From positions 1,426,001 through 1,490,000 of the forward strand of contig NZ_CP039292.1 in assembly GCF_004798665.1 (NCBI RefSeq): 64,000 nt of DNA. The letters run 5' to 3'. The notes under the pieces were generated by a model. It searched no databases, was not told where the DNA came from, and was given only the letters and a program-made list of their open reading frames with translations. The first letter of the stretch is position 1. The number at the start of each line of letters is the position of its first letter. This DNA comes from Actinomyces procaprae. Its GTDB lineage: Bacteria; Actinomycetota; Actinomycetes; Actinomycetales; Actinomycetaceae. Shown piece by piece: positions 1 through 64,000 of this stretch. A program made the translations under genes and the position numbers.

Positions 1-87
1 GTGTCTGGTTCTGGTGCGGGTCAGTTGGTCTACTGGTGGCCCGGGACCCGGGTGCTGGGGCTGGCGCGGTCGCCGGTGACTGCATAG
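1..87 (+). CDS. 3' end of an unidentified gene (partial)
   Basis: Frame 1 is open from the first base to a TAG stop at 85-87 and encodes a short tail rich in Gly, Val and Trp that ends in ARSPVTA. The gene would begin outside the window. The fragment is too short to assign to a family, and with this base composition an open frame of 28 codons can occur by chance, so this is only a possible gene end. Confidence 0.3.
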   Translation: MSGSGAGQLVYWWPGTRVLGLARSPVTA

Positions 88-1095
88 GCCAGGGATGACA
101 GCGCGCGTAATGGAGCGCAGGGGTTGGGTAGCAGGGATGGGGGCCGGCGGGTGACACTACCTGTAGCGTGCGCGACCCCTCAGGCCGGGGCGCCCGAACC
201 CTCAGGCCAGGGCTCCCGCCCCCCCGGGCCGGGGCGCAGCTCCTCGACGCCACCTTCACCGGCCGCACCTGCGAGCATCAGAAGCTCCCTTTGGCGGGAG
301 GTTCATTGAGCCGTTTTCGCCAGGCTCGGCGGCTCGGGGGAGCAGATCGGTGCGATGTTGCGGGAAGACTGAGCCGGGAGTGCGCGCGGTGCAGTGCACG
401 CGGGGGTCCGCACCACCTTGCGCTGGCCTGGACCTCCCCGTCATCAGGCGAACTCTGGACAGCCTGAGGGACCTCCTGGCGAGGGAAGGCGCATTCAAAG
501 AGGGTTCTGCCAGCGCGTAGTTCCCGCATGCTCCCCACGTGCACGCGAAGAAGGCGCGGTTGCCTCGCCGCGTCCGTGGCGCTGTGAAGATTCATCCGGA
601 GCGCTCGCTCTCGCAGCGTTACGTTAATTACGTAAATACAACGTTGCCTTTTTGGTGTGGTCACGCGGTTTTCGGCGTGTCATACATTACTGCGATTTGC
701 GTGATCGGCGTGAGCTCAGCTTGCGCCGATCACGCTGCGCTGACCCTGCTCGGATACGACTACATGGGGCGGTCGGGTGAGCCCGAACCTGCCCTGCTCA
801 ACCGCAGAACAGGGCCCGGCGAAGGGTGTCGAGCCGACCCCCGAGAGCGCCGGAAGCATGCGATTACGCCGACGTCGTCGTCGGGAGTGCCGGTGGCTTG
901 CCAGGGCGGGACGGACCCCGGAGGGCACCCCGGCCGGGGTGCCTGCGGACTAGGTGTGAGTGCACGGAATTGTCGGGACAAAGGCGCTCGCTCGGAGAAT
1001 TCGGCGTGTGAGTGTGCTCACGGATCTGACTCGGCGTCCTAAAGTCGGACCTGAGCGAACGCGGCCCCGATACGGGCGCCGGGCGAGGAGGCCAA
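88..1095. other. Long intergenic region upstream of the oxidoreductase operon
   Basis: About 1 kb without a convincing gene. The open frames here are short, overlap on both strands, lack ribosome binding sites and encode Arg/Pro/Gly-rich low-complexity peptides. A less GC-rich stretch at about 610-700 holds two adjacent 9-bp near-repeats, TTACGTTAA (619-627) and TTACGTAAA (628-636), followed by a perfect 12-bp inverted repeat (699-735). The low-GC stretch is the likeliest place for the promoter and operator of the porG-porA-porB operon, whose 5' leader would then be about 350-400 nt. Confidence 0.5.
699..735. repeat. Perfect 12-bp inverted repeat
   Basis: GCGTGATCGGCG (699-710) is the exact reverse complement of CGCCGATCACGC (724-735), separated by 13 nt. 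No T-run follows, so it is not a textbook terminator. It could be a dyad operator or an RNA hairpin in the leader of the operon that starts at 1096, or a terminator for an upstream gene. Confidence 0.6.
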
Positions 1096-1728
1096 ATGTT
1101 CCAGATCCGAATCCACGGTCGCGGTGGCCAGGGAGTGGTGACTGCGGCAGACCTACTGGCGTACGCCGCCTTCAAGGAGGACCGGTACGCCCAGGCCTTC
1201 CCGTCCTTCGGCTCCGAGCGCACGGGAGCGCCGGTGGTCTCCTACTGCCGGATCGACACCCGACCCATCCGTACCCACGAGCCCGTGCTCGCCCCGGACG
1301 CCGTGATCGTCCAGGACCCCACCCTGCTGGGCGTGATTGACGTCTTCGCCGGTCTGCGAACCGGCGGCTATGCACTCATCAACTCCGCCAAGTCCTTCGA
1401 CGACTTCGACCTGGACCCGGCCACGGTGGCCGCCGTCCCTCCGGAGCACCGCCTGACGGTGCCCGCCACTGACCTGGCCATGGAGCACCTGGGGCGGCCA
1501 CTGCCCAACGCCGTCCTGCTCGGAGCATTCACCGCCGTAACCGACGTCCTCGGCATCGAGTCCCTGTGCGCCGCCATTTCGGACCGCTTCTCGGGAAAGG
1601 TCGGCGAGCGAAACATCGCCGCCGCCCGGGCCGCCCACGAAATCATCGTGGACAAGCTGGCGCGCGAGCCCGCCGACTGCCGAACCCAGACTGACAACAA
1701 CCACGAGGAGGAAGCCGGTGCTGCGTGA
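1096..1728 (+). CDS. porG: 2-oxoacid:ferredoxin oxidoreductase, gamma subunit
   Basis: 210 aa. The N-terminus (MFQIRIHGRGGQGVV) carries the Gly-rich GRGGQG signature of the gamma domain of pyruvate/2-ketoacid:ferredoxin oxidoreductases, followed by AFPSFGSERTGAPV, also typical of this subunit. These cytoplasmic enzymes decarboxylate a 2-oxoacid with CoA to an acyl-CoA and reduce ferredoxin. It is first of a gamma-alpha-beta operon and overlaps the next start by 11 bp. The last residues are charged (DNNHEEEAGAA) and the coding end contains the GAGGAGG ribosome binding site of the alpha gene. The substrate cannot be fixed from sequence; pyruvate is likeliest. Confidence 0.93.
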   Translation: MFQIRIHGRGGQGVVTAADLLAYAAFKEDRYAQAFPSFGSERTGAPVVSYCRIDTRPIRTHEPVLAPDAVIVQDPTLLGVIDVFAGLRTGGYALINSAKSFDDFDLDPATVAAVPPEHRLTVPATDLAMEHLGRPLPNAVLLGAFTAVTDVLGIESLCAAISDRFSGKVGERNIAAARAAHEIIVDKLAREPADCRTQTDNNHEEEAGAA

Positions 1729-2926
1729 AATAGAGGGCTCCAAGGCCGTGGCCGCCGCCGTGGCCGCTTGCCGCCCGGATGTGGTGTGCGCCTATCCGAT
1801 CTCACCGCAGACGCACATCGTGGAGGAACTGTCCCGGCTGGTCAAGGTGGGTGAGCTGGACTCCGAGTACGTCAACGTCGAGTCCGAGTTCGCCGCCCAG
1901 TCCGTCGCCATCGGCGCCAGCGCTGTGGGCGCCCGGGCCTACACGGCCACCGCATCTCAGGGACTGCTGTTCATGGCGGAGGCCGTGTACAACGCCTCCG
2001 GCCTGGGCCTGCCGATCGTCATGACCGTCGCCAACCGCGCCATCGGCGCCCCCATCAATATCTGGAACGACCAGTCCGACACCATGAGCCAGCGCGAGTC
2101 CGGCTGGCTCCAGCTCTTCGCCGCGGACAACCAGGAGGCCGCCGACCTGCACGTTCAGGCCTTCCGCATCGCCGAGGAGCTGAGCCTGCCGGTCATGGTC
2201 TGCATGGACGGCTTCGTCCTCACCCACGGCGTCGAACGCGTGGACGTGCCCGAACAGGAGCAGGTGGACGCCTTCCTGCCCCCGTTCCAGCCCGTCCAGA
2301 GCCTCGACCCGAAGGATCCCGTCACCATCGGCGCGATGGTCGGGCCCGAGGCCTTCACCGAGGTCCGCTACCTGGCACACCGCAAGCAGCAGGCGGCCCT
2401 CGAGGTGGTTGACCGCGTGGGCCGGGAGTTCGCCGCGGCCTTCGGCAGGCAGTCCGGCGGCCTCCTGCACGCCTACCGCACCGAGGGCGCCGAAACCATT
2501 GTCGTTGCGCTGGGGTCGGTGACCGGCACGCTCAAGGACGCCGTCGACACCCTCCGGGACGACGGCGTACCGGTGGGCCTGGTGGCGCTGACCTCCTTCC
2601 GTCCCTTCCCGGAGGCCGCCATGGCGCGTGCGCTGGCCGGGGCCGGGCGGGTGGTGAGCCTGGAGCGCGCCTTCTCCCTGGGGCGCGGCGGCATCGTCGA
2701 GGAGGACCTGCGTCGCGTCCTTTGGAACCGTGCGGGCGAGGTCGCCCTGACCACGGTTGCCGCAGGCCTGGGAGGCCGCGACATTACCGCGGCCTCCCTG
2801 GTGGAGGTACTGCGCCGCGCCGACCGCGGCGAGCTCGCCCCGCTGGAGTTCTTGGACCTGGATGAAGCCACCGTTGCCGCCCACCTGGCGGCCGTCGGCC
2901 CCCGCACGGAAGGAGCAGCATCATGA
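1718..2926 (+). CDS. porA: 2-oxoacid:ferredoxin oxidoreductase, alpha subunit
   Basis: 402 aa, GTG start at 1718 preceded by GAGGAGG (1706-1712). The N-terminal pyrimidine-binding domain has CAYPISPQTHIVEELS and YVNVESEFAAQSVAIGAS, which supply the conserved Glu that activates thiamine diphosphate. Domain II follows from about residue 250 (ETIVVALGSVTGTLKDAVD). Length fits the stand-alone alpha subunits of four-subunit ferredoxin oxidoreductases rather than the fused 1,100-1,200-aa enzyme. It overlaps porG and shares an ATGA junction with porB, so the three are translationally coupled. Confidence 0.94.
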   Translation: MLREIEGSKAVAAAVAACRPDVVCAYPISPQTHIVEELSRLVKVGELDSEYVNVESEFAAQSVAIGASAVGARAYTATASQGLLFMAEAVYNASGLGLPIVMTVANRAIGAPINIWNDQSDTMSQRESGWLQLFAADNQEAADLHVQAFRIAEELSLPVMVCMDGFVLTHGVERVDVPEQEQVDAFLPPFQPVQSLDPKDPVTIGAMVGPEAFTEVRYLAHRKQQAALEVVDRVGREFAAAFGRQSGGLLHAYRTEGAETIVVALGSVTGTLKDAVDTLRDDGVPVGLVALTSFRPFPEAAMARALAGAGRVVSLERAFSLGRGGIVEEDLRRVLWNRAGEVALTTVAAGLGGRDITAASLVEVLRRADRGELAPLEFLDLDEATVAAHLAAVGPRTEGAAS

Positions 2927-4050
2927 CGACGTCGACCACCGCCACCACCGCACCACAGCAGTCGGAGGGTCGGACCCGTTTCTACCAGGTCGGCTCCTTC
3001 GCCGTCGGCAACCGGCTCCTGCCGGAGGTCCGCTCCCTCCAGTCCAGCCGGGAGCGGAACAACACGCTCACCTCCGGGCACCGCGCCTGCCAGGGCTGCG
3101 GGGAGGCCTTGGGCGCCCGCTACGTGCTCGACGCCGCCACGGCGGCGGCCGAGCAGGCCGGAGGCAGCCTGGTCACCGTCAACGCCACCGGCTGCCTGGA
3201 GGTCTTCTCCTCGCCCTACCCCGAGTCCGCCTGGCGCCTGCCCTGGCTGCACTCCCTGTTCGGCAACGCACCCGCCGTCGCCACCGGCGTGGCCGCGGGG
3301 CTGAGGGCCAAGGGGCGTGACGACATCCGGGTGGTCGCCCAGGGCGGCGACGGCGGCACCGTCGACATCGGCTTCGGCTGCCTCTCCGGCATGTTCGAAC
3401 GCGGCGACGACGTCCTCTACGTCTGCTACGACAACCAGGCCTACATGAACACCGGGGTGCAGCGCTCGGGCGCCACCCCACCGGCGGTTCGCACCGCCAC
3501 CACGCAGGCGGTGGGAGACGCCCCGGGCAACGTGTTCGGCCAGGGCAAGGACGTGCCCCGCATCGCCATGGCCCACGAGATCCCCTACGTGGCCACAGCC
3601 ACCGTCGCTGACCTGCACGACCTGGAGCGCAAGGTCGCCTACGCCATGAGCCTGCACGGTCCCCGCTATATCCACGTGTTCGTCCCCTGCCCCCTGGGCT
3701 GGGGGTCGAAGTCCTCCCACACCGTGCGCATCGCCCGCCTGGCAGTGGAGTCGGGGCTCTTCCCGGTCTTCGAGGCCGAGCACGGCGAGGTCACCGGGGT
3801 CAGCCCCATCCGCCGCCAGGTGCCGGTGGAGGACTACCTGGTGCTCCAGCGTCGCTATGCCCACCTGTTCCGACCCACCCGGGACGAGCAGACGATCGCC
3901 CGCATCCAGGCCATCGCCGACCGCAACATTCGTCGCTACGGCCTGCTGGGGCATCCCGATGCGGTCCCTGTCCTGAACGACGAGGTCACGGGCGCCGCCT
4001 CCACCCTGGGGGCACGTGCGGACCTCAACGACGCCCCCAAGGAGGACTGA
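2923..4050 (+). CDS. porB: 2-oxoacid:ferredoxin oxidoreductase, beta subunit (TPP-binding)
   Basis: 375 aa; ATG overlaps the porA stop as ATGA. It has the thiamine-diphosphate domain of the beta subunit: HRACQGCGEALGARY and NATGCLEVFSSPYP supply cluster-liganding cysteines, GGDGGTVDIGFGCLSG holds the GDG Mg/TPP motif, and YDNQAYMNTGVQRSGATPP is characteristic of these enzymes. A further cysteine lies in FVPCPLGW. With PorG and PorA it forms the catalytic core. The downstream gene at 4052 begins 1 nt after this stop and likely supplies the electron outlet. Confidence 0.94.
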   Translation: MTTSTTATTAPQQSEGRTRFYQVGSFAVGNRLLPEVRSLQSSRERNNTLTSGHRACQGCGEALGARYVLDAATAAAEQAGGSLVTVNATGCLEVFSSPYPESAWRLPWLHSLFGNAPAVATGVAAGLRAKGRDDIRVVAQGGDGGTVDIGFGCLSGMFERGDDVLYVCYDNQAYMNTGVQRSGATPPAVRTATTQAVGDAPGNVFGQGKDVPRIAMAHEIPYVATATVADLHDLERKVAYAMSLHGPRYIHVFVPCPLGWGSKSSHTVRIARLAVESGLFPVFEAEHGEVTGVSPIRRQVPVEDYLVLQRRYAHLFRPTRDEQTIARIQAIADRNIRRYGLLGHPDAVPVLNDEVTGAASTLGARADLNDAPKED

Positions 4051-4051
4051 C

Positions 4052-5753
4052 ATGACCACTATTACTGCTCCTGAAGCCGCGTCCGCCGGGGGTGGCGCCG
4101 GAAAGGTCCGTCCCTTCGCCATCACCCTGGCCACGGCCTCCTCCCTGGAGAACAAGACCGGCGCCTGGCGGGTGGAGCGCCCGGTCTACCGCGACTTCCT
4201 CCCGCCCTGCAACGACGCCTGCCCCGCCGGGGAGAACATTCAGAAATGGCTCTATGACGCCGAGGACGGCTCCTACGAGCGGGCCTGGCGCACGCTCATG
4301 CGCGACAACCCGCTGCCCGCCGTCATGGGCCGCGTGTGCTACCACCCCTGTCAGACCGCCTGCAACCGCGGCAAGGTGGACGAGGCCGTCGGCATCAACG
4401 CCGTCGAGCGCTTCCTGGGCGACGAGGCGCTGCGCCAGGGGTGGCAGCCCGACCCGTGCGCGCCGGATACCGGTAAGCACGTGCTGGTGGTCGGGGCCGG
4501 CCCGGCCGGGCTCAGCGCCGCCTACCAGCTGCGCCGGCGCGGACACGCCGTCACCGTCCGCGACGCCGCCCCCAGGGCGGGCGGGATGATGCGGTACGGC
4601 ATCCCCGCCTACCGCCTGCCCCGCGATGTGCTCGACGCCGAGATCGCCCGCATCGAGGGCATGGGGGTCCACTTCATCCTGAACAGCAAGGTCGATAACA
4701 TCACCTCCGATCTGGACTCCGGCGAGTTCGACGCCGTGTTCCTGGCCATCGGCGCCCAGGTCGGGCGGCGCACCTACATTCCGGCCGGTGAAGCCGCCCG
4801 CATCCTCGACGCCGTCACCCTGCTCAAGGACGTGGAGGACGACCGTGAGGCCGGCGACGACGCCGCCGACCAGCTGATGCTGGGGCGGCGCGTGGTGGTT
4901 TACGGCGGTGGCAACACGGCCCTCGACGCCGCCCGCACCGCCAAGCGCCTGGGCGCCGAGGAGGCGATCATCGTCTACCGGCGCACCCGCGACCGCATGC
5001 CCGCCCACGACTCCGAAGTCGTTGAGGCCCTGGAGGAGGGCATCCAGATGCGGTGGCTGTCCACCGTCCAGCACGCCGACGCCGGCAAGCTGCGCATCGA
5101 GAAGATGGAACTGGACGAGACCGGCTTCCCCCAGCCCACCGGTCAGTTCGAGGACCTGGAGGCCGACTCCCTGGTCCTGGCCCTGGGGCAGGAATCCGAC
5201 CTGGGCCTGGTCGACGGGGTGGAGGGGCTGACGATCAAGGACGGTGTGGTGCAGGTCGATGAGCAGTTCATGACCGGCCACCCGGGACTGTTCGCCGGCG
5301 GCGACATGGTGCCCTCCCAGCGCACCGTCACGGTCGGCATCGGACACGGCAAGCAGGCCGCCCGCGCCATCGACGCCTACCTGCGCGGCGAGGTCTACCA
5401 GCACCCGGAGCGTCATCCGTTGGCCCAAATCGGTGCTATCAACGCCTGGTACTACTCCGACGCGCCCCAGCAGGTGCGCGAGCGCCTGGAAGGGGCCCGC
5501 CGCTCCCAGACCTTCGACGAGGTCGTCCAGGGACTCAGCGCGGATGACGCCCCTGTTCGAGGCACGGCGCTGCATGAGCTGCGGCAACTGCTTCGAGTGC
5601 GACAACTGCTTCGGGGTGTGCCCGGACAACGCCGTGATCAAGCTGGAGCCCGGCAAGCGCTACGCCTTCAACTACGACTATTGCAAGGGCTGCGGCATCT
5701 GCGTGGAGGAGTGCCCCTGCGGCGCCATCGAGATGGTCCCGGAGCTGAGCTGA
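4052..5753 (+). pseudogene. GltD-like flavoprotein with C-terminal 2x[4Fe-4S] domain, frameshifted
   Basis: The intended product is about 566 aa. The N-terminus has a Cys-rich cluster-binding region (PPCNDACPAGENIQKW, CYHPCQTACNRGKVDEAVGINAVERF) as in the small subunit of glutamate synthase, then an FAD Rossmann motif (VVGAGPAGLSAAYQLRRRG), an NAD(P) motif (VVYGGGNTALDAARTAKRLG) and a GG-D FAD motif (GLFAGGDMV). The frame breaks in a run of four C at 5550-5553. Dropping one C restores LFEARRCMSCGNCFECDNC and a second CxxCxxC...CP cluster ending in CPCGAIEMVPELS at 5753. Uncorrected, the frame runs to 5848 with an Arg/Leu/Gly-rich nonsense tail. A separate ATG at 5544 could also express the 69-aa ferredoxin domain alone. 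It probably passes electrons between NAD(P)H and the PorGAB ferredoxin site. Confidence 0.82.
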
Positions 5754-5770
5754 CGGCGCCTCGGCCGGCG

Positions 5771-6363
5771 TCAGCCGGGGGTCACGCCCAGGTTCTCGAT
5801 CACCTCGGCGCCGGGCAGGGCGGCAAGCAGGACCCCGGGCACCAGTAGCTTGGAGTGGCGCACGCCGGAGCCGATGAGCATCGTGTCGCGCGCGGCCACC
5901 TGCGCGTCGATCAGCAGCCGCCAGTCGGCGGGCAGGCCGACCGCGGGGTGATGCCGCCGTAGGCCATGCCGCTCATCTCCACGGCCTGCTCCATGGGCAG
6001 GAAGGACGCCTTGCGCACGTCGATGAGCTGCTTGACCAGGTGGTTGACGTCGGCGAAGTCGGTGGCCCGCACCACGCAGGCCGCCAAGCGCCGCTCGCCC
6101 GTGCGCTTACCCGCCACCAGTACGCAGTTACCGGTGGCCTCGGGGTTCAGCGAGTACTCGGCGTTCAGCGCGTCCGTGTCGGACAGGGAGGGGTCGATCT
6201 CCACCACCTGCGCCGCAGCAGCCAGGTCATGCCCCTCCGTGGTGTCGGCGAGGGCCCGTAGCGCTGCCGCCACGGGCGGGGCGAGCAGGTCCGTGCGCTC
6301 CAGGGCGGGCTGCCAGCCGAGCGTCTCGGCGAAGACATCGGCGGGTTCACGCAGTTCGGTCAT
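5771..6363 (-). pseudogene. YbaK/EbsC-family aminoacyl-tRNA deacylase-like protein, frameshifted
   Basis: The start is the ATG at 6363, with GAGAGG upstream at good spacing. Residues 1-142 match the YbaK/ProX fold (ALNAEYSLNPEATGNCVLVAG, DVRKASFLPMEQAVEMSGMAYGGITP). The frame then ends at 5911 after a nonsense tail. On the + strand the break is a run of four G at 5945-5948. One extra base restores AVGLPADWRLLIDAQVAARD and the family-typical IGSGVRHSKLLVPG end, stopping at 5771 (197 aa). Family members hydrolyse mischarged tRNA (Ala- or Cys-tRNAPro type). It is the second single-base homopolymer break within 400 bp. Confidence 0.82.
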
Positions 6364-6600
6364 ACGGCACAACCTCTCAATTCTGGGCGGCGGGAGGAGC
6401 CCTGGCCAGAGGGGAGCTCCGCAGGGAGTCTACGGCGCAGTTGTCCCACAGCGGTGATCAACAGCGGGAATGAACCGGTGCATGTGCGGCGTTGCCACCT
6501 GCGACAACAACCGATCGAGGCACGCGCGCCTCACGAGCACCGCCGCGGACCGGAGGCCCGAGTGGGCATGGGACCGGCACGGGAAGACCGAGGAGAAGTA

Positions 6601-8059
6601 CATGGGCGACACCACCGCCGTCACCGCGTCCCCACAGGTCCAGGAGGTCGATCTACTCGTCGTCGGAGGGGGTAAGGCAGGCAAGTCACTGGCCATGCTG
6701 CGTGCCCGCAAGGGCGACAGCGTAGTCATGGTTGAGCGCGACAAGGTCGGCGGCACCTGCATCAACGTCGCCTGCATCCCCACCAAGACCCTGATCTCCT
6801 CCGCCCGCGTCCTGCACCAGGTCCAGGGTGCGGCCGCCTACGGCGTGTCCCTGCCCGAACTGGGCGCCGACGACTCCAGCTCACGCGACGACACCGCGCT
6901 GCTGACCCGCGCCCGCATCGACATCTCCGCGCTGCGCCGCCGCAAGGAGAGCGTCGTCGGCGGCATGGTGGCGGCCCACGAGACCATGTTCGCCGACTCC
7001 GGGATGGACTTCGTCCGCGGCACCGCGCGCTTCGTGGCCCCGCGCACCGTTGAGGTCACCACCGCCGACGGCGCCGTGCGCCGGGTGCGCGGCAGCCGTG
7101 TCCTGATCAACACCGGCACCACCCCGGCCATCCCCAGTATTCCGGGCCTGGCCGACACCCCCTACTGGACCAGCGAGGACCTGCTCACCCTGCCCGAGCT
7201 GCCCGGGCACCTGCTCATCCTCGGCGGTGGGGTCATCGGCGTGGAGATGGCCTCCCTGATGGGAATGCTGGGTGTGCCCGTCACGCTGCTCCACTCCGGG
7301 GAGCACGTGCTGAACCGGGAGGACGACGACGTCGCCGCCGAGGTCACCGCCGGCCTGAAGGCGCTCAGCGTGGAGGTCCTCACCGGCGCCCGCGTGAGCG
7401 CCGTGCGTTCCTCGGCCCGCTCCGGGCCGGTGGTGGTGCGCACCGAGGACGGCCGCGAGGCCACCGGCTCCCACCTGCTCCTCGCCCTGGGACGGACCCC
7501 GGTCACGGCCGGGCTGGGCCTGGAGGCGGCCGGCGTGGAACTGACCGAGCGGGGCTTCGTGCGCGTCGACGACCACCTGCGCACCACCGCCGACGGTGTC
7601 TATGCGGCCGGAGACGTGGCCGGCACGCCCATGTTCACCCACGCCTCCTGGAACGACTTCCGGGTGCTGCGCGACCTGCTGGACGGCCGCGACGCCTCCA
7701 CCGCCGGACGGGTCATCCCCTGGACCGTGTTTGCCACCCCCGAGCTCGGGCACGTGGGCCTCACCGAGGCCCAGGCACGGGCCGCCGGGCACAACGTGCG
7801 CGTCGCCAAGACCCCCACCGCCGCCGTTCCCCGCGCCAAGACGCTGGGCGCCACCGCCGGCTTCTACAAGGTGATCGTCGACGCCGACACCGACCAGATC
7901 CTCGGCGCCGCCATCATCGGTGACAGTGCCGGAGAGGTCATCACCGCCGTCCAGGTGGCCATGCTCGCGGGCATGCCCTGGCAGCAGCTGCGGGACGCCC
8001 CCATCTCCCACCCGACCATGGGGGAGGGGCTCAACATCGTCCTGGACTCACTGGGCTGA
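6601..8059 (+). CDS. Flavin-dependent NAD(P)-disulfide oxidoreductase (Lpd/MerA-like)
   Basis: 485 aa. ATG 6601 is preceded by GGAGAAG; the frame is open upstream to 6470 but that extension is Cys/Arg-rich and not family-like. It has FAD-binding VVGGGKAGKSLAM, the redox-active pair GGTCINVACIPTK, NAD(P)-binding ILGGGVIGVEMASLMG, the second FAD motif GVYAAGDVAG and a C-terminal dimerisation domain with ISHPTMGEGL, where a conserved His acts as acid/base. It could be a dihydrolipoamide dehydrogenase, mycothione reductase-like or metal reductase enzyme; the sequence does not settle the substrate. It reads divergently from ybaK. Confidence 0.88.
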
Positions 8060-8076
8060 GCCGCACCTCGCGGCCG

Positions 8077-8093
8077 GACGCCGCGGCGGCGTC
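8077..8093 (+). terminator. Small GC hairpin after the disulfide reductase
   Basis: GACGCCG (8077-8083) pairs with CGGCGTC (8087-8093) around a 3-nt loop, 18 bp after the stop at 8059. There is no T-run, which is common for actinobacterial terminators. It could help terminate the upstream gene. Confidence 0.4.
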
Positions 8094-8147
8094 AGGGCCG
8101 GAGAGTGCTGGCGCCCCAGACCCTCCGCGAGCCACAGCCCACACGTT

Positions 8148-8182
8148 CACTGCCCCGCCGCCGGGAGGCCGGCGGGGCAGTG
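8148..8182 (+). repeat. 13-bp perfect hairpin just before the trmL start
   Basis: CACTGCCCCGCCG (8148-8160) is the exact reverse complement of CGGCGGGGCAGTG (8170-8182). The 9-nt loop contains GGGAGG, a Shine-Dalgarno-like string. The stem ends 5 nt before the trmL ATG at 8188. It may be the main terminator of the disulfide reductase gene, or a translational control structure for trmL. Confidence 0.65.
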
Positions 8183-8187
8183 GCAGG

Positions 8188-8655
8188 ATGTCCTGCGTGC
8201 TTCACGTCGTCTTCTTCGAACCCCGCATCCCGGGCAATTCCGGCGCCGCCATCCGCCTGAGCGCCAACACCGGGGCCATGCTGCACCTGGTTGATCCCCT
8301 GTTCGACATGGATGACGCCAAGCTGCGTCGCGCCGGCCTCGACTACCACGACCTGGCCCGCACGCGCGTACACGCCTCCTGGGAGGAGTGCCTGGAGCAG
8401 CTGCCCGGGCGTATCTTCGCCTTCACCGCCCACACCGCCACTCTTTACACCGAGATCGCCTGGCGGGAGGACGACGCGCTGCTCTTCGGCCCCGAACCCA
8501 CCGGCCTGCCCGAGTCGATCATGGAGCACCCGCGCGTCACCGGACGCGCGCGCATCCCCATGCTTCCCGACAGCCGCTCGCTCAACCTGGCCAACTCCGC
8601 CGCCGTCGGCCTCTACGAGGCCTGGCGCAGCCTCGGCTTCCCCGGCGCCGGCTGA
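8188..8655 (+). CDS. trmL: tRNA (cytidine/uridine-34-2'-O)-methyltransferase
   Basis: 155 aa, the usual size for TrmL, a SPOUT-class enzyme that uses S-adenosylmethionine to methylate the wobble ribose of tRNA-Leu. The three SPOUT motifs are visible: the N-terminal EPRIPGNSGAAIRLSANTGA, LLFGPEPTGLPESIM, and IPMLPDSRSLNLANSAAVGLYEAWR, which form the knotted SAM site. The start codon lies 5 nt past a strong hairpin; the GCAGG immediately before it is a poor ribosome binding site. Transcription converges with the SDR gene 8 bp downstream. Confidence 0.93.
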   Translation: MSCVLHVVFFEPRIPGNSGAAIRLSANTGAMLHLVDPLFDMDDAKLRRAGLDYHDLARTRVHASWEECLEQLPGRIFAFTAHTATLYTEIAWREDDALLFGPEPTGLPESIMEHPRVTGRARIPMLPDSRSLNLANSAAVGLYEAWRSLGFPGAG

Positions 8656-8663
8656 CAGGCGCC

Positions 8664-9413
8664 TCAGAGCATCCGGCCGGGGCGGACCGAAAGGTCCTCG
8701 ACGACGGCATCCAGCGGCATATCAACCGCCACCCGCACCGACGCGGCTACCGATTGCGCCGTCATATGATCCGCGGCGCGGTAGGGACGTCCCGCTCCGC
8801 CGTCGACGGCTCCCTCCACCATGGAGGCATTCTTGTGGTGCAGGCGCCGCTGCATCGGGGTATCAACCCGGCCGGGATAGATCGTGGTGACGCGCACACG
8901 GCCGCGTTCCTCCTCCCGCAAACCGTCGGCAAAGGCCCGCAGCGCGTGCTTGGAGGCGCAGTAGAGGGTCTGCCCCGGCCATACGCGCAGCCCCCCGCCG
9001 GAGTTAATGAGCACCACCAGCCCGCGCGCCCCGCGTAACGGATCCAGCAGCAGGCGGGTCAGATGCGCCGGGGCGACCACATTCAGATCCAGTACCCGCC
9101 GCCACTGCTCGGCAGTGAGCTCCGCCAGTGCGGCAGCGGACTCCATGCCGGCCGAGTGCACGAGCACGTCGAGCAGCTCCAGGTCCAGATCCTCCATCGC
9201 AGTGGCCACGGCCGCGTCATCGGTAAGGTCCAGGGGCAGGGTCCTGACCGAGGCGCCGTGGGCGGCCCTGAGCGCGTCGGCGCACGATTCCAGGTTCTCG
9301 GCGCTGCGCGCCACGAGGACCAGATCGTGGTCCCTGGCCAGGTCGCGGCAGATTGCCAGGCCGATGCCGGATGTGGCTCCCGTGACCAGCGCGAGCGGGC
9401 GTCGGGAAGTCAC
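8664..9413 (-). CDS. Short-chain dehydrogenase/reductase
   Basis: 249 aa from the GTG at 9413, which overlaps the stop of the upstream PEBP gene in a GTGA junction. Classical SDR features: TGATSGIGLAI (cofactor loop), the VLVHSAGM stretch in place of NNAG, INSGGGL with the catalytic Ser, and YCASKHALRAF with Tyr-x-x-x-Lys. The C-terminus (IYPGRVDTPMQRRLH) is typical. Substrate is unknown. The N-terminal extension that stays open upstream to 9506 is not family-like. Confidence 0.88.
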   Translation of the reverse strand: MTSRRPLALVTGATSGIGLAICRDLARDHDLVLVARSAENLESCADALRAAHGASVRTLPLDLTDDAAVATAMEDLDLELLDVLVHSAGMESAAALAELTAEQWRRVLDLNVVAPAHLTRLLLDPLRGARGLVVLINSGGGLRVWPGQTLYCASKHALRAFADGLREEERGRVRVTTIYPGRVDTPMQRRLHHKNASMVEGAVDGGAGRPYRAADHMTAQSVAASVRVAVDMPLDAVVEDLSVRPGRML

Positions 9414-9985
9414 TGCGGGTCCTGGAGGAACGGGGCGGCGCCGGGCTCGCCCGGCTGGGAGTAGGTGACCGTCAGCAGCGCCCTGGCAATGGCGTGGAAG
9501 GAGCACTGGGCGGCCACAACCGTCGCCGAGGCGTCGTCGTCGAGCCCGAGGGTGTCCACGTCCAGGGCGTGGACGGCGAAGATGTAGCGGTGGTCTCCAT
9601 CACCCGCCGGCGGGTAGGGGCCGGACCAGGCGTGCGTGCCCGAGTCGTTGATGGCGTGGAAGGCGGCGCCGTCCAGCTGGAGGTCGGATTCCCCCACGCC
9701 CTGGGCCAGTGAGGTCACCGATACGTCCAGGTCCTGCACCGTCCAGTGCCACCAGCCGGCGGGAGAGGGGGCGTCCGGATCGAAGCAGGAGACGACGAAG
9801 GAGCGGGTGGCGGCCGGGAAACCCGACCAGTGCAGCTCGGGGGAGATGTTCTCATGTACCGCGGTGAAGTGATCGGGCATGCGCTCGCCGTCGACGAGGT
9901 CCGCGGAGGCCAGTGTGAAGACGGGGAGCGCGGGAAGCGATTCGTAGGGGAAGGGCGGGCGAGTACGGGTCAGGTCTGCGGTCAT
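9410..9985 (-). CDS. YbhB/YbcL family PEBP-like protein
   Basis: 191 aa from ATG 9985, chosen because AGGAGG lies 6 nt upstream; the frame is open to 10045. It has the phosphatidylethanolamine-binding-protein core CFDPDAPSPAGWWHWTV, and SPELHWSGFPAATRSFVV and GPYPPAGDGDHRYIFAVHAL line the ligand pocket. No signal peptide is visible, so it should be cytoplasmic. The biochemical role of bacterial homologues is poorly known. It is co-transcribed and translationally coupled with the SDR, and divergent from imuA'. Confidence 0.9.
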   Translation of the reverse strand: MTADLTRTRPPFPYESLPALPVFTLASADLVDGERMPDHFTAVHENISPELHWSGFPAATRSFVVSCFDPDAPSPAGWWHWTVQDLDVSVTSLAQGVGESDLQLDGAAFHAINDSGTHAWSGPYPPAGDGDHRYIFAVHALDVDTLGLDDDASATVVAAQCSFHAIARALLTVTYSQPGEPGAAPFLQDPQ

Positions 9986-10110
9986 GACGGGCCTCCTAAG
10001 GGCGGATGAAGCATCGGTCGGGGCGGCCGACCAGGCGGATGCCAACCACTGTAGACGCGGCCTCCTAAAAGATACGTGTCAGCGGGGGAGGCTACTCTTG
10101 CAACGACCGA

Positions 10111-10126
10111 TCGAACAGGTGTTCGA
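10111..10126 (+). promoter_or_regulatory. LexA (SOS) box of the imuA'-imuB operon
   Basis: TCGAACAGGTGTTCGA matches the actinobacterial LexA consensus TCGAAC-N4-GTTCGA at all 12 fixed positions. It directly abuts a consensus -10 hexamer, TATACT (10127-10132), so bound LexA would exclude RNA polymerase. Transcription would begin near 10139, just before the GGAGGAGAG ribosome binding site (10141-10149). Confidence 0.95.
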
Positions 10127-10153
10127 TATACTCGCCGTTGGGAGGAGAGAGTC

Positions 10154-11068
10154 ATGGGACAGGCTCGTCGTAGTGCCGGGGAGCTCGCAACCGCATCGCG
10201 TGCGGACCGCCTCGCCGCGGCCCGGGCCGCGCTGCTGCGCGCCGAGTCCCGCGCCGGAGTGCGCGGTCGGGAGGCCGTGCGGGTCGCCCGCGTACTCGCC
10301 GACGCGGAACAGGACGTGCGTGTGGACGGCGCCACTGCGCTCGCGGCCCCGATGCCGGTGCCGGGAATGGGTGAGTCCTCGTTCGCCTCGTTCCTGCCGG
10401 TGGGTGCTGATGCCGCCGGCGCGGCGACCCTGACCGGCTCCGTGGGGGCGCTTCTCGCCCTGGCGGCCCTCCGTCAGGGGCGGACGGGCTGGTGCGGGGT
10501 CATCGGCTGTGAGGGGTTGGGCTGGTGCGCCGCGGCCGAGGCCGGCCTGGATCTTTCCCGGGTACTCGCCGTCCCCGCCGTCGACCTGCCGCCCAATCTG
10601 CTTACGGCCGCCGTCGGAGCCCTGTTGGACGGCGTCAGCGTCCTCCTCATATCCTCCACGGCTGCATCCTGCCTACGGCCCCGAGACCGGCGCACCCTCC
10701 TGGCCCGCGCCCGCGAGCGCCACTGCCTGATACTCACCCCCTTCGCCTGGGAGGGGGCGCGCTCCCTGACCGCATCCCCGCTACGCCCGCACGCGGCAGA
10801 CGCCCCGGCTGCGGGCGTCACCCCTCTGGATGACCGCACGCGGGTGGAGGAGGCGCGGGAGCTGGCGGGGGGCTACCTGCGAGGCCTGGCCTGGACCCTC
10901 CACGGCCCCCACCACCCCGGGCGGCTCCGCCTGCTGCTCGATGCCGCGGGTGCGCATCTTGCCCCTGAGGCTCCCGAGACGCCTGCCGCGTCGGCCCGCA
11001 CGCCCCGGCCGCACCTGGTTGTAGTCGGCGGATCGGAGGCGCATGAGCCCCGGGAGGAGACCGCGTGA
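10154..11068 (+). CDS. imuA': ImuA'-like mutasome accessory protein
   Basis: 304 aa from ATG 10154 with GGAGGAGAG upstream. The residues before it in the same frame cover the SOS box and promoter and are not coding. Weakly RecA/SulA-like: GDASFLP-type N-terminus, a domain with WCGVIGCEGLGWCAAAEAGLDLSRVLAVPA, and a strand LLISSTAASCLRPRDRRTLLARARERHCLIL as in ImuA'. In mycobacteria this protein bridges ImuB and DnaE2 during damage-induced mutagenesis. No intact Walker A motif is visible. It sits in a GTGA overlap with imuB, under a perfect SOS box. Confidence 0.85.
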   Translation: MGQARRSAGELATASRADRLAAARAALLRAESRAGVRGREAVRVARVLADAEQDVRVDGATALAAPMPVPGMGESSFASFLPVGADAAGAATLTGSVGALLALAALRQGRTGWCGVIGCEGLGWCAAAEAGLDLSRVLAVPAVDLPPNLLTAAVGALLDGVSVLLISSTAASCLRPRDRRTLLARARERHCLILTPFAWEGARSLTASPLRPHAADAPAAGVTPLDDRTRVEEARELAGGYLRGLAWTLHGPHHPGRLRLLLDAAGAHLAPEAPETPAASARTPRPHLVVVGGSEAHEPREETA

Positions 11069-12765
11069 CCCCCTTCGCACCCGCCGTCGGCCCCTCCTCC
11101 CCGGACTTGGCTCCAGACCGCCGTGAGCCGCGGCTCATCGCCGTGTGGACCCCGGACTGGCCGGTAGTCGCCCTGGCTCTGGAGGCCCGACACCCAGATA
11201 CGCCTGATCCGGCCCTGGCCCCCGTCGCAGTGGTGGGTGGAAGGGGCGTCGTCGCGGCATCGGCTCCAGCCCGAGCGGTTGGTGTTGCCCGTGGCATGCG
11301 ACTGCGTGTTGCCCGGTCGCTGTGCCCGGGGCTCATCGTCCTGCCTCCGCAGCCCGATCGTGAGGCGCGGGCGTATGAAACCGTCATGGAGGCCCTCTCC
11401 GAGCTTCTTGCCGACCCGCTCGTCGCCCGCCCCGGGCTGGCGCTGTCCACCGCCCACGGCCCTGCCCGGTGGGCGGGAGGAGAGGACCCGCTGGCCGCCG
11501 CACTGGTCGAGGCGGTGGCCGCCGGCCCGGGGGTCGAGTGCCAGGTCGGCATCGCCGACTCCCTCCTCGGCGCCATCCTCGCCGCCCGCCGGGGCGTCGT
11601 CGTCCCGCCCGGAACCACGCCCGAATTCCTCTCCCCCTGGCCGCTGGAGAACCTGCTGCACGCCCTTACCACTGAGCGGGGACGTCAGAGGGCGCGCCCC
11701 CTCCTGGAGGACTTCGACCGCCTCGGACTGCGCCATCTGGGTGACCTGGCGGCGCTGCCCCGCCGCGATATCGCTGCCCGCTTCGGGCCCGAGGGGGAGC
11801 GCCTGCACCGTCTCGCCTCGGGAAGCTGGGAGACCCTGCCGCGGGTCGTCCGCCCGGCCGCCGACGTCGCCGCGCAGACCCTGCTGGACCCGCCCGTTGA
11901 GCGTGCGGATACCGCGGCGTGGGCGGCGCGTTCTCTGGCCGAGCAGTTATCCGCGCGCCTCATCTCCCTGGGACTGTCTGCCGCACAGCTCCGCGTGGAG
12001 GCGCGATGCGAGAACGGGGCGGAACTGGGCCGTTCCTGGCTGCTCGGTACTGCTCTCTCACCTGCTGAGCTCACCGACCGCGTGCGCTGGCAGCTGGAGG
12101 GGTGGCTGGCAGGCCGGGCTGGACGGCCTCCCGCCGCGCCCCTGACTCATCTGCGCCTGGTCGCCCTGGGCCTTACGCCGGCGGGGTCCGCTCAGGCCGG
12201 CCTGTGGAGTGCTCCCGGGGAGCAGGCGGAACGGCGGGCGCATCGCGCCGCCGGGCGGGTTGAGTCCCTCCTCGGCGCGGGTGGTATCCGCGTCCCTCAC
12301 CTGCTCCCCGGGCGCGACCCGCGGTCTCGAATCGCGCTTGTCAACTGGGGGGAGAGTGCTGCGCAGGCTCCGAGCGCGGCCCCCTGGGATGGTGCGCTGC
12401 CGACGCCATCGCCCGCCCTCGTCCCTCCTGAGCCGCTGCCCGCGCGCCTCCTTGACGCGGATGGGCGGGACGTCGGGGTCGACCTGCAGGGCCAGCTGAC
12501 CGCCGCCCCTGCGGACATGGCCGTGGAATACTCCGGTGAGGGGCATGCGGCGTCGCGGTGGGGTACGGGCTGGGACGGCGATTCGGGGAGTCGGCCGACG
12601 CGGGTGCGGGTCCTGTCCTGGGCCGGACCCTGGCCCGTCGACGAGCACTGGTGGCGTCCCGGAGGCGCCTCGCGCCGGGCGTATCTGCAGGTCGTCGTCG
12701 ACGTCGGTCCGCCCCTGTTACTCGCCCGCTCGGGACGGTGGTGGGTCGACGGCGTCTACTCCTGA
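11065..12765 (+). CDS. imuB: ImuB, catalytically defective Y-family polymerase-like protein
   Basis: 566 aa, GTG start overlapping the imuA' stop, with GGGAGGAG upstream. The palm begins RLIAVWTPDWPVVALALEA, where active Y-family polymerases carry an Asp-based metal site, and the second acidic motif is also absent, as in other ImuB proteins. The fingers (GVVAASAPARAVGVARGMRLRVARSLCPGL) and helix-hairpin region (LGLRHLGDLAALPRRDIAARFG) are retained. The C-terminus (SWAGPWPVDEHWWRPG, RSGRWWVDGVYS) is the ImuB signature. Known role: an adaptor between the sliding clamp and DnaE2. The 3' end overlaps the convergent PAP2 gene by 48 bp. Confidence 0.92.
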   Translation: MTPFAPAVGPSSPDLAPDRREPRLIAVWTPDWPVVALALEARHPDTPDPALAPVAVVGGRGVVAASAPARAVGVARGMRLRVARSLCPGLIVLPPQPDREARAYETVMEALSELLADPLVARPGLALSTAHGPARWAGGEDPLAAALVEAVAAGPGVECQVGIADSLLGAILAARRGVVVPPGTTPEFLSPWPLENLLHALTTERGRQRARPLLEDFDRLGLRHLGDLAALPRRDIAARFGPEGERLHRLASGSWETLPRVVRPAADVAAQTLLDPPVERADTAAWAARSLAEQLSARLISLGLSAAQLRVEARCENGAELGRSWLLGTALSPAELTDRVRWQLEGWLAGRAGRPPAAPLTHLRLVALGLTPAGSAQAGLWSAPGEQAERRAHRAAGRVESLLGAGGIRVPHLLPGRDPRSRIALVNWGESAAQAPSAAPWDGALPTPSPALVPPEPLPARLLDADGRDVGVDLQGQLTAAPADMAVEYSGEGHAASRWGTGWDGDSGSRPTRVRVLSWAGPWPVDEHWWRPGGASRRAYLQVVVDVGPPLLLARSGRWWVDGVYS

Positions 12766-13479
12766 TTGATCCGGGTGCGCCCTCCCGGGCTCGGGTGGGC
12801 CGCTATGCGCCGGGAGGGGGCGAGAATGACGATGGACTGTCAGGGCCGTGACGCCGACTGCGCACAGCCAGACCAGGGCGATACTCCAGCCTGCGAGCAC
12901 GTCGGTGAGCCAGTGATAGGCGAGGTACACGCGTGACAGGCCCACCAGCACAATGACCACGCTGGCCGCCGTGGCTGCCAGCGCCTTGCGTGCCGGCGCC
13001 GTCGTGGAGAACAGTACGAAGCCGGCCAGTACCCCCATGAAGACTCCGGTGTTGAAGGAGTGCCCGGACGGGAAGGACCATGAGGATGCGGGCTGCCCCA
13101 GCAGCAGGGAGGTTGATGGCCGGGATCGGGCGAAGATGATCTTCAGCAGCACGGTGAGCAGCGAGGAGCCGATCATCGCCCCGGCCAGCACCAGGGCGTG
13201 CCGACGCAGGCCGCGCAGAAGGAGCAGGGTGCAGGTGAGCACCGTAAGCGCCGTCAGCCCGAGTGTTCCGCCCAAGTGCGTGAACATCCAGGCCACTGCC
13301 GTGATGAGCTCGTGGCGCAGACTCACCGCCCACGCCGTGACCGCGGGGTCGTGGGCGGCAAGGGACCGGCCCGACTCGGTGGTCACTGCGAGCCAGACGA
13401 ACACGGCGGCCGCCGCAGCCGCCGTCAGGGCCAGGCGCGGGCGTGGATCCCGCTGCGGGACGGCCATGGTTTGTTGCAT
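12718..13479 (-). CDS. PAP2-family membrane phosphatase
   Basis: About 253 aa from ATG 13479 (ATG 13467 is an alternative; neither has a strong ribosome binding site, and the frame is open to 13659). All three PAP2 motifs are present: KIIFARSRP, PSGHS and SRVYLAYHWLTD, with the catalytic His residues. About six hydrophobic segments place it in the membrane with the active site outward; substrates in the family include undecaprenyl pyrophosphate and lipid phosphates. The Ser/Pro/Gly-rich C-terminal tail is charged. It separates imuB from the rest of the mutasome. Confidence 0.87.
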   Translation of the reverse strand: MQQTMAVPQRDPRPRLALTAAAAAAVFVWLAVTTESGRSLAAHDPAVTAWAVSLRHELITAVAWMFTHLGGTLGLTALTVLTCTLLLLRGLRRHALVLAGAMIGSSLLTVLLKIIFARSRPSTSLLLGQPASSWSFPSGHSFNTGVFMGVLAGFVLFSTTAPARKALAATAASVVIVLVGLSRVYLAYHWLTDVLAGWSIALVWLCAVGVTALTVHRHSRPLPAHSGPPEPGRAHPDQSGVDAVDPPPSRAGE

Positions 13480-13651
13480 AAAGCAAGAGCATACAAACGC
13501 ATCCTGGGTCTGGGCTGTGGCTTGCGTGTGCGTAGGGGCGGATGTGTGGTGGCCGGTAGCATCGGGTGGCGTGGCCCCGGACCTGCCGGGCGGGCGCCGG
13601 AAGCTGCGGAGAAGGGGAGCGCCCCGCTCCGGGAGAGGAATCAGGACACTC

Positions 13652-14275
13652 ATGGCCAAGCTCTACTTCCGCTACGGCGCCATGAACTCGGGTAAGACCA
13701 CGGGACTGCTCCAGACCGCCTACAACTATGAGGAGCGCGGGCAGCGGGTGCTCCTCGTCAAGGCTGCCATTGATACCAAGGGTGACGACACCGTGGTCTC
13801 CCGCCTGGGCATGACCCGTCGAGTCGATCTGCTCGTCACCGCGACCGACGACGTGCGTGCCCTTGTACGCCGGGCCGCCCTGGGGGAGCGCGCGGCCGAC
13901 CCGCAGGCCGGCCCGCGTGAGATGGTCGACTGCGTACTGGTCGACGAGGCGCAGTTCCTCACCCCTGCGCAAGTCGACCAGCTCATGGAGATCGTGCTCA
14001 TCGACGATGTGCCCGTACTGGCCTATGGGATTCGCACCGACTTCCGCACCATGAGCTTCCCCGGATCGCGCCGCCTGCTGGAGGTCGCCCACTCCCTGGA
14101 GGAGCTCAAGACGATCTGCCGCTGCGGGCGCAAGGCCATCTTCAATGCCCGCAAGGTGGGGGAGGAGTTCGTTTTCGACGGCGATCAGGTGGCCATCGAC
14201 GGCGTCGACGTCACCTACGAGTCCCTGTGTGGCAAGTGCTACCTGGAATTCGGGGGCGTGCTGCCGGGGGAGTGA
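13652..14275 (+). CDS. tdk: Thymidine kinase
   Basis: 207 aa, a type II thymidine kinase that phosphorylates deoxythymidine for nucleotide salvage. Walker A is GAMNSGKTT, Walker B-like DCVLVDEAQFLT, the lasso loop AYGIRTDF, and four structural-zinc cysteines lie in ICRCGRKA and LCGKCYLEF. Length and order of motifs are normal. GGGAGAGGAA upstream serves as ribosome binding site. Transcribed divergently from the PAP2 gene across 172 bp of relatively AT-rich DNA that likely holds both promoters. Confidence 0.95.
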   Translation: MAKLYFRYGAMNSGKTTGLLQTAYNYEERGQRVLLVKAAIDTKGDDTVVSRLGMTRRVDLLVTATDDVRALVRRAALGERAADPQAGPREMVDCVLVDEAQFLTPAQVDQLMEIVLIDDVPVLAYGIRTDFRTMSFPGSRRLLEVAHSLEELKTICRCGRKAIFNARKVGEEFVFDGDQVAIDGVDVTYESLCGKCYLEFGGVLPGE

Positions 14276-14357
14276 GGGCCGGTGAGGGCGTCGGGACGCG
14301 ACGCGCGAGCCGGCGCACACCGGGATATGCGGGCCAGAGCGCCCTCCCGAGGAGATC

Positions 14358-14379
14358 CTTGTATTGGGGGAAATACAAG
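14358..14379 (+). promoter_or_regulatory. Inverted repeat upstream of the satD-like gene
   Basis: CTTGTATT (14358-14365) and AATACAAG (14372-14379) form a perfect 8-bp dyad around GGGGGA, followed at once by GCGATACAC. The AT-rich arms stand out in this GC-rich DNA and lie 16 bp before the GTG start, which suits a repressor operator. The binding protein is not identifiable from this window. Confidence 0.55.
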
Positions 14380-14395
14380 CGATACACGTGGAGGC

Positions 14396-15049
14396 GTGGA
14401 TGTCTACTACGCCATCATCGCCGACATCGTCGGTTCCCGGCGTCTGACCGACCGGCACGCCGTGCAGGCCACCTTCGCCGATGCGCTCACGCGGGCGGCC
14501 GCGGGGCTGGCGCTGCCGCAATCGCCCATCGCCACCGTAGGTGATGAGTTTCAGGCCATCGCCGCCTCGCTGCCCGCCGCCCTGACGCTCACTGTGCGCG
14601 TCCAACTGCTTCTTCCCGAGGGGTTGGCCCTGCGCTTCGGCATTGGTGTCGGACGGGTGGAGACGGTCTCCGCCGACGCCGACGGTGCTGGCGCGGCGAC
14701 TCTTCGGCAGGGGGCGCCGGGGCGGCGAGCCCTGGCAATCGCAGCCGGGACCGGGGTGCTAGTCGTCGTCGGGATTCTCCTCGCCCGGGGACCACTGGGA
14801 CTTGCGGCCGCCGGTGTCGTGGTCGCCATCGTCGTCCCGGTGGTGTGGAGCGTTTGGGAGATGCTCGCGCCCAGCGAGTGGGGCGGGGCGGTGTCACTCA
14901 TCGCGTTCGCCGTCGGCTGTGGGATCTGTGCCGTGCTAGCTGCCCCCGTTGGCACGTCGGCGGCGCGAGCGTGCGCCGTGGCGGGCCGAACCGGTGCGGG
15001 GCCGGTTGAAGCGGCTTGCTGGGTGCTGAGAGATGCGCGAAAAACGTGA
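14396..15049 (+). CDS. SatD N-terminal domain joined to a hydrophobic C-terminal region
   Basis: 217 aa from GTG 14396, preceded by GTGGAGG. Residues 1-90 match the start of SatD-family proteins (VYYAIIADIVGSRRLTDR, IATVGDEFQAIAASLPAAL, LRFGIGVGRVETV). The rest of SatD is not seen in any frame. Instead residues from about 110 form three hydrophobic stretches (ALAIAAGTGVLVVVGILLA, LAAAGVVVAIVVPVVWSVW, VSLIAFAVGCGICAVLAA) compatible with membrane helices. The join may reflect a deletion that fused satD to part of a membrane-protein gene. SatD function is uncertain (linked to SRP-related acid tolerance in streptococci). Confidence 0.55.
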   Translation: MDVYYAIIADIVGSRRLTDRHAVQATFADALTRAAAGLALPQSPIATVGDEFQAIAASLPAALTLTVRVQLLLPEGLALRFGIGVGRVETVSADADGAGAATLRQGAPGRRALAIAAGTGVLVVVGILLARGPLGLAAAGVVVAIVVPVVWSVWEMLAPSEWGGAVSLIAFAVGCGICAVLAAPVGTSAARACAVAGRTGAGPVEAACWVLRDARKT

Positions 15050-15119
15050 TGCACGTCTCACTGGTACGGGTGCGTTTAGGGCTGTGAGGGGCGAATTCAT
15101 GTCGGACCCTCGCGCTACT

Positions 15120-15135
15120 GTGTACATATGTTCGA
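15120..15135 (+). promoter_or_regulatory. SOS-like box overlapping the DUF222-HNH start codon
   Basis: GTGTACATATGTTCGA has one perfect LexA half-site, GTTCGA (15130-15135), and a degenerate partner (3 of 6 positions). Against the Bacillus-type consensus CGAAC-N4-GTTCG the ACATATGTTCG core is close to ideal. The ATG start (15128) lies inside the box and TACTGT (15116-15121) could be the -10, which would give a leaderless transcript blocked by LexA. Confidence 0.45.
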
Positions 15136-17389
15136 AGGTAGGGGTGTTGAGAGCCAGCCCGCCCGGCGTGCCCGGGCGGGTCGGGTGCCGTCGCCTGCTG
15201 CCGCGAAGCTGACGGCCGGGCCCCTGGCAAGCCCTCAACCTCGCCATGCGACAGGATCCCGGATGGATGGTGAGGTTGAGGACCTGGTCGGTCGTCTGTC
15301 GGGGGTGCCGGCGGGCGCTGACCTGGCAGATCTGATTGAGGGCCTGTTGTCGGTGCTGCTGGTGCCTGCCCACCCGGACGTCACCACTGATGACACCGAT
15401 GGCGCGGTGGACGCCAATGAGGTTTTGAGTATCCCCGATACCGACGCTGTGTTGGCAGCGGTCACCAGCCCGGCCGAGCGGACGCTGGCCGAGGCGGCCG
15501 GGCGGCTGGGGGTGGACTGGGGACAGGGTGCAGGGGCTGATGTGCTGGCCTGTTTGGGTGGCCAGGTGCTCAGCGAACTGGTGGGGGCCTGCCACCGGCT
15601 GGGTGCCTGGGCGGCCTGGGCGGAGGGCGTGGCTGCCGCCTGCCTGACCCGGACAGCGGAGATGAACCGCGGCACTCCGCCCTGGGGGCCGGGTGGCCGG
15701 CTTGAGCAGTTCATTACCGAGGATGAGCGGAGGTTCACCGCCAGCGGGGAAATCGCCGCCCGACTCGGCACTACTCGCAGCAGTGCGGACCTACTCCTGG
15801 ACCGTGGCCAGGCATTGCTACAACCCGAGTTCGCAGCCACGGAGGCCTTGCACCGGGCCGGTCTACTGGACACCTCCAAGACTGCCTTGATCATCCGCCG
15901 CCTGCAGGACGTCAACCCCGACACGGCGGCAGCGGTGCAGGAACGGGTGCTGGCCCGTGCTCCACGCCGCACCTGCTCGCAGCTGGGGCGGGATATTGAT
16001 CGGGCCCTGGCCGCCCTCGACCCCAACGGTGCTAGCAGTCGCCGTAGGCGGGATGTGGCGGGGCGGCGGGTGACCCGGCCCCGTCCGGCCGGTGAGGGGA
16101 CCCACGAGATGCGTCTGCTACTGCCAAGCCTGGACGCGCTACTACTGGACGCCACCCTGGACGCGATCGCCGCCAGCGCACGAGCCGCCGGCGACAGCCG
16201 GTCCCTGTCGCAGCTGCGGGCCGATGCCATCACCGGCATGACCCTGCGCACCTTGCAGGGCAGCCAGAACCTGGCCTGTCGGACTGCGAGCGCCGGCGAC
16301 GTCCGCACCTCCACCACTGGGATGGGGGCTGCTGATCTGCTGCCGGACGGGGTGCCGTTGGCGGGCCTGCTGGGAGCTCTAAGCGGTTTGGTGGAGCCGT
16401 CTCGACCATGGTGGACGCCATCCGGCATCACTCCCGTGTTCCCGCCCCCTGGAATCACTGTCAACGTTGACGTCACCGTGCCGTTGAACCAGCTCCTACC
16501 CGAAGACGGCAGCGAAGGCCTGCCCGCCTGTGATGGGAGGAGTCTGCCCACCTCGCCCGGGGGAGGAGCAGCGCCTGTAGGAAGTGGGGCGACTACGCCC
16601 GGAACCGGCGGCGGGAGCAGTCTGCCCGGAACCGGCGGCGGGAGTGGTGTGCGAGCCAGTGCCGGGGCTGCTGGGGCGGCGGAGGTTGTGATCGGTGCCG
16701 GCCGCGTGGCGGTCCCCGCCATCACAGCCAGGGCTCTTGCACTGGGAGGGAGCTGGCGCAGGCTGGTCACCGATCCGCTGTCCGGGGCGGTACTGGATGT
16801 GGGCCGCGCCCACTACCGGCCCCCGGCCGCCCTCCGTGACCTAGTGCAGGCAAGGGACACATCCTGCACGTTCCCCGGTTGCACGGTCCCGGCCTCCCGC
16901 TGCGACATTGATCATGTGCGTGCCTGGGCCGACGGCGGGACCACGAGCCTGAACAACCTAACGGTCCTGTGCCAGGCCCACCACCGTCTCAAGCACACAC
17001 CCGGCTGGACCCTGTCGCGTCAAGACGGGGATGCCTTGGTGTGGACTACTCCGACCGGCCACCGGTACCGGCGTGACGCGGACGGAACCATTACCCTCAT
17101 GGCTCACCGGCTCGGGCCGCGTCAGCTTGCCGTGCCCGCGCAGCGCGTGCCCGAGGGCCTCGCTCAGGCCGTCGATGACGCGGTCGTGAGCCGCCTTCGC
17201 CACGGACTGAAGCTCGCCACCGCTCCCGGCCGCCCCGACAGTCCCGGCCGCCCCGGTCGGCCTCCACAGGTAACCAGCCGTGGGCCCCGCCCCGGGCAGG
17301 TAGTCGGCGCCTTCGAGGCCGTTCCTTATCCGGATGCCCTGCACGACCTCGGCCTGGCCCCGCTGCTGGACGAGATTCCGCCCTTCTGA
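15128..17389 (+). CDS. DUF222 / 13E12-family protein with C-terminal HNH endonuclease domain
   Basis: 753 aa. A DUF222 helical domain covers about residues 50-400; the HNH domain follows near 560-640 (RDTSCTFPGCTVPASRCDIDHVRAWADGGTTSLNNLTVLCQAHHRLKH) with the Cys and His residues of a beta-beta-alpha-metal nuclease intact. Between them is a Pro/Gly-rich linker containing a duplicated PGTGGGS unit (16597-16644). ATG 15128 is inside an SOS-like sequence; ATG 15263 is an alternative start. Members are frequent, repeated genes in actinobacteria and several in M. tuberculosis are LexA-regulated. The biological target is not known. It ends 52 bp before dnaE2. Confidence 0.88.
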   Translation: MFEGRGVESQPARRARAGRVPSPAAAKLTAGPLASPQPRHATGSRMDGEVEDLVGRLSGVPAGADLADLIEGLLSVLLVPAHPDVTTDDTDGAVDANEVLSIPDTDAVLAAVTSPAERTLAEAAGRLGVDWGQGAGADVLACLGGQVLSELVGACHRLGAWAAWAEGVAAACLTRTAEMNRGTPPWGPGGRLEQFITEDERRFTASGEIAARLGTTRSSADLLLDRGQALLQPEFAATEALHRAGLLDTSKTALIIRRLQDVNPDTAAAVQERVLARAPRRTCSQLGRDIDRALAALDPNGASSRRRRDVAGRRVTRPRPAGEGTHEMRLLLPSLDALLLDATLDAIAASARAAGDSRSLSQLRADAITGMTLRTLQGSQNLACRTASAGDVRTSTTGMGAADLLPDGVPLAGLLGALSGLVEPSRPWWTPSGITPVFPPPGITVNVDVTVPLNQLLPEDGSEGLPACDGRSLPTSPGGGAAPVGSGATTPGTGGGSSLPGTGGGSGVRASAGAAGAAEVVIGAGRVAVPAITARALALGGSWRRLVTDPLSGAVLDVGRAHYRPPAALRDLVQARDTSCTFPGCTVPASRCDIDHVRAWADGGTTSLNNLTVLCQAHHRLKHTPGWTLSRQDGDALVWTTPTGHRYRRDADGTITLMAHRLGPRQLAVPAQRVPEGLAQAVDDAVVSRLRHGLKLATAPGRPDSPGRPGRPPQVTSRGPRPGQVVGAFEAVPYPDALHDLGLAPLLDEIPPF
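16597..16644 (+). repeat. Tandem 21-bp identity (period 27 bp) in the HNH gene linker
   Basis: The 21-bp string starting GCCCGGAACCGG occurs at 16597-16617 and again, identical, at 16624-16644. It encodes a repeated Pro-Gly-Thr-Gly-Gly-Gly-Ser linker. In-frame copy-number change is possible because the period is a multiple of three. Confidence 0.85.
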
Positions 17390-17441
17390 GGCCCGCCCTT
17401 TCTGAACCGCCCTCCCCGTAGCAGCGTTGAGGACCACTTCC

Positions 17442-20400
17442 ATGAGTCGCGACACCGGCATTCACCACTACGCCGAGCTCCACGCCCACTCCGCCTACTC
17501 CTTCCTCGACGGCGCCAACGAGCCCGAGGACCTCGTCGTCGCCGCCGCCGAGCTCGGCCTTGAGGCGATAGCCCTGACCGATCATGACGGCATGCCCGGA
17601 ATCGTCCGGCACGCTCAGGCGGGTCGCGCTCATGGACTCGCCACAGTCCATGGTGCCGAGCTCACCCTGGACGACGGCGCCCACCTGCCGATTCTCGCCC
17701 GGGGGCCGCTGGGCTACCACCGCCTGTGCGCCGCCATCTCCCGCCATAACCTGGCTGCCGGCAAAAGGGCGGATCCGGCCCACCGGCTGCCCGAGCTCGC
17801 CGTCGCCCTACGGGCGGATACGGATGCGGGCGCGGGAACCGGCGCCTCCACCTGCCTGGTACTAACCGGCACCGCTAACGGGCCCCTCCGTCGTGCCCTC
17901 GGTGACCAACGGCGCCCAGACGCCTGGGACATCAAGGCTGCCGACGCCGCCCTCGGACGCCTTGTCGACCACTTCGGCCACGATGCGATAGCCGTCGAGA
18001 TCTCACTTAACGCGGGCCCCACCGACGCCGCACTCACTACCGTCCTGACCGGGCTGGCCGAACAGTATCGGCTCCCGCTCGTCGCCACCGGTGCCGTGCG
18101 CTGCGCTCGTCCGGGCGACTCCCGCCTCGCAGATGTCCTGACCGCCACGCGTTTGCGCACCGATCTTGAGGGCGCCCGCGGGCACCTCCCCGCGCTTGGA
18201 CGCTGGCTGCGCGGCCCGCAGGACATGGCCCGCCTGCATCGCCGGGCCCCCGACGCCGTCGACGCCGCCGCCGAGATCGCCCAGGACCTCGCCTTCGACC
18301 TCGCCCTCGTAGCCCCGGGCCTGCCCGACCCGGAAGTCCCTGAGGGCCACACGCCCGCCACCTGGCTGCGCGAACTCACCCGTCGCGGCGCCCTGAGGCG
18401 CTACGGAACCGAGGCGGAGGATCCCGAGGCCTGGAGGGTCCTCGCGCACGAGCTGGATGTAATCGAGTCAATGGGCTTTCCCGGATACTTCCTCATCGTC
18501 CGCGCCATCGTCGACTTCTGTGAAAGTGCCGGCATCCTCTGCCAGGGGCGGGGCAGCGCCGCCAACTCCGCCGTCTGCTACGCCCTGGGCATCACAGCGG
18601 TGGACGCCGTCCGTCACCGCATGCTCTTCGAACGCTTCCTCTCCCCGGGCCGGACCGGCTACCCGGACATCGACCTCGACATCGAGGCCTGCCGCCGCGA
18701 GGAGGTGATCCAGCACGTCTACGCCCACTACGGGCGCGACTACGCCGCCCAGGTTGCCAACGTCATCTCCTACCGGCCCCGCTCCGCGGTCCGTGATGCC
18801 GCCCGGGCACTCGGCCACCCCGCCGGGCTGCAAGATGCCTGGGCGGCCCGGATGTCCTACCACTGGAGAAGCGTCCGCGCCGAGGACACCGCCACGGACG
18901 GGCCTCCCGAGCAGGTCCTCGACGTCGCCGAGCACCTGCTGCGCCTACCCCGGCACCTGGGCATCCACTCCGGCGGCATGGTGCTCGCCGACCGCCCCGT
19001 CACCGAGGTGTGCCCCGTGCGCTGGTCCGCCATGGAGGGACGCACCGTCCTACAGTGGGACAAGGACGACTGTGCCGCCGCGGGCCTGGTCAAGTTCGAC
19101 CTGCTGGGACTGGGAGAACTGACCGCGCTGCGCCTGGCCTTCACCAGTCTTGCCGAGCGCGGTGAGACCGTGCCCGACCTCGCCCCCGGTGGAGTCCTGC
19201 GCCCCGCGCAGACGGGCCGCCCCTGGGACCTGCACACCCTGCCCGAGGAGGACCCGGCCGTCTACCGGCTGCTCAGTGCCGCCGACACCGTCGGCGTCTT
19301 CCAGGTCGAGTCCCGCGCCCAGATGGCCACCCTGCCCCGGCTGCGTCCGCGCAAGTTCTACGACATCGTCGTAGAGGTCGCCCTCATCCGTCCCGGCCCC
19401 ATCCAGGGAGACGCCGTCAATCCCTACATCCGGCGTCGTCTGGGCCGTGAGGAGGTCACCTACTTGCACGACTCCCTCAAGCCCGCCCTGTCCAAGACCC
19501 TGGGAATCCCGCTGTTTCAGGAACAGCTCATGCAGATCGCCGTCGATGCGGCCGGCTTCACCCCGGCCGAGGCCGACGCCCTACGGCAGGCGATGGGTGC
19601 CAAGCGCTCCGTCGAGCGCATGGAGGCACTGCATGAGCGGCTGGTGCAGGGAATGGAGGAGCGGGGTATTGACGCCCCGACCGCAGAGACCATCTTTGAC
19701 AAGCTCCGCGCCTTCGCCGACTTCGGCTTCCCCGAGTCACACGCCTTCTCCTTCGCCTACCTGGTGTACGCCTCCGCCTGGCTCAAGGCCCGCAAACCCG
19801 AGGACTTCTACGCCGGCATCCTCGCGGCCCAGCCCATGGGCTTCTGGTCCCCGCAGACCCTGGTAGCCGATGCGCGCCGCCACGGAGTGCGCGTGCTGCC
19901 CGCAGACGTCAACTTCTCCCGGGAGCAGGCCCATGTTGAGCCCCGGGACGACGCCGTGCCCGCCGACATGCGCCCAAGCCCCAATGCGCTCAGCCCCCTG
20001 GACGTACACCCCGAGCTCGCCGTCCGCCTGGGGCTGGCTCCCATCAGGGGACTGGGCGAGGCCGCTGCAGCCATAGTCGCCGAACGCAGCGCCCACGGCC
20101 CCTACCGCGACATCGCCGACCTCGCCCGCCGCGTACGCCTGAGCCGGTCTCGTCTTGAAGCACTCGCCGCGTCCGGGGCCCTGGCCTCACTCGGCGTCGA
20201 CCGCCGTGAGGCCCTTTGGGCCGCAGGCGCCCTGGCGCAGGAGTACGGGCGGCCTCACCGCCCCGGCCGTAGTGCTCACGGTCGGCCCGCCTGGTACCAG
20301 CCGCCGCTTCCCGGCACCGCCGTCGGCGCCCACGCCCCACAGCTGCCCGCCATGACCGACCGGGAGCGCCAGGACGCCGACCTGCGACTGACCGGGGTCT

Positions 20401-20765
20401 CCACTCAGAGCTCACCCATCGCCTTTCAACGCGAGCGGCTCACCGCCGCCGGTGTACTCACCGTGGCCGAGGTCCTGGGCCATGAGCCGGAGCGTCGGGT
20501 GCGGGTTGCCGGGCTCGTCACCCACCGGCAGCGCCCGAGTACCGCGGCCGGCACGATCTTCCTCAACCTTGAGGACGAGACCGGTCTGCTCAACGTGATC
20601 TGCCCCGTCGGCATGTGGCGGCGCCACCTCGAGGTCGGACGCCGGGCGGCGGCGCTCGTGGTGCGGGGAATGGTCGAATCCGGCGACGGCGTGACCGCGC
20701 TGGTGGCCGAGCGCCTGGAGGCGCTGCCAGACGTCACTTCACCGGGCAGCCGCGACTGGTGCTGA
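17442..20765 (+). CDS. dnaE2: Error-prone DNA polymerase III alpha subunit
   Basis: 1107 aa from ATG 17442 with GAGGAC upstream. N-terminal PHP domain (LHAHSAYSFLDGA), polymerase active site with GRGSAANSAVCYALG and PDIDLD (about 408-413), the FDLLGLGELT segment, fingers and tandem HhH (residues of GLGEAAAAIVAERS), and a C-terminal OB fold (RVRVAGLVTHRQRP...FLNLEDETG). Length fits DnaE2, not replicative DnaE1. It works with ImuA'/ImuB in translesion synthesis. No SOS box is seen in the 52 bp before it, so it may depend on the promoter of the upstream DUF222-HNH gene. Confidence 0.95.
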   Translation: MSRDTGIHHYAELHAHSAYSFLDGANEPEDLVVAAAELGLEAIALTDHDGMPGIVRHAQAGRAHGLATVHGAELTLDDGAHLPILARGPLGYHRLCAAISRHNLAAGKRADPAHRLPELAVALRADTDAGAGTGASTCLVLTGTANGPLRRALGDQRRPDAWDIKAADAALGRLVDHFGHDAIAVEISLNAGPTDAALTTVLTGLAEQYRLPLVATGAVRCARPGDSRLADVLTATRLRTDLEGARGHLPALGRWLRGPQDMARLHRRAPDAVDAAAEIAQDLAFDLALVAPGLPDPEVPEGHTPATWLRELTRRGALRRYGTEAEDPEAWRVLAHELDVIESMGFPGYFLIVRAIVDFCESAGILCQGRGSAANSAVCYALGITAVDAVRHRMLFERFLSPGRTGYPDIDLDIEACRREEVIQHVYAHYGRDYAAQVANVISYRPRSAVRDAARALGHPAGLQDAWAARMSYHWRSVRAEDTATDGPPEQVLDVAEHLLRLPRHLGIHSGGMVLADRPVTEVCPVRWSAMEGRTVLQWDKDDCAAAGLVKFDLLGLGELTALRLAFTSLAERGETVPDLAPGGVLRPAQTGRPWDLHTLPEEDPAVYRLLSAADTVGVFQVESRAQMATLPRLRPRKFYDIVVEVALIRPGPIQGDAVNPYIRRRLGREEVTYLHDSLKPALSKTLGIPLFQEQLMQIAVDAAGFTPAEADALRQAMGAKRSVERMEALHERLVQGMEERGIDAPTAETIFDKLRAFADFGFPESHAFSFAYLVYASAWLKARKPEDFYAGILAAQPMGFWSPQTLVADARRHGVRVLPADVNFSREQAHVEPRDDAVPADMRPSPNALSPLDVHPELAVRLGLAPIRGLGEAAAAIVAERSAHGPYRDIADLARRVRLSRSRLEALAASGALASLGVDRREALWAAGALAQEYGRPHRPGRSAHGRPAWYQPPLPGTAVGAHAPQLPAMTDRERQDADLRLTGVSTQSSPIAFQRERLTAAGVLTVAEVLGHEPERRVRVAGLVTHRQRPSTAAGTIFLNLEDETGLLNVICPVGMWRRHLEVGRRAAALVVRGMVESGDGVTALVAERLEALPDVTSPGSRDWC

Positions 20766-20780
20766 ACGGTTCGTACCCCT

Positions 20781-22208
20781 CTAGCCCTTGTCACCGGAAT
20801 AGGAAGGAAGCTCACCTACAACAGGGGCGTCCTTGGTGTGCAGCTCGGAGTACACGGACCAGGCCACGCTCACCAGCGGAACGGCCACAATCGCGCCGAG
20901 CAGGCCCGCCGAGTAGGTGCCCACCGCGACGGCGATGATGACCACCACCGGGTGCAGCGACACCTGCCGCCCCATGATCAGCGGCTGCAAGATATGCCCC
21001 TCGATCTGGCCGATGCCGGCCACGCCCAGGCCCACGACGATCATGGTGATGAATCCCTTCGAGGCCAGCGCCACCACCATGGCGATGATCATCGCCGTCG
21101 GTGCGCCGATGATCGGGATGAAGGCGCCGATGAAGACCAGCACCGCCAAGGGTGCGGCCAGGGGCACGCTCACGATCTGGAGGAAGACCCCGCACATGAT
21201 CCCGTCGGTCAGCGCCACGATCACGGTGCCGCGGGCATAACCCGCGAAGGTGTACCAGCCGGCGCCGGCGGCGTGGTGGACGTCCTCGCGCATGCCGGCC
21301 GGCAGCTCGTTCAGGAACCACCGCCACATGCGTCCACCGGAGGCCAGGAAGAATATGGTTGAGAACACCGCCAGGGCCAGCACGGCGAAGATGTTCACCA
21401 CCGTGCCCGCGTTGGACAGCACCTCGGTTGCCAGAGTAGGTGCGTTGTTCATCAAGTAGTGCTGTCCCTGCTCGAGCAGCCGCTGTAGCTGCCCCATGAG
21501 CTCCTGCTGAGTCAGATCCAGCGGCAGCGGGCCGTTGACGATGAAGTCCACGATCGTGTCGACGCCGTCGGAGAACTGTGAGGCCAGGGTGTTCCACTGA
21601 TTCGTGACCGAGGTGACCACATAGGTCACCAGTCCCACCACGAAGGCGAGGGCGGTGAGCAGCGCGAGGAAGGTCGCCGGGTACCGTGGCATGACCCGGG
21701 CGAACAGGTTCACCAGCGGCTGCAGGATCGAGGTGAGCACCAGGGCCATGAACACCCCGACGAACACCGGAATCACTCGTGAGGTGGCGAAGAAGACCAG
21801 GCCGATGACGATGATCAGACCCAGCAGCAGCCAGGCCGACAGGCCTCCCCGCACCAGCCACGAGGGCAGGGAACTGAGCACCGCACGGGGTGCGGAGGCG
21901 GCGTCACGGCTCTCCGCGTTCTGAGGGGCTGCCGTGTGAGTGTCCTCGTAGCGCAGCTGCTGCTCACGGGCATCGAGTCGGGCGCGCTCAGCCCGATCGA
22001 TCGTGCGGCCCAGCACGTCGCGCCCCTCACGCAGACGGGAGGTGAAGTGCCGCAGCGCCGAGTCCGACGCCGTCCCCTCCCGCCCCGCAGGCTCCAGGCG
22101 CCCTCCCCGGGACTGCTCGGGGCTGTGCCCGTCCGCCTCCGGGCCCGGTTCCGTGCCCGGCGTCGGGGTCCTGCCCCCGTCCTCTGGTGAAGCGGTCATG
22201 TCTGCCAT
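20781..22208 (-). CDS. AI-2E family transporter (TqsA/YdiK/PerM-like permease)
   Basis: 475 aa from ATG 22208, with GGAGG 6 nt upstream. A hydrophilic N-terminal region of about 125 residues, rich in Pro/Glu/Arg, precedes roughly eight hydrophobic segments. The C-terminal half has the family pattern (GWYTFAGYARGTVIVALTDGI, VFIGAFIPIIGAPTAMI, GQIEGHILQPLIMGRQVSLHPVVVI, GAIVAVPLVSVAWSVY). Characterised relatives export autoinducer-2 or act as Na+/H+ antiporters, so substrate is open. Only 1 bp separates it from the upstream HAD gene; it converges with dnaE2. Confidence 0.9.
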   Translation of the reverse strand: MADMTASPEDGGRTPTPGTEPGPEADGHSPEQSRGGRLEPAGREGTASDSALRHFTSRLREGRDVLGRTIDRAERARLDAREQQLRYEDTHTAAPQNAESRDAASAPRAVLSSLPSWLVRGGLSAWLLLGLIIVIGLVFFATSRVIPVFVGVFMALVLTSILQPLVNLFARVMPRYPATFLALLTALAFVVGLVTYVVTSVTNQWNTLASQFSDGVDTIVDFIVNGPLPLDLTQQELMGQLQRLLEQGQHYLMNNAPTLATEVLSNAGTVVNIFAVLALAVFSTIFFLASGGRMWRWFLNELPAGMREDVHHAAGAGWYTFAGYARGTVIVALTDGIMCGVFLQIVSVPLAAPLAVLVFIGAFIPIIGAPTAMIIAMVVALASKGFITMIVVGLGVAGIGQIEGHILQPLIMGRQVSLHPVVVIIAVAVGTYSAGLLGAIVAVPLVSVAWSVYSELHTKDAPVVGELPSYSGDKG

Positions 22209-22209
22209 A

Positions 22210-22914
22210 TCAGTCCTCCACTCCGAGTAGTACGCCCAGCTCAGCCGGGGTGGCGGCTTGGGCGACGGCACCCCGCAGCGCCTCCTGATCGCCGTAGCCC
22301 CAAAGCACCCCAACGCAGTCAATGCCCATTTCCGCAGCCCCCTCGACGTCATGGTGGAGGTCGCCGACGTGGATCGGCCGGCTCAGGTCGGCGCCGGCCG
22401 CGCCGAGGCGCCGGAGCGCCGAGTCGATGACCTGCGCCTTCCTGCCTCCGACGTCCCCGGCACGGGCACCGCTGACCACGGTGAAGTAGTCGAGCAGGTC
22501 GGCGTGCGCCAGAATCTCGCGCGCGTAGCCCTCGTGCTTGGAGGTCGCCAGTGCCAGCGGCACCCCGCGGGCGTGCAGGGCGCGCACCAGCTCCGCCACG
22601 CCGTCGTAGAGGGGAGAGTCGAGCATGGTCCTGCGGTAGTGGCGCCGGTAGGTGGCCACCGCCTCGGCGTTGGCCGCGCCGGTCAGGCCCGCGTACAGCC
22701 GGAACCCGTCAACCAGTGGGGGGCCCACGAAGCGCATCAGCTCGGTGGGCGCTTGTGCCGGCAGCCCGAGCTCGCTGAACGCGGCCGCAAGCGCCGCGAG
22801 GATAGCGGGTGCGGAGTCTACGAGGGTGCCGTCCAGGTCCAGCAGGACGACGGATGGTGCGTATGCGGGTGGGAGCGGACGGCTACGAGGGCCGGCTCCG
22901 GCAGTGACTTGCAT
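22210..22914 (-). CDS. HAD-superfamily hydrolase (phosphoglycolate-phosphatase-like)
   Basis: 234 aa. HAD motif I is LLDLDGTLVDSAPAI with the nucleophilic Asp, motif II LALATSK, motif III the Lys in RKAQVIDSALRRLG and motif IV HVGDLHHDVEGA. A helical cap sits between motifs I and II, as in Gph/PgmB-like enzymes. It dephosphorylates a small phosphometabolite that sequence cannot identify. First gene of a two-gene operon with the AI-2E-type permease; divergent from the mutarotase gene 57 bp away. Confidence 0.88.
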   Translation of the reverse strand: MQVTAGAGPRSRPLPPAYAPSVVLLDLDGTLVDSAPAILAALAAAFSELGLPAQAPTELMRFVGPPLVDGFRLYAGLTGAANAEAVATYRRHYRRTMLDSPLYDGVAELVRALHARGVPLALATSKHEGYAREILAHADLLDYFTVVSGARAGDVGGRKAQVIDSALRRLGAAGADLSRPIHVGDLHHDVEGAAEMGIDCVGVLWGYGDQEALRGAVAQAATPAELGVLLGVED

Positions 22915-22971
22915 GTCTTCTCTTGCTCGCTCTCACTCACGGACGTGGTTCAGCCTACTAGCGTGGAACAC

Positions 22972-23850
22972 ATGAACGCAGACACCACACGCCCCCGCCT
23001 GCCGCGAACCGCGGCCGTCACCCCGGGCCGGGGCGGCCAGCCGAGACTACTCATTGACGCGCCTGCGGGCAGCGCCGAGATCTACCTGCACGGGGCGCAC
23101 CTGACCGCGTGGACGCCTCGCGGTGGCCGGCCCGTCATCTTCACCTCGCGCCGGGCGGTCTTCGACGGGGCCGCCGCGATCCGCGGTGGCGTGCCGCTGT
23201 GCCTGCCCTGGTTCGGCGCGGGTGTGAGTGGTGCGCGGCGCCCCGCACACGGTTGGGGCCGCATCTCCACCTGGCAGCTGCGTAGCGTGGAGTCGCGCGC
23301 GGACGGGGGCGTGCAGGCTCTGCTCGCACTCGAGCGCGACGGCATCGCCGCCTTGTACTCGGTGGGTGTGGGGGAGGAGCTGTCACTGACTGTCTCACTG
23401 CGCCGTACCGGTGCCGCGGACGCATATGCGGATGAGCCGGTGGAGGTCGCCCTGCACAGCTATCTGGCGGTCGGCGATGTGACGGCCGTGGAGGTCACGG
23501 GCCTGGACGGCGCCGCCTACCTGGACAAGGTGACCGGCATGAGCGGGCGGATACAGCACGGCCCGCTGCGCATCACCGCGCCGACGGACCGCGTATTCGA
23601 CTCCGGCGCGCCGGTCACCGTCACCGATCCGGCCTACGGGCGCCGCATCACCGTCACCGGCGTGCGTGCCCGGAACACCGTGGTGTGGAATCCCTGGAGC
23701 GCGGGCGCCGCCTCGATGACGGACCTGGACGATGACGAGTTCGCCTCCATGCTGTGCGTGGAGAGCGCCGTCGTCGGGGGCAATGCCGTGCGCCTCGGTC
23801 CTGGGGAGTCGGTGTCACTGGGCACCAGGATCGCCGTCGCCCCGCTATGA
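22972..23850 (+). CDS. D-hexose-6-phosphate mutarotase (aldose 1-epimerase fold)
   Basis: 292 aa from ATG 22972; the frame is open far upstream across the HAD gene, but that part is antisense. It has the beta-sandwich pattern of YeaD-type glucose-6-phosphate 1-epimerases: AEIYLHGAHLTAWTPRGGRPVIFTS, GGVPLCLPWFG, AHGWGRISTWQL, VALHSYLAVGDV and VVWNPWSAGA...CVESAVV. The conserved catalytic His (HGWGR, LHSYL) and Glu (CVES) are present. The enzyme interconverts alpha and beta anomers in the cytoplasm. Confidence 0.9.
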   Translation: MNADTTRPRLPRTAAVTPGRGGQPRLLIDAPAGSAEIYLHGAHLTAWTPRGGRPVIFTSRRAVFDGAAAIRGGVPLCLPWFGAGVSGARRPAHGWGRISTWQLRSVESRADGGVQALLALERDGIAALYSVGVGEELSLTVSLRRTGAADAYADEPVEVALHSYLAVGDVTAVEVTGLDGAAYLDKVTGMSGRIQHGPLRITAPTDRVFDSGAPVTVTDPAYGRRITVTGVRARNTVVWNPWSAGAASMTDLDDDEFASMLCVESAVVGGNAVRLGPGESVSLGTRIAVAPL

Positions 23851-23901
23851 GGGCTGTACGCGCCGCCGGGAGCGCTGTGACGTATGGCACCCGGGGTGGA
23901 T

Positions 23902-23930
23902 TTGCCCGGCCTGGCCCGGAACGTGTTAAC
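23902..23930 (+). promoter_or_regulatory. Candidate promoter of the tRNA-Leu gene
   Basis: TTGCCC (23902-23907) and GTTAAC (23925-23930) are 17 bp apart and lie about 50 bp before the tRNA. The match to sigma-70 hexamers is moderate. Confidence 0.4.
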
Positions 23931-23978
23931 TTTCCTGCGTCAGCGGTGCCGGGCTGTGCCCGGCGGTGCTGGCGACGA

Positions 23979-24066
23979 GTCCGAGTGGCGGAATAGGTAG
24001 ACGCGCTAGCTTGAGGTGCTAGTGCCTGATTAAAAGGGCGTGGGGGTTCAAGTCCCCCCTCGGACA
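23979..24066 (+). tRNA. tRNA-Leu (anticodon GAG)
   Basis: 88 nt. Acceptor GTCCGAG pairs with CTCGGAC, discriminator A, anticodon stem CTAGC/GCTAG with loop TTGAGGT, long class II variable arm, and T-arm GGGGG-TTCAAGT-CCCCC. The anticodon GAG reads CUC/CUU leucine codons. The 3' CCA is not encoded. Confidence 0.97.
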
Positions 24067-24233
24067 CCCGCAGTAGGGGCCGCGGCCATCAGGTCGCGGC
24101 CCTAAGTCGTCTTGGCCGATCACGCGCTTCACCTCCGCCCGCGTCCTGGAACGGGGCTGACGGTCGTCTCCTGGCTGGCGCGCGTAGTCCTGCTCGCCTG
24201 AGCCGGCCGGCGCTGCGCCGGTAGGGTTGAGTC

Positions 24234-25385
24234 ATGCAGCCCTTCGAGATCCGCGTTCCCGCCGAGACCCGTGACGGCGCCAACCTGCCCGAGCTCCTGC
24301 TGTCCGCCCCGGCGGAGGCAGACATCGACCGCATCGCGGAGGTATGCCAGGATCCCGACATCCAGGAGTGGACCACCGTGCCGCGCGGTTACACCCGCGC
24401 GCACGCGCAGGACTTCATCGACCGCACCGTGAGTGCCGGCTGGGAGGCCGGCAACGACCTGAATTGGGCCGTGCGCGAGGTCGGCGCCGACGGCACCGCC
24501 ACTCTGGTCGGCATGATGGGCATTTCCGGTCAGGCCGACGGCGCCTGGGAGATCGGTTACTGGCTGGCCCCCGAGGCCCGTGGTCGGGGCACGGTCTCCC
24601 GGGCTGCGCGAGGTCTCATCGACGTCGCCTTCGACCCGGAGGGTCAGGTGCATGCCGCTGTTCTGCGGTGGCGCTGCGACATTCACGACGGCGTGCCCAA
24701 CTGGGCGTCCTGGCGGGTCGCCTGGGGACTGGGCTTCCGCCGCGAGGGGCGGGTGCGCTCCTTCCTCGCCAACGACGGCGTCCTGCACGACGGCTGGGTG
24801 GGCACGCTCCTGCCCGATGATCCCCGCCGCCCCGCCGCTCCCTGGGACGGTCCCGTCACGGTCGGCGGGCAGGTGGCCGGCTCCTCGCACACGCACGGCG
24901 CCGCCACCCCACTGGTGGCCGCCGACCCGGTCGGTGAGCGCGAGGGCGACGACCCCGAGGCGCTGGTGCGCCGCTTCCACTCCACCTACGGCCTGCCGAT
25001 CCAGACCGACGGGCCCAGCCTGGACCGTGAGAGCCTGCACATGCGCATGAGCCTGATCGCCGAGGAGTTCGCCGAGCTGACCGGCGCCGTCTACGGGCAG
25101 GCGGCCCGCGGCGAGGTCGAGGCCGCCTATAGGCGGGCCGTTGCGGCCGACGACGGTACCCGCGACACGGTGGAGGCCGCCGACGCCCTGGCCGATTTGG
25201 TCTACGTCATCTACGGCATGGCGCTGGAGACCGGCATCGACCTGGCCGCGGTACTGGCCGAGGTGCAACGCTCCAACATGTCCAAGCTCGGGGCGGATGG
25301 TCGGCCCATCTACCGGGAGGACGGCAAGGTCCTCAAGGGGCCCGGCTTCTTCCCGCCGGACGTTCCCGGCGTGCTCGGCCTCTAA
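24234..25385 (+). CDS. Fusion of GNAT acetyltransferase and MazG/PRA-PH-like pyrophosphohydrolase
   Basis: 383 aa. Residues about 15-190 are a RimJ/RimL-type GNAT domain (EIGYWLAPEARGRGTVSRAARGLIDVAF holds the acetyl-CoA pyrophosphate loop; NWASWRVAWGLGFRREG is typical). A linker of about 45 residues leads to residues 240-383, an all-alpha NTP-pyrophosphohydrolase-like domain with AEEFAELTG and EAADALADLVY supplying the EExxE...ExxD metal ligands and a C-terminal GKVLKGPGFFPPDV as in HisE/MazG-like house-cleaning enzymes. Both active sites look intact. The joint function is unknown; damaged-nucleotide clearance combined with acetylation is one guess. Confidence 0.85.
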   Translation: MQPFEIRVPAETRDGANLPELLLSAPAEADIDRIAEVCQDPDIQEWTTVPRGYTRAHAQDFIDRTVSAGWEAGNDLNWAVREVGADGTATLVGMMGISGQADGAWEIGYWLAPEARGRGTVSRAARGLIDVAFDPEGQVHAAVLRWRCDIHDGVPNWASWRVAWGLGFRREGRVRSFLANDGVLHDGWVGTLLPDDPRRPAAPWDGPVTVGGQVAGSSHTHGAATPLVAADPVGEREGDDPEALVRRFHSTYGLPIQTDGPSLDRESLHMRMSLIAEEFAELTGAVYGQAARGEVEAAYRRAVAADDGTRDTVEAADALADLVYVIYGMALETGIDLAAVLAEVQRSNMSKLGADGRPIYREDGKVLKGPGFFPPDVPGVLGL

Positions 25386-25448
25386 GAGCCCCGGGACGCA
25401 GCCGCCGTCGTCCGGTGCTCCCTGGGATGGGCCGGAGCGCGTGGCAGG

Positions 25449-27557
25449 ATGACTCCCATGACTCAGGCCGATCCCGCTGTGGCGGACGCACTCCCCGAAA
25501 CCAACCCCTTCGCCCGCCCCTGGGAACTCGACCTGGAACTGCCCGATTTCGGCGCCGTCTCGCCGGCGGACATCGAGCCGGCGGTACGGGCCGGTATGGC
25601 GGCTCAGCGTGCCCAGTGGGAGGCGATTGCCACCAACCCCGCCGCGCCGACCGTGGAGAACACGGTCGCCGCCGTCGAACGCAGCGGCGAACTGCTGTCC
25701 CGCGCCCTGACCGTGCTGTACGCGCTGACCTCGGCTACCGACAGCCCCGAGCTGGACGCGCTGGAGGAGGCCCTCGCCCCCGACCTGGCCGCCCACGAAG
25801 ACGCCTACAGCCTGGATGCGCGCATCTACCGGCGCTTCAAGACCCTCGACGAACAGGTGCGTGCCGCCGCCCAGGCCACGCCCGCCCGGACCCCGGTGGA
25901 CGCCGACGGTCAGGCGATCGACGCCGAGACCGCCCGCTACATCCGCCTGGCCGTAGAGGAGTTCGAACGCGACGGCGTCGCCCTGACCGGCCCGAACGCG
26001 GACCGGCTGCGCGCCATCAACGCCCGCCTGACGGCCCTGTCCACCCGCTTCGCCACGCTCACCACCAAGGCCATGCACGCCGCCGGCGTCGCCAACTTCA
26101 CCGCCACTCCCGCGCTGGCCACCACCGCCGCCCACGCCGAGCGCGTCGCCCTGCTGAACCGGTCACTGGGCCGTGCACTGTCCGGCGAACATGACACTCG
26201 GGCCCTCGTGCTGGAGGAGGCCGGGCTGCGGGCCGAGCGCGCCCGCCTGCTCGGCTACCCCCACCACGCCGCGGTCGTCGCCGCCGAGTCGGCCGCCCGC
26301 ACCAGCCAGGCCGTCAACGAGCTGCTCGCCCGCCTGGTGCCCCCGGCCATGGCCAACGCCCGCCGCGACGCGGAAACCTACGCCGCCCGCATGGCCGCCG
26401 ACCCGGCCACCCGACCCGGGGAGAGCTTCGGCCCCGCCGACTGGCCCCGCTACGAGGAGGCCGAGCGCAAGGAACGCTTCGGCGTCGACGACGCCACCCT
26501 CGCCCCCTACCTGGAGCTGGACAACGTCGTCGAACGGGGCGTCTTCTACGCTGCGAGCCGCCTGTACGGCATCAGCTTCCACGAGCGTCCCGACCTGGCC
26601 GCCCACATGTACGCCCCGGATGTGCGCGTCTGGGAGGTGCGCGATGGCGAGGGTGACGATGCACCCCTGCTGGGACTGTTCGTCGGCGACTACTACGCCC
26701 GCGAGGGCAAGCACGGCGGCGCCTGGATGGACTCCCTGGTGGAGCAGAGCCACCTGACCGGGCGCAGGCCGGTGGTCATCAACTGCCTGAACCTGACCAA
26801 GCCCGAAACCGGGCCCACGCTGATGAGCTGGGACAACGTGATCACCGCCTTCCACGAGTTCGGCCACGCCCTGCACGGCCTGTTCGCCGATACCCGCTGG
26901 CCCAGCGCGTCGGGCACCAACGTGCCCCGCGACGTCGTCGAGTTCCCCTCCCAGGTCAACGAGAAGTGGGCACTGCACCCGCAGGTCATCGCCTCCTACG
27001 CCCGCCACGTGGACACCGGCGCGCCCCTGCCGCAGTCCCTCGCCGAGCAGCTGCGCAGCCAGGGCGCCTTCGGCCAGGGCTACGCCACCACCGAGTACTT
27101 GGGGGCGGCCCTGCTCGACCAGGCGTGGCACACCCTGGAGCCGCAGGAGGTGCCCGACGACGTGACCGCGGTCGAGGCCTTCGAGCATGCCGCCCTGGCC
27201 GACGCCGGCATTGACGATGCCCTGGTCCCGCCCCGCTACCGCACCACCTACTTCGCCCATGTCTTCGGCGGCGGCTATGCGGCCGCCTACTACGCCTACA
27301 TCTGGAGCGAGGTTATGGACGCCGACACCACCGAATGGTTCCGCACCGACGGCGAGGGCGGCCGCGGCGGCGACCTGGGCCTGAATCGCCGGGCCGGGGA
27401 GCGCTTCCGCCGTGAGTTCCTCTCCCGTGGGGACTCCCGCGACCCGCTCGTCTCCTACCGCGCCTACCGCGGCCGCGACCCGGAGATCGCCCCGCTGCTT
27501 CAACGCCGGGGGCTGAACTGGATCGTGGCCTCGCCGGTAGACGCGCCCCACGGTTGA
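25449..27557 (+). CDS. M3-family oligopeptidase (peptidyl-dipeptidase Dcp-like)
   Basis: 702 aa; ATG 25449 or, three codons later, ATG 25458. The zinc-binding HEFGH lies in AFHEFGHALHGLFADTRWPSASG, with the downstream Glu ligand in the VVEFPSQVNEKWA helix. C-terminal HVFGGGYAAAYYAYIWSEVMD gives the substrate-binding Tyr/His loops. No signal peptide, so cytoplasmic. Length matches Dcp/OpdA. It removes dipeptides or short fragments during peptide turnover. Followed 18 bp later by the small acidic gene. Confidence 0.94.
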   Translation: MTPMTQADPAVADALPETNPFARPWELDLELPDFGAVSPADIEPAVRAGMAAQRAQWEAIATNPAAPTVENTVAAVERSGELLSRALTVLYALTSATDSPELDALEEALAPDLAAHEDAYSLDARIYRRFKTLDEQVRAAAQATPARTPVDADGQAIDAETARYIRLAVEEFERDGVALTGPNADRLRAINARLTALSTRFATLTTKAMHAAGVANFTATPALATTAAHAERVALLNRSLGRALSGEHDTRALVLEEAGLRAERARLLGYPHHAAVVAAESAARTSQAVNELLARLVPPAMANARRDAETYAARMAADPATRPGESFGPADWPRYEEAERKERFGVDDATLAPYLELDNVVERGVFYAASRLYGISFHERPDLAAHMYAPDVRVWEVRDGEGDDAPLLGLFVGDYYAREGKHGGAWMDSLVEQSHLTGRRPVVINCLNLTKPETGPTLMSWDNVITAFHEFGHALHGLFADTRWPSASGTNVPRDVVEFPSQVNEKWALHPQVIASYARHVDTGAPLPQSLAEQLRSQGAFGQGYATTEYLGAALLDQAWHTLEPQEVPDDVTAVEAFEHAALADAGIDDALVPPRYRTTYFAHVFGGGYAAAYYAYIWSEVMDADTTEWFRTDGEGGRGGDLGLNRRAGERFRREFLSRGDSRDPLVSYRAYRGRDPEIAPLLQRRGLNWIVASPVDAPHG

Positions 27558-27575
27558 GCCGGTATCCTTGCCCAC

Positions 27576-27911
27576 ATGACGAACGACCCGCGGTCCGCGC
27601 TCAACCGACTCATCGCCGCCTTCGAGGCGCACCTGGACGCCGCCGCAACGGGTGACGAGGCATCCCCGGCCGTGGTTGCGGCGGAGGACGCCCTCCAGGA
27701 CGCCTTCTTCACATACGACGACGCCCTGTTCACCGCCTACGGCATCGAGCTCCCCTTCGACACCTTCGACTCCGACGAGGATGACGATGAGGCGGAGGAC
27801 GATGAGGACGCGGACGACTACGACGATGATGACGTAGACGATGAGGACATGGACGCGGACGACTACGACGACTACGACGACCGGGAGGTCGACGACGACT
27901 ACGAGGCCTGA
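27576..27911 (+). CDS. Small protein with a very acidic C-terminal tail
   Basis: 111 aa. Residues 1-60 form a predicted helical module (RSALNRLIAAFEAHLDAAAT...AVVAAEDALQDAFFTYDDALFTAYGIELPFDTF) that resembles a short actinobacterial family sometimes labelled primosomal protein without functional evidence. Residues 65-111 are almost only Asp, Glu and Tyr. Such a tail could mimic nucleic acid or bind basic proteins. It likely shares a transcript with the M3 peptidase gene. Confidence 0.75.
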   Translation: MTNDPRSALNRLIAAFEAHLDAAATGDEASPAVVAAEDALQDAFFTYDDALFTAYGIELPFDTFDSDEDDDEAEDDEDADDYDDDDVDDEDMDADDYDDYDDREVDDDYEA

Positions 27912-27920
27912 GCGCCCCGG

Positions 27921-28898
27921 TCAGAAGCGCTCGGGGTAGCCGACCTCCGGGGCGGTCACCTCATCCAGGGCATGGCGGATCTGCGCCGGCAGGTCCAGGT
28001 CCTCGGCGGCCAGGGCTCCGCGCAACTGCCCGGGGGTGCGTGCCCCCACGATGGTTGAGGCCATCCCGGCGGCGTCCCGAGCCCACGCCAGGGCCACCTC
28101 TACGGGCTTGCGGTCCAGGCCAACGGCTGCCGTGGCCACGGCCTCCACAATGCCCTGGAACCGCTCGCCCAGGTAGGGCGCCACGTAGGCGCGCAGGTGC
28201 GGGGAGGCGCCGCGCGAATCCGGGGGAGTGGTGGCCCGGTACTTGCCAGTGAGTACTCCGCGCCCGAGCGGGGCGTAGCCGATCACGCCGAAGCCGAGTC
28301 CCGTCGCCGCCGGCAACAGTTCCCGCTCGATGCCGCGTGACAGGAGCGAGTGCTCCACCTCCACCGCGGCCAGGCCCGGCCCGCCAGCCTCACGCAGCAG
28401 GTCCGCCAGGTGCACGCTCGCCCAGGCGGGGTGGTTCGATACCCCCACATAGCGGGTGCGGCCGCTGGCGACGGCGATTCGTAGCGCGTCGGCGGTCTCC
28501 TCCAGCGGAGTGGTCGCATCGGGGACCTGCACCAGCCATAGATCCAGGTGGTCCGTGCCCAGGCGCGCCAGCGAGTCATCCAGCGTGTCCAGCAGGGTGC
28601 CCCGAGAGGCATCGGCCGCCGTCGAGCGGGCGCCGGTGCGCCAGGTGCGCACACCCGCCTTGGAAACCAGCACCACGTCGCGCCGATCCACCGCCCCGGC
28701 CAGCAGGCCGCCGATCACCTCCTCCGAGGCGCCCTCGCAGTAGGAGGCGGCCGTGTCCAGCAGGGTTCCGCCGGCGTCGAGGAAGATCTCCAACTGGTCC
28801 TTCGCCTCAAGCTCATCGGTGTCCCGCCCCCAGGTCATGGTGCCGAGTCCGACCGCCGATACGCGCAATCCGGTGCGCCCGAGCCGCCTGTGTTCCAT
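27921..28898 (-). CDS. Aldo/keto reductase
   Basis: 325 aa from ATG 28898 (MEHRRLGRTGLRVSAVGLGTMTWG). The frame is open to 29042 but the extension is Pro/Arg-rich and covers a hairpin. TIM-barrel AKR features: LLDTAASYCEGASEEVIG (Asp, Tyr), VLVSKAG (Lys) and a C-terminal NADPH-binding VGARTPGQL. At the position of the conserved catalytic His (usually VH.PD) the sequence has VQVPD, so Gln replaces His, which may change catalysis. Substrate unknown. Confidence 0.88.
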   Translation of the reverse strand: MEHRRLGRTGLRVSAVGLGTMTWGRDTDELEAKDQLEIFLDAGGTLLDTAASYCEGASEEVIGGLLAGAVDRRDVVLVSKAGVRTWRTGARSTAADASRGTLLDTLDDSLARLGTDHLDLWLVQVPDATTPLEETADALRIAVASGRTRYVGVSNHPAWASVHLADLLREAGGPGLAAVEVEHSLLSRGIERELLPAATGLGFGVIGYAPLGRGVLTGKYRATTPPDSRGASPHLRAYVAPYLGERFQGIVEAVATAAVGLDRKPVEVALAWARDAAGMASTIVGARTPGQLRGALAAEDLDLPAQIRHALDEVTAPEVGYPERF

Positions 28899-28949
28899 GG
28901 CCCAACCGTATGGCGTCGTCGGCGCCATACCGGGCAGGCCGCCGACGGC

Positions 28950-29000
28950 GCGCCCCGCCGCCCGCCCCGGATTGCCAATCGGGGGCGGGCGGCGGGGCGC
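28950..29000 (-). terminator. 19-bp GC-rich hairpin after tusA
   Basis: GCGCCCCGCCGCCCGCCCC (28950-28968) pairs perfectly with 28982-29000. The 13-nt loop can close further (GATT/AATC). It begins 8 bp after the tusA stop on the minus strand. There is no T-run; the long stem is enough to suggest termination of the yeeE-tusA transcript before the aldo/keto reductase gene. Confidence 0.75.
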
Positions 29001-29007
29001 CATTCGT

Positions 29008-29229
29008 CTACTTGCGGACAGTGATGGCCCAGGAGGCCTCACCGGTCTTGGTGAACTCGGTGACGGTGTAGCCGTTGTCCGCCGCCCAGGCGGGCAGCGA
29101 CTGGGTGCCCTGGGTGCAGTCGAAGGCGATGACGAGCTCGTCGCCGGTCTCCAGATCAGCCATCGCCTCCTCAGCCTCCATCACGGGGAAGGGGCAGACG
29201 AGGCCCTCGGTCTCCAAAACGGTGCGCAT
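29008..29229 (-). CDS. TusA/SirA-like sulfur carrier protein
   Basis: 73 aa. The family signature GLVCPFPVMEAEEAM contains the Cys that carries persulfide sulfur; the CP-x-P motif is intact. It lies 51 bp after yeeE on the same strand, the usual pairing (YeeD/YeeE) for thiosulfate import, in which the carrier accepts sulfur on the cytoplasmic face and hands it to biosynthesis. Confidence 0.92.
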   Translation of the reverse strand: MRTVLETEGLVCPFPVMEAEEAMADLETGDELVIAFDCTQGTQSLPAWAADNGYTVTEFTKTGEASWAITVRK

Positions 29230-29280
29230 AACTGGGTCCTTTCGATGAGTGAATTGAGGATGGGGTGACGGGGTGAGCGG

Positions 29281-30393
29281 TCAGCGGCTCACGAGCGCGC
29301 CTGTCGCCTCGGACTCACCCAGGCGCTCGGAGGCGGCGGATGCTGCCGCGCGCGCGGCACGCCGCTGATTACGGGGGCGGATAAGGGTGACGTACGCGGC
29401 GGCGCCCACGCCCAGCACCTGGAAGACGAGCGCCGTCCAGCCCTGCCAGGACAGCAGGGAGGTCTGCACCAGGGCGTTGCCGATGGAGCAGCCGCCGGCC
29501 CAGGCCGCGCCCACACCCATGAGCAGCCCGCCGCCGATCGAACGGCGAATCACGGTGGCGGAGGGGACGCGGACGCGGAACTCACCCGACGCGCGGGCGC
29601 TGAGATGGGAGCCGATGAGGATGCCGAGCACCAGCGGCACGCCCCAGTCGAGTCGGCTGCCGTCCCCCGTCACCAGCCACCCGACCAGGTTCGACGACGG
29701 CGTGGTGATTCCCAGCCCGTCGTGGCGGCCGCTGGCCCACGAAGTCGGCCAGGCGATGACCGCCACCAGCCCGACGAGCACGCCCGTCACCAGCGGGTTC
29801 CAAGCGCGTTCGAACAGCAGGTGGTTCAGGCCCGTGCGCTGGGGAGCCAGCTGCAGGACGGCGGGCCGGTCCGCGGCAAGCCGCAGCTGCCACCGCACCA
29901 GGAGGGCGACTGCTGCCGCCAGTGCGAGCACGCCGACCCAGTCGGGCAGCCCGAAGGTGGCGGGAATCGTGGTCAACTGCGTGGTCCACAGGCCCTTGAC
30001 CCAGGTGGTCACCGGGGCTAGCACTCCGGTCTTCGAGGCCGCAGCCGTCCCGGCGTAGGCGATGAGCGCGAACCAGGAACCCACCAGGCCCTCCCCGGCC
30101 CGGTAATAGGTGCCCGTGGCGCAGCCCCCGGCCAGCACAATGCCGACGCCGAACAGTAGCGAGCCGACCGCGGTCGCCACGACCGACAGTGTGGGCACCT
30201 CCGGGGTGATGGCGCCGGTAGCCGTTAACAGGGTGACGCCGACGGCCTGGACGGCGATGGCCAGCAGGAAGGCGGTCATCCACCGCCAGGATCCGGAGAC
30301 CCACAGGTCTCGGAAGGCGCCGGTGATGCAGAAGCGGCCGCGTTGGAGGACGAGTCCGAGGAGGCCGCCGACGATTAGTCCGGTGAGAATCAT
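29281..30393 (-). CDS. YeeE/YedE-family thiosulfate/sulfur transporter
   Basis: 370 aa with about nine to ten hydrophobic segments. The conserved cysteine motifs of YeeE/TsuA are all present: QRGRFCITGAFRD, LAGGCATGTYYRAGEG and WAGGCSIGNALVQ. These cysteines relay thiosulfate across the membrane. ATG 30393 has AAGGA at good spacing. Its transcript would carry a leader of about 300 nt with a three-cysteine-codon upstream ORF (30606-30689), which suggests control by cysteine supply. Confidence 0.92.
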   Translation of the reverse strand: MILTGLIVGGLLGLVLQRGRFCITGAFRDLWVSGSWRWMTAFLLAIAVQAVGVTLLTATGAITPEVPTLSVVATAVGSLLFGVGIVLAGGCATGTYYRAGEGLVGSWFALIAYAGTAAASKTGVLAPVTTWVKGLWTTQLTTIPATFGLPDWVGVLALAAAVALLVRWQLRLAADRPAVLQLAPQRTGLNHLLFERAWNPLVTGVLVGLVAVIAWPTSWASGRHDGLGITTPSSNLVGWLVTGDGSRLDWGVPLVLGILIGSHLSARASGEFRVRVPSATVIRRSIGGGLLMGVGAAWAGGCSIGNALVQTSLLSWQGWTALVFQVLGVGAAAYVTLIRPRNQRRAARAAASAASERLGESEATGALVSR

Positions 30394-30605
30394 TGGAAGT
30401 CCTTGGTCCGACCGCCGAGGACGGTCTGGTGGTAAAGGACGCAGGTGGGGCGACTGCTTCGGCGTAATGCGCCGTCGGCCACAGGCGTAACCCTCCCGCG
30501 ACTGTGGGGAAAGGGGCTGAGGCCTGACCAGGGGTGCCTACCGGCGCGTGCCGCGGCGTCGGCGGGCCGGGGGAAGAAGCAGGGTATGCGTATTCGAGTG
30601 CTGCC
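30394..30605 (-). other. Structured leader between the Cys-rich ORF and yeeE
   Basis: No gene. On the minus strand short stems are visible: CCACAG/CTGTGG, GGCG-CATTA-CGCC, and GACCG/CGGTC just before the yeeE ribosome binding site. Alternative pairings could couple ribosome stalling upstream to yeeE expression. On the plus strand the same DNA contains strings resembling parts of a cobalamin riboswitch (see findings). Confidence 0.45.
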
Positions 30606-30689
30606 TCACTGAGCCCTGGCCAGGTCGAGCATGCAGCAACACGCTCCGCGCCGGGCGCGAAGGTTGCGGGCTGCGATCTGGGAGCTCAT
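30606..30689 (-). CDS. 27-codon leader ORF with three consecutive Cys codons
   Basis: ATG 30689 with GGAAG about 9 nt upstream; stop at 30606. An in-frame ATG at 30698 is less well placed. The 27-aa peptide has an Arg-rich middle followed by Cys17-Cys18-Cys19 (TGT TGC TGC) and ends LDLARAQ. It precedes a sulfur-uptake operon on the same strand. Known precedent: poly-Cys short ORFs act as cysteine-responsive attenuators of sulfur genes in mycobacteria. Stalling at the Cys codons when Cys-tRNA is low would alter the downstream leader. Confidence 0.7.
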   Translation of the reverse strand: MSSQIAARNLRARRGACCCMLDLARAQ

Positions 30690-30830
30690 GAGATTCATCT
30701 TCCGTTCAGGGACTGCGGTTGACGGCGGCCGCCGACTGTTAATCGGGGCCGTGGCCGAGATGCTAGGCGCGGTCGGCGACTGCGCGCCAAGGCCGTATCA
30801 CTTTGCGAGACTGCCCGGTCGGGATCGCGC

Positions 30831-31808
30831 CTACGCCGCGGGGGTGCGTCTGGCGGTGAGCAGCCGTTCGACGCCGTCGGCGGGCAGTTCGGGAGTGGTC
30901 CCGCCGAATACCGGGCACTGGGCGTGGTAGGCGCACCAGTCGCACAGGCGGGAGCGGTGCGGGGCGAATTCGCCCGCGGCGGCGCAGTCCTCCACCTCGT
31001 CCCAGATGCGAGCCAGCTTGGTCTCGGTGGTCTCCAGCTCGGGAAGCCGCGGATCGTGGGTGAGGGTGCGGCCATCCTTCAGGTAGACGAGCTGCAGGCG
31101 TGATGGGGCCCGTCCGCGCAGACGCCAGAGCACCAGGGCGTAGAAGCGCATCTGGAACAGCGCCTCCTCCTGGAAGCGCGGGCCCGGGGACCGGCCGGTC
31201 TTGTAGTCGACCACGCGCATGGCGCCGTTAGGGGCCACGTCCAGGCGGTCTACGAAGCCGCGCAGCAGCAGCCCGTCGCGCGTCTCCGCCTGCACGAACA
31301 GCTCCCGCTCGGCCGGCTCCAGCCGCGTGGGGTTCTCCAGCTGGAAATAGGCACCGACCAGTTCGCGGGCCTCATTCAGCCAGGGGTCGACCTGGGCGGG
31401 GTCCGCGAACAGGGCCATCACTGCGGGGTTCTTCTCCCGGTGCGCCTCCCACTGGCCGGGCAGCATCGCGAGCGCGGCCTCGCGGGTGCGCTCGCGGGCC
31501 GGCAGGTCGTAGAGCCGCTCCAGGATCGCGTGCACGAGCGTTCCCTTATGGGTGGCCAGGGAGCCGGGCTCCGGGATACGGTCCACGGTGCGCAGGCGGA
31601 ACAACAGCGGGCACTGCATGAAGTCCTTGGCCCGCGACGGCGACAGCGCTGTGCGCCCCGAGCCGCGACGGTTGCCGCACCCTCCGGGACCCGTGGCACG
31701 GGCGGAGTCACCAGGGCCCGTGGGGCGCACGCCGTCGGCGGTCGGTACGGCATCGACCTTGGTCGTCACGGCGGGTGCGGCGTCGGGCCGGCTGGGGTGT
31801 TCACTCAT
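30831..31808 (-). CDS. RecB-family PD-(D/E)XK exonuclease (Cas4-like)
   Basis: 325 aa from ATG 31808; the longer frame to 31910 is not convincing. N-terminal LSPSRAKDFMQCPLLFRL with the first cluster Cys, then GTLVHAILERLYDLP, the nuclease core GFVDRLDVAPNGAMRVVDYKTGRSP (GxVDR...DYKTG) and the C-terminal RLCDWCAYHAQCPVF, where three further Cys complete a likely [4Fe-4S] cluster as in AddB/Cas4. No cas genes or CRISPR repeats are nearby, so a general DNA repair role is likelier. Confidence 0.9.
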   Translation of the reverse strand: MSEHPSRPDAAPAVTTKVDAVPTADGVRPTGPGDSARATGPGGCGNRRGSGRTALSPSRAKDFMQCPLLFRLRTVDRIPEPGSLATHKGTLVHAILERLYDLPARERTREAALAMLPGQWEAHREKNPAVMALFADPAQVDPWLNEARELVGAYFQLENPTRLEPAERELFVQAETRDGLLLRGFVDRLDVAPNGAMRVVDYKTGRSPGPRFQEEALFQMRFYALVLWRLRGRAPSRLQLVYLKDGRTLTHDPRLPELETTETKLARIWDEVEDCAAAGEFAPHRSRLCDWCAYHAQCPVFGGTTPELPADGVERLLTARRTPAA

Positions 31809-31936
31809 GTGGGCGAACCTACCGCCGCCCGGCGACATGAATGGGACTTGGACGGTGGGCCGTCCACAGCCACCGCCTCGCCCCCTGTCGTGAGCCGCCC
31901 CTGTGGACACCGGAGCAGCCCCCCGACATGAACCTA

Positions 31937-31965
31937 TTGACAGGACAAACTGTGGGACCTATGCT
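31937..31965 (+). promoter_or_regulatory. Sigma-70 promoter of the ribose-type ABC operon
   Basis: TTGACA (31937-31942), 17-bp spacer, TATGCT (31960-31965). This is the best consensus promoter in the window. The flanking CTGTGGGAC (31950-31958) and GTCACAG (31970-31976) form an imperfect dyad that spans the -10, a natural repressor site. Confidence 0.85.
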
Positions 31966-32000
31966 TTTTGTCACAGAATCGTCTACGCAAAGGAGCGGCT

Positions 32001-33494
32001 ATGGGCGAGGTGGTGTTGGAGGCGCGTTCGATCGCCAAGTCCTTCACGGGGGCCAAGGTCCTGGACGACGTGTCCCTCGACTTGCGCAGCGGCGAGGTGC
32101 ATGCACTGATGGGGGAGAACGGTGCCGGGAAGTCGACCCTGATGCGGATCCTCATCGGCGTCCTGCGAGCCGACGCCGGTCAGGTGCTGATAGACGGCCG
32201 CCCGGTGCGCATCGGCTCGCCCCGCCAGGCGATGGACCTGGGAATCGCCATGATCCACCAGGAGTTCAACCCGGTGCTGGACATGCGCGTGTACGAGAAC
32301 ATCTTCATCGGTCGTGAACCGCGCAACTCCCTGGGGCTGGTGGACCTGCGGCGCATGCGTCGGGAGGCAGTCGAGCTGCTGAAGTCCATGGAGGCCGAAC
32401 TGCCGGTCGATGCCTACATGCGCGAACTGTCCGTCGCACAGTGCCAGCAGGTCGAGATCGCCAAAGCGCTGTCCGCCCAGGCGCGGGTCGTCATCATGGA
32501 TGAGCCAACCTCCGCGATCACCGAGGATGACGCCGAGAACCTGTTCGCACAGATCCGGCGTCTGCGAGACGCAGGGGTCGGCATCATCTACATCTCCCAC
32601 AAGATGGAGGAGATCTTCCGCATTGCCGATCGCATAACGGTGCTGCGCGACGGCAGGCACGTAACCACCGGCGATGCGTCCGAATTCGACGATGCCGCCT
32701 TGATCAGGTCCATGGTTGGTCGCAGTATCGACGACGTCTTCCCCAAGCGGGAGGTGTCTGTGGGGGAGCCCGTCTTGGAGGTGCGCCATTGGAGCGTACC
32801 GAGCCGGGTGCACGACGTCAGCCTGACGCTGCACGGCGGCGAGATCCTCGGCATTGGCGGGCTCGTGGGCGCGGGCCGATCAGAGTTGGTGGAGTCGCTG
32901 TTCGGATTCGGGCGGCACTCGGGTGGCACGGTGCTGCGCGACGGTCTTCAGGTGCACCTGAAGCGGCCCGCCGACGCCATCGGGCACGGCATGGCCCTGA
33001 TCACCGAGGACCGCAAGCGCACCGGCCTGAACCTGAGTGGCACGGTGCTGGAGAACGTGACGCTGCCCTCCCTGGAAAGGCTGTTCCCCGGCGGCCTCAT
33101 ATCTCCCCGGAGGGAACGGCGAACGGTGAGTCATTACATGCAGTCGCTGCAAGTCAAGGCGACCTCACCGAACCAGTACGTCGTGGAACTGTCCGGCGGC
33201 AACCAGCAGAAGGTCGTACTGGCCAAATGGATGCTGATGCAGCCCGATGTAGTCATCTTCGACGAGCCCACCCGCGGCATCGACGTTGGCGCCAAACACG
33301 ACATCTACGAGCTGATCGGCGACCTGGTCGAACAGGGCAGGGCGGTCATCCTCATCTCCTCCGAGATGGGGGAGCTGATTGGGCTCAGCGATCGAATCAT
33401 GGTGCTGGCGGAGGGCCGCTGCACTGGAATGCTGGAACGCTCCGAATTCTCACAGGAGGCGATCATGGAGCTCGCCTCGCGATTCGAAGGATGA
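32001..33494 (+). CDS. Sugar ABC transporter ATP-binding protein (RbsA/MglA-type)
   Basis: 497 aa from ATG 32001 with AGGAG at 31991. Two ABC domains in tandem: the first has Walker A GENGAGKST, signature LSVAQCQQVEIAKAL and Walker B VVIMDEPTSAI; the second has a degenerate Walker A (GLVGAGRSE), signature LSGGNQQKVVLAKW and DEPTRGIDVGAK. This arrangement is standard for the CUT2 family (ribose, galactose, xylose, AI-2). It drives import with the permease and binding protein that follow. The second site is probably not hydrolytic. Confidence 0.94.
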   Translation: MGEVVLEARSIAKSFTGAKVLDDVSLDLRSGEVHALMGENGAGKSTLMRILIGVLRADAGQVLIDGRPVRIGSPRQAMDLGIAMIHQEFNPVLDMRVYENIFIGREPRNSLGLVDLRRMRREAVELLKSMEAELPVDAYMRELSVAQCQQVEIAKALSAQARVVIMDEPTSAITEDDAENLFAQIRRLRDAGVGIIYISHKMEEIFRIADRITVLRDGRHVTTGDASEFDDAALIRSMVGRSIDDVFPKREVSVGEPVLEVRHWSVPSRVHDVSLTLHGGEILGIGGLVGAGRSELVESLFGFGRHSGGTVLRDGLQVHLKRPADAIGHGMALITEDRKRTGLNLSGTVLENVTLPSLERLFPGGLISPRRERRTVSHYMQSLQVKATSPNQYVVELSGGNQQKVVLAKWMLMQPDVVIFDEPTRGIDVGAKHDIYELIGDLVEQGRAVILISSEMGELIGLSDRIMVLAEGRCTGMLERSEFSQEAIMELASRFEG

Positions 33495-33497
33495 ATC

Positions 33498-34457
33498 ATG
33501 AATGCTGTTATGCAAAGGCTCAGAGGCTGGTCCGTCCGCGACGCGGGGATCCTGGTCGTATTCATCGCCCTGGTCTTCGCGTTGTGGCTGGTGTCTCCTG
33601 GGCACCACTTCCTCAGCGTGAACAATGTACTGCTGATCCTGGTCCAGACCACGATCAACGGCATACTCGCAATGGGGATGATGTACGTCATCATCTCCGG
33701 GGAGATCGATCTGTCGGTCGGCTCTACCATCGCGCTGGCCGGAGTGGTCGCCGCCATGCTGGCGCACCCCGGTGAGTATCCGGTCGTGGTGCCGATCCTC
33801 GCGGCTCTGACAGTGGGCGCGCTGGTGGGACTGCTCAACGGAGTGGGCGTCGCCTATGGCGCGATCCCCTCATTCATCGTCACCCTGGGCACCATGACCG
33901 CAGTACGTGGGCTTGCGCTGATCGTCTCGGGCGGTGCCCCCGTCTTCAACGTGTCAGCCACTTTCGAGGCCGTCGCCAGCGTGAAGATCGGGCGCTTCCC
34001 GGTGATGGCGATCTATCTGGTGGTCATCTTCGCGATATGCGCCTTTGTGCTGAGCCGGACTGTATACGGCCGGCGCGTCTACGCCGTGGGCGGCAATCCG
34101 GTCGCTGCCGAGGTCTCCGGCGTCAACGTCAAGCGATCCAAGGTGTCGGTCTTCGTCATCGCCGGCCTGCTGGCGGGCTTCTGCGGGGTATTGCTCGCCT
34201 CGCGTACGATCAGCGGCTCGCCCACGGCGGGCGAGTCATACGAGCTGGATGCAATCGCCGCCGTCGTTATCGGGGGCGTGTCCATGTCCGGCGGGCGCGG
34301 TCGGGCCTCCGGGGTGCTCATCGGGGCACTGATGATTGCGGTGATCGCCAACGGGCTCGACATCCTCGGGATCGATGCCAACTTCCAGCGGCTGGTCAAG
34401 GGCGCCATCATCGTGGCGGCGGTGCTCCTGGACGTCAAGGCGCGGCGGCGTAGCTGA
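33498..34457 (+). CDS. Sugar ABC transporter permease (RbsC-type)
   Basis: 319 aa with about eight to ten membrane segments. The CUT2 signature SGEIDLSVGSTIALAGVVAAML and the EAA-like loop AVGGNPVAAEVSGVNVKRSKV are present, and the C-terminus GGVSMSGGRGRASGVLIGALMIAVIANGLDILG is typical of RbsC. It starts 3 bp after the ATPase gene and pairs with it as the transmembrane channel. Confidence 0.94.
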   Translation: MNAVMQRLRGWSVRDAGILVVFIALVFALWLVSPGHHFLSVNNVLLILVQTTINGILAMGMMYVIISGEIDLSVGSTIALAGVVAAMLAHPGEYPVVVPILAALTVGALVGLLNGVGVAYGAIPSFIVTLGTMTAVRGLALIVSGGAPVFNVSATFEAVASVKIGRFPVMAIYLVVIFAICAFVLSRTVYGRRVYAVGGNPVAAEVSGVNVKRSKVSVFVIAGLLAGFCGVLLASRTISGSPTAGESYELDAIAAVVIGGVSMSGGRGRASGVLIGALMIAVIANGLDILGIDANFQRLVKGAIIVAAVLLDVKARRRS

Positions 34458-34493
34458 GCCGCCCGGTATCACACTGCGAACAGGAGAAGAACT

Positions 34494-35429
34494 ATGAAGC
34501 GCGTAGTAGCCGTTCTCGGTGCGCTGATGGTGGCCGCGTCCATGGTCTCGGCCTGCACACTCGGCGCGACCGACGGACGCTTGCGGATCGCACTGGTGAT
34601 GAGTCATATGACCAATTCGTTCACCACGACGGTAGCCAACTCGGCCGTAGCCGAGGGCGAGGAGCTCGGTATCACGGTGACCGTTTTTGACGGCAACAGC
34701 GACGCAGCCACGCAGATCAGCCAGATCGAGTCCGCCGTCGCACAGGGGTACGACGGCATCCTGGTCGAACCCGTTTCCAAGGAGGGCATCGCGCCGGGGC
34801 TCAAGGCGGCCAATGAGGCGGAGATTCCGATCGCGACCATCGTGCAGCAGGCCGAGCAGCAGGAACGGGCCGCCTCCTACATCGGCGGGGATGACACCGC
34901 TGCGGGCAAACTGCAGATGGAGAAGGTCATTGAGGCGATCGGTGAGGAGGGTGCGATCGCCGTCCTGTACGGCCCCATGGGATCGGACGGGCAGTTGCAG
35001 CGCAAAGCGGGCTACGACGCGGTGCTGGCGGAGCATCCGGGCGTGAGCGTGGTCCTGGAGCAGACCGCCAACTGGGACACTGCCCAGGCACTCACCGTCA
35101 CTGAGAACTGGCTGTCTACCGGCACCCGTATCGATGCGATCGTCGCGCAGAACGACTCGATGGCGTTGGGCGCACTCAAGGCACTGACCAATGCTGGCGA
35201 ACAGGGTGACGTGCATGTGTCCGGCGTTGACGCCACGGACGACGGCGTTGCATCCATCCGCAACGGTGGCATGGCCGGCACTGTCTCCCAGGACACGGCC
35301 GGCATCGGACGACTCGCGGTCGACACCATGGACAAGCTCATTAAGGGCGAGACGGTCGAGGCCGTCAACTACACCGAGGCGGTTTGGATCACGGCCGACA
35401 ACATCGACACGCTCGACTCAGACGGCTGA
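34494..35429 (+). CDS. Sugar ABC transporter substrate-binding lipoprotein (RbsB-type)
   Basis: 311 aa with ribosome binding site AGGAGAAG. Lipoprotein signal peptide: MKR, a hydrophobic core, and lipobox VSAC with the lipidated Cys at about 21. The mature part matches type I periplasmic binding proteins (IALVMSHMTNSFTTTVANSA, GYDGILVEPVSKEGIAPGL, IVAQNDSMALGALKAL, VSGVDATDDGVASI). The ligand is a sugar or related compound. The operon lacks a sugar kinase or regulator gene nearby, so the ligand cannot be inferred from neighbours. Confidence 0.93.
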   Translation: MKRVVAVLGALMVAASMVSACTLGATDGRLRIALVMSHMTNSFTTTVANSAVAEGEELGITVTVFDGNSDAATQISQIESAVAQGYDGILVEPVSKEGIAPGLKAANEAEIPIATIVQQAEQQERAASYIGGDDTAAGKLQMEKVIEAIGEEGAIAVLYGPMGSDGQLQRKAGYDAVLAEHPGVSVVLEQTANWDTAQALTVTENWLSTGTRIDAIVAQNDSMALGALKALTNAGEQGDVHVSGVDATDDGVASIRNGGMAGTVSQDTAGIGRLAVDTMDKLIKGETVEAVNYTEAVWITADNIDTLDSDG

Positions 35430-35511
35430 CCGCGAATTAGGGGCTGGATCAGCGACCGACTCCTGAGAACGTGCGAGTCGTTTACGCAGCGCCCGCCGAT
35501 AGGGTCGGCGC

Positions 35512-36627
35512 ATGACCGCATCTGTCGCCCGACGCCGTTCGGACTCCTGGACGCTGTTCACGCTCGGCGGCGCGCCCGTCGTCGTCGCCCCCACCTCGCT
35601 CCTGCTGGGCCTGCTCATCGCCGGCAGCTGGTACCCGGTGGTCTCCTCCGCACTTGCCGGCCATGGCGCCATCACCGTGCTCGGCACGGTCGCCGCCACG
35701 GTCTTGGGCGTGGGGGTGAGCGTCCTGATGCACGAGCTCGCCCACGGCGCGGCCGGCACGCTGCTGGGGCGCCGACCGGTGCGATATGAGCTGTACCTGT
35801 GGGGCGGGCGCACCAGCTTCGGCCCCTCCAGCCGGTGGCGCCCCTGGAAGGACGTGATCACCTCCCTGGCCGGACCGGCCGCGAACCTGACGCTGTGGAC
35901 CGTCGGGCACGGTCTGCTGGACCGGATCGAGTCCGCGCCCGTGTTCGTTGCGGCGTGGGCGCTGACCTGGGTCAACCTCGCCCTGGCCGTCTTCAACGCC
36001 CTGCCGGGCCTGCCGCTCGACGGCGGACACGCGCTGGCCGCACTGGTCGAGCAGCTGACCGGCCGGCGCGTTCTTGGTCAGCGTCTGGCCGCCGTCGGTG
36101 GGCTGATCGTGGTCGGCGGCGTCGCCTGGCGCTGGATTCTGGCGCCGCTGCTGGCTGGCAGGCAGCCAGACGCTTTCAGCCTGTTCTTGGCAGTCATGAT
36201 CGCCGGGCCCATCGCCACCACCTCCTGGCGAGTCCTCGGCCTGGGCCGAGGCACCCGCGCCGCCGCCCGACTCGACCTGCGCACCCTGACCCGTCCGGTC
36301 GCCGTCGTCCCCGCTGACACGCCCCTGACCGCCGCGCGCGAGCAGCTCGACGCCGGAGCCGGGCTTGTACTCGTCGCTGAAGGCTCCCGGATCCTGGGCA
36401 CGCTCGACGCCCCCGCCCTAGCCGAGCTGGAGCGTTCCGGCCTGCCCGACGCCGCCGCGGTCGCGGTCAGCCAGGTATGCACCGTGCTGCCGGCGGCCGC
36501 CGTGACGACCCAGGCCACCGGGCAGCCGGCTGCAGATGCCCTGGCACGGGCGCGCACGGTCTCTCGGTGGTTGGTGCTGGTGGAAGGGGGACGCGTCGCC
36601 GGCGCCGTCCCCACCGGGGCCCGCTGA
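35512..36627 (+). CDS. Site-2 protease-family (M50) membrane metalloprotease with CBS-like C-terminus
   Basis: 371 aa. Zinc-binding HELAHG lies in SVLMHELAHGAAGTLLG and the third ligand in NALPGLPLDGGHALAAL, the NPDG-like motif. About six hydrophobic segments span residues 20-230. The soluble C-terminal 130 residues (RPVAVVPADTPLTAAREQL, GLVLVAEGSRILGTLDA, VSRWLVLVEGGRVAGAVPTG) look like a degenerate CBS pair. Members cut membrane-bound substrates such as anti-sigma factors; the partner is unknown. Confidence 0.88.
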   Translation: MTASVARRRSDSWTLFTLGGAPVVVAPTSLLLGLLIAGSWYPVVSSALAGHGAITVLGTVAATVLGVGVSVLMHELAHGAAGTLLGRRPVRYELYLWGGRTSFGPSSRWRPWKDVITSLAGPAANLTLWTVGHGLLDRIESAPVFVAAWALTWVNLALAVFNALPGLPLDGGHALAALVEQLTGRRVLGQRLAAVGGLIVVGGVAWRWILAPLLAGRQPDAFSLFLAVMIAGPIATTSWRVLGLGRGTRAAARLDLRTLTRPVAVVPADTPLTAAREQLDAGAGLVLVAEGSRILGTLDAPALAELERSGLPDAAAVAVSQVCTVLPAAAVTTQATGQPAADALARARTVSRWLVLVEGGRVAGAVPTGAR

Positions 36628-36979
36628 GCCCGGGAGGGGGACTGCGCGGGCATTGGCGCGTTGAGGCATGGGGTGCGGGCCTTGGGGAGGTGGCGTTGGG
36701 TACGCCCCTTCGGTGTCTGCTACGCCGGTTAGACCTGTGCTGTAGGCTCCAGAGCCCTTCAACAGACAACTAACCGGCGTACTAGAGCCCTAACCGGCGT
36801 AGTAGACGACCCCGGGCACGGGCACACCGCCGGCCCCACCTCGCAGCCCAAGCACGCGTGCGGAGCACCCGGCCAAAACCTACGGCGCTGCGCGCTGCCA
36901 CGAACGCCGCCAGCACCCGACCCAATCGCAGGCAACATCGCCGCATCCTCAAACACGAAGCGCCGTTTATGCTGCTGCC
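36628..36979. other. Intergenic region with a repeated CTAACCGGCGTA motif
   Basis: 352 bp without a gene. The central part (36715-36807) holds three copies of a 12-bp motif, listed separately. The rest shows nothing recognisable; the last 60 bp are less GC-rich and probably contain the promoter of the methyltransferase gene. Confidence 0.7.
36715..36807. repeat. Three copies of CTAACCGGCGTA, two direct and one inverted
   Basis: TACGCCGGTTAG (36721-36732) is the inverse of CTAACCGGCGTA, which recurs at 36770-36781 and 36790-36801 with exact 20-bp period. The outer copies extend to an 18-bp inverted repeat with one mismatch (36715-36732 against 36790-36807). A two-helical-turn spacing on the direct copies suits cooperative binding by a regulator; an RNA hairpin or a genome-wide dispersed element is also possible. 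Confidence 0.85.
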
Positions 36980-37846
36980 ATGACCGACGTCGATCCAGTT
37001 GCCCGCGACGCCGACGACCGCTACTTCGCCGACAACCGCGCCAACTGGGACGATCGCGCGGTGCTGCATGAGGCCAGCGGCTACGGCATTGCAGAACTGC
37101 TCGCCTCCCCGACCGCTATCACCGCTGAAATAGCCCCAGACCGCGAGCGCCTGGGCGACCTGAGCGGCATGGACGTCGTCCACCTCCAATGCCACCTCGG
37201 CCTGGACACGGTGAGCCTGATCCGGCTGGGCGCTCACCGGGTGGTGGGGCTGGACCTGTCGGGCGAGTCGCTGCGCCGTGCCCGGTCCATCGCCGGGAGA
37301 GCCGGCGCCGACATCGAGTTCGTACAGGCAAACGTCTACGACGCCCGGCGGGCGCTGGCGGGGGACTTCGACCTCGTCTACACCTCCCTGGGGGTGCTGT
37401 GCTGGCTGCCGGACGTGGCGGCCTGGGCCCGCGTCATCGCCTCACTGCTGCGACCGGCGGGTCGCCTGGTACTACGTGACGACCACCCGATCCTGCAGGC
37501 AGTGGGGGATGACACCACTCATGGTTTGACGCTCCACGAGCCGTACTTCCAGCGCACCGACCCCATGACCTGGGAGGACGAGGGCTCCTACATCGAGGCC
37601 GCCGACGGTGCTCCCGTCGTCACCCACCCGGTCAGTCACCAGTGGAACCACGGCGTCGGCGAGATCCTCACCGCCCTAATGGACGCGGGCATGGCGCTGG
37701 ACGAGGTGACCGAGACCCGCTACTCCGCCTGGTGCCGCTGGCCCGAGCTCATGGAGCGCTGCCCGCAGGGCTACCGCTTCATTGATCCGGCGCTGCGTGA
37801 CATGCTGCCGCTGCAGCTCGCCGTCGTCGCCCACCGGCCGAACTGA
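36980..37846 (+). CDS. Class I SAM-dependent methyltransferase
   Basis: 288 aa. Motif I is DVVHLQCHLGLDTVSLIRLGAHRVVGLDLS, a variant where the usual GxGxG loop reads QCHLGLD; motif II/III DFDLVYTSLGVLCWLPDVAAWARVIASLLRPAGRLVL follows. The C-terminal region (PVSHQWNHGVGEILTALMDAGMALDEVTET) is the usual lid. Substrate unknown. It stands alone between the repeat region and the gene converging on it. Confidence 0.88.
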   Translation: MTDVDPVARDADDRYFADNRANWDDRAVLHEASGYGIAELLASPTAITAEIAPDRERLGDLSGMDVVHLQCHLGLDTVSLIRLGAHRVVGLDLSGESLRRARSIAGRAGADIEFVQANVYDARRALAGDFDLVYTSLGVLCWLPDVAAWARVIASLLRPAGRLVLRDDHPILQAVGDDTTHGLTLHEPYFQRTDPMTWEDEGSYIEAADGAPVVTHPVSHQWNHGVGEILTALMDAGMALDEVTETRYSAWCRWPELMERCPQGYRFIDPALRDMLPLQLAVVAHRPN

Positions 37847-37847
37847 G

Positions 37848-38156
37848 TCAGTGACCCCGGTGGTGTTGCTTGGCCCGGCGACGGCGCTGCTCGTAGCGGT
37901 CCTGCTCGCGGCGACGCCGGTCGGCGGCCGACGCCTGTGCCCGTGCGGCACCCTGCTCCTCGCGTGCCCGCGCCAGCGCCTCCTGCGATGCCGTCGACGG
38001 CGCGTGCCGGGACGCCTGCTGGGCCGGGTTTTGCGGGGTCCCGCGGGGGAGCGGCGCCATCCGGACTTCCTCCGGACCGTGCAATTCGTGCAACCGGGTC
38101 GGCGCCCACGGCTGGGGCGCCGATGACAGCGTAACGCCAACGTCGCCGGGGCTCAC
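37848..38156 (-). CDS. Small basic hypothetical protein
   Basis: 102 aa from GTG 38156. The N-terminal half contains WAPTRLHELHGPEEVRMAPLP and the C-terminal half is Gln/Arg/Ala-rich and highly charged, ending RRRRAKQHHRGH, with a likely single helix. Divergent from trmI with 14 bp between start codons. No family recognised; coding is plausible because it fills the gap exactly and neighbours leave room, but a chance frame is possible. Confidence 0.45.
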   Translation of the reverse strand: MSPGDVGVTLSSAPQPWAPTRLHELHGPEEVRMAPLPRGTPQNPAQQASRHAPSTASQEALARAREEQGAARAQASAADRRRREQDRYEQRRRRAKQHHRGH

Positions 38157-38170
38157 TAGACTCGGGCCCG

Positions 38171-39238
38171 ATGAGCGAGCAGACCACTCCCGCCGTGCAG
38201 CCGCGCGTAGCCACCCAACAGGTGCTGGGGCAGGCCGGACGCCGCGGCCCCTTCCGCTATGGCGAACGCGTGCAGGTCACCGACTCCAAGGGCCGTAAGC
38301 ACACCTTCGTGCTCGACCCCGGCGGCTTCTTCCAGTCCCAGCGCGGCAGCTTCTACCATCGCGACGTGGTCGGCCGCGACGAGGGCACGGTGATCACGAC
38401 CGAGTCCGGGCATGAGCTGCTGCTGCTGCGACCGCTGCTGGCGGACTATGTGCTGTCCATGCCCCGTGGCGCCCAGGTCGTCTACCCCAAGGACGCCGGC
38501 CAGGTAGTCGCCTTCGCAGACATCTTTCCCGGTGCCCGAGTGCTGGAGGCGGGGGTGGGGTCCGGCGCCCTGACCATGAGCCTGCTGTCCGCCATCGGGG
38601 AGGGCGGCCACCTGCTGTCAATTGAGCGGCGCCATGACTTCGCGGCGATCGCCGCCTCCAACGTCGATGCCTGGTTCGGCCGCCACCACCCCGCCTGGGA
38701 GCTGCGCACCGGTGACTTCGCCGACGTGGTTGCCGCCCATGTCGCCGATGCGAGCGTGGACCGGGTGGTGCTGGACATGCTCGCCCCCTGGGAGAACATC
38801 GACGCCGCCGCCCGCGCGCTGGTGCCCGGCGGCGTGTTCCTCGCCTACGTCGCCACGGTCCCGCAGCTGTCACGCACCGTGGAGGCACTGCGCCACTCCA
38901 GGCGCTTCACCGAGCCTGAGTCCTGGGAGTCGGCGGTACGCAATTGGCACGTCGACGGCCTGGCCGTGCGCCCCGACCACCGCATGGTCGCCCACACCGG
39001 CTTCCTGATCTCCGCCCGCCGCCTCGCTGCCGACTCCGCCCCGCTGGCCCGCAAGCGTCCGCCCGCCCGCGGCGCCTACGACGACGCCGGCTACTGGACC
39101 AGCGAGGACGTGGGGGAGCGCACCAGCACCGACCGCAAGGTCCGCCGCGTGCTGCGCGACTGCCGGGCCAAGCAGCCCGAGGACGCGACCCCGGTTCAGC
39201 CGGGCCCTCCCGGACCGCAGGAGCCGGAACATGAGTGA
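38171..39238 (+). CDS. trmI: tRNA (adenine-N1)-methyltransferase
   Basis: 355 aa. N-terminal small domain (FRYGERVQVTDSKGRKHTFVL, GSFYHRDVVGRDEGTVITTESGHELLLLRPLLADYVLSMPRGAQVVYPKDAG) and SAM motif GARVLEAGVGSGALTMSLL, followed by RVVLDMLAPWENID. It makes m1A58 in the T-loop of tRNA. In actinobacteria trmI sits immediately before the ARC/Mpa gene, as here; the two overlap by 8 bp. A basic C-terminal extension of about 70 residues is specific to this lineage. Confidence 0.95.
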   Translation: MSEQTTPAVQPRVATQQVLGQAGRRGPFRYGERVQVTDSKGRKHTFVLDPGGFFQSQRGSFYHRDVVGRDEGTVITTESGHELLLLRPLLADYVLSMPRGAQVVYPKDAGQVVAFADIFPGARVLEAGVGSGALTMSLLSAIGEGGHLLSIERRHDFAAIAASNVDAWFGRHHPAWELRTGDFADVVAAHVADASVDRVVLDMLAPWENIDAAARALVPGGVFLAYVATVPQLSRTVEALRHSRRFTEPESWESAVRNWHVDGLAVRPDHRMVAHTGFLISARRLAADSAPLARKRPPARGAYDDAGYWTSEDVGERTSTDRKVRRVLRDCRAKQPEDATPVQPGPPGPQEPEHE

Positions 39239-40880
39239 ACCCCAGCCCCTGGGCATGCCCGCGCGCGACTTCACCAGCCATCAGCTGCGCGAGGCCCGCG
39301 CCGAGGCCATCAGCCTGTCCGCCAAGAACGAGCGCCTGGTAACGGCCCTGAACGCCGCCCGCGAGCGCATCGCGGAACTCGGCACCCAGCTCGACGCCGT
39401 CACCCGCCCGCCGCTCACCCTCGGCCTGCTCACGGGCCTTCCCGGCCCCGCCGAGGTCGACGTATCCCTGGGTGGGCGGCAGCTGCGGCTGGGACTCCAC
39501 CCCGATTTGGATGCGGCCGAGCTGCGGGTGGGGCAGCGCGTGGCCGTCAACGACCAGATGCTGGTGGTCGGCGCCCTGCCCGTGCCCGACACCGGTGAGG
39601 CCGTTACCCTGGACGAGGTGCTGGCCGACGGCGGCGACGCCGCGGCCGTCGGCGGTGAGAGCACCGCGGTGCCTGCGGCCCGCGCCCTGGTCACTACCGG
39701 CTCCGGCGCCACCCGCGTGGTGCGGCTGGCCGGGCACCTGGACGCCGACGCGCTGCGGCCCGGCGACACCCTGGCCGCCGACCTGCGCGCCGACCTGGTA
39801 ACCGCCCGTATCGCCCGCACCAGTGTCCAGCAGCTGGTCGTCGCCGAGACCCCGGACGTGTCCTGGGACGACATCGGCGGCCTGGGCCCGCAGATTCAGC
39901 AGATCCGCGACTCCCTGGAACTGCCCTTCGCACATCCCGAGCTGTACCGCGCCTACGGGCTGCAGGCCCCCAAGGGCATGCTCCTGTATGGTCCGCCCGG
40001 CTGCGGCAAGACCCTGATCGCCAAGGCGGTCGCCACCTCCCTGGCTCGCTCTACGGGTGCCGGTGTCCACGACGCCGCCTTCCTGAACATCAAGGGCCCG
40101 GAGCTGCTGAGCAAGTTCGTGGGCGAGACCGAGCGGCAGATCCGCGCCATCTTCGACCAGGCCCGCAAGGTCGCCGCCGAGGACCGGCCGGTGGTCATCT
40201 TCTTCGACGAGATGGAGGCCCTGTTCCGCACCCGTGGCAGCGGTGTCTCCTCCGACGTGGAGACCATGATCGTGCCGCAGGTCCTCACCGAGATCGACGG
40301 CGTCGAGTCGCTGAACAATGTGGTCATCATCGGTGCCTCCAACCGGGAGGACATGATCGATCCGGCGATTCTGCGGCCCGGCCGCTTCGACGTGAAGATC
40401 CGCATCGACCGCCCCGACGCCGAAGCTGCTGCGGAGGTCCTCGGCAAGCACCTGCGCTCCGACCTGCCCCTGGACCCGGCGGAACTGGCTGCGGCCGGAG
40501 GCGACCGGGAGGTAGCCGCTGCGGCGATGCGCCGCGCCGTCGTCGCCGACCTGTACGCACGCACCCCCGAGCGGGCCGTGCTGGAGCTGACCTACGTCTC
40601 CGGGCGGCGCGAGACCCTGTACCTGGCCGACTTCGTCTCCGGCGCGATGCTCGCCGCCATCGTCGCCCGCGCCAAGACCGCCGCCATCAAGGATGAGCTG
40701 GTCGGCGGGGACGGCGGCCTGTCCACCGGGCGGCTGCGCGCGGCGGTCGCCGTCGAGGCCCAGCAGAACGAGGAGATCACCGCCGCCACCGCCCCCGAGG
40801 CCGCCGGCCGCGTCGTCGGCCACCGCGGCGAGGCGATCCACGCGGTGCACCGGATCCAGGAGGGGCGTGAGGGTTCATGA
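39231..40880 (+). CDS. arc: ARC/Mpa AAA+ ATPase of the pupylation system
   Basis: 549 aa. N-terminal coiled coil (about 10-50, SAKNERLVTALNAARERIAEL) that binds Pup, tandem OB folds, then an AAA domain with Walker A GPPGCGKT (254-261), Walker B VVIFFDE (about 321-327) and the arginine-finger region ILRPGRFDVKIRIDRPD. It forms a hexamer that unfolds pupylated proteins. The C-terminus ends GREGS and lacks the GQYL-type tail that docks mycobacterial Mpa on the 20S proteasome. Translationally coupled to trmI and dop. Confidence 0.95.
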   Translation: MSEPQPLGMPARDFTSHQLREARAEAISLSAKNERLVTALNAARERIAELGTQLDAVTRPPLTLGLLTGLPGPAEVDVSLGGRQLRLGLHPDLDAAELRVGQRVAVNDQMLVVGALPVPDTGEAVTLDEVLADGGDAAAVGGESTAVPAARALVTTGSGATRVVRLAGHLDADALRPGDTLAADLRADLVTARIARTSVQQLVVAETPDVSWDDIGGLGPQIQQIRDSLELPFAHPELYRAYGLQAPKGMLLYGPPGCGKTLIAKAVATSLARSTGAGVHDAAFLNIKGPELLSKFVGETERQIRAIFDQARKVAAEDRPVVIFFDEMEALFRTRGSGVSSDVETMIVPQVLTEIDGVESLNNVVIIGASNREDMIDPAILRPGRFDVKIRIDRPDAEAAAEVLGKHLRSDLPLDPAELAAAGGDREVAAAAMRRAVVADLYARTPERAVLELTYVSGRRETLYLADFVSGAMLAAIVARAKTAAIKDELVGGDGGLSTGRLRAAVAVEAQQNEEITAATAPEAAGRVVGHRGEAIHAVHRIQEGREGS

Positions 40881-42601
40881 TCACACCGGAGAACCACCAG
40901 TACTCGGAAGGCGCGGCATTCGGGCCGGTCCGCCGCCCCGTCGGCCTGGAGACCGAGTTCGGGGTGCTTGAGCCGGGCAACCCCTACGCCAACGCGGTGG
41001 TCATGGCCAGCCGGATCGTCGCCGCCTATGGCGCCGTTGCGCGCCCGGCGGCCGGCACCAGCGCGGTCGTGCGCTGGGACTACGAGGGCGAGGATCCCCT
41101 CGCCGACCTGCGCGGCGGCCGCCTGGAGCGGGCCGCCGCCCACCCCAGCCAGCTCACCGACGACCCCGATCGGCCCGCGCCCGCGGGCGACCTGCCCCCG
41201 GCCCCGTGGGGCACGCGCCCGCGTCCCAGTGCTGCGGAGGCCGCCCTGCCCCAGGCCAGCACGGCCGTACTGACCAATGGAGCGCGCCTGTACGTGGACC
41301 ACGCCCACCCGGAGTACTCCTCCCCGGAGGTACTCACCCCCCGCGACGCCCTCGTATGGGACCGGGCCGGGGAGGTGATCGCCCGCCGCGCCATGACGGC
41401 CCTCGACCCGGCTGCTGGGGAGGTCGTGCTGTACAAGAACAACGTCGACGGCAAGGGCGCCGCCTACGGCTCCCACGAGAACTACCTGGTGCGCCGCGAC
41501 CTGCCCTTCGACACGCTGGCCGCCGCCCTGATCCCCTTCCTGGTGACCCGGCCCGTATTCGCCGGGGCCGGCCGGGTGGGCATCGGGCAGCGCAGCGAGC
41601 GCCCCGGCTTCCAGATCAGCCAGCGCGCCGACTACGTGGGTACCGACATCGCCCTGCAAACCACCTTCAACCGCCCCATCGTCAACACTCGCGACGAGCC
41701 GCACGCCGACGCCGCCCGCTTCCGCCGCCTGCACGTGATCAACGGCGACGCCAACCGCTTCGATGTGCCCATCTACCTCAAGGTCGCCACCACCGACCTG
41801 CTGCTTTGGTACCTGGAGCGCACCCACGACCGCGGCCAGGGCCTGGGGGCGCTGACCGACCTGCGCATCACCGCCGACCCGGTCGAGGAGCACTGGGCGC
41901 TGTCCCACGACCCGACGCTCACGTACACGCTCGCCACCGCCCGCGGCCGACTGACCGCACTGGAGATCCAGCGCGCTCACCTGCAGGCCATCACCACCGC
42001 CCTGGGCGAGGACTACGGCGGCACCGACGCCGAACATGTCGGCGCCGAAACCGCCCAGGCGCTCGCCCTTTGGGACGAGACCCTGGAGGCGCTGGACGCC
42101 TACGCCGCCGCTCACGGCACCCCCGCCCAGCCGCAGGCCACCGCTCGGGCCGCACAGCTGGTCGAATGGGTCGCCAAGCTGCAGCTGTGCGAGGGATTGC
42201 GCCGGCGCTCCGGGACCGACTGGGGCGACCCGCGTCTGGCCGCCGCCGACATTCAGTGGGCCGACCTGCGTACCGGCCGCGGGCTGGCCGAGAAGCTCAT
42301 TGCCGCCGGCCGCACCCGCCGCCTGGTCACCGACGCCGAGGTGGAGGCCGCCGCCGACCGGCCGCCCGCCGGCACACGCGCAGCCGTCCGCGGCACAGCC
42401 GTGGCCGAGCACGCCACCGTCGTCGCCGCCTCCTGGACCAGCCTGGTGCTGGACATCCCGGGGCGGGGCGAGCTCCTGCGCCTGCCCCTGCCGGACGCCG
42501 TCGCCGTCTCGGAATCAGAATCGGCCCGTATCCTGGATGCCGTACGCGGCGCCGTCACCCCGGAAGAACCCCTCGAGTCAGGAAGTGAGGATCCCGCATG
42601 A
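40877..42601 (+). CDS. dop: Depupylase/deamidase of Pup
   Basis: 574 aa. Begins with the ligase-like RRPVGLETEFGVLEPGNPYANAVVMASRIV; ARLYVDHAHPEYSSPEVLTPRDALVWDRAGE and LYKNNVDGKGAAYGSHENYLV complete the ATP/Mg site. The long polar insertion after residue 55 is the Dop loop absent from PafA. Dop converts Pup-Gln to Pup-Glu and removes Pup from substrates. Pup here ends in Gln, so the deamidase step is needed. ATGA overlaps on both sides. Confidence 0.95.
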   Translation: MITPENHQYSEGAAFGPVRRPVGLETEFGVLEPGNPYANAVVMASRIVAAYGAVARPAAGTSAVVRWDYEGEDPLADLRGGRLERAAAHPSQLTDDPDRPAPAGDLPPAPWGTRPRPSAAEAALPQASTAVLTNGARLYVDHAHPEYSSPEVLTPRDALVWDRAGEVIARRAMTALDPAAGEVVLYKNNVDGKGAAYGSHENYLVRRDLPFDTLAAALIPFLVTRPVFAGAGRVGIGQRSERPGFQISQRADYVGTDIALQTTFNRPIVNTRDEPHADAARFRRLHVINGDANRFDVPIYLKVATTDLLLWYLERTHDRGQGLGALTDLRITADPVEEHWALSHDPTLTYTLATARGRLTALEIQRAHLQAITTALGEDYGGTDAEHVGAETAQALALWDETLEALDAYAAAHGTPAQPQATARAAQLVEWVAKLQLCEGLRRRSGTDWGDPRLAAADIQWADLRTGRGLAEKLIAAGRTRRLVTDAEVEAAADRPPAGTRAAVRGTAVAEHATVVAASWTSLVLDIPGRGELLRLPLPDAVAVSESESARILDAVRGAVTPEEPLESGSEDPA

Positions 42602-42780
42602 GCCTTAACGAGCAGATCCAGCCCGGCGCCGTCCCCGACGACGCCGCCGCGCCCGTGGCGCCCGCCGCGGGGCACTCCCAGACCGCCGGGGTGGACGACA
42701 TCCTCGACGAGATCGACGCCGTCCTGGAGACCAATGCCGCCGCCTTCGTCCAGGGATTCGTCCAGAAGGGCGGGCAGTGA
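42598..42780 (+). CDS. pup: Prokaryotic ubiquitin-like protein Pup
   Basis: 60 aa. Disordered acidic N-terminus, then the ARC-binding helix (VDDILDEIDAVLETNAAAF) and the C-terminal VQGFVQKGGQ with the Gly-Gly-Gln end that Dop deamidates and PafA ligates to substrate lysines. The start overlaps the dop stop and its stop overlaps the pafA GTG, leaving no space for proteasome genes. Confidence 0.97.
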   Translation: MSLNEQIQPGAVPDDAAAPVAPAAGHSQTAGVDDILDEIDAVLETNAAAFVQGFVQKGGQ

Positions 42781-44243
42781 CGGTGACGGCCTCCCCGGCC
42801 GCAGGCTCCGGCCGCCGTCCCCCGGCACGGCGGATCATCGGCGTCGAAACCGAGTACGGCATCACCTGTGCCTCCACGGCGGGCGGCCCCCCGCCGCTGG
42901 ACGCCGATCACGCCGCTCGGGAGCTGTTCGCGCCCCTGATCGCCCGCGGACGCTCCTCCAACGTCTTCACCCGCGGCGGCGCGCGCCTGTACCTGGATGT
43001 CGGCTCCCACCCCGAGTTCGCCACCGCCGAATGCGATCGCCTGGCGGACCTGCTCGCCCAGGATCGTGCGGGCGAGCTGACCATGGCGGACCTGGCCGCT
43101 CAGGCCAACGCCCGCCTCGCCGCCCAGGACGTGCCCGGCCGCATCCACCTGCTTAAGAACAACCTCGACGCCGAGGGCACCGGCTTCGGCTGCCACGAGA
43201 ACTACCTGGTGCGCCGACGCGGCGATTTCTGGAATGACGCCCGCACCCTGGTACCACACCTGGTCACTCGGCAGATCCTGGTCGGTGCCGGGCACATCCT
43301 CACCGACCCCGCCGGCAGGCGCCCCGCCCGCTATGCCTTCTCCCAGCGTGCCGACCAGATGGAGGACGCCGTATCCTCCGCGACCACCCGCTCCCGCCCG
43401 CTGATCAACACCCGCGACGAGCCTCACGCCGACGCCGAGCAGTACCGGCGCATGCACGTGATTGTCGGGGACTCCAACATTGCCCAGGGCTCCACCCTGC
43501 TCAAGGTCGGCGCCATGGACCTGCTGCTGGACTACCTGGAGGACGGCGGTGACCTGTCCGACCTACGGCTGGCCGATCCCATGCGCGCCATCCGCGACAC
43601 CTGCCACGACCTGACCGGCACGGTGTCCCTGGAACTCGCCGATGGGAGGACCATCAACCCGGTAGACCTGCAGGCCGAGCACCTGGCCCGCGTTAGCGCG
43701 CACGCCACCGCCGAACTGGACCTGGACGACGCCTACCGGAAAGTACTGGACCTGTGGGAGCGGGGCCTGGAGGCGGTGCGCTCCGGGAACCCGGCGCTGG
43801 TCGCCACCGAGCTGGACTGGGCCGCCAAGTACCAGCTGCTGAGCCGCTACGCGCAGCGTGCCGGTACCGGCCTGGATGATCCGCGCGTGGCCCGCCTGGC
43901 CCTGGCCTACCACGACGTCGACCCGAACGACGGACTACGAGCGCGACTCGAGGCCGCAGGGCTGCTGAGCCGCATCATCGACGAGGACGCCTGCCGCGCC
44001 GCCGTCTGTACCCCGCCCGCGACCACCCGCGCCCACCTGCGCGGCACAGCGGTCGCCCGCGCCGAGGACCTGCGGCGCGACCTGTCGGTCGACTGGGTCA
44101 ACCTCAAGCTTGATGATGGTCGTAGCCGCCCCGTGGCCCTGCGCGACCCCTTCGCCGCCGTCGACTCGCGCGTGGACGCGCTACTGGCCGCCATGGAGGA
44201 GCCAGACTCGCCACGCTCTGGCATACTCATTAGCAGCCCATGA
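42777..44243 (+). CDS. pafA: Pup-protein ligase
   Basis: 488 aa, GTG start in a GTGA overlap with pup. IIGVETEYGITC and NVFTRGGARLYLDVGSHPEFATAECD form the ATP/Mg site with the catalytic Asp; LKNNLDAEGTGFGCHENYLVRR and NTRDEPHADAEQYRRMHVIVGD are shared with Dop. It joins the Pup C-terminal Glu to lysines on target proteins. No long Dop loop is present, which separates it from its paralogue upstream. Confidence 0.96.
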   Translation: MTVTASPAAGSGRRPPARRIIGVETEYGITCASTAGGPPPLDADHAARELFAPLIARGRSSNVFTRGGARLYLDVGSHPEFATAECDRLADLLAQDRAGELTMADLAAQANARLAAQDVPGRIHLLKNNLDAEGTGFGCHENYLVRRRGDFWNDARTLVPHLVTRQILVGAGHILTDPAGRRPARYAFSQRADQMEDAVSSATTRSRPLINTRDEPHADAEQYRRMHVIVGDSNIAQGSTLLKVGAMDLLLDYLEDGGDLSDLRLADPMRAIRDTCHDLTGTVSLELADGRTINPVDLQAEHLARVSAHATAELDLDDAYRKVLDLWERGLEAVRSGNPALVATELDWAAKYQLLSRYAQRAGTGLDDPRVARLALAYHDVDPNDGLRARLEAAGLLSRIIDEDACRAAVCTPPATTRAHLRGTAVARAEDLRRDLSVDWVNLKLDDGRSRPVALRDPFAAVDSRVDALLAAMEEPDSPRSGILISSP

Positions 44244-45544
44244 GCCAATACACCGACAAGACCACGCCCGTCCCCGCCGCGGGGCCGGATGGCAAGCCGT
44301 TGACCCGCCGCCAGCTGCGCGAGCTCGAGCGGGAATTCGAGCGTGCCCGGCAGCGCAGCATAGAGATGCACGCCTCGGCGCCCCCGCCTGCGGTCGTGCA
44401 TGTCGACGGCGGCCCCGGTGTGCCCACCGCGGTGGTCCCGTCGGAGCAGGAGCGGCAGGAACCGCCCGCCATTACCGGCGCCCAGCGCGCCATCGGCGCA
44501 GCCCTGGGGCGGCCCCGTCCCCGCGGGCGGGTCGCCGTCGTACTCGCCGTCGTCGTCATCGTCGCGATCGTGCTGGTGCCGGTCATCGTCTCCCGCCTCG
44601 GCGACGGGGGCGAGGCCACGGGCACGGCCACCGGTCAGGTGACCGCGGCGGACGCCCCAATCGACTCCGTCCTGGAGGTCGCCGGACGAGTCGGCTCCGT
44701 ACCGGTGGTCTCATTGAGTGCTCCGCTGGCGCCGGCCACCTCAGTCACGACCGACACACTGATCGCGGGAGACGGCCGCACTCTGTCCCCTGGGGACGCC
44801 GTCCTGCTGTCCGTCTCCACGTTCTCCGGGACCAGCGGTGCGAACACCACCGGCACCCCCACCGGCGTGCGCATCTACCGGGGCACCGTCGATGCCTCTG
44901 CTCTTGGCGAGGTGCTCGCCCAGACGGTCACCGGTATCACGGAGGGGTCCCGACTGGTACTGCGCGCCCCCGTGTCGGGCGCCGACGGCGCCGTCGTCAC
45001 CGAGATCACCGTGGTTGATGTCCTGCCCACCACGGCCTCGGGCCAGGCGCAGGATCCCGCGGACGGCATGCCCGCCGTCACTTTCGGCGACGACGGCAGC
45101 GTGTCCCTGTCGATTGAGGGGCTGGCCGCCCCCACCCGGGCTGTCGCCTCGGTCCTGGTGGCGGGCGATGGGCAGCAGATCGACTCCGGCGACGTCATCA
45201 TCGCCCGCTACGCCTTCGTCACCTGGTCCGACGCCGCCTTGGGCACATCCAGCTACGGCTTCACAACCGTTCCCAGCACGATCGACATGACCAACACCAT
45301 GGCGGGCATCTCTCAGCAGCTGGTGGATGTGACCGTGGGCAGCCGGATCGTGCTGGCCCTGCCGGCCGATCAGGCCGCCGGTGACGACGCGCTGGCTGTA
45401 GTCATCGACATTCTCGCCGTCGCCGCCGACGGCACTGTCACCGACGCCACCTCATCCCCGACCGAGAGCGCCGCCCCCGACGCCGGGGGCGGCATCGTCA
45501 GAGTGACCCCAAGCCCCGGCAGCGCCGGCCAGGAGGAGCAGTAG
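44240..45544 (+). CDS. Membrane-anchored protein with two degenerate FKBP-like domains
   Basis: 434 aa. A charged cytoplasmic N-terminus ([20 protein letters not shown]) precedes one transmembrane helix near residues 95-115 ([20 protein letters not shown]). The outside part has two repeats that each follow the FKBP pattern: G-x-x-L-x-x-GD-V-x-L...SR-L-V-L-x-x-P...V-x-x-I-x-V-V-D-x-L (first about 150-265, second 290-400, with [34 protein letters not shown]). Aromatic active-site residues of true prolyl isomerases are mostly missing. FKBP genes commonly follow pafA; this one overlaps it by 4 bp. Confidence 0.75.
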
Positions 45545-45546
45545 AC

Positions 45547-46317
45547 ATGAGTGTTGCCGTGCGCGTGATCCCATGCCTCGACGTCAAGGACGGCCGCGTG
45601 GTCAAGGGCGTGAACTTCGCCGGTCTGCGCGACGCCGGCGATCCGGTGGAGCTCGCCGCCCGCTACGACGCCCAGGGAGCGGATGAGATCACCTTCCTGG
45701 ACGTGTCCGCATCCGCGGAGGGGCGGGCCACCATGCTGGATGTGGTGGCCGCCACCGCGGAGCAGGTTTTCGTGCCGCTGACCGTCGGCGGGGGCGTGCG
45801 CAGCGTGGACGACGTCGACCGCCTGCTACGCGCAGGCGCCGATAAGGTCGGCATCAACACCGCCGCCATTGCCCGCCCGGAGCTGCTGTCGGAGGTCGCC
45901 GCCCGCTTCGGCAATCAGGTGGTGGTTCTGTCGGTGGACGCCCGGCGCTGCCCGCAAGGCGTGGCCACGCCCTCCGGCTACGAGGTCACCACCCACGGTG
46001 GCACTCGTTCCACCGGTATTGACGCCGTGGAGTGGGCCGCCCGCGCCGCCGAGCTGGGCGCGGGCGAGATCCTGCTGAACTCCATGGACGCCGATGGTGT
46101 CACCGGCGGATTCGACCTGGAGATGCTCGACGACGTGCGCCGCGCGGTGCGTATTCCGCTGATCGCCTCCGGCGGCGCGGGGCGGCCGGAGGACTTCGCG
46201 GCCGCGGCTGACCACGGCGCCGATGCCGTTCTGGCAGCCAGCGTCTTCCACTACGGCACTATGACCATCGGGCAGGCCAAGGAGGCGCTGCGGGCCGCCG
46301 GCCACCCGGTGCGCTGA
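45547..46317 (+). CDS. hisF: Imidazole glycerol phosphate synthase, cyclase subunit
   Basis: 256 aa. TIM barrel with the HisF start [24 protein letters not shown]; catalytic Asp residues lie in CLDVKDG and in [47 protein letters not shown] and [15 protein letters not shown] bind the phosphates. With HisH it makes imidazole glycerol phosphate and AICAR for histidine synthesis. It begins 2 bp after the FKBP-like gene, so it may be expressed from the pupylation operon. Confidence 0.96.
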
Positions 46318-46414
46318 GCTATGCGGGTAGGTGAAGACCTGGGGGGAGTTCTCCCCATACACCTCCACCCGGTTCTCATGTTACGGTTCGTGCTACACCA
46401 GGAAAGGCGAATTA

Positions 46415-46810
46415 ATGACCAGCTATGACCCCAATCAGAATCCCGGGAACAACCAGGGCTATCCGGGCGGCCAGCCGCCGCAGTACCAGGGCGGCCCCAA
46501 CGGACAGGCCCCCCAGTACCAGGGCTACAACCAGCCCGCCGGCTACGGCATGAACCCCACGGCGATGGCAACCGAGAAGAACAGCCTCGGTGGCTGGGCG
46601 CTCGGGCTGGGCATCGCCTCGGTGTGCTGCGGCATCTTCACCGGTATCCCGGCGATCATCCTGGGCTACCTCGGCATGCAGGCCGCCAACGAGGGCCGTG
46701 CCAACAACAAGGGCATGGCCATCGCGGGCATTGTCCTGGGCGTGCTGTCCATTGTGTGGTCGATCATCAACATCTCCACGGGCATGGTCAACAACGTGCT
46801 CAACAACTGA
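46415..46810 (+). CDS. DUF4190-domain small membrane protein
   Basis: 131 aa from ATG 46415 with AGGAAAGG upstream. The N-terminal 60 residues are a Gln/Gly/Pro/Tyr-rich low-complexity region (PPQYQGGPNGQAPQYQGYNQ). Two membrane helices follow, with the DUF4190 pattern ALGLGIASVCCGIFTGIPAIILGYLGMQAANEGR and GMAIAGIVLGVLSIVW. Function unknown. A GGGGAG-TT-CTCCCC hairpin sits at 46343-46356 in its leader. Confidence 0.88.
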   Translation: MTSYDPNQNPGNNQGYPGGQPPQYQGGPNGQAPQYQGYNQPAGYGMNPTAMATEKNSLGGWALGLGIASVCCGIFTGIPAIILGYLGMQAANEGRANNKGMAIAGIVLGVLSIVWSIINISTGMVNNVLNN

Positions 46811-46822
46811 CCCGGTGCACCT

Positions 46823-47275
46823 GTGACCGGCACCCGTATTCCTGCTGGAGTCGTAAGTGACTCCGACAAGCGCCGCCGCGCCCTGACGGGCGCGGCGGTA
46901 GCCGTATCGTGCCTGCCCGGAGCGCTGATCATCGGTTCGAGGCTACTGGGGCGGGACGGAGTAGACCTGTGCATCATGCACCGCCTGACCGGCTACTGGT
47001 GTCCGCTGTGCGGGGGCACCCGCGCGACCCGTGCGCTCATGCACGGCGATGTGATCGATGCGGTCGGCTACAACCCCTTCGCGTTGCTGGTGCTGGCTCT
47101 GGGCGCCGCAGTGCTGGTGCGCTGGGTCAGCGGCCGCCGCAGGAGCCATCCGCGGCCGCTGCTCACCTCACGCGAGGCCATTGCACTGTTCGCGGCCGCC
47201 GGCGTATTCGCCCTGCTGCGGAACCTTCCGGGAATGTGGCTGTATATCAACCCCCTCCTGGGGCCCGCAGGCTGA
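46823..47275 (+). CDS. DUF2752 membrane protein
   Basis: 150 aa, GTG start 12 bp after the DUF4190 gene. The family motif is HRLTGYWCPLCGGTRATRALMHGD, with two Cys and conserved Arg; NPFALLVLALGAAVLV and AIALFAAAGVFALLRNL are membrane helices. The role is unknown. Members often sit beside DUF4190-type proteins in actinobacteria, as here. Confidence 0.88.
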   Translation: MTGTRIPAGVVSDSDKRRRALTGAAVAVSCLPGALIIGSRLLGRDGVDLCIMHRLTGYWCPLCGGTRATRALMHGDVIDAVGYNPFALLVLALGAAVLVRWVSGRRRSHPRPLLTSREAIALFAAAGVFALLRNLPGMWLYINPLLGPAG

Positions 47276-47317
47276 GCCGTGGCCGCCCCTCAGCCTGGGG
47301 CGTGCGAGAATGAAGGG

Positions 47318-47752
47318 GTGACAGCCTCAGCCAAGACTCTGGACCCTGAACTCTCAGCCCGGCTCAAGCGGGATGCGAATGGTCTGGTGGCCGCCGTCGT
47401 CCAGCAGTACGACACCCGTGAGGTGCTGATGGTCGGCTGGATGAACGACGAGGCGCTGCGCCGCACCCTCACCGAGGGGCGCGTGACCTACTGGTCGCGC
47501 TCACGGCAGGAGTACTGGCGCAAGGGTGACACCTCCGGGCATTACCAGTACGTCAAGGCCGTGTCCCTGGACTGCGACGGTGATGCGCTGCTGGTTGAGG
47601 TGGACCAGGTCGGCGCCGCCTGCCACACGGGGGAGCGCACCTGCTTCCTGACGGGCGGGGACCTGGGTGCCGCGGTGGGTGAGCGTCCCTCCTACCGGAC
47701 CGATTTGCCTGAGCGGCCCCCGGCCGGGAACCATGAGGAGCGGAGGGGGTGA
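47318..47752 (+). CDS. hisI: Phosphoribosyl-AMP cyclohydrolase
   Basis: 144 aa from GTG 47318. Signature [39 protein letters not shown] and the metal-binding [27 protein letters not shown], whose Cys and Asp residues bind zinc and magnesium, are complete. It opens the purine ring of phosphoribosyl-AMP in histidine synthesis. It stands apart from hisF by two unrelated membrane genes, a rearranged form of the usual hisF-hisI order. Confidence 0.94.
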
Positions 47753-47759
47753 CTACCGG

Positions 47760-48584
47760 GTGAACGGCTTCGAAGAGCTGGCCGCCGCGGCCAGGGCCTG
47801 TGTGGCCGCGCGCGAGCAACGCGTCCCGTTGGATGCTCTTAAGGAGGCCGTGCGCGCGGCCCCCGCCTGTCGCGATGCTGTGGCCGCCCTGCACCGTGAG
47901 GGACGTGCCGTGTCGGTGATCGCCGAGGTCAAGCGCGCAACCGCCACCTTCGCCGACCTGTCCGGAGTCGGTGACGTCGCCATCCTTGCGGGCTTCTACG
48001 CCGCTGGCGGCGCCGCCTGCGTCTCTGTTGTCACCGAGCCGGTTCGCTCCCACGGCCGCCTGGCCGATCTTGACGCCGTTCGCGCCGCCGTGGACGTACC
48101 CGTACTGGTCAATGACGTCATCGTCACCCCCTACCAGGTGCATGAGGCCCGTGCCCACGGTGCCGACCTGCTCATGCTGGACGCCCGTCTGGAGCCACTC
48201 ATCCTGGAGTCGCTGATCGAGCGCACCCACTCCCTGGGGATGGTGGCGGTCGTCGAGGCGCACTCTCGGGGGGAGGCCGTCGCCGCCGTTCAGTCGGGGG
48301 CCCGCCTCATCGCGGTGGACGCCCGGGACCCGGAGACCCGGATGGTTGACCGGTCCCGGTTCGAACGGGTTGCCCGGGTACTGCCCGGCTCCGTGACCCG
48401 CATTGCCGCCGGCGGAGTGCGCGGGCCCCATGATGTGATGAGCTACGCGCGTGCCGGCGCGGACGTCGTGCTCGTTGGTGAGGCCGTCATCCGGTCCGCC
48501 GATCCTCAACAGTTCGTAGCCGAGCTGGTCGCCGCAGGCAGCCACCCGGCGCTCCTTCCCGCAACTCATCGAGAGGCGCTGTAA
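47760..48584 (+). CDS. TrpC-like barrel protein lacking key catalytic residues
   Basis: 274 aa from GTG 47760 with AGGGGG upstream. Overall clearly an indole-3-glycerol-phosphate synthase homologue: VSVIAEVKRATAT (Glu56, Lys58 kept), GGAACVSVVTEP, LADLDAVRAAVDVPVLVND, VVEAHS (Glu166 kept) and GVRGPHDVMSYARAGADVVLVGEAVI. The catalytic Lys of the normal LRKDF motif is Asn118, the Asn of the GVNARNL motif is Asp187, and the Glu-Ser of the AESG motif is Ala217-Gly218. IGPS activity is therefore doubtful. No other trp gene is in the window; in related genomes this interval carries trpE/B/A. Confidence 0.85.
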   Translation: MNGFEELAAAARACVAAREQRVPLDALKEAVRAAPACRDAVAALHREGRAVSVIAEVKRATATFADLSGVGDVAILAGFYAAGGAACVSVVTEPVRSHGRLADLDAVRAAVDVPVLVNDVIVTPYQVHEARAHGADLLMLDARLEPLILESLIERTHSLGMVAVVEAHSRGEAVAAVQSGARLIAVDARDPETRMVDRSRFERVARVLPGSVTRIAAGGVRGPHDVMSYARAGADVVLVGEAVIRSADPQQFVAELVAAGSHPALLPATHREAL

Positions 48585-49451
48585 GTGCCAGTCACCCTGC
48601 TCACCCCGGCCGTAACTGTCGCGGCGTCGATTCCCAGTCCCGCCCGGTCCGTGTGGTATCTGGGGCCGTTCCCGCTGCGCGCCTATGCCCTGTGCATCCT
48701 GGCCGGGGTGTTCGTCGCCGTCTGGTGGACCGACCGCCGCTACCGTGCCGTTGGCGGGGGAGAGGACCAGGTGCTGGATGTGGCCCTGCTGGCGGTGCCC
48801 GTGGGCATTGTGGGCGCCCGGCTGTACCACGTGGTCACCTCCCCGGACGCGTATTTCGGTCAGGGTGGGAATCCCGCGCTCATCCCACAGATCTGGCGGG
48901 GAGGGCTGGGCGTTTGGGGCGGCATCTTCTTCGGGGCCGTGGCCGCGGCCTGGCTGCTGCGCCGTCGTGGGCTGCGCTGGGCGCCCTTCGCCGACGCCGT
49001 CGCGCCGGCGCTGCTGGTTGCCCAGGCGATCGGACGGCTGGGCAACTGGTTCAACCAGGAGCTGTTCGGCTCCCCGACGACACTGCCCTGGGGGCTACGG
49101 ATCGACTCGGCGCACCTGCCGAACGGCTATGCACCCGGTACGCTGTTCCACCCCACGTTCCTGTACGAGGCGCTGTGGAACCTTGCGGGAGCAGCCTTCC
49201 TCATCTGGCTGGAACGATTCCTGCGGCGTCGTGACGGCGCTGTGGGCGGGCGGCTGCTGTGGGCATACCTGATGGTGTACACGGCCGGCCGCGTGTGGAT
49301 CGAGTGCCTGCGCATCGACGAGGCTCAGCTGATTGCCGGGCTGCGGCTCAACGTTTGGACCTCCATCGCGATCTTCTTGGTCGGTCTGGTTTGCTTCGTC
49401 GTCCTCTCCCGTCGGCCCCTGAGCGATGAGGTTGTCGGCGGGCGGCGGTGA
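48585..49451 (+). CDS. lgt: Prolipoprotein diacylglyceryl transferase
   Basis: 288 aa, GTG start directly after the trpC-like stop. About seven membrane helices. Family motifs: RAYALCILAGV, VGIVGARLYHV, GGLGVWGGIFFG, LLVAQAIGRLGNWFNQELFG (the Lgt signature with Arg and Asn) and HPTFLYEALWN. It moves diacylglycerol from phosphatidylglycerol to the lipobox Cys of lipoproteins, such as the two binding proteins encoded at 34494 and 55365. Length is normal. Confidence 0.96.
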   Translation: MPVTLLTPAVTVAASIPSPARSVWYLGPFPLRAYALCILAGVFVAVWWTDRRYRAVGGGEDQVLDVALLAVPVGIVGARLYHVVTSPDAYFGQGGNPALIPQIWRGGLGVWGGIFFGAVAAAWLLRRRGLRWAPFADAVAPALLVAQAIGRLGNWFNQELFGSPTTLPWGLRIDSAHLPNGYAPGTLFHPTFLYEALWNLAGAAFLIWLERFLRRRDGAVGGRLLWAYLMVYTAGRVWIECLRIDEAQLIAGLRLNVWTSIAIFLVGLVCFVVLSRRPLSDEVVGGRR

Positions 49452-49522
49452 TGACGGTCCCAACCCGGCGGCGAGCGCGCCAGTTGCTCGTACACGGGCC
49501 GGGAGTCATCTAGGCTTGGCCT

Positions 49523-50953
49523 ATGCGCAGAGCGAAGATCGTATGCACCCTTGGGCCCGCCACCGATTCTCCTGAACAGGTGCAGGCGCTCGTGGACGCC
49601 GGCATGAACGTATGCCGCATCAACCGTTCCCACGGCCGCGCCGAGGACCAGGAGGAGGTCATAGCGCGCGTGCGCGCCGCCGCTGAGGCCTCGGGCCGCG
49701 CCGTCGCCATCCTGGTTGATCTCCAGGGCCCGAAGATCCGCCTGGGCAACTTCGTTGATGACCAGAAGGTCATGCTGAACAAGGGCGACGAGTTCACCAT
49801 CACCACCGACGACGTCCTGGGCACCGTCAAGCGCGTCTCCACCACCTTCAAGGGACTGCCAGGGGACTGCCGTCCCGGGGACCGGCTGCTGATCGACGAC
49901 GGCAACGTGGCCGTGCGCGTCACCGCCGTAACCGATACCGACGTCGTCACCCGCGTGGAGGTACCCGGCTACGTCTCCAACCACAAGGGCATCAATCTTC
50001 CGGGTGTGGCGGTGTCCGTGCCCGCCCTGAGTGAGAAGGACCGTGAGGACCTGCGCTGGGCGCTCAAGATCGGCGCCGACCTCATCGCTCTGTCCTTCGT
50101 GCGCAACGCCGACGACATCAAGGACGTCCACGAGATCATGGACGAGGTCGGTGTACGCATTCCGGTGATCGCCAAGATTGAGAAGCCGCAGGCCGTGGAG
50201 AACCTGCTGGACATCGTCTCCGCGTTCGACGGCATCATGGTTGCCCGTGGTGACCTCGGCGTCGAGATGCCCCTGGAGGCGGTGCCGCTGGTGCAGAAGC
50301 GCGCCATCGAGCTCGCCCGCCGTCAGGCGAAGCCGGTGATCGTCGCCACCCAGGTGCTGGAGTCGATGATCCAGAACCCGCGTCCGACTCGCGCGGAGGC
50401 TTCCGACTGCGCCAATGCCATCCTCGACGGCGCCGACGCCGTCATGCTCTCCGGGGAGACCTCGGTGGGCGCCTACCCGATCGAGGCCGTGCGCACCATG
50501 GCGAACATCATTGAGAACGTGGAGGAGAACGGCGGCGAGCGTATCGCCCCCTTGGGTTCCTACCCGCAGACCCGCGGCGGTGCCATCACCCGTGCCGCCG
50601 CTGAGATGGGCGAGCAGCTCGACGCCACCTACCTGGTCACCTTCACCCAGTCCGGCGACACCGCTCGCCGCCTGTCCCGTCTGCGCTCAACCATCCCGCT
50701 GCTGGCCTTCACCCCGCTGCGCTCCACCCGCAACCAGCTGTCGGTCTCCTGGGGTGTACAAACCTACGAGGTGCCCGAGGTAAAGCACACCGATGACATG
50801 GTTGATCAGGTCGATGAAGTGCTCCAGGCCAAGCATCTGGCCCAGCCCGGCGACGAGGTGATCATCGTTGCCGGCATGCCCCCGGGCACGCCCGGCTCCA
50901 CCAACTCCATCCGCGTGCACACGGTGGGGGAGCGCGGCGATTACCGGGTGTGA
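49523..50953 (+). CDS. pyk: Pyruvate kinase
   Basis: 476 aa. RRAKIVCTLGPATDSPEQ, VCRINRSHG, VDLQGPKIRLG, the catalytic Lys in IPVIAKIEKPQAVENL and MVARGDLGVEMPLEAVPLVQKR (Glu/Asp Mg ligands) are intact, as is MLSGETSVGAYPIEAV. The C-terminal regulatory domain is complete. It transfers phosphate from PEP to ADP, producing the pyruvate that the ferredoxin oxidoreductase at 1096-4050 could consume. Its end overlaps the convergent gene by 13 bp. Confidence 0.97.
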   Translation: MRRAKIVCTLGPATDSPEQVQALVDAGMNVCRINRSHGRAEDQEEVIARVRAAAEASGRAVAILVDLQGPKIRLGNFVDDQKVMLNKGDEFTITTDDVLGTVKRVSTTFKGLPGDCRPGDRLLIDDGNVAVRVTAVTDTDVVTRVEVPGYVSNHKGINLPGVAVSVPALSEKDREDLRWALKIGADLIALSFVRNADDIKDVHEIMDEVGVRIPVIAKIEKPQAVENLLDIVSAFDGIMVARGDLGVEMPLEAVPLVQKRAIELARRQAKPVIVATQVLESMIQNPRPTRAEASDCANAILDGADAVMLSGETSVGAYPIEAVRTMANIIENVEENGGERIAPLGSYPQTRGGAITRAAAEMGEQLDATYLVTFTQSGDTARRLSRLRSTIPLLAFTPLRSTRNQLSVSWGVQTYEVPEVKHTDDMVDQVDEVLQAKHLAQPGDEVIIVAGMPPGTPGSTNSIRVHTVGERGDYRV

Positions 50954-51606
50954 GCGCCGGGTCGGGCCCGCAGTGATGCGCGGGCAAAACGGGTATCGGC
51001 CCATCGCAACACGCAGTAGAGCAGTTGCGTGGCGCCGGGCATGAAGCCCGCCCCATGGTGGTAGCAGGGGTCCATGGTGGTGACCAGGATCGCGCCGGGC
51101 GTGGTGGACTCGTCCAGGAAGGTGGTCACACCCGCCTCAGCCCCGTCCTCCTCCAGCGTCACCAGTGGCACTGCGCCTTCGGGCAGTTGGAAGACGCCGT
51201 GGTGGTGCCAGATCACGGCGCGTTCAGACAAATACTCCCACACGGGATGCTCCGGGCTGCGGCGCCGCATGCCGGAATCCTCCCCGGTGCGCCACCACCA
51301 GAAGTTGGTGGGTCGTGCTTGCCATTGCAGGCCCGGCAACCACTCCTGGGCGGAGTTCTCCCCGAATACGACCAGGGTGCCGCCGCGTTCGGCGACAGCT
51401 CGCATGGCGGCGGCATGTTCCAGCAGCATCCGGGGGTGGGAGCGGTCCGCGACGAGCAGGACATCGAGAGCGGCGAAGTCTGCCGCCGTCGCGTCGGGCA
51501 GATACAGGTCGGCCAGGCGGTAGGGCCGCAGTGCGGGGTCGGCCAGGGTCTTTAGCTGTGAGCCGGTGCCGGTGTGGGCGAAGCCGATCATGGGTGCGGG
51601 GTTCAT
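50941..51606 (-). CDS. Unknown protein, partner B of the importer operon (GATase-like fold suspected)
   Basis: 221 aa, ATG in an ATGA overlap with the upstream gene, GGAGG 7 nt before it. Alternating strands and helices (YRLADLYLP, ALDVLLVADRSHP, GGTLVVFGEN, EWLPGLQW, EHPVWEYL, GAILVTTMDPCYHHGAGF). Strand-helix order and the HPVW step recall class I glutamine-amidotransferase-like or ThuA-like domains, but no Cys nucleophile elbow is seen. The tail has a His-His pair and a Cys (DPCYHHGAGF) that could bind metal. It shares a diffuse pattern with the gene upstream, so the two look like old paralogues. Last gene of the importer operon. Confidence 0.75.
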   Translation of the reverse strand: MNPAPMIGFAHTGTGSQLKTLADPALRPYRLADLYLPDATAADFAALDVLLVADRSHPRMLLEHAAAMRAVAERGGTLVVFGENSAQEWLPGLQWQARPTNFWWWRTGEDSGMRRRSPEHPVWEYLSERAVIWHHHGVFQLPEGAVPLVTLEEDGAEAGVTTFLDESTTPGAILVTTMDPCYHHGAGFMPGATQLLYCVLRWADTRFARASLRARPGAHTR

Positions 51607-52256
51607 GCGTTACCTCCGAGCCAGTTGCGAATGTTGTCGGTGAGTCGAGTCAGGGTGGTCCCGGGGGTGCGGGCGAAGATTGCCAGATCCAGGCCGGCAT
51701 GAACCACGACACGGCCCTCTGCCACCGGGAACTCCACATCGATGGGCGCCCGCAGCGGTCCCAGACCGTTGATGACCGTGGTGCCTACCGGCAGGTCTAA
51801 CAGGTAGCCCCGACCGTAGAAGCCGGCCACGCCGAACTGTTCCAGTTGCTCCCGGGTACGGGGAATATGCGGCCCGGAACGGTACAGCAGCTCTTCGACA
51901 TCGACGCCGTCCCACACCGGGTGCGAGGCCAGGCGAGTGATGCCCAGGTCGCGCGGGCCGTGATACTCCAGCAGCCGCCATTTGGGCAGGCCGGTCACCC
52001 AGGGCTCCACCACGTGACCGTTGACCAGCATGCGGCCACCGGCCCTCAAGAACGCGTCGAAGTGCGCGCGGTGGCCGGCCAGGTGGCGCTGATCGCACAT
52101 GCCGGAAACGAGGATGCCGGGCGTATGCGCCAGTGCCTCTTCATCCAAGTCGTAGGGGTCGAGGGGGCGAAATCCGTCGGGCACGTCGGCGGCCCCCATG
52201 GTGGGGGAGTGCCCATCTGGTGCGGGCATGAGCCAAAGGGGTTCGTTATGGGTCAT
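51603..52256 (-). CDS. Unknown protein, partner A of the importer operon (GATase-like fold suspected)
   Basis: 217 aa. ATG 52256 overlaps the ATPase stop by one base (TGATG); GGAAAGG precedes it. Layout parallels partner B: FRPLDPYDLDEEAL, GILVSGMCDQRHLAGHRAHFDAFL, GGRMLVNGH, EPWVTGLPKW, SHPVWDGV, then strands ending VVVHAGLDLAIFA. Shared core with B is D-x-R/H...H...GG-x-x-x-V-x-G...W-x-x-GL-x-W...HPVW. A Cys sits in SGMCDQRHL rather than in a canonical nucleophile turn. No signal peptide. Role unknown; the tight coupling suggests it handles the imported ligand. Confidence 0.75.
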   Translation of the reverse strand: MTHNEPLWLMPAPDGHSPTMGAADVPDGFRPLDPYDLDEEALAHTPGILVSGMCDQRHLAGHRAHFDAFLRAGGRMLVNGHVVEPWVTGLPKWRLLEYHGPRDLGITRLASHPVWDGVDVEELLYRSGPHIPRTREQLEQFGVAGFYGRGYLLDLPVGTTVINGLGPLRAPIDVEFPVAEGRVVVHAGLDLAIFARTPGTTLTRLTDNIRNWLGGNA

Positions 52257-53176
52257 CAGCGGGTTCCTTTCCACTCAGGAGGTTCGGTGTGGGCAAGGGT
52301 GGTCTGCGCGGCGGTATGTCGGTGGATTCCGTAGTCAGGGACGACGACGCGTTGCGGCTGGCCTCCGATGTTCACTTCGGGGGTCGCCACCGGCAGGCCG
52401 TACAGACAGGAAAGGGTGTTACCGGTCAGCAGTCTGGCCGTGGCGTCGATGCGAATATCCGCGGAGTCCACGATCAGCAGTGTCCGGTCCGCTATCCGCA
52501 ACGCATGGTCGGGGTGATGACTGGTCATCACCACGGCCATACCGTCCTCTGCCAGGGCGTGGAGGACGCCCAGCACACAGGCCTGATTGCGCAGGTCCAG
52601 AGCGGAGGCGGGCTCATCCAGGACCAGTGCGCGGCAGCCGGTGGCCAGTGCGCGGGCGATCAGGACTAATTGACGCTCACCGCCGGACAGGGCCTGGTAG
52701 TCGCGGTCGCGCAGGTGGATGATGCCGACGCGCTCCATCGCCGCCTCTGCGGCCTCATGGTCGGCGCGGCCCGGACTGGCGTAGGCGCGTACGAAGCGGG
52801 CGCGACCCATCAGCACCATATTCAGTACTGAGAAGGCGGCTGTTGCGCCGTGGGACTGGGGGACGTAGCCGATGATGGCACGCTGGGTGACCTCACCCTC
52901 GGTGGGGTTGCGCAGCCCGGCCAGGCAGGTGACCAGTGTGGTCTTGCCGTGGGCGTTCGGTCCGAGCACGGCCAGCACCTCCCCGGCCCCCACCCGTAGG
53001 TCCACGCCGCGGAAGATCCACCGGCTGCGTCCGTACCTGAAACCGAGGCCGGCGGCGTCGAGCACCGTCTCGGGCCGCCTGGTGCGGGTCGCCTCGGCGG
53101 TCGCGGCGCCGACAGCACCAGTAGTCACTGAATTAGTCACTGAATTAGTCATTGAGTTAGTCATTGAATTAGTCAC
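52256..53176 (-). CDS. Iron/siderophore-type ABC transporter ATP-binding protein
   Basis: 306 aa as read from the first GTG at 53176. Walker A is GPNAHGKTT (a variant with Ala-His in place of the usual Gly-Ala/Ser-Gly), Q-loop GYVPQSHG, signature LSGGERQLVLIARAL, Walker B ALVLDEPASALD and switch SHHPDHAL. The N-terminus reads MTNSMTNSMTNSVTNSVT because a 12-bp tandem repeat covers the start, giving five in-frame ATG/GTG codons. A C-terminal extension of about 40 residues carries several His. It energises import with the permease it overlaps. Confidence 0.93.
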   Translation of the reverse strand: MTNSMTNSMTNSVTNSVTTGAVGAATAEATRTRRPETVLDAAGLGFRYGRSRWIFRGVDLRVGAGEVLAVLGPNAHGKTTLVTCLAGLRNPTEGEVTQRAIIGYVPQSHGATAAFSVLNMVLMGRARFVRAYASPGRADHEAAEAAMERVGIIHLRDRDYQALSGGERQLVLIARALATGCRALVLDEPASALDLRNQACVLGVLHALAEDGMAVVMTSHHPDHALRIADRTLLIVDSADIRIDATARLLTGNTLSCLYGLPVATPEVNIGGQPQRVVVPDYGIHRHTAAQTTLAHTEPPEWKGTR

Positions 53177-53182
53177 TGAGCC
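53123..53182 (-). repeat. 12-bp tandem repeat, about five units, across the permease stop and ATPase start
   Basis: On the plus strand the units are AGTCACTGAATT (53123, 53135), AGTCATTGAGTT (53147), AGTCATTGAATT (53159) and a partial AGTCACTGAGCC (53171). Read on the minus strand each unit gives Met/Val-Thr-Asn-Ser. The permease stop (53169-53171) is inside the array. Gain or loss of units keeps both frames and changes the number of start codons. Confidence 0.95.
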
Positions 53183-54227
53183 ACACCCGCCTTCTGAAGC
53201 GTACGAGCAGAACCACGAAGAACGGCGCGCCGATGATCGCGGTGAGAATTCCCAGCGGCACTTCGACCGAGGCGATGGAACGGGCGAGGGTGTCCACCGC
53301 CGTGAGGTAGCCGCCGCCCAGCAGGAATGAGGCGGGCAGCAGCACCCGGTTGTCGCCGCCCACCAGTAGACGGGCCAGATGTGGTACGAGCAGGCCCACC
53401 CAGCCGATGACGCCGGACACGGAGATGGCGGCCGCCGTCAGTAGGGCCACGGCCAGCAGTGCCGCGTTGCGGTAGGGGGCGGGCGGCACGCCCAGGGCGC
53501 GGGCGTCGTCGTCGCCCAGAGACAGGATGTTGAGCCGCCAGCGCAGGAGGAAGACGGTGAGCGTGCCCAGCAGTATCGGCGGCAGGGCGGTGAGCACACC
53601 GCCCCATCCGGCCGTCGCCAGGGAGCCGAGCAGCCAGAACGTAATGGCGGGCAGATCCCGGTAGGGGTCGGCGACATAGGTGAGTAACGAGGTCAGTGCG
53701 CTGAACAGGGCGCTGACAACCACGCCGCCGAGTACGATCATCAGCAGGGGTGCGCTGGAGACGATGCGACTGAATGCCACTACGCAGCCCAGTGAGCCTA
53801 GTCCGAACAGGAAGGCGCCGCCCACCAGCCAGGAGGAACCGAGTCCCAGCACCATGGTCAGTACCCCGCCGAAGGACGCGCCGGCGGATACGCCAAGGAC
53901 CTGGGGGCTCACCAGCGGGTTGCGGAACACCGATTGCAGTACGGCACCCGCCGTCGCCAGGGCGGCACCGACCAGGAAGGACAGGACTACTCGTGGCAGC
54001 CGTACCTCGAATACAATGCTCGCCTCCTGGGCGTACCAGGTGCGTTCCAGCGGGATTACCCGGTCGATCAGCATGCGGGCGACCTCTACAACCGGGATGC
54101 TGAATCGGCCCGCCGCCAGCGCCAGCAGGCACACCACCAGCGAAACCACTCCGATCACGATGACGGTCACCCAGGGCATTCCCCGGTACCGCCGACCGGT
54201 GGGGGGATCAGCGGGAGAACTGGTCAT
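53169..54227 (-). CDS. Iron/siderophore-type ABC transporter permease (FecCD family)
   Basis: 352 aa from ATG 54227, overlapping the binding-protein gene by 20 bp. FecCD features: RLPRVVLSFLVGAALATAGAVLQSVFRNPLVSPQVLGVSAGASFGGV, FWLLGSLATAGWGGV, DDDARALGVP and GVIGWVGLLVPHLARLLVGGDNRVLLPASFLLGG, with about nine to ten membrane segments. It is the channel for a ferric chelate, haem or cobalamin-like ligand. The last codons run into the 12-bp repeat. Confidence 0.93.
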   Translation of the reverse strand: MTSSPADPPTGRRYRGMPWVTVIVIGVVSLVVCLLALAAGRFSIPVVEVARMLIDRVIPLERTWYAQEASIVFEVRLPRVVLSFLVGAALATAGAVLQSVFRNPLVSPQVLGVSAGASFGGVLTMVLGLGSSWLVGGAFLFGLGSLGCVVAFSRIVSSAPLLMIVLGGVVVSALFSALTSLLTYVADPYRDLPAITFWLLGSLATAGWGGVLTALPPILLGTLTVFLLRWRLNILSLGDDDARALGVPPAPYRNAALLAVALLTAAAISVSGVIGWVGLLVPHLARLLVGGDNRVLLPASFLLGGGYLTAVDTLARSIASVEVPLGILTAIIGAPFFVVLLVRFRRRVWLSD

Positions 54228-55365
54228 AGCCCTGCGCCTCGGCGTTGGCATCGAAGCGCAGGATCTGGTCGATCTCATCCTGCGACACTGAGTATCCGTA
54301 GAGGAATTCGTAGTTCTCCCGCAGCTGCTCGCGCAGGTCGAATGCGGCGGTGTCCGGGTAGGCGATCTGGGCCGCCCACATCATGGTCAGATGCGATTCG
54401 GCGCTGGGCGGATCCCACCAGAAGCCTCCGGAGGGAACCGCGTAGACCTTGTGGTTCTTGACGGCCCGCAACTGCGACAGAGCGGAGTCGGCATACAGAT
54501 CCGCCGGCGTCAGGGCCGTCATGGAGGAGACGAAGATGATCTCCGGATCCCAGGCGAGCAGTTGCTCCACGCTGGTGGCGTTGGAGGTCGAGTAGTCGAC
54601 GTCCGCGCCGACATTCGTGGCCCCGCACAACGTCATCCAGGTATTCATGTAACCGCGGGTGGAACTCATGCCGGCGTTGTAGCCGGAGTCGCCGGCCGAG
54701 CGCAGGAACAGGACGGTTGGCGAGGCGGTCTGCTGGGCGGCGAACTCCTGCAGCGAGGCGATGGTCTGGTGCATGCGCTGAAGGATCTGCTCGCCCCGAT
54801 CCTCGCGTTGCAAGAGGGTCGCGAACATCTTGATCCACTGCTCCAGGTACTCCTGGGTGCCGTAGCGCAGTCCGATCACCGGGTATCCGGCGGCCTCAAT
54901 GGGTTCTATGTAGGTGGCGGAGTCCCCCTGGTCGGCCCACTGGATTACGACGTCGGGGTTGATGCGGGTGATCTCCTCGACATTCGGGATGAAGTCGGAG
55001 TTGGCGACGGTGTTGTTTGAGACCGCGGCGGGGAACATCGTCTCGAACACGGAGCCGCGGTCGCGTTTGACTGTGGATTCGTTCACACCGGAGATGCGGT
55101 CGTAGCCCTGGTCGATCGCGGTGAGGATCGAGGGGGAGGGGATGACCGTGGTGACGATGGACTCGATCGATCGGGTGAAGGTGTGAGTCTTGTCGCGTTG
55201 ATCGGTGACGACGATCGGCTCAGCCAGAGTGGCGCCGCGCTCGGCGGGGATGTCCTGACCGGAGCGTGAGGAACAGGCGCCGACGGCGAATAGCGCGGGC
55301 AGTGTCGCGGCGACTCCGGCGGCCGCCCGGATGACGGTGCGCCGTGGGTAGGGGTGCACGTGCAT
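54208..55365 (-). CDS. Iron/siderophore-type ABC transporter substrate-binding lipoprotein
   Basis: 385 aa. The signal peptide has a twin-arginine-like RRTVIRAA, a hydrophobic core and lipobox VGAC, so the mature protein is membrane-tethered. Type III (PF01497-like) binding fold: SIESIVTTVIPSPSILTAIDQGYDRISGVN, VEEITRINPDVVIQWAD, and AVKNHKVYAVPSGGFWWDPPSAESHL. A possible iron-box-overlapped promoter lies about 75 bp upstream. Ligand unknown; ferric siderophore is the family default. Confidence 0.92.
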   Translation of the reverse strand: MHVHPYPRRTVIRAAAGVAATLPALFAVGACSSRSGQDIPAERGATLAEPIVVTDQRDKTHTFTRSIESIVTTVIPSPSILTAIDQGYDRISGVNESTVKRDRGSVFETMFPAAVSNNTVANSDFIPNVEEITRINPDVVIQWADQGDSATYIEPIEAAGYPVIGLRYGTQEYLEQWIKMFATLLQREDRGEQILQRMHQTIASLQEFAAQQTASPTVLFLRSAGDSGYNAGMSSTRGYMNTWMTLCGATNVGADVDYSTSNATSVEQLLAWDPEIIFVSSMTALTPADLYADSALSQLRAVKNHKVYAVPSGGFWWDPPSAESHLTMMWAAQIAYPDTAAFDLREQLRENYEFLYGYSVSQDEIDQILRFDANAEAQGYDQFSR

Positions 55366-55438
55366 GAGGCTCCTTCAGAACTCGAGGCGACCGGCCCATG
55401 CGGGAGAGTCCCGCCAACCGGTCCAGTAAGTGCTGCCT

Positions 55439-55467
55439 ACCCTAACTTAATGTGATCGTTTTGTGAA
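55439..55467 (-). promoter_or_regulatory. Promoter with DtxR/IdeR-like half-site before the binding-protein gene
   Basis: Minus strand: TTCACA (-35, 55467-55462), 17-bp spacer, TAGGGT (-10, 55444-55439). The stretch TTAAGTTAGG (55450-55441) overlaps the -10 and matches one half of the DtxR/IdeR iron box TTAGGTTAG; the other half is poor. Iron repression is plausible but the match is partial. Confidence 0.5.
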
Positions 55468-55521
55468 CCTATGACGGTATGTCAGTTCATCCGGGCGGCC
55501 CCAGGCGGGGGTGATTGCGGC

Positions 55522-56406
55522 TCAGGTGAGGCGCCTGATCAGGGGGAGAGTCGCGCAGCGGAAGCCTCCCGGGAAGCGTGTGACCTCGCTGAACTTCAAA
55601 GGCACTGGGGTGATGCCGCGCGAACGGAGTTCACGCTCCAGACGGGTAGCGCGCTCGTCGATGACTATGTGATCGGGAGCCAGTGCGAAGGTGTTGACCA
55701 TGAGTGCGAGCGTCTCCGCTTCGGTGGCCTCGATCAGCTCGAGGTGTTGTGCTACGCGCTCGCGCGAGCGAGGCGTGAGGGCGGGTGAGTAGATGTATCC
55801 CAGGCCGGGACCAACGAGGGTGAGCTTGGTGTCAAGGTGGACCACACCCCGGTGTGAGAACTCGATGGGTATGATCTCGCGATCGATACCCGCCCGGGCG
55901 AATGCCTGCCGCAATGAGCCGACCCCCTTGAGGTCGGTGGCCTCGCTCAGTCCTACGAGCACGACATCATCGGTGACTATGACGTCCCCGCCCTCAATGT
56001 GGCCATCGTCCAGGGGGACCACGCGTGAGACCTCTGCGAGTAGCGGATAGAGTGCCCGCTGCTCGCGTCGGCGCACAGGGTCCGCCGAGCGGGCGAGGAA
56101 CAGGACGTCATCGACCGCGAAGGCGATATCGCGCGGGTACAGCTGTACCGAGACGTCATCGATAACGCCCAGCGTGTGTACCACTACCCCGGACTCGCGC
56201 AAAACGGAGACGAACTGTGCGTGCTCGCGCTCGGCAATGTCGTGATCCGGGATGCTCACGGTGTTCTTGGAGAGGTAGAACGCGTAGCTCGGGTTCGGAC
56301 TGCGGAGTGTCTCGCGCACCAGTGGCCACCATCCGAATCGCTTGTACGGTCCGACGACCACTTCCTTCAAGGGGGCGATGTCGCTGGGGTTGTGCACTTG
56401 GATCAT
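55522..56406 (-). CDS. Amidinotransferase-fold enzyme (dimethylargininase/arginine-deiminase-like)
   Basis: 294 aa. Guanidino-modifying-enzyme features: VQLYPRDIAFAVDDVLFLA, the substrate-binding GGD in DDGHIEGGDVIV, catalytic His in VVHLDTKLTLVG and catalytic Cys near the C-terminus in FPGGFRCATLPL. Such enzymes hydrolyse methylarginines or arginine to citrulline, or transfer amidino groups. It lies between tetR and the importer operon on the same strand, 70 bp after tetR, 156 bp before the importer gene. A link to the importer, for example in making or modifying a guanidino-containing ligand, is only speculation. Confidence 0.87.
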   Translation of the reverse strand: MIQVHNPSDIAPLKEVVVGPYKRFGWWPLVRETLRSPNPSYAFYLSKNTVSIPDHDIAEREHAQFVSVLRESGVVVHTLGVIDDVSVQLYPRDIAFAVDDVLFLARSADPVRRREQRALYPLLAEVSRVVPLDDGHIEGGDVIVTDDVVLVGLSEATDLKGVGSLRQAFARAGIDREIIPIEFSHRGVVHLDTKLTLVGPGLGYIYSPALTPRSRERVAQHLELIEATEAETLALMVNTFALAPDHIVIDERATRLERELRSRGITPVPLKFSEVTRFPGGFRCATLPLIRRLT

Positions 56407-56476
56407 GTTGCTCCTCGGGTCTGGTATTGGTGTGGCGGGCTCGATGTTGTTCGGCCGGCCCGGGTGAATCCAGGGG

Positions 56477-57034
56477 TCAGCGGGGCTCGAGGAGGGGCGC
56501 TATGCCCCGGACGAGCTGTTCCGCGTCAAGGTCAGGATCTAATGCGCGCTGCAGCAGAAACCCGTCAACGGCGGCCACCAAGGCGAGTGCCTTGGCCTGG
56601 GCGTCCGCTGTCGTTGAGTCGGTACGCACGCGTAGTCGCTCGGCCAGGCGGGCGCGGAAGGCGGAGAACATTGCGGCCAGGTCGCGCCGCAGTGCGGCGT
56701 CGTGTGTGGCCGCAATCAGCGCCTCGTTCAGTAGGGCGGCGCCCGGATGAGCGGGTCCAACATTGAGTTGAAGGAGGAAGGATGTCAGTCCCTCACGAAG
56801 GTCGGGAGCCTCCATTGCCGCTTGGAATGGGCCATCCAGAAGATCTCGTGCGCCCTCATATGCGGCAGTGCGCCGTAATGCCTCAATGCTCCCCACGTGG
56901 TAGTGGACGAGTCCGGGGCTGACTGCGGCGCGCTCGGCCACACGGCGGGTGGTCACCATCTCCCAGCCGCCCTCGACTACCAGTTCCTGTGCGGCGGTGA
57001 CCAATGCCTGACGAGTCGATGCTGAATCGGGCAC
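56477..57034 (-). CDS. TetR-family transcriptional regulator
   Basis: 185 aa from GTG 57034, chosen because AGGAGG lies 6 nt upstream; the frame is open to 57124. HTH: ALVTAAQELVVEGGWEMVTTRRVAERAAVSPGLVHYHVGSIEAL. The C-terminal ligand domain (LTSFLLQLNVGPAHPGAALLNEAL) is variable. Upstream at 57072-57115 is an 18-bp perfect inverted repeat, a natural autoregulatory operator. It probably also controls the amidinotransferase-fold gene downstream. Confidence 0.9.
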   Translation of the reverse strand: MPDSASTRQALVTAAQELVVEGGWEMVTTRRVAERAAVSPGLVHYHVGSIEALRRTAAYEGARDLLDGPFQAAMEAPDLREGLTSFLLQLNVGPAHPGAALLNEALIAATHDAALRRDLAAMFSAFRARLAERLRVRTDSTTADAQAKALALVAAVDGFLLQRALDPDLDAEQLVRGIAPLLEPR

Positions 57035-57071
57035 GCGATCCTCCTGACTGTGTTGGTAGATGGGCGACGGC

Positions 57072-57115
57072 CTTGTACGTTTGCCTTGGACGATCGCCCA
57101 AGGCAAACGTACAAG
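57072..57115. promoter_or_regulatory. 18-bp perfect inverted repeat, probable TetR operator
   Basis: CTTGTACGTTTGCCTTGG (57072-57089) and CCAAGGCAAACGTACAAG (57098-57115) are exact reverse complements around ACGATCGC. The dyad ends 38 bp before the tetR start. Length and symmetry fit a TetR-type site; no T-run supports termination. Confidence 0.75.
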
Positions 57116-57124
57116 AGTCTTCAC

Positions 57125-57565
57125 CGGGAGGCAAGTCTCGCCTCGAGACCGGTTGGCATTAGGGGTGTCGGCGCGATTGTGATGCCGGTAACTCGCGTCA
57201 AGCTGCCGGGTCGCGAGAAGTCGGTTCGTCGTCCGCCAAGAATGCCTACGCCTGCGCAGCGGCAGGACGAGGACAGGAGGTTTGCTGTGGGGCCGGCAGT
57301 GTCAAGGAGATGTCAAGGCGCGGGGCGATCTGCTTCGCGGGCTCGTCTTGGTCCAGTGCTCCCGCCCCGCGCCCATAGGGCGGGAGCCGGGCCATCTCGC
57401 CCAGGGCGCCTTCTCCCGGTCTCCAGCGCCCAGGGCCGTGAGCCCCCAGGACCATGCGGGGCGTCGTCGTCGACGGTGGGGAAGAACTCGATTCGTTTCT
57501 GATGGGAGTAGACAGGATAGACGCATCGCCCGGAGCCGCTTTCGTTGCGGTTCCGGGCGAATCCG
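57125..57565. other. Intergenic region between tetR operator and tRNA
   Basis: 440 bp with short overlapping frames on both strands, none with a ribosome binding site or family-like sequence. The DNA is rich in CGCC/GGCG strings with no repeated unit. I see no RNA gene or promoter of note apart from the tRNA at its right edge. Confidence 0.6.
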
Positions 57566-57639
57566 TACCTCCGGTGGGACTCGAACCCACAACACTCCGA
57601 TTTTGAGTCGGATGCCTCTGCCAATTGGGCTACGGAGGC
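57566..57639 (-). tRNA. tRNA with CAA anticodon but short class I variable loop
   Basis: 74 nt, cloverleaf complete: acceptor GCCTCCG/CGGAGGT (one G-U), anticodon stem TCCGA/TCGGA, loop CTCAAAA, T-arm GTGGG-TTCGAGT-CCCAC, discriminator A, no encoded CCA. Anticodon CAA reads the Leu codon UUG, but the variable loop is only GTGTT, whereas bacterial tRNA-Leu normally has a long class II arm like the copy at 23979. Identity by anticodon is Leu; by shape it is unusual. Confidence 0.85.
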
Positions 57640-57689
57640 GCGGTTGCTCACACGCGGGGCGGCGTGCGGGCCTCACGACGGACCCGAGC

Positions 57690-57699
57690 ATACTAGTAT
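57690..57699. promoter_or_regulatory. Palindromic ATACTAGTAT with -10 elements for pdtaR and possibly the tRNA
   Basis: ATACTAGTAT is a perfect palindrome. On the plus strand TAGTAT (57694-57699) is a -10 hexamer 6 bp before the GTG at 57706, suggesting a leaderless pdtaR message. On the minus strand the same sequence can be a -10 for the tRNA 50 bp downstream. Confidence 0.5.
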
Positions 57700-57705
57700 C
57701 GAGCC

Positions 57706-58317
57706 GTGAGCAACGAGTCCGCTTCTTCCAAGTCCCGCAGAGTCCTTGTCGCCGAGGACGAGACTCTCATCCGCCTGGACATCGTCGAGACCCTGACGGA
57801 TGCAGGCTATGAGGTCGTCGCCGAGGCCGCGAACGGGGAGGAGGCGATCCGCCTCGCGGAGGAGCACCAGCCCGATCTGTGCGTCATGGACGTGAAGATG
57901 CCGGTGCTGGACGGAATCACCGCCGCTGAGCGCATCATCGACGCGCACGGCTGCGCCGTGGTCATGCTGACGGCCTTCTCCCAGACAGAACTGGTGGAGC
58001 GCGCCGGCGCCGCCGGAGCCATGGCCTACGTGGTCAAGCCCTTCACCCCGGCCGATCTCATCCCCGCCATCGAGATCGCCATGTCCCGCCACGAGGAGAT
58101 CCGTTCCCTGGAGTCCGAGATCTCCGACCTGCAGGAGCGCTTCGAGACACGCAAGCGCGTCGACCGTGCCAAGGGGCTGCTCATGGAGCGCATGGGGCTG
58201 AGCGAGCCCGAGGCCTTCCGCTGGCTGCAGAAGACCTCCATGAACCGGCGCCTGACCATGCGTGAGGTGGCCGACGCCGTCATCGAGCAGGTCGGCGGAG
58301 CCAAGAAGGAGTCCTGA
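57706..58317 (+). CDS. pdtaR: ANTAR-domain response regulator (PdtaR)
   Basis: 203 aa. CheY-like receiver: AEDETLIRLDIVETL (acidic pocket), CVMDVKMPVLDG (phosphorylated Asp), MLTAFSQ and YVVKPFTP (Lys). The C-terminal ANTAR domain (LQERFETRKRVDRAKGLLMERMGLSEPEAFRWLQKTSMNRRLTMREVADAVI) binds dual-hairpin RNA and acts as an antiterminator. In mycobacteria PdtaS/PdtaR responds to copper and nitric oxide. The partner kinase is not in this window. Followed by polA as in other actinobacteria. Confidence 0.95.
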   Translation: MSNESASSKSRRVLVAEDETLIRLDIVETLTDAGYEVVAEAANGEEAIRLAEEHQPDLCVMDVKMPVLDGITAAERIIDAHGCAVVMLTAFSQTELVERAGAAGAMAYVVKPFTPADLIPAIEIAMSRHEEIRSLESEISDLQERFETRKRVDRAKGLLMERMGLSEPEAFRWLQKTSMNRRLTMREVADAVIEQVGGAKKES

Positions 58318-58365
58318 ACGCGTCCGTCGAGGACGCGCCGGAGCGCACATGGCCCAGCGGCGCTC

Positions 58366-58890
58366 TCAGGCCCCATCAAGCTCGACGTACAGGCAGCGCA
58401 GGGTGCCGTGGGCTACACCCCGCCCGTCCTCGTCGCTTATCTCCACCCGGTAGACGGCAGTGCGCCGTCCACGGTGCAACGGCGTGGCCACCGCGGTCAC
58501 CCAGCCGCGGCGCGCCGGCCGCAGATGACTGACCTGCAGGTCGGTGCCCACCGGCACCGTGCCCGTAGGCGCACCCTCGCGCGCCGCCACCGATGCCGCC
58601 GTCTCCACCAGCGCCGCACTCGCGCCTCCGTGCAGCACCCCGGTGAGCTGCCGGGCGCCGTCGACCGGCATGCGGATGACCGTGTGCTCCGCGGAGCGCT
58701 CCTCCAGCTCCATGCGCAGGGTGGACATCAGTGTGCCGTCTCGAGTGTCTGCGGGCGCAGACGTGCCCAGGGCACTCATGGCTGAGACCGCGGAGCCGGA
58801 CGGACGAGGCACCGGGAAGGGACGGGCGGACTTGGCGGGGAAGGCCACGGGCGCGTCCGCGGAGGCAGATGTGGGGTGCGTGTCGTTCAT
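58366..58890 (-). CDS. PaaI-type hotdog-fold thioesterase
   Basis: 174 aa. The hotdog core is MRMPVDGARQLTGVLHGGASAALVETAASVAA (the HGG-x4-L-x-E loop with catalytic Glu-type residue) followed by GTDLQVSHLRPARRGWVTAVATPLHRGRRTAVYRVEISDEDGRGVAHGTLRC. The N-terminal 45 residues are Ala/Pro-rich linker. It would hydrolyse acyl-CoA thioesters. It is divergent from polA with 17 bp between starts. Confidence 0.9.
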   Translation of the reverse strand: MNDTHPTSASADAPVAFPAKSARPFPVPRPSGSAVSAMSALGTSAPADTRDGTLMSTLRMELEERSAEHTVIRMPVDGARQLTGVLHGGASAALVETAASVAAREGAPTGTVPVGTDLQVSHLRPARRGWVTAVATPLHRGRRTAVYRVEISDEDGRGVAHGTLRCLYVELDGA

Positions 58891-58907
58891 GCCCTTAGGC
58901 TGTCACG

Positions 58908-61694
58908 GTGAGCACCAAAGAGACCAGCCCCGCCGCCCGGGACGTCGCAGGGCGCCTGCTCCTCATCGATGGTCACTCCATGGCCTTCCGCGCCTTCTAC
59001 GCGCTGCCGGCGGAGAACTTCACCACGACCACCGGCCAGTCCACCAACGCGGTGTACGGCTTCGTGTCCATGTTCCTGTCCCTGCTGGAGCAGGAGGCAC
59101 CCACCCACGTCGCCGTCGCCTTCGACCTGCCCGGCGGAACCTTCCGTACCCAGGAGTACTCGGAGTACAAGAGCACCCGTGATGAGACGCCGCCCGCCTT
59201 CGCCGGGCAGGTGGAGCTGCTGCAGGATGTGCTCGCGGCCATGGGCGTGCCCACCGTGACCTCACCCGGATACGAGGCCGACGACATCCTGGCCACCCTC
59301 GCCGCTCAGGGCCAGCTAGAGGGAATGGAGGTGCTCGTCTGCTCCGGGGACCGTGACTCCTTCCAGACGGTCACGGACCATTGCACCGTCCTGTACCCGA
59401 TCAAGGGCGTTTCCACGATGCGGCGTATGACCCCGGCGGAGGTGGAGGAGCGCTACGGCGTTCCGCCCGAGCGCTACCCGCACCTGGCGGCACTGGTGGG
59501 GGAGACCTCCGACAACCTGCCGGGCGTGCCCGGGGTCGGGCCCAAGACCGCCGCCAAGTGGATTCGCCTGTACGACGGTCTCGAGGGCGTCATCGCACAC
59601 GCCGATGAGATCAAGGGCAAGGCGGGCCAGTCCCTGCGCGACCATCTCGACGACGTGCTGCGAAACCGCCGCCTCAACCACCTGCTGACCGACCTCGACC
59701 TCGGACTCGATCCCGCCAACGACCTGAAGCTGGCAGGGGCCGACCGAGACGCCCTCGCCCGCGTCATGGACGCCTTGGAGTTCCGCAACCTCCAGCAGCG
59801 CTCCGAGCGGATACTTCCCTTCGCGGACGCCGTGTCCGCAACCCCGAAGGCCGACGCCGGGGACTCCCCGGCCGCCCGTCTGAAGGCCGTCGGTATCGCG
59901 GTGGTGGGGCGCGATGTCGCCCCCGGCGCCGTCGGCCCTTGGCTGGACGCCAACCTGGCGTCGCAGGACCCGGCCGCCCCGATCGGGGTTGACGTGTTCG
60001 GTGTCCTGCACCCCGGCCAGGGGGACGCGACCATGGTGTCGCTCTCGGACGGCGCCGTCGCGCTCGTCGCGGACCTGTCCCTCCTCGATCCGGCTGATGA
60101 GCAGGCCCTGTCCACCCTGCTGGCCGACGCCGGCAGGCCGAAGATCGTCGCCGACGCCAAGGGCGCCTGGCACGCCCTGCACGCCCGCGGCATTGACCTG
60201 GACGGCGTAATCGCCGATCCCGCGCTCGCCGGCTACCTGTGCCGACCCGAGCAGCGCGCATACGACGTCGGCTCGCTGGCCCAGCGGTGGCTCGGAATAG
60301 ACCTGGAGGCGCTCACCGCCGCCCCCGACGACCAGCCGCAAAGCGCCTTCGACCTGGACGCCCTGGCCGACGACGCCCCGACGGCTGCGGCACTGGCAGC
60401 CGCCCGCAGGGCCGCCGTGCTCCTGCCCCTGCAGCGTGCCCTGGAGGAGCAAATGGGCCAGCGTGGCGTCCTGGACCTGTTCCGGGACCTGGAGATGCCG
60501 GTGGCGGCGACCCTGACGCAGATGGAGGACGCCGGCATCGCCGTGGACGATGCCGTCCTGGCCGCGCGCCAGACCGAGCTCGACGCGCGGGTGACCCACG
60601 CCGCCGAGGGCGCCTTCGCGGCAGCCGGGCACGAACTCAACCTCTCCAGCCCCAAGCAGCTGCAAGCCGTGCTGTTCGACGAGCTCAAGATGCCCAAGAC
60701 GCGCCGCACGAAGACCGGCTACACCACCGACGCGGACGCCCTGGCGTCCCTGTACGTCAAGACCGGTCACCCCTTCCTGGAGCACCTGCTGCAGCATCGC
60801 GATGCCATCAAGCTGCGGCAGACCGTGGAGGGCCTGCGCAAGGCGATCTTGGCTGACGGGCGTATTCACACCACCTTCCAGCAGACCGTCGCGGCTACCG
60901 GCCGCCTGTCCTCCACCGACCCGAACCTGCAGAACATACCCGCACGCACCGAGGAGGGTATGCGTATCCGCGAGGCCTTCACCGTGGGCGCCGGCTACGA
61001 GTGCCTGCTGACGGCCGACTACTCGCAGATCGAGATGCGCATCATGGCGCACCTGTCCGGGGACGCCGCGCTGATCGAGGCCTTCCGCTCCGGGGAGGAC
61101 CTGCACCGCTACGTCGCCGCGATGGTTCATGGCATCGGCGTGGACGAGGTCACGCCCCAGCAGCGCAGCCACGTCAAGGCGATGAGCTATGGGCTGGCTT
61201 ATGGGCTGTCCACCTTCGGGCTGGCGCGCCAGCTGGGCGTGGACACCGGCGAGGCCGCCGGGCTGCGGGAGGCCTACTTCGCACGCTTCGGGCGTGTACG
61301 CGACTACCTGGAGCATGTGGTGGAGCAGGCGCGTCGCGATGGGTGGACCCAGACCATGTTCGGGCGGCGCCGCTACCTGCCGGACCTGAGCAGCGACAAT
61401 CGCCAGCGCCGCGAAATGGCCGAGCGCGCCGCCCTCAACGCCCCCATCCAGGGCAGTGCGGCAGACATTGTGAAGAAGGCCATGGTTGATGTCGCTGAGG
61501 GGCTGGCCGACGCCGGGCTCCGCTCACGCATCCTGCTGCAGATCCACGACGAGCTGCTGCTGGAGATCGCCCCGGGGGAGGACGAGGCCGTGCAGGCGCT
61601 GGTGCGGGAGCGGATGGGCGCAGCCGCCGAGCTTTCGGTGCCCCTGGACGTCTCCGTGGGGCGCGGAACCACCTGGCGGGAGGCCGCCCACTGA
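58908..61694 (+). CDS. polA: DNA polymerase I
   Basis: 928 aa, GTG start. N-terminal 5'-nuclease domain (LLIDGHSMAFRAFYALP, FDLPGGTFRTQEYSEYKSTRDETP, DRDSFQTV, GVPGVGPKTAAKW). The middle 3'-5' exonuclease-like domain has lost the DxE motif (DVFGVL), so proofreading is absent, as in other actinobacterial enzymes. Polymerase motifs: GRLSSTDPNLQNIPAR, LLTADYSQIEMRIMAHLSGD (motif A), the O-helix region KAMSYGLAYGLSTFGLARQLG and QIHDELLLEI (motif C). Normal length. Confidence 0.97.
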   Translation: MSTKETSPAARDVAGRLLLIDGHSMAFRAFYALPAENFTTTTGQSTNAVYGFVSMFLSLLEQEAPTHVAVAFDLPGGTFRTQEYSEYKSTRDETPPAFAGQVELLQDVLAAMGVPTVTSPGYEADDILATLAAQGQLEGMEVLVCSGDRDSFQTVTDHCTVLYPIKGVSTMRRMTPAEVEERYGVPPERYPHLAALVGETSDNLPGVPGVGPKTAAKWIRLYDGLEGVIAHADEIKGKAGQSLRDHLDDVLRNRRLNHLLTDLDLGLDPANDLKLAGADRDALARVMDALEFRNLQQRSERILPFADAVSATPKADAGDSPAARLKAVGIAVVGRDVAPGAVGPWLDANLASQDPAAPIGVDVFGVLHPGQGDATMVSLSDGAVALVADLSLLDPADEQALSTLLADAGRPKIVADAKGAWHALHARGIDLDGVIADPALAGYLCRPEQRAYDVGSLAQRWLGIDLEALTAAPDDQPQSAFDLDALADDAPTAAALAAARRAAVLLPLQRALEEQMGQRGVLDLFRDLEMPVAATLTQMEDAGIAVDDAVLAARQTELDARVTHAAEGAFAAAGHELNLSSPKQLQAVLFDELKMPKTRRTKTGYTTDADALASLYVKTGHPFLEHLLQHRDAIKLRQTVEGLRKAILADGRIHTTFQQTVAATGRLSSTDPNLQNIPARTEEGMRIREAFTVGAGYECLLTADYSQIEMRIMAHLSGDAALIEAFRSGEDLHRYVAAMVHGIGVDEVTPQQRSHVKAMSYGLAYGLSTFGLARQLGVDTGEAAGLREAYFARFGRVRDYLEHVVEQARRDGWTQTMFGRRRYLPDLSSDNRQRREMAERAALNAPIQGSAADIVKKAMVDVAEGLADAGLRSRILLQIHDELLLEIAPGEDEAVQALVRERMGAAAELSVPLDVSVGRGTTWREAAH

Positions 61695-61934
61695 GCCGAA
61701 ACCGGGCTTTTTCGGGCTCGGCGTGAGGAATTCCACGCAAATGGGGGCCGGGTTTGTGACACGCCCACAAGTCACGGATTGGGAACGTGCTGGTATGGTC
61801 AGGCGTGCACGCCCCTGGGCGCCGAATCAGGCGTCCAACCGCGGTGCGGAGCTGGTCCGGGCCGGCCCGCTCGGCGGGGGACGTGTGGACTCTATTGACC
61901 CGACCCTTCTGTCCATATTCGGAGCAACTACTCA

Positions 61935-63386
61935 ATGACCACCAACACGCCCAGCCCCGCCCCGGTCGCCGTCAACGACATCGGCTCGACCGAGGAGATC
62001 CTCGCCGCCGTCGACGAGACCATCAAGTACTTCGATGACGGCGACATCGTCGAGGGCACCGTCGTCAAGGTTGACCGCGATGAGGTCCTCCTCGACATCG
62101 GCTACAAGACCGAGGGCGTCATCCTCGCTCGTGAACTGTCTATCAAGCACGACGTCGACCCCGAGGAGATCGTCTCCGTCGGCGATGACGTCGAGGCCCT
62201 TGTCCTCCAGAAGGAGGACAAGGAGGGCCGCCTGCTGCTGAGCAAGAAGCGCGCCCAGTACGAGCGCGCGTGGGGCACCATCGAACGCATCAAGGAGGAG
62301 GACGGCGTCGTCTCCGGCACCGTCATCGAGGTCGTCAAGGGCGGCCTCATCCTCGACGTCGGCCTGCGCGGCTTCCTGCCCGCCTCCCTGGTGGAGATGC
62401 GCCGCGTCCGTGATCTGCAGCCCTACGTCGGCCGCGAGCTCGAGGCCAAGATCATCGAACTGGACAAGAACCGCAACAACGTGGTCCTGTCCCGCCGCGC
62501 CTGGCTGGAGCAGACCCAGTCCGAGGTCCGCACCAACTTCCTGCAGACCCTGCAGAAGGGCCAGGTCCGTACCGGCGTGGTCTCCTCCATCGTCAACTTC
62601 GGTGCCTTCGTGGACCTGGGCGGCGTGGACGGCCTCGTCCACGTGTCCGAGCTGTCCTGGAAGCACATCGACCACCCCTCCGAGGTTGTGGAGGTCGGCC
62701 AGGAGGTCACCGTCGAGGTGCTCGACGTCGACTTCGACCGCGAGCGCGTCTCCCTGTCGCTGAAGGCGACCCAGGAGGACCCGTGGCAGGCCTTCGCCCG
62801 CACGCACGCTATCGGTCAGGTCGTTCCCGGCAAGGTCACCAAGCTGGTTCCCTTCGGCGCGTTCGTCCGCGTCGAGGACGGCATCGAGGGCCTGGTGCAC
62901 ATCTCCGAGCTGGCCCAGCGCCACGTGGAGCTGCCCGAGCAGGTGGTCAAGGTCGGTGACGAGGTCTTCGTCAAGGTCATCGACATCGACCTGGACCGTC
63001 GCCGCATCTCCCTGTCGCTCAAGCAGGCCAACGACGGCGTCGACCCCAACTCCGACGACTTCGACCCGTCGCTGTACGGCATGGCGGCCGAGTACGACGA
63101 GAACGGCAACTACAAGTACCCCGAGGGCTTCGACCCGGAGACCAACGAGTGGCTCGAGGGCTACGAGGCCCAGCGGGAGGCCTGGGAGGCCGAGTACGCG
63201 GCCGCGCAGGCCCGCTGGGAGGCCCACAAGGCCCAGGTCGCCCGCGCTCTGGAGGAGGACCAGGAGGACGGCGACGCCGCCCCGGCGGACGCCACCTCCT
63301 TCTCCTCGGCCCAGCCGGAGGCCACCGGCACCCTCGCGTCCGACGAGGCGCTCGCCGCGCTGCGTGAGAAGCTGACCGGTAACTGA
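61935..63386 (+). CDS. rpsA: 30S ribosomal protein S1
   Basis: 483 aa with four S1 RNA-binding repeats: DIVEGTVVKVDRDEVLLDIGYKTEGVI, GVVSGTVIEVVKGGLILDVGLRGFLPAS, GQVRTGVVSSIVNFGAFVDLGGVDGLVH and GQVVPGKVTKLVPFGAFVRVEDGIEGLVH. The C-terminal 110 residues are acidic and Ala/Glu-rich. Located after polA, the conserved actinobacterial order. The 240-bp gap before it holds an inverted GTGAC/GTCAC pair (61756-61775) and probably the promoter. Confidence 0.96.
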   Translation: MTTNTPSPAPVAVNDIGSTEEILAAVDETIKYFDDGDIVEGTVVKVDRDEVLLDIGYKTEGVILARELSIKHDVDPEEIVSVGDDVEALVLQKEDKEGRLLLSKKRAQYERAWGTIERIKEEDGVVSGTVIEVVKGGLILDVGLRGFLPASLVEMRRVRDLQPYVGRELEAKIIELDKNRNNVVLSRRAWLEQTQSEVRTNFLQTLQKGQVRTGVVSSIVNFGAFVDLGGVDGLVHVSELSWKHIDHPSEVVEVGQEVTVEVLDVDFDRERVSLSLKATQEDPWQAFARTHAIGQVVPGKVTKLVPFGAFVRVEDGIEGLVHISELAQRHVELPEQVVKVGDEVFVKVIDIDLDRRRISLSLKQANDGVDPNSDDFDPSLYGMAAEYDENGNYKYPEGFDPETNEWLEGYEAQREAWEAEYAAAQARWEAHKAQVARALEEDQEDGDAAPADATSFSSAQPEATGTLASDEALAALREKLTGN

Positions 63387-63440
63387 TCCAGGCCGCGTAG
63401 GCGGCCGCTCATATCGGCTCTCGCGGCCGCTGAGCAATCA

Positions 63441-63482
63441 CGATCGAGGCCCGCCCACCACCAGGTGGACGGGCCTCGATTC
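63441..63482 (+). terminator. Hairpin terminator after rpsA
   Basis: ATCGAGGCCCG (63443-63453) pairs with CGGGCCTCGAT (63470-63480), 11 bp, and the loop can form an inner CCACC/GGTGG stem. It lies 55 bp after the rpsA stop. A short TTCG follows instead of a long T-run. Confidence 0.75.
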
Positions 63483-63517
63483 GCAAGCAGGTGAATCGAC
63501 TGAGTTCGGGAGTGATG

Positions 63518-64000
63518 ATGACGACCTGGGATGAGCTCGCCCAGTTGATCCGTGACGCGGGCGATCCACGCAGCCTGCAGGCACAACAGCGGCTGTACCA
63601 GCTGGTCGTGGCCGAGCCTCCCGTGGGCGAGCCGTCGGAGGAGGTCGCCGCCGAACTTGCCGACGCGCTATCGGCTGTTGACCGTGTCTGGCTGCCCGGG
63701 CTCGGGGAGGACCCGGACCGGTCCAGCGCTGAGATCGACGCGGCCATCGCGGCCTGCGCCGCCGCGCGGCGGGGCGTGGGCATGTCGGTGCTGCCCCTGC
63801 GCTACGCCGAGGTGGAGCTGTGCACCTACTACGGCCGCAGTGACGATGCACTGGAGAACCTGCGCGTGGCGCGCCTGTTCTCCTTCGACGCCGTCGACCT
63901 CGGTGCCACCCTGGCCACGGCGCGCATGCACGACGACTACTCGGGCGTGATTCGCACCACGACGGCGGTGCCGACCCGCCCGGACGCCGACCCGGCTGCG
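63518..64000 (+). CDS. Hypothetical protein, 5' part (truncated by the window end)
   Basis: Open from ATG 63518 (ATG 63515 is an alternative one codon earlier; CGGGAG upstream) to the window edge, 161 codons without a stop. The visible part is helical and acidic (TWDELAQLIRDAGDPRSLQAQQRLYQLV, AAIAACAAARRGVGMSVLPLRYAEVELCTYYGRSDDALENLRVARLFSFDA), a pattern compatible with helical-repeat proteins. No catalytic motif or signal peptide. I do not recognise the family. Confidence 0.75.
   Translation, partial: MTTWDELAQLIRDAGDPRSLQAQQRLYQLVVAEPPVGEPSEEVAAELADALSAVDRVWLPGLGEDPDRSSAEIDAAIAACAAARRGVGMSVLPLRYAEVELCTYYGRSDDALENLRVARLFSFDAVDLGATLATARMHDDYSGVIRTTTAVPTRPDADPAA

Follow-up and report, generated by a model that had tools for sequence, protein, structure and literature searches.

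Within the window (the whole stretch of 64,000 nt of DNA that was analysed), we identified an operon that couples an iron-type ABC importer to two mutually related cytoplasmic proteins without a family name, here called partners A and B. We consider it roughly an even chance that this is an iron-regulated operon for the uptake of a ferric chelate, in which an A-B heterodimer would handle the imported complex in the cytosol, either freeing the iron or breaking or remodelling the chelator. The pair itself is widespread, patchy in its distribution and iron-regulated.

As the original prediction had described, five overlapping genes on the minus strand (50941-55365) encode, in order, a substrate-binding lipoprotein (SBP), a FecCD-type permease, an ABC ATPase, A and B. 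The SBP (54208-55365) carries the lipobox VGAC and matches Peripla_BP_2 (Pfam PF01497, E=1.1e-28); its nearest solved chain is 4ovk (E=8.2e-45), which is named only 'Periplasmic binding protein'. The permease (PF01032, E=1.2e-85) spans 53169-54278 as the longest ORF, although its true start is probably further in, and its best NCBIfam model is a BtuC, below cut-off. The ATPase occupies 52256-53176 (ABC_tran, PF00005, E=9.3e-24), and the three Pfam matches, all above cut-off in adjacent overlapping genes, identify a FecCD/Peripla_BP_2 importer. Partners A (51603-52274) and B (50941-51606) each have about 220 residues. The probable start of A is an ATG at 52256 that shares one base with the stop codon of the ATPase gene (TGATG). 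Successive genes overlap by 71, 8, 19 and 4 nt, the values of 71 and 19 nt holding for the longest ORFs, and B overlaps the convergent pyruvate kinase gene (pyk) by 13 nt.

An arginine-deiminase/DDAH-like gene and a TetR gene lie upstream of the operon (55522-57124). We rejected both as parts of the unit because two syntenic relatives (L101 and L103) lack them at this position; the contig of a third relative ends too early to judge. An Rfam riboswitch search for a clue to the ligand yielded only tRNAs in the window and nothing in the 17 loci searched (sets of 9 and 8, out of 96 loci). A 92 nt tRNA-Asp called by ARAGORN at 45108-45199 was not reported by Rfam at the gathering score.

A and B are homologous to one another beyond chance, as judged from a BLASTP match (E=4e-4) and from a B profile that retrieves an A relative at E=3.7e-16; the original prediction that they are related therefore holds. 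Most of the spaced pattern proposed to unite them is also present: the D-x-R/H element reads DQRH in A and DRSH in B, GG lies at positions 79-80 in A and 75-76 in B, and HPVW at position 118 in A and 120 in B. The proposed W-x-x-GL-x-W element needs amendment, as A has one residue more (WVTGLPKW, against WLPGLQW in B). The two proteins had been described as unlike known siderophore reductases or hydrolases, and indeed no characterised family was matched in Pfam, NCBIfam or the PDB. Against Pfam and NCBIfam, A had no match at E<=1 and the matches of B were all far below cut-off, with no siderophore reductase or esterase model among them for either protein. Single and profile sequence searches of the PDB with A, B and a third protein, C (discussed below), returned nothing meaningful. 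Neither A nor B of the window matched ThuA (PF06283) at E<=1 in Pfam, and the ThuA cut-off was not reached; ThuA is matched weakly by 4 of 35 B members and by none of the 35 A members, and some members of the two families match ThuA, DUF4159 or DUF4350 weakly in Pfam. A search of phages gave no match for A, and a viral structure library gave one match at E<=0.001.

The fold of the pair is clearer in predicted structures. An AlphaFold model of a natural A-B fusion (pLDDT 94, pTM 0.93) contains two class-I-amidotransferase/ThuA-like domains, and the model of the window's own B (pLDDT 90.4, pTM 0.88) finds GATase1/ThuA-like fold matches; the fold of A is read from the A half of the fusion. On these models the original suggestion of a GATase/ThuA-like fold lacking the cysteine nucleophile was upheld. 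The invariant nucleophile of amidotransferases has no counterpart, as no cysteine is conserved in both A and B: A has none among the columns conserved at 0.9, and the sole conserved Cys column of B (position 54, Cys in 0.96 of 52 sequences) is Asp in the window's B. Four residues of B, H120, H134, D179 and H183, are kept in 106 of 106 sequences, and H136 in 99 of 106. Going by this conservation, the three histidines and one aspartate look like a metal or catalytic site. In a more divergent class of B-A proteins, to which a copy from Aliivibrio belongs, R55, H136 and H184 are mostly replaced.

To place the pair in a wider context, we scanned 84,980 species genomes, in which 322 stretches encode a B relative, and studied the best 80 of the 322 confirmed B relatives as loci. 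As the query set was mainly alphaproteobacterial, the counts are skewed towards Rhizobiales; a longest-ORF script, with grouping by BLAST, supplied the genes, and their starts are rough. The 80 loci hold 88 copies of B, of which 58 adjoin A and 29 are fused to it; the A half of the one remaining copy scored below the limit. A comes first in 84 cases and B in 3, natural fusions occur in both orders, and A and B co-diverge (r=0.88 over 89 loci). Adjacency or fusion in 87 of 88 copies, fusions in both orders and co-divergence are together strong evidence, at the level of sequence, that A and B act as one complex, in line with the partnership originally proposed. In several rhizobia (L011, L025, L054, L057, L083, L088 and L092) two A-B systems lie near each other, often one pair or A-B fusion together with one B-A fusion.

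Closer to the window, A was found in 4 of 39 genomes (25 of the genus, including its own, and 14 of the order), all four within the genus. The three genus relatives have the same five genes in the same order beside pyk; in G012 the SBP and pyk are each in two overlapping pieces. Another member of the genus, G018, has only broken SBP pieces beside pyk (L120:5272-5702) and neither A nor B in that stretch, which suggests loss of the cassette there. In a sample of the phylum, B occurs in 3 of 396 genomes, its own included, and the A-B system is thus rare, patchy and accessory there. A first genome scan by tblastn with the A of the window found no relative. Among plasmid records, tblastn found B in 32 and A in 24, those with B including rhizobia, Methylocystis, Cupriavidus, Paenibacillus and haloarchaea; 6 of the 32 plasmids with the pair are typed as conjugative and 4 as mobilizable. 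The Sinorhizobium genes SMb21429-21432 were dropped as candidate homologues; the 40 of 44 tblastn matches that were listed name no S. meliloti record.

One check originally proposed was whether the pair always stands next to FecCD importers. An importer indeed lies within 6.5 kb of A-B in 71 of the 80 loci, counted by gene group and in any orientation, but the class varies: 57 loci have FecCD, 8 Opp (Opp/Nik-like), 3 both FecCD and Opp, 2 SsuABC, and 1 Opp and SsuABC. In Paenibacillus and two other Actinomycetota (G063 and G087) the adjoining SBP is Opp-like, and in a haloarchaeon the pair is flanked on one side by an extracellular SBP and on the other by an 'iron ABC transporter permease', read as Fbp-like. 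As for the loci with no importer counted, an ABC gene at a contig edge is the first gene of L036 and of L078, A lies 0.1 and 1.2 kb from a contig edge in L040 and L053, and five (L020, L021, L076, L082 and L084) have A-B without an importer nearby. A and B are therefore linked to importers but to no single class of them, and their homologues are found mainly in importer contexts rather than outside them. TonB receptors occur near 5 of the 80 loci, and neighbours other than the importer differ between loci.

A further gene missing from the original picture, C (approximately 170 residues, FmdE-like), lies near at least 51 of the 80 A-B pairs. This number is an undercount, because in eight loci (group c14) the ORF kept near B is on the opposite strand; in L009 this ORF covers an annotated C. 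C carries an invariant HG and an RD-x-x-E-x-x-TR stretch and matches FmdE (PF02663) weakly, 10 of 26 members reaching E<=0.1 with a lowest value of 3.7e-4, and scores seen of 19.9, 16.2 and 15.5 bits against a Pfam cut-off of 22.9. It was not found in the window's own genome, the three genus relatives or G063, and in G087 it is present on another contig; C is an optional part of the A-B system. On a Labrenzia conjugative plasmid (L007:11560-13101, L013:7145-9472), C is followed by the C-P lyase genes phnG and phnH, and past the start of the record by phnJ and two ABC ATPase genes.

Three lines of evidence support a link to iron: RirA boxes, DtxR-type boxes in Actinomycetota (including this operon), and a response to iron depletion in Aliivibrio salmonicida. 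The motif TGA-N9-TCA occurs in 42 of 89 regions upstream of SBPs, compared with a shuffle mean of 4.6 and with 2-10 for other spacings. Counted per transcription unit it precedes 34 of 79 A-B units and 69 of 502 others (p=9e-9; other spacings 1-9), although kinship between species makes these counts less independent than the p-value implies. The motif is the RirA operator (PMC8822346, PMC10510648); the former study found it in 5 of 10 RirA peaks and credits it to Rodionov 2006 (PMC8822346). The boxes of A-B units belong to Rhizobiales; the window's own TGA-N9-TCA, one of the 42, falls inside a coding region and is surely chance. Overlap of the motif with a TTGAC promoter element is frequent, but the spacing control argues against this alone explaining the excess. 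A strict RirA pattern was found 5 times upstream of the 89 SBPs. At Opp-type SBPs the box is near background (3 of 15, against 110 of 970), and it is present in both of the two A-B units that start with an Opp-type SBP.

The window's operon has instead a DtxR/IdeR-box-like candidate operator at 55427-55445, matching 14 of 19 positions of the consensus and beginning 61 bp before the SBP; no other site in the 64 kb scores 13 or above. Corresponding sites in the three genus relatives match 14, 14 and 15 of 19 positions. In the window's own genome, the three other strong FecCD systems (two weak FecCD matches being left out of the comparison) have sites of 15 (where SBP and permease diverge), of 14 and 15, and of 13 of 19 at their SBPs. 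Three of the seven distinct places matched by a looser DtxR pattern are these FecCD operators, although the reversed control is matched just as often (8 versus 8). The exact consensus with up to three mismatches gave no site in the genome and two for the reversed control. Control stretches away from importers (L134, L135 and L137) likewise contain sites that match at 14-15 of 19 positions. In G087, A-B and an Opp-like SBP diverge, and the gap separating them holds sites of 17 and 16 of 19, suggesting that Opp-linked pairs can be iron-regulated too; in G063, no DtxR-type site precedes A-B and its Opp-like importer. A second dyad, TGAC-N5-GTCA (55472-55484), stands ahead of the SBP and is conserved in 4 of 4 genus members.

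The third line comes from A. salmonicida, whose plasmid pVSAL320 has one annotated ABC importer, associated with a B-A fusion. On iron depletion, the periplasmic VSAL_p320_27 rose 2.4-fold and the ATP-binding VSAL_p320_29 1.7-fold (PMC4324432); their tag names, and this being the only importer on the plasmid, assign them to the B-A operon. The importer of this plasmid is described as iron-dependent and probably under Fur control in the report of the genome (PMC2627896), and the main text of a fur-mutant study names no p320 gene (PMC5511505). All these operators speak for iron regulation and not for the identity of the cargo.

Our data are consistent with a model in which the lipoprotein, permease and ATPase bring a ferric chelate into the cytoplasm, where A and B, two GATase1-like domains lacking the amidotransferase cysteine, would pair as an obligate heterodimer, take over the incoming complex and free the iron, or break or remodel the chelator. 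H120, H134, D179 and H183 of B, nearly always with H136, would then form a metal- or ligand-handling site. Because the pair accompanies FecCD, Opp-like, SsuABC-like and Fbp-like importers, it is expected to act after import, on the cargo and not on the transporter. Alternatively, A-B could be a catabolic enzyme, a hydrolase or lyase of the ThuA kind, that feeds on the organic part of the chelate for C, N or P, with iron serving only as the key for entry; iron-type regulation in three lineages and the inconstant company of other genes make this rather doubtful. That several of the fold matches are glycosidase domains, which we take to be non-catalytic, means that GATase-like domains can be binding modules, and A-B might accordingly sense the ligand or act as a gate in the cytosol, tuning the importer to ligand level without chemistry of its own. 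The association with several unrelated importer classes and the apparent metal or catalytic site of B render such a role highly improbable.

A third alternative is a cargo other than iron in general, such as nickel, the chelate of another metal, or a tetrapyrrole. In a Sulfurovum bin (L048:7107-10706), a HupE/UreJ-like gene separates A-B from an Opp importer, and B is directly followed by a DUF4213/DUF364 heavy-metal protein. In G028 (L119, L121), a related SBP-FecCD-ATPase operon (34-53% identity) lacks both A-B and any DtxR-type site scoring at least 13; it diverges from a DUF6390 gene and from genes read from their sequence as hydrogenase-like. These neighbours make nickel possible for some branches. 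NikA and CntA are among the models on which Opp SBPs score, and heme-receptor models give the best scores for the TonB receptors found in L005 and L009, all below cut-off; L012 and L064 contain ABM-family genes. As a general account of the cargo, this reading is improbable in view of the RirA, DtxR-type and iron-depletion evidence. Moreover, a NikR pattern was absent upstream of the 89 SBPs, and two Zur patterns gave 0 and 1 there, the single site being for the looser one. Patterns for Irr, Mur, ModE and Fur were each absent from these regions.

How iron is freed after import is understood for only a few classes of chelate. If the iron-handling role of A-B is true, many importers with uncharacterised cargo gain a cytosolic partner with a testable job, which could lead to their chelates. 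More tentatively, A-B, with or without C, may represent a third, undescribed route for freeing iron from chelates, used by bacteria and haloarchaea behind several unrelated importer types. As a heterodimer of two Cys-less GATase-like domains that carries a histidine site, it would be distinct from flavin and Fe-S reductases and from esterases alike.

The siderophore reductases (SIP/FSR) and esterases (Fes/IroD) free iron after import, and A-B would share with them its proposed place in the cytosol, after the importer and under iron control; unlike them, it has no such model among its Pfam or NCBIfam matches. With the ThuA-like/GATase1 superfamily A and B share their predicted fold, but they fall below the family cut-offs, have no cysteine conserved in both, are paired and mostly stand beside importers. 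FmdE is matched weakly by the C found near many pairs, although below cut-off in the scores seen, and C was not found in the operon's own genome. No paper on the A-B pair was found in the open-licence literature searched, whilst handling of metal chelates after import is an already known kind of job. The DUF364/DUF4213 'heavy-metal chelation' proteins (Dhaf4260, PMC2954201) differ in having an Enolase-like and a Rossmann-like fold and are not among the matches of A or B; as cytosolic proteins without an assigned role beside metal ABC importers they are, by analogy, a precedent for cytosolic partners of metal importers.
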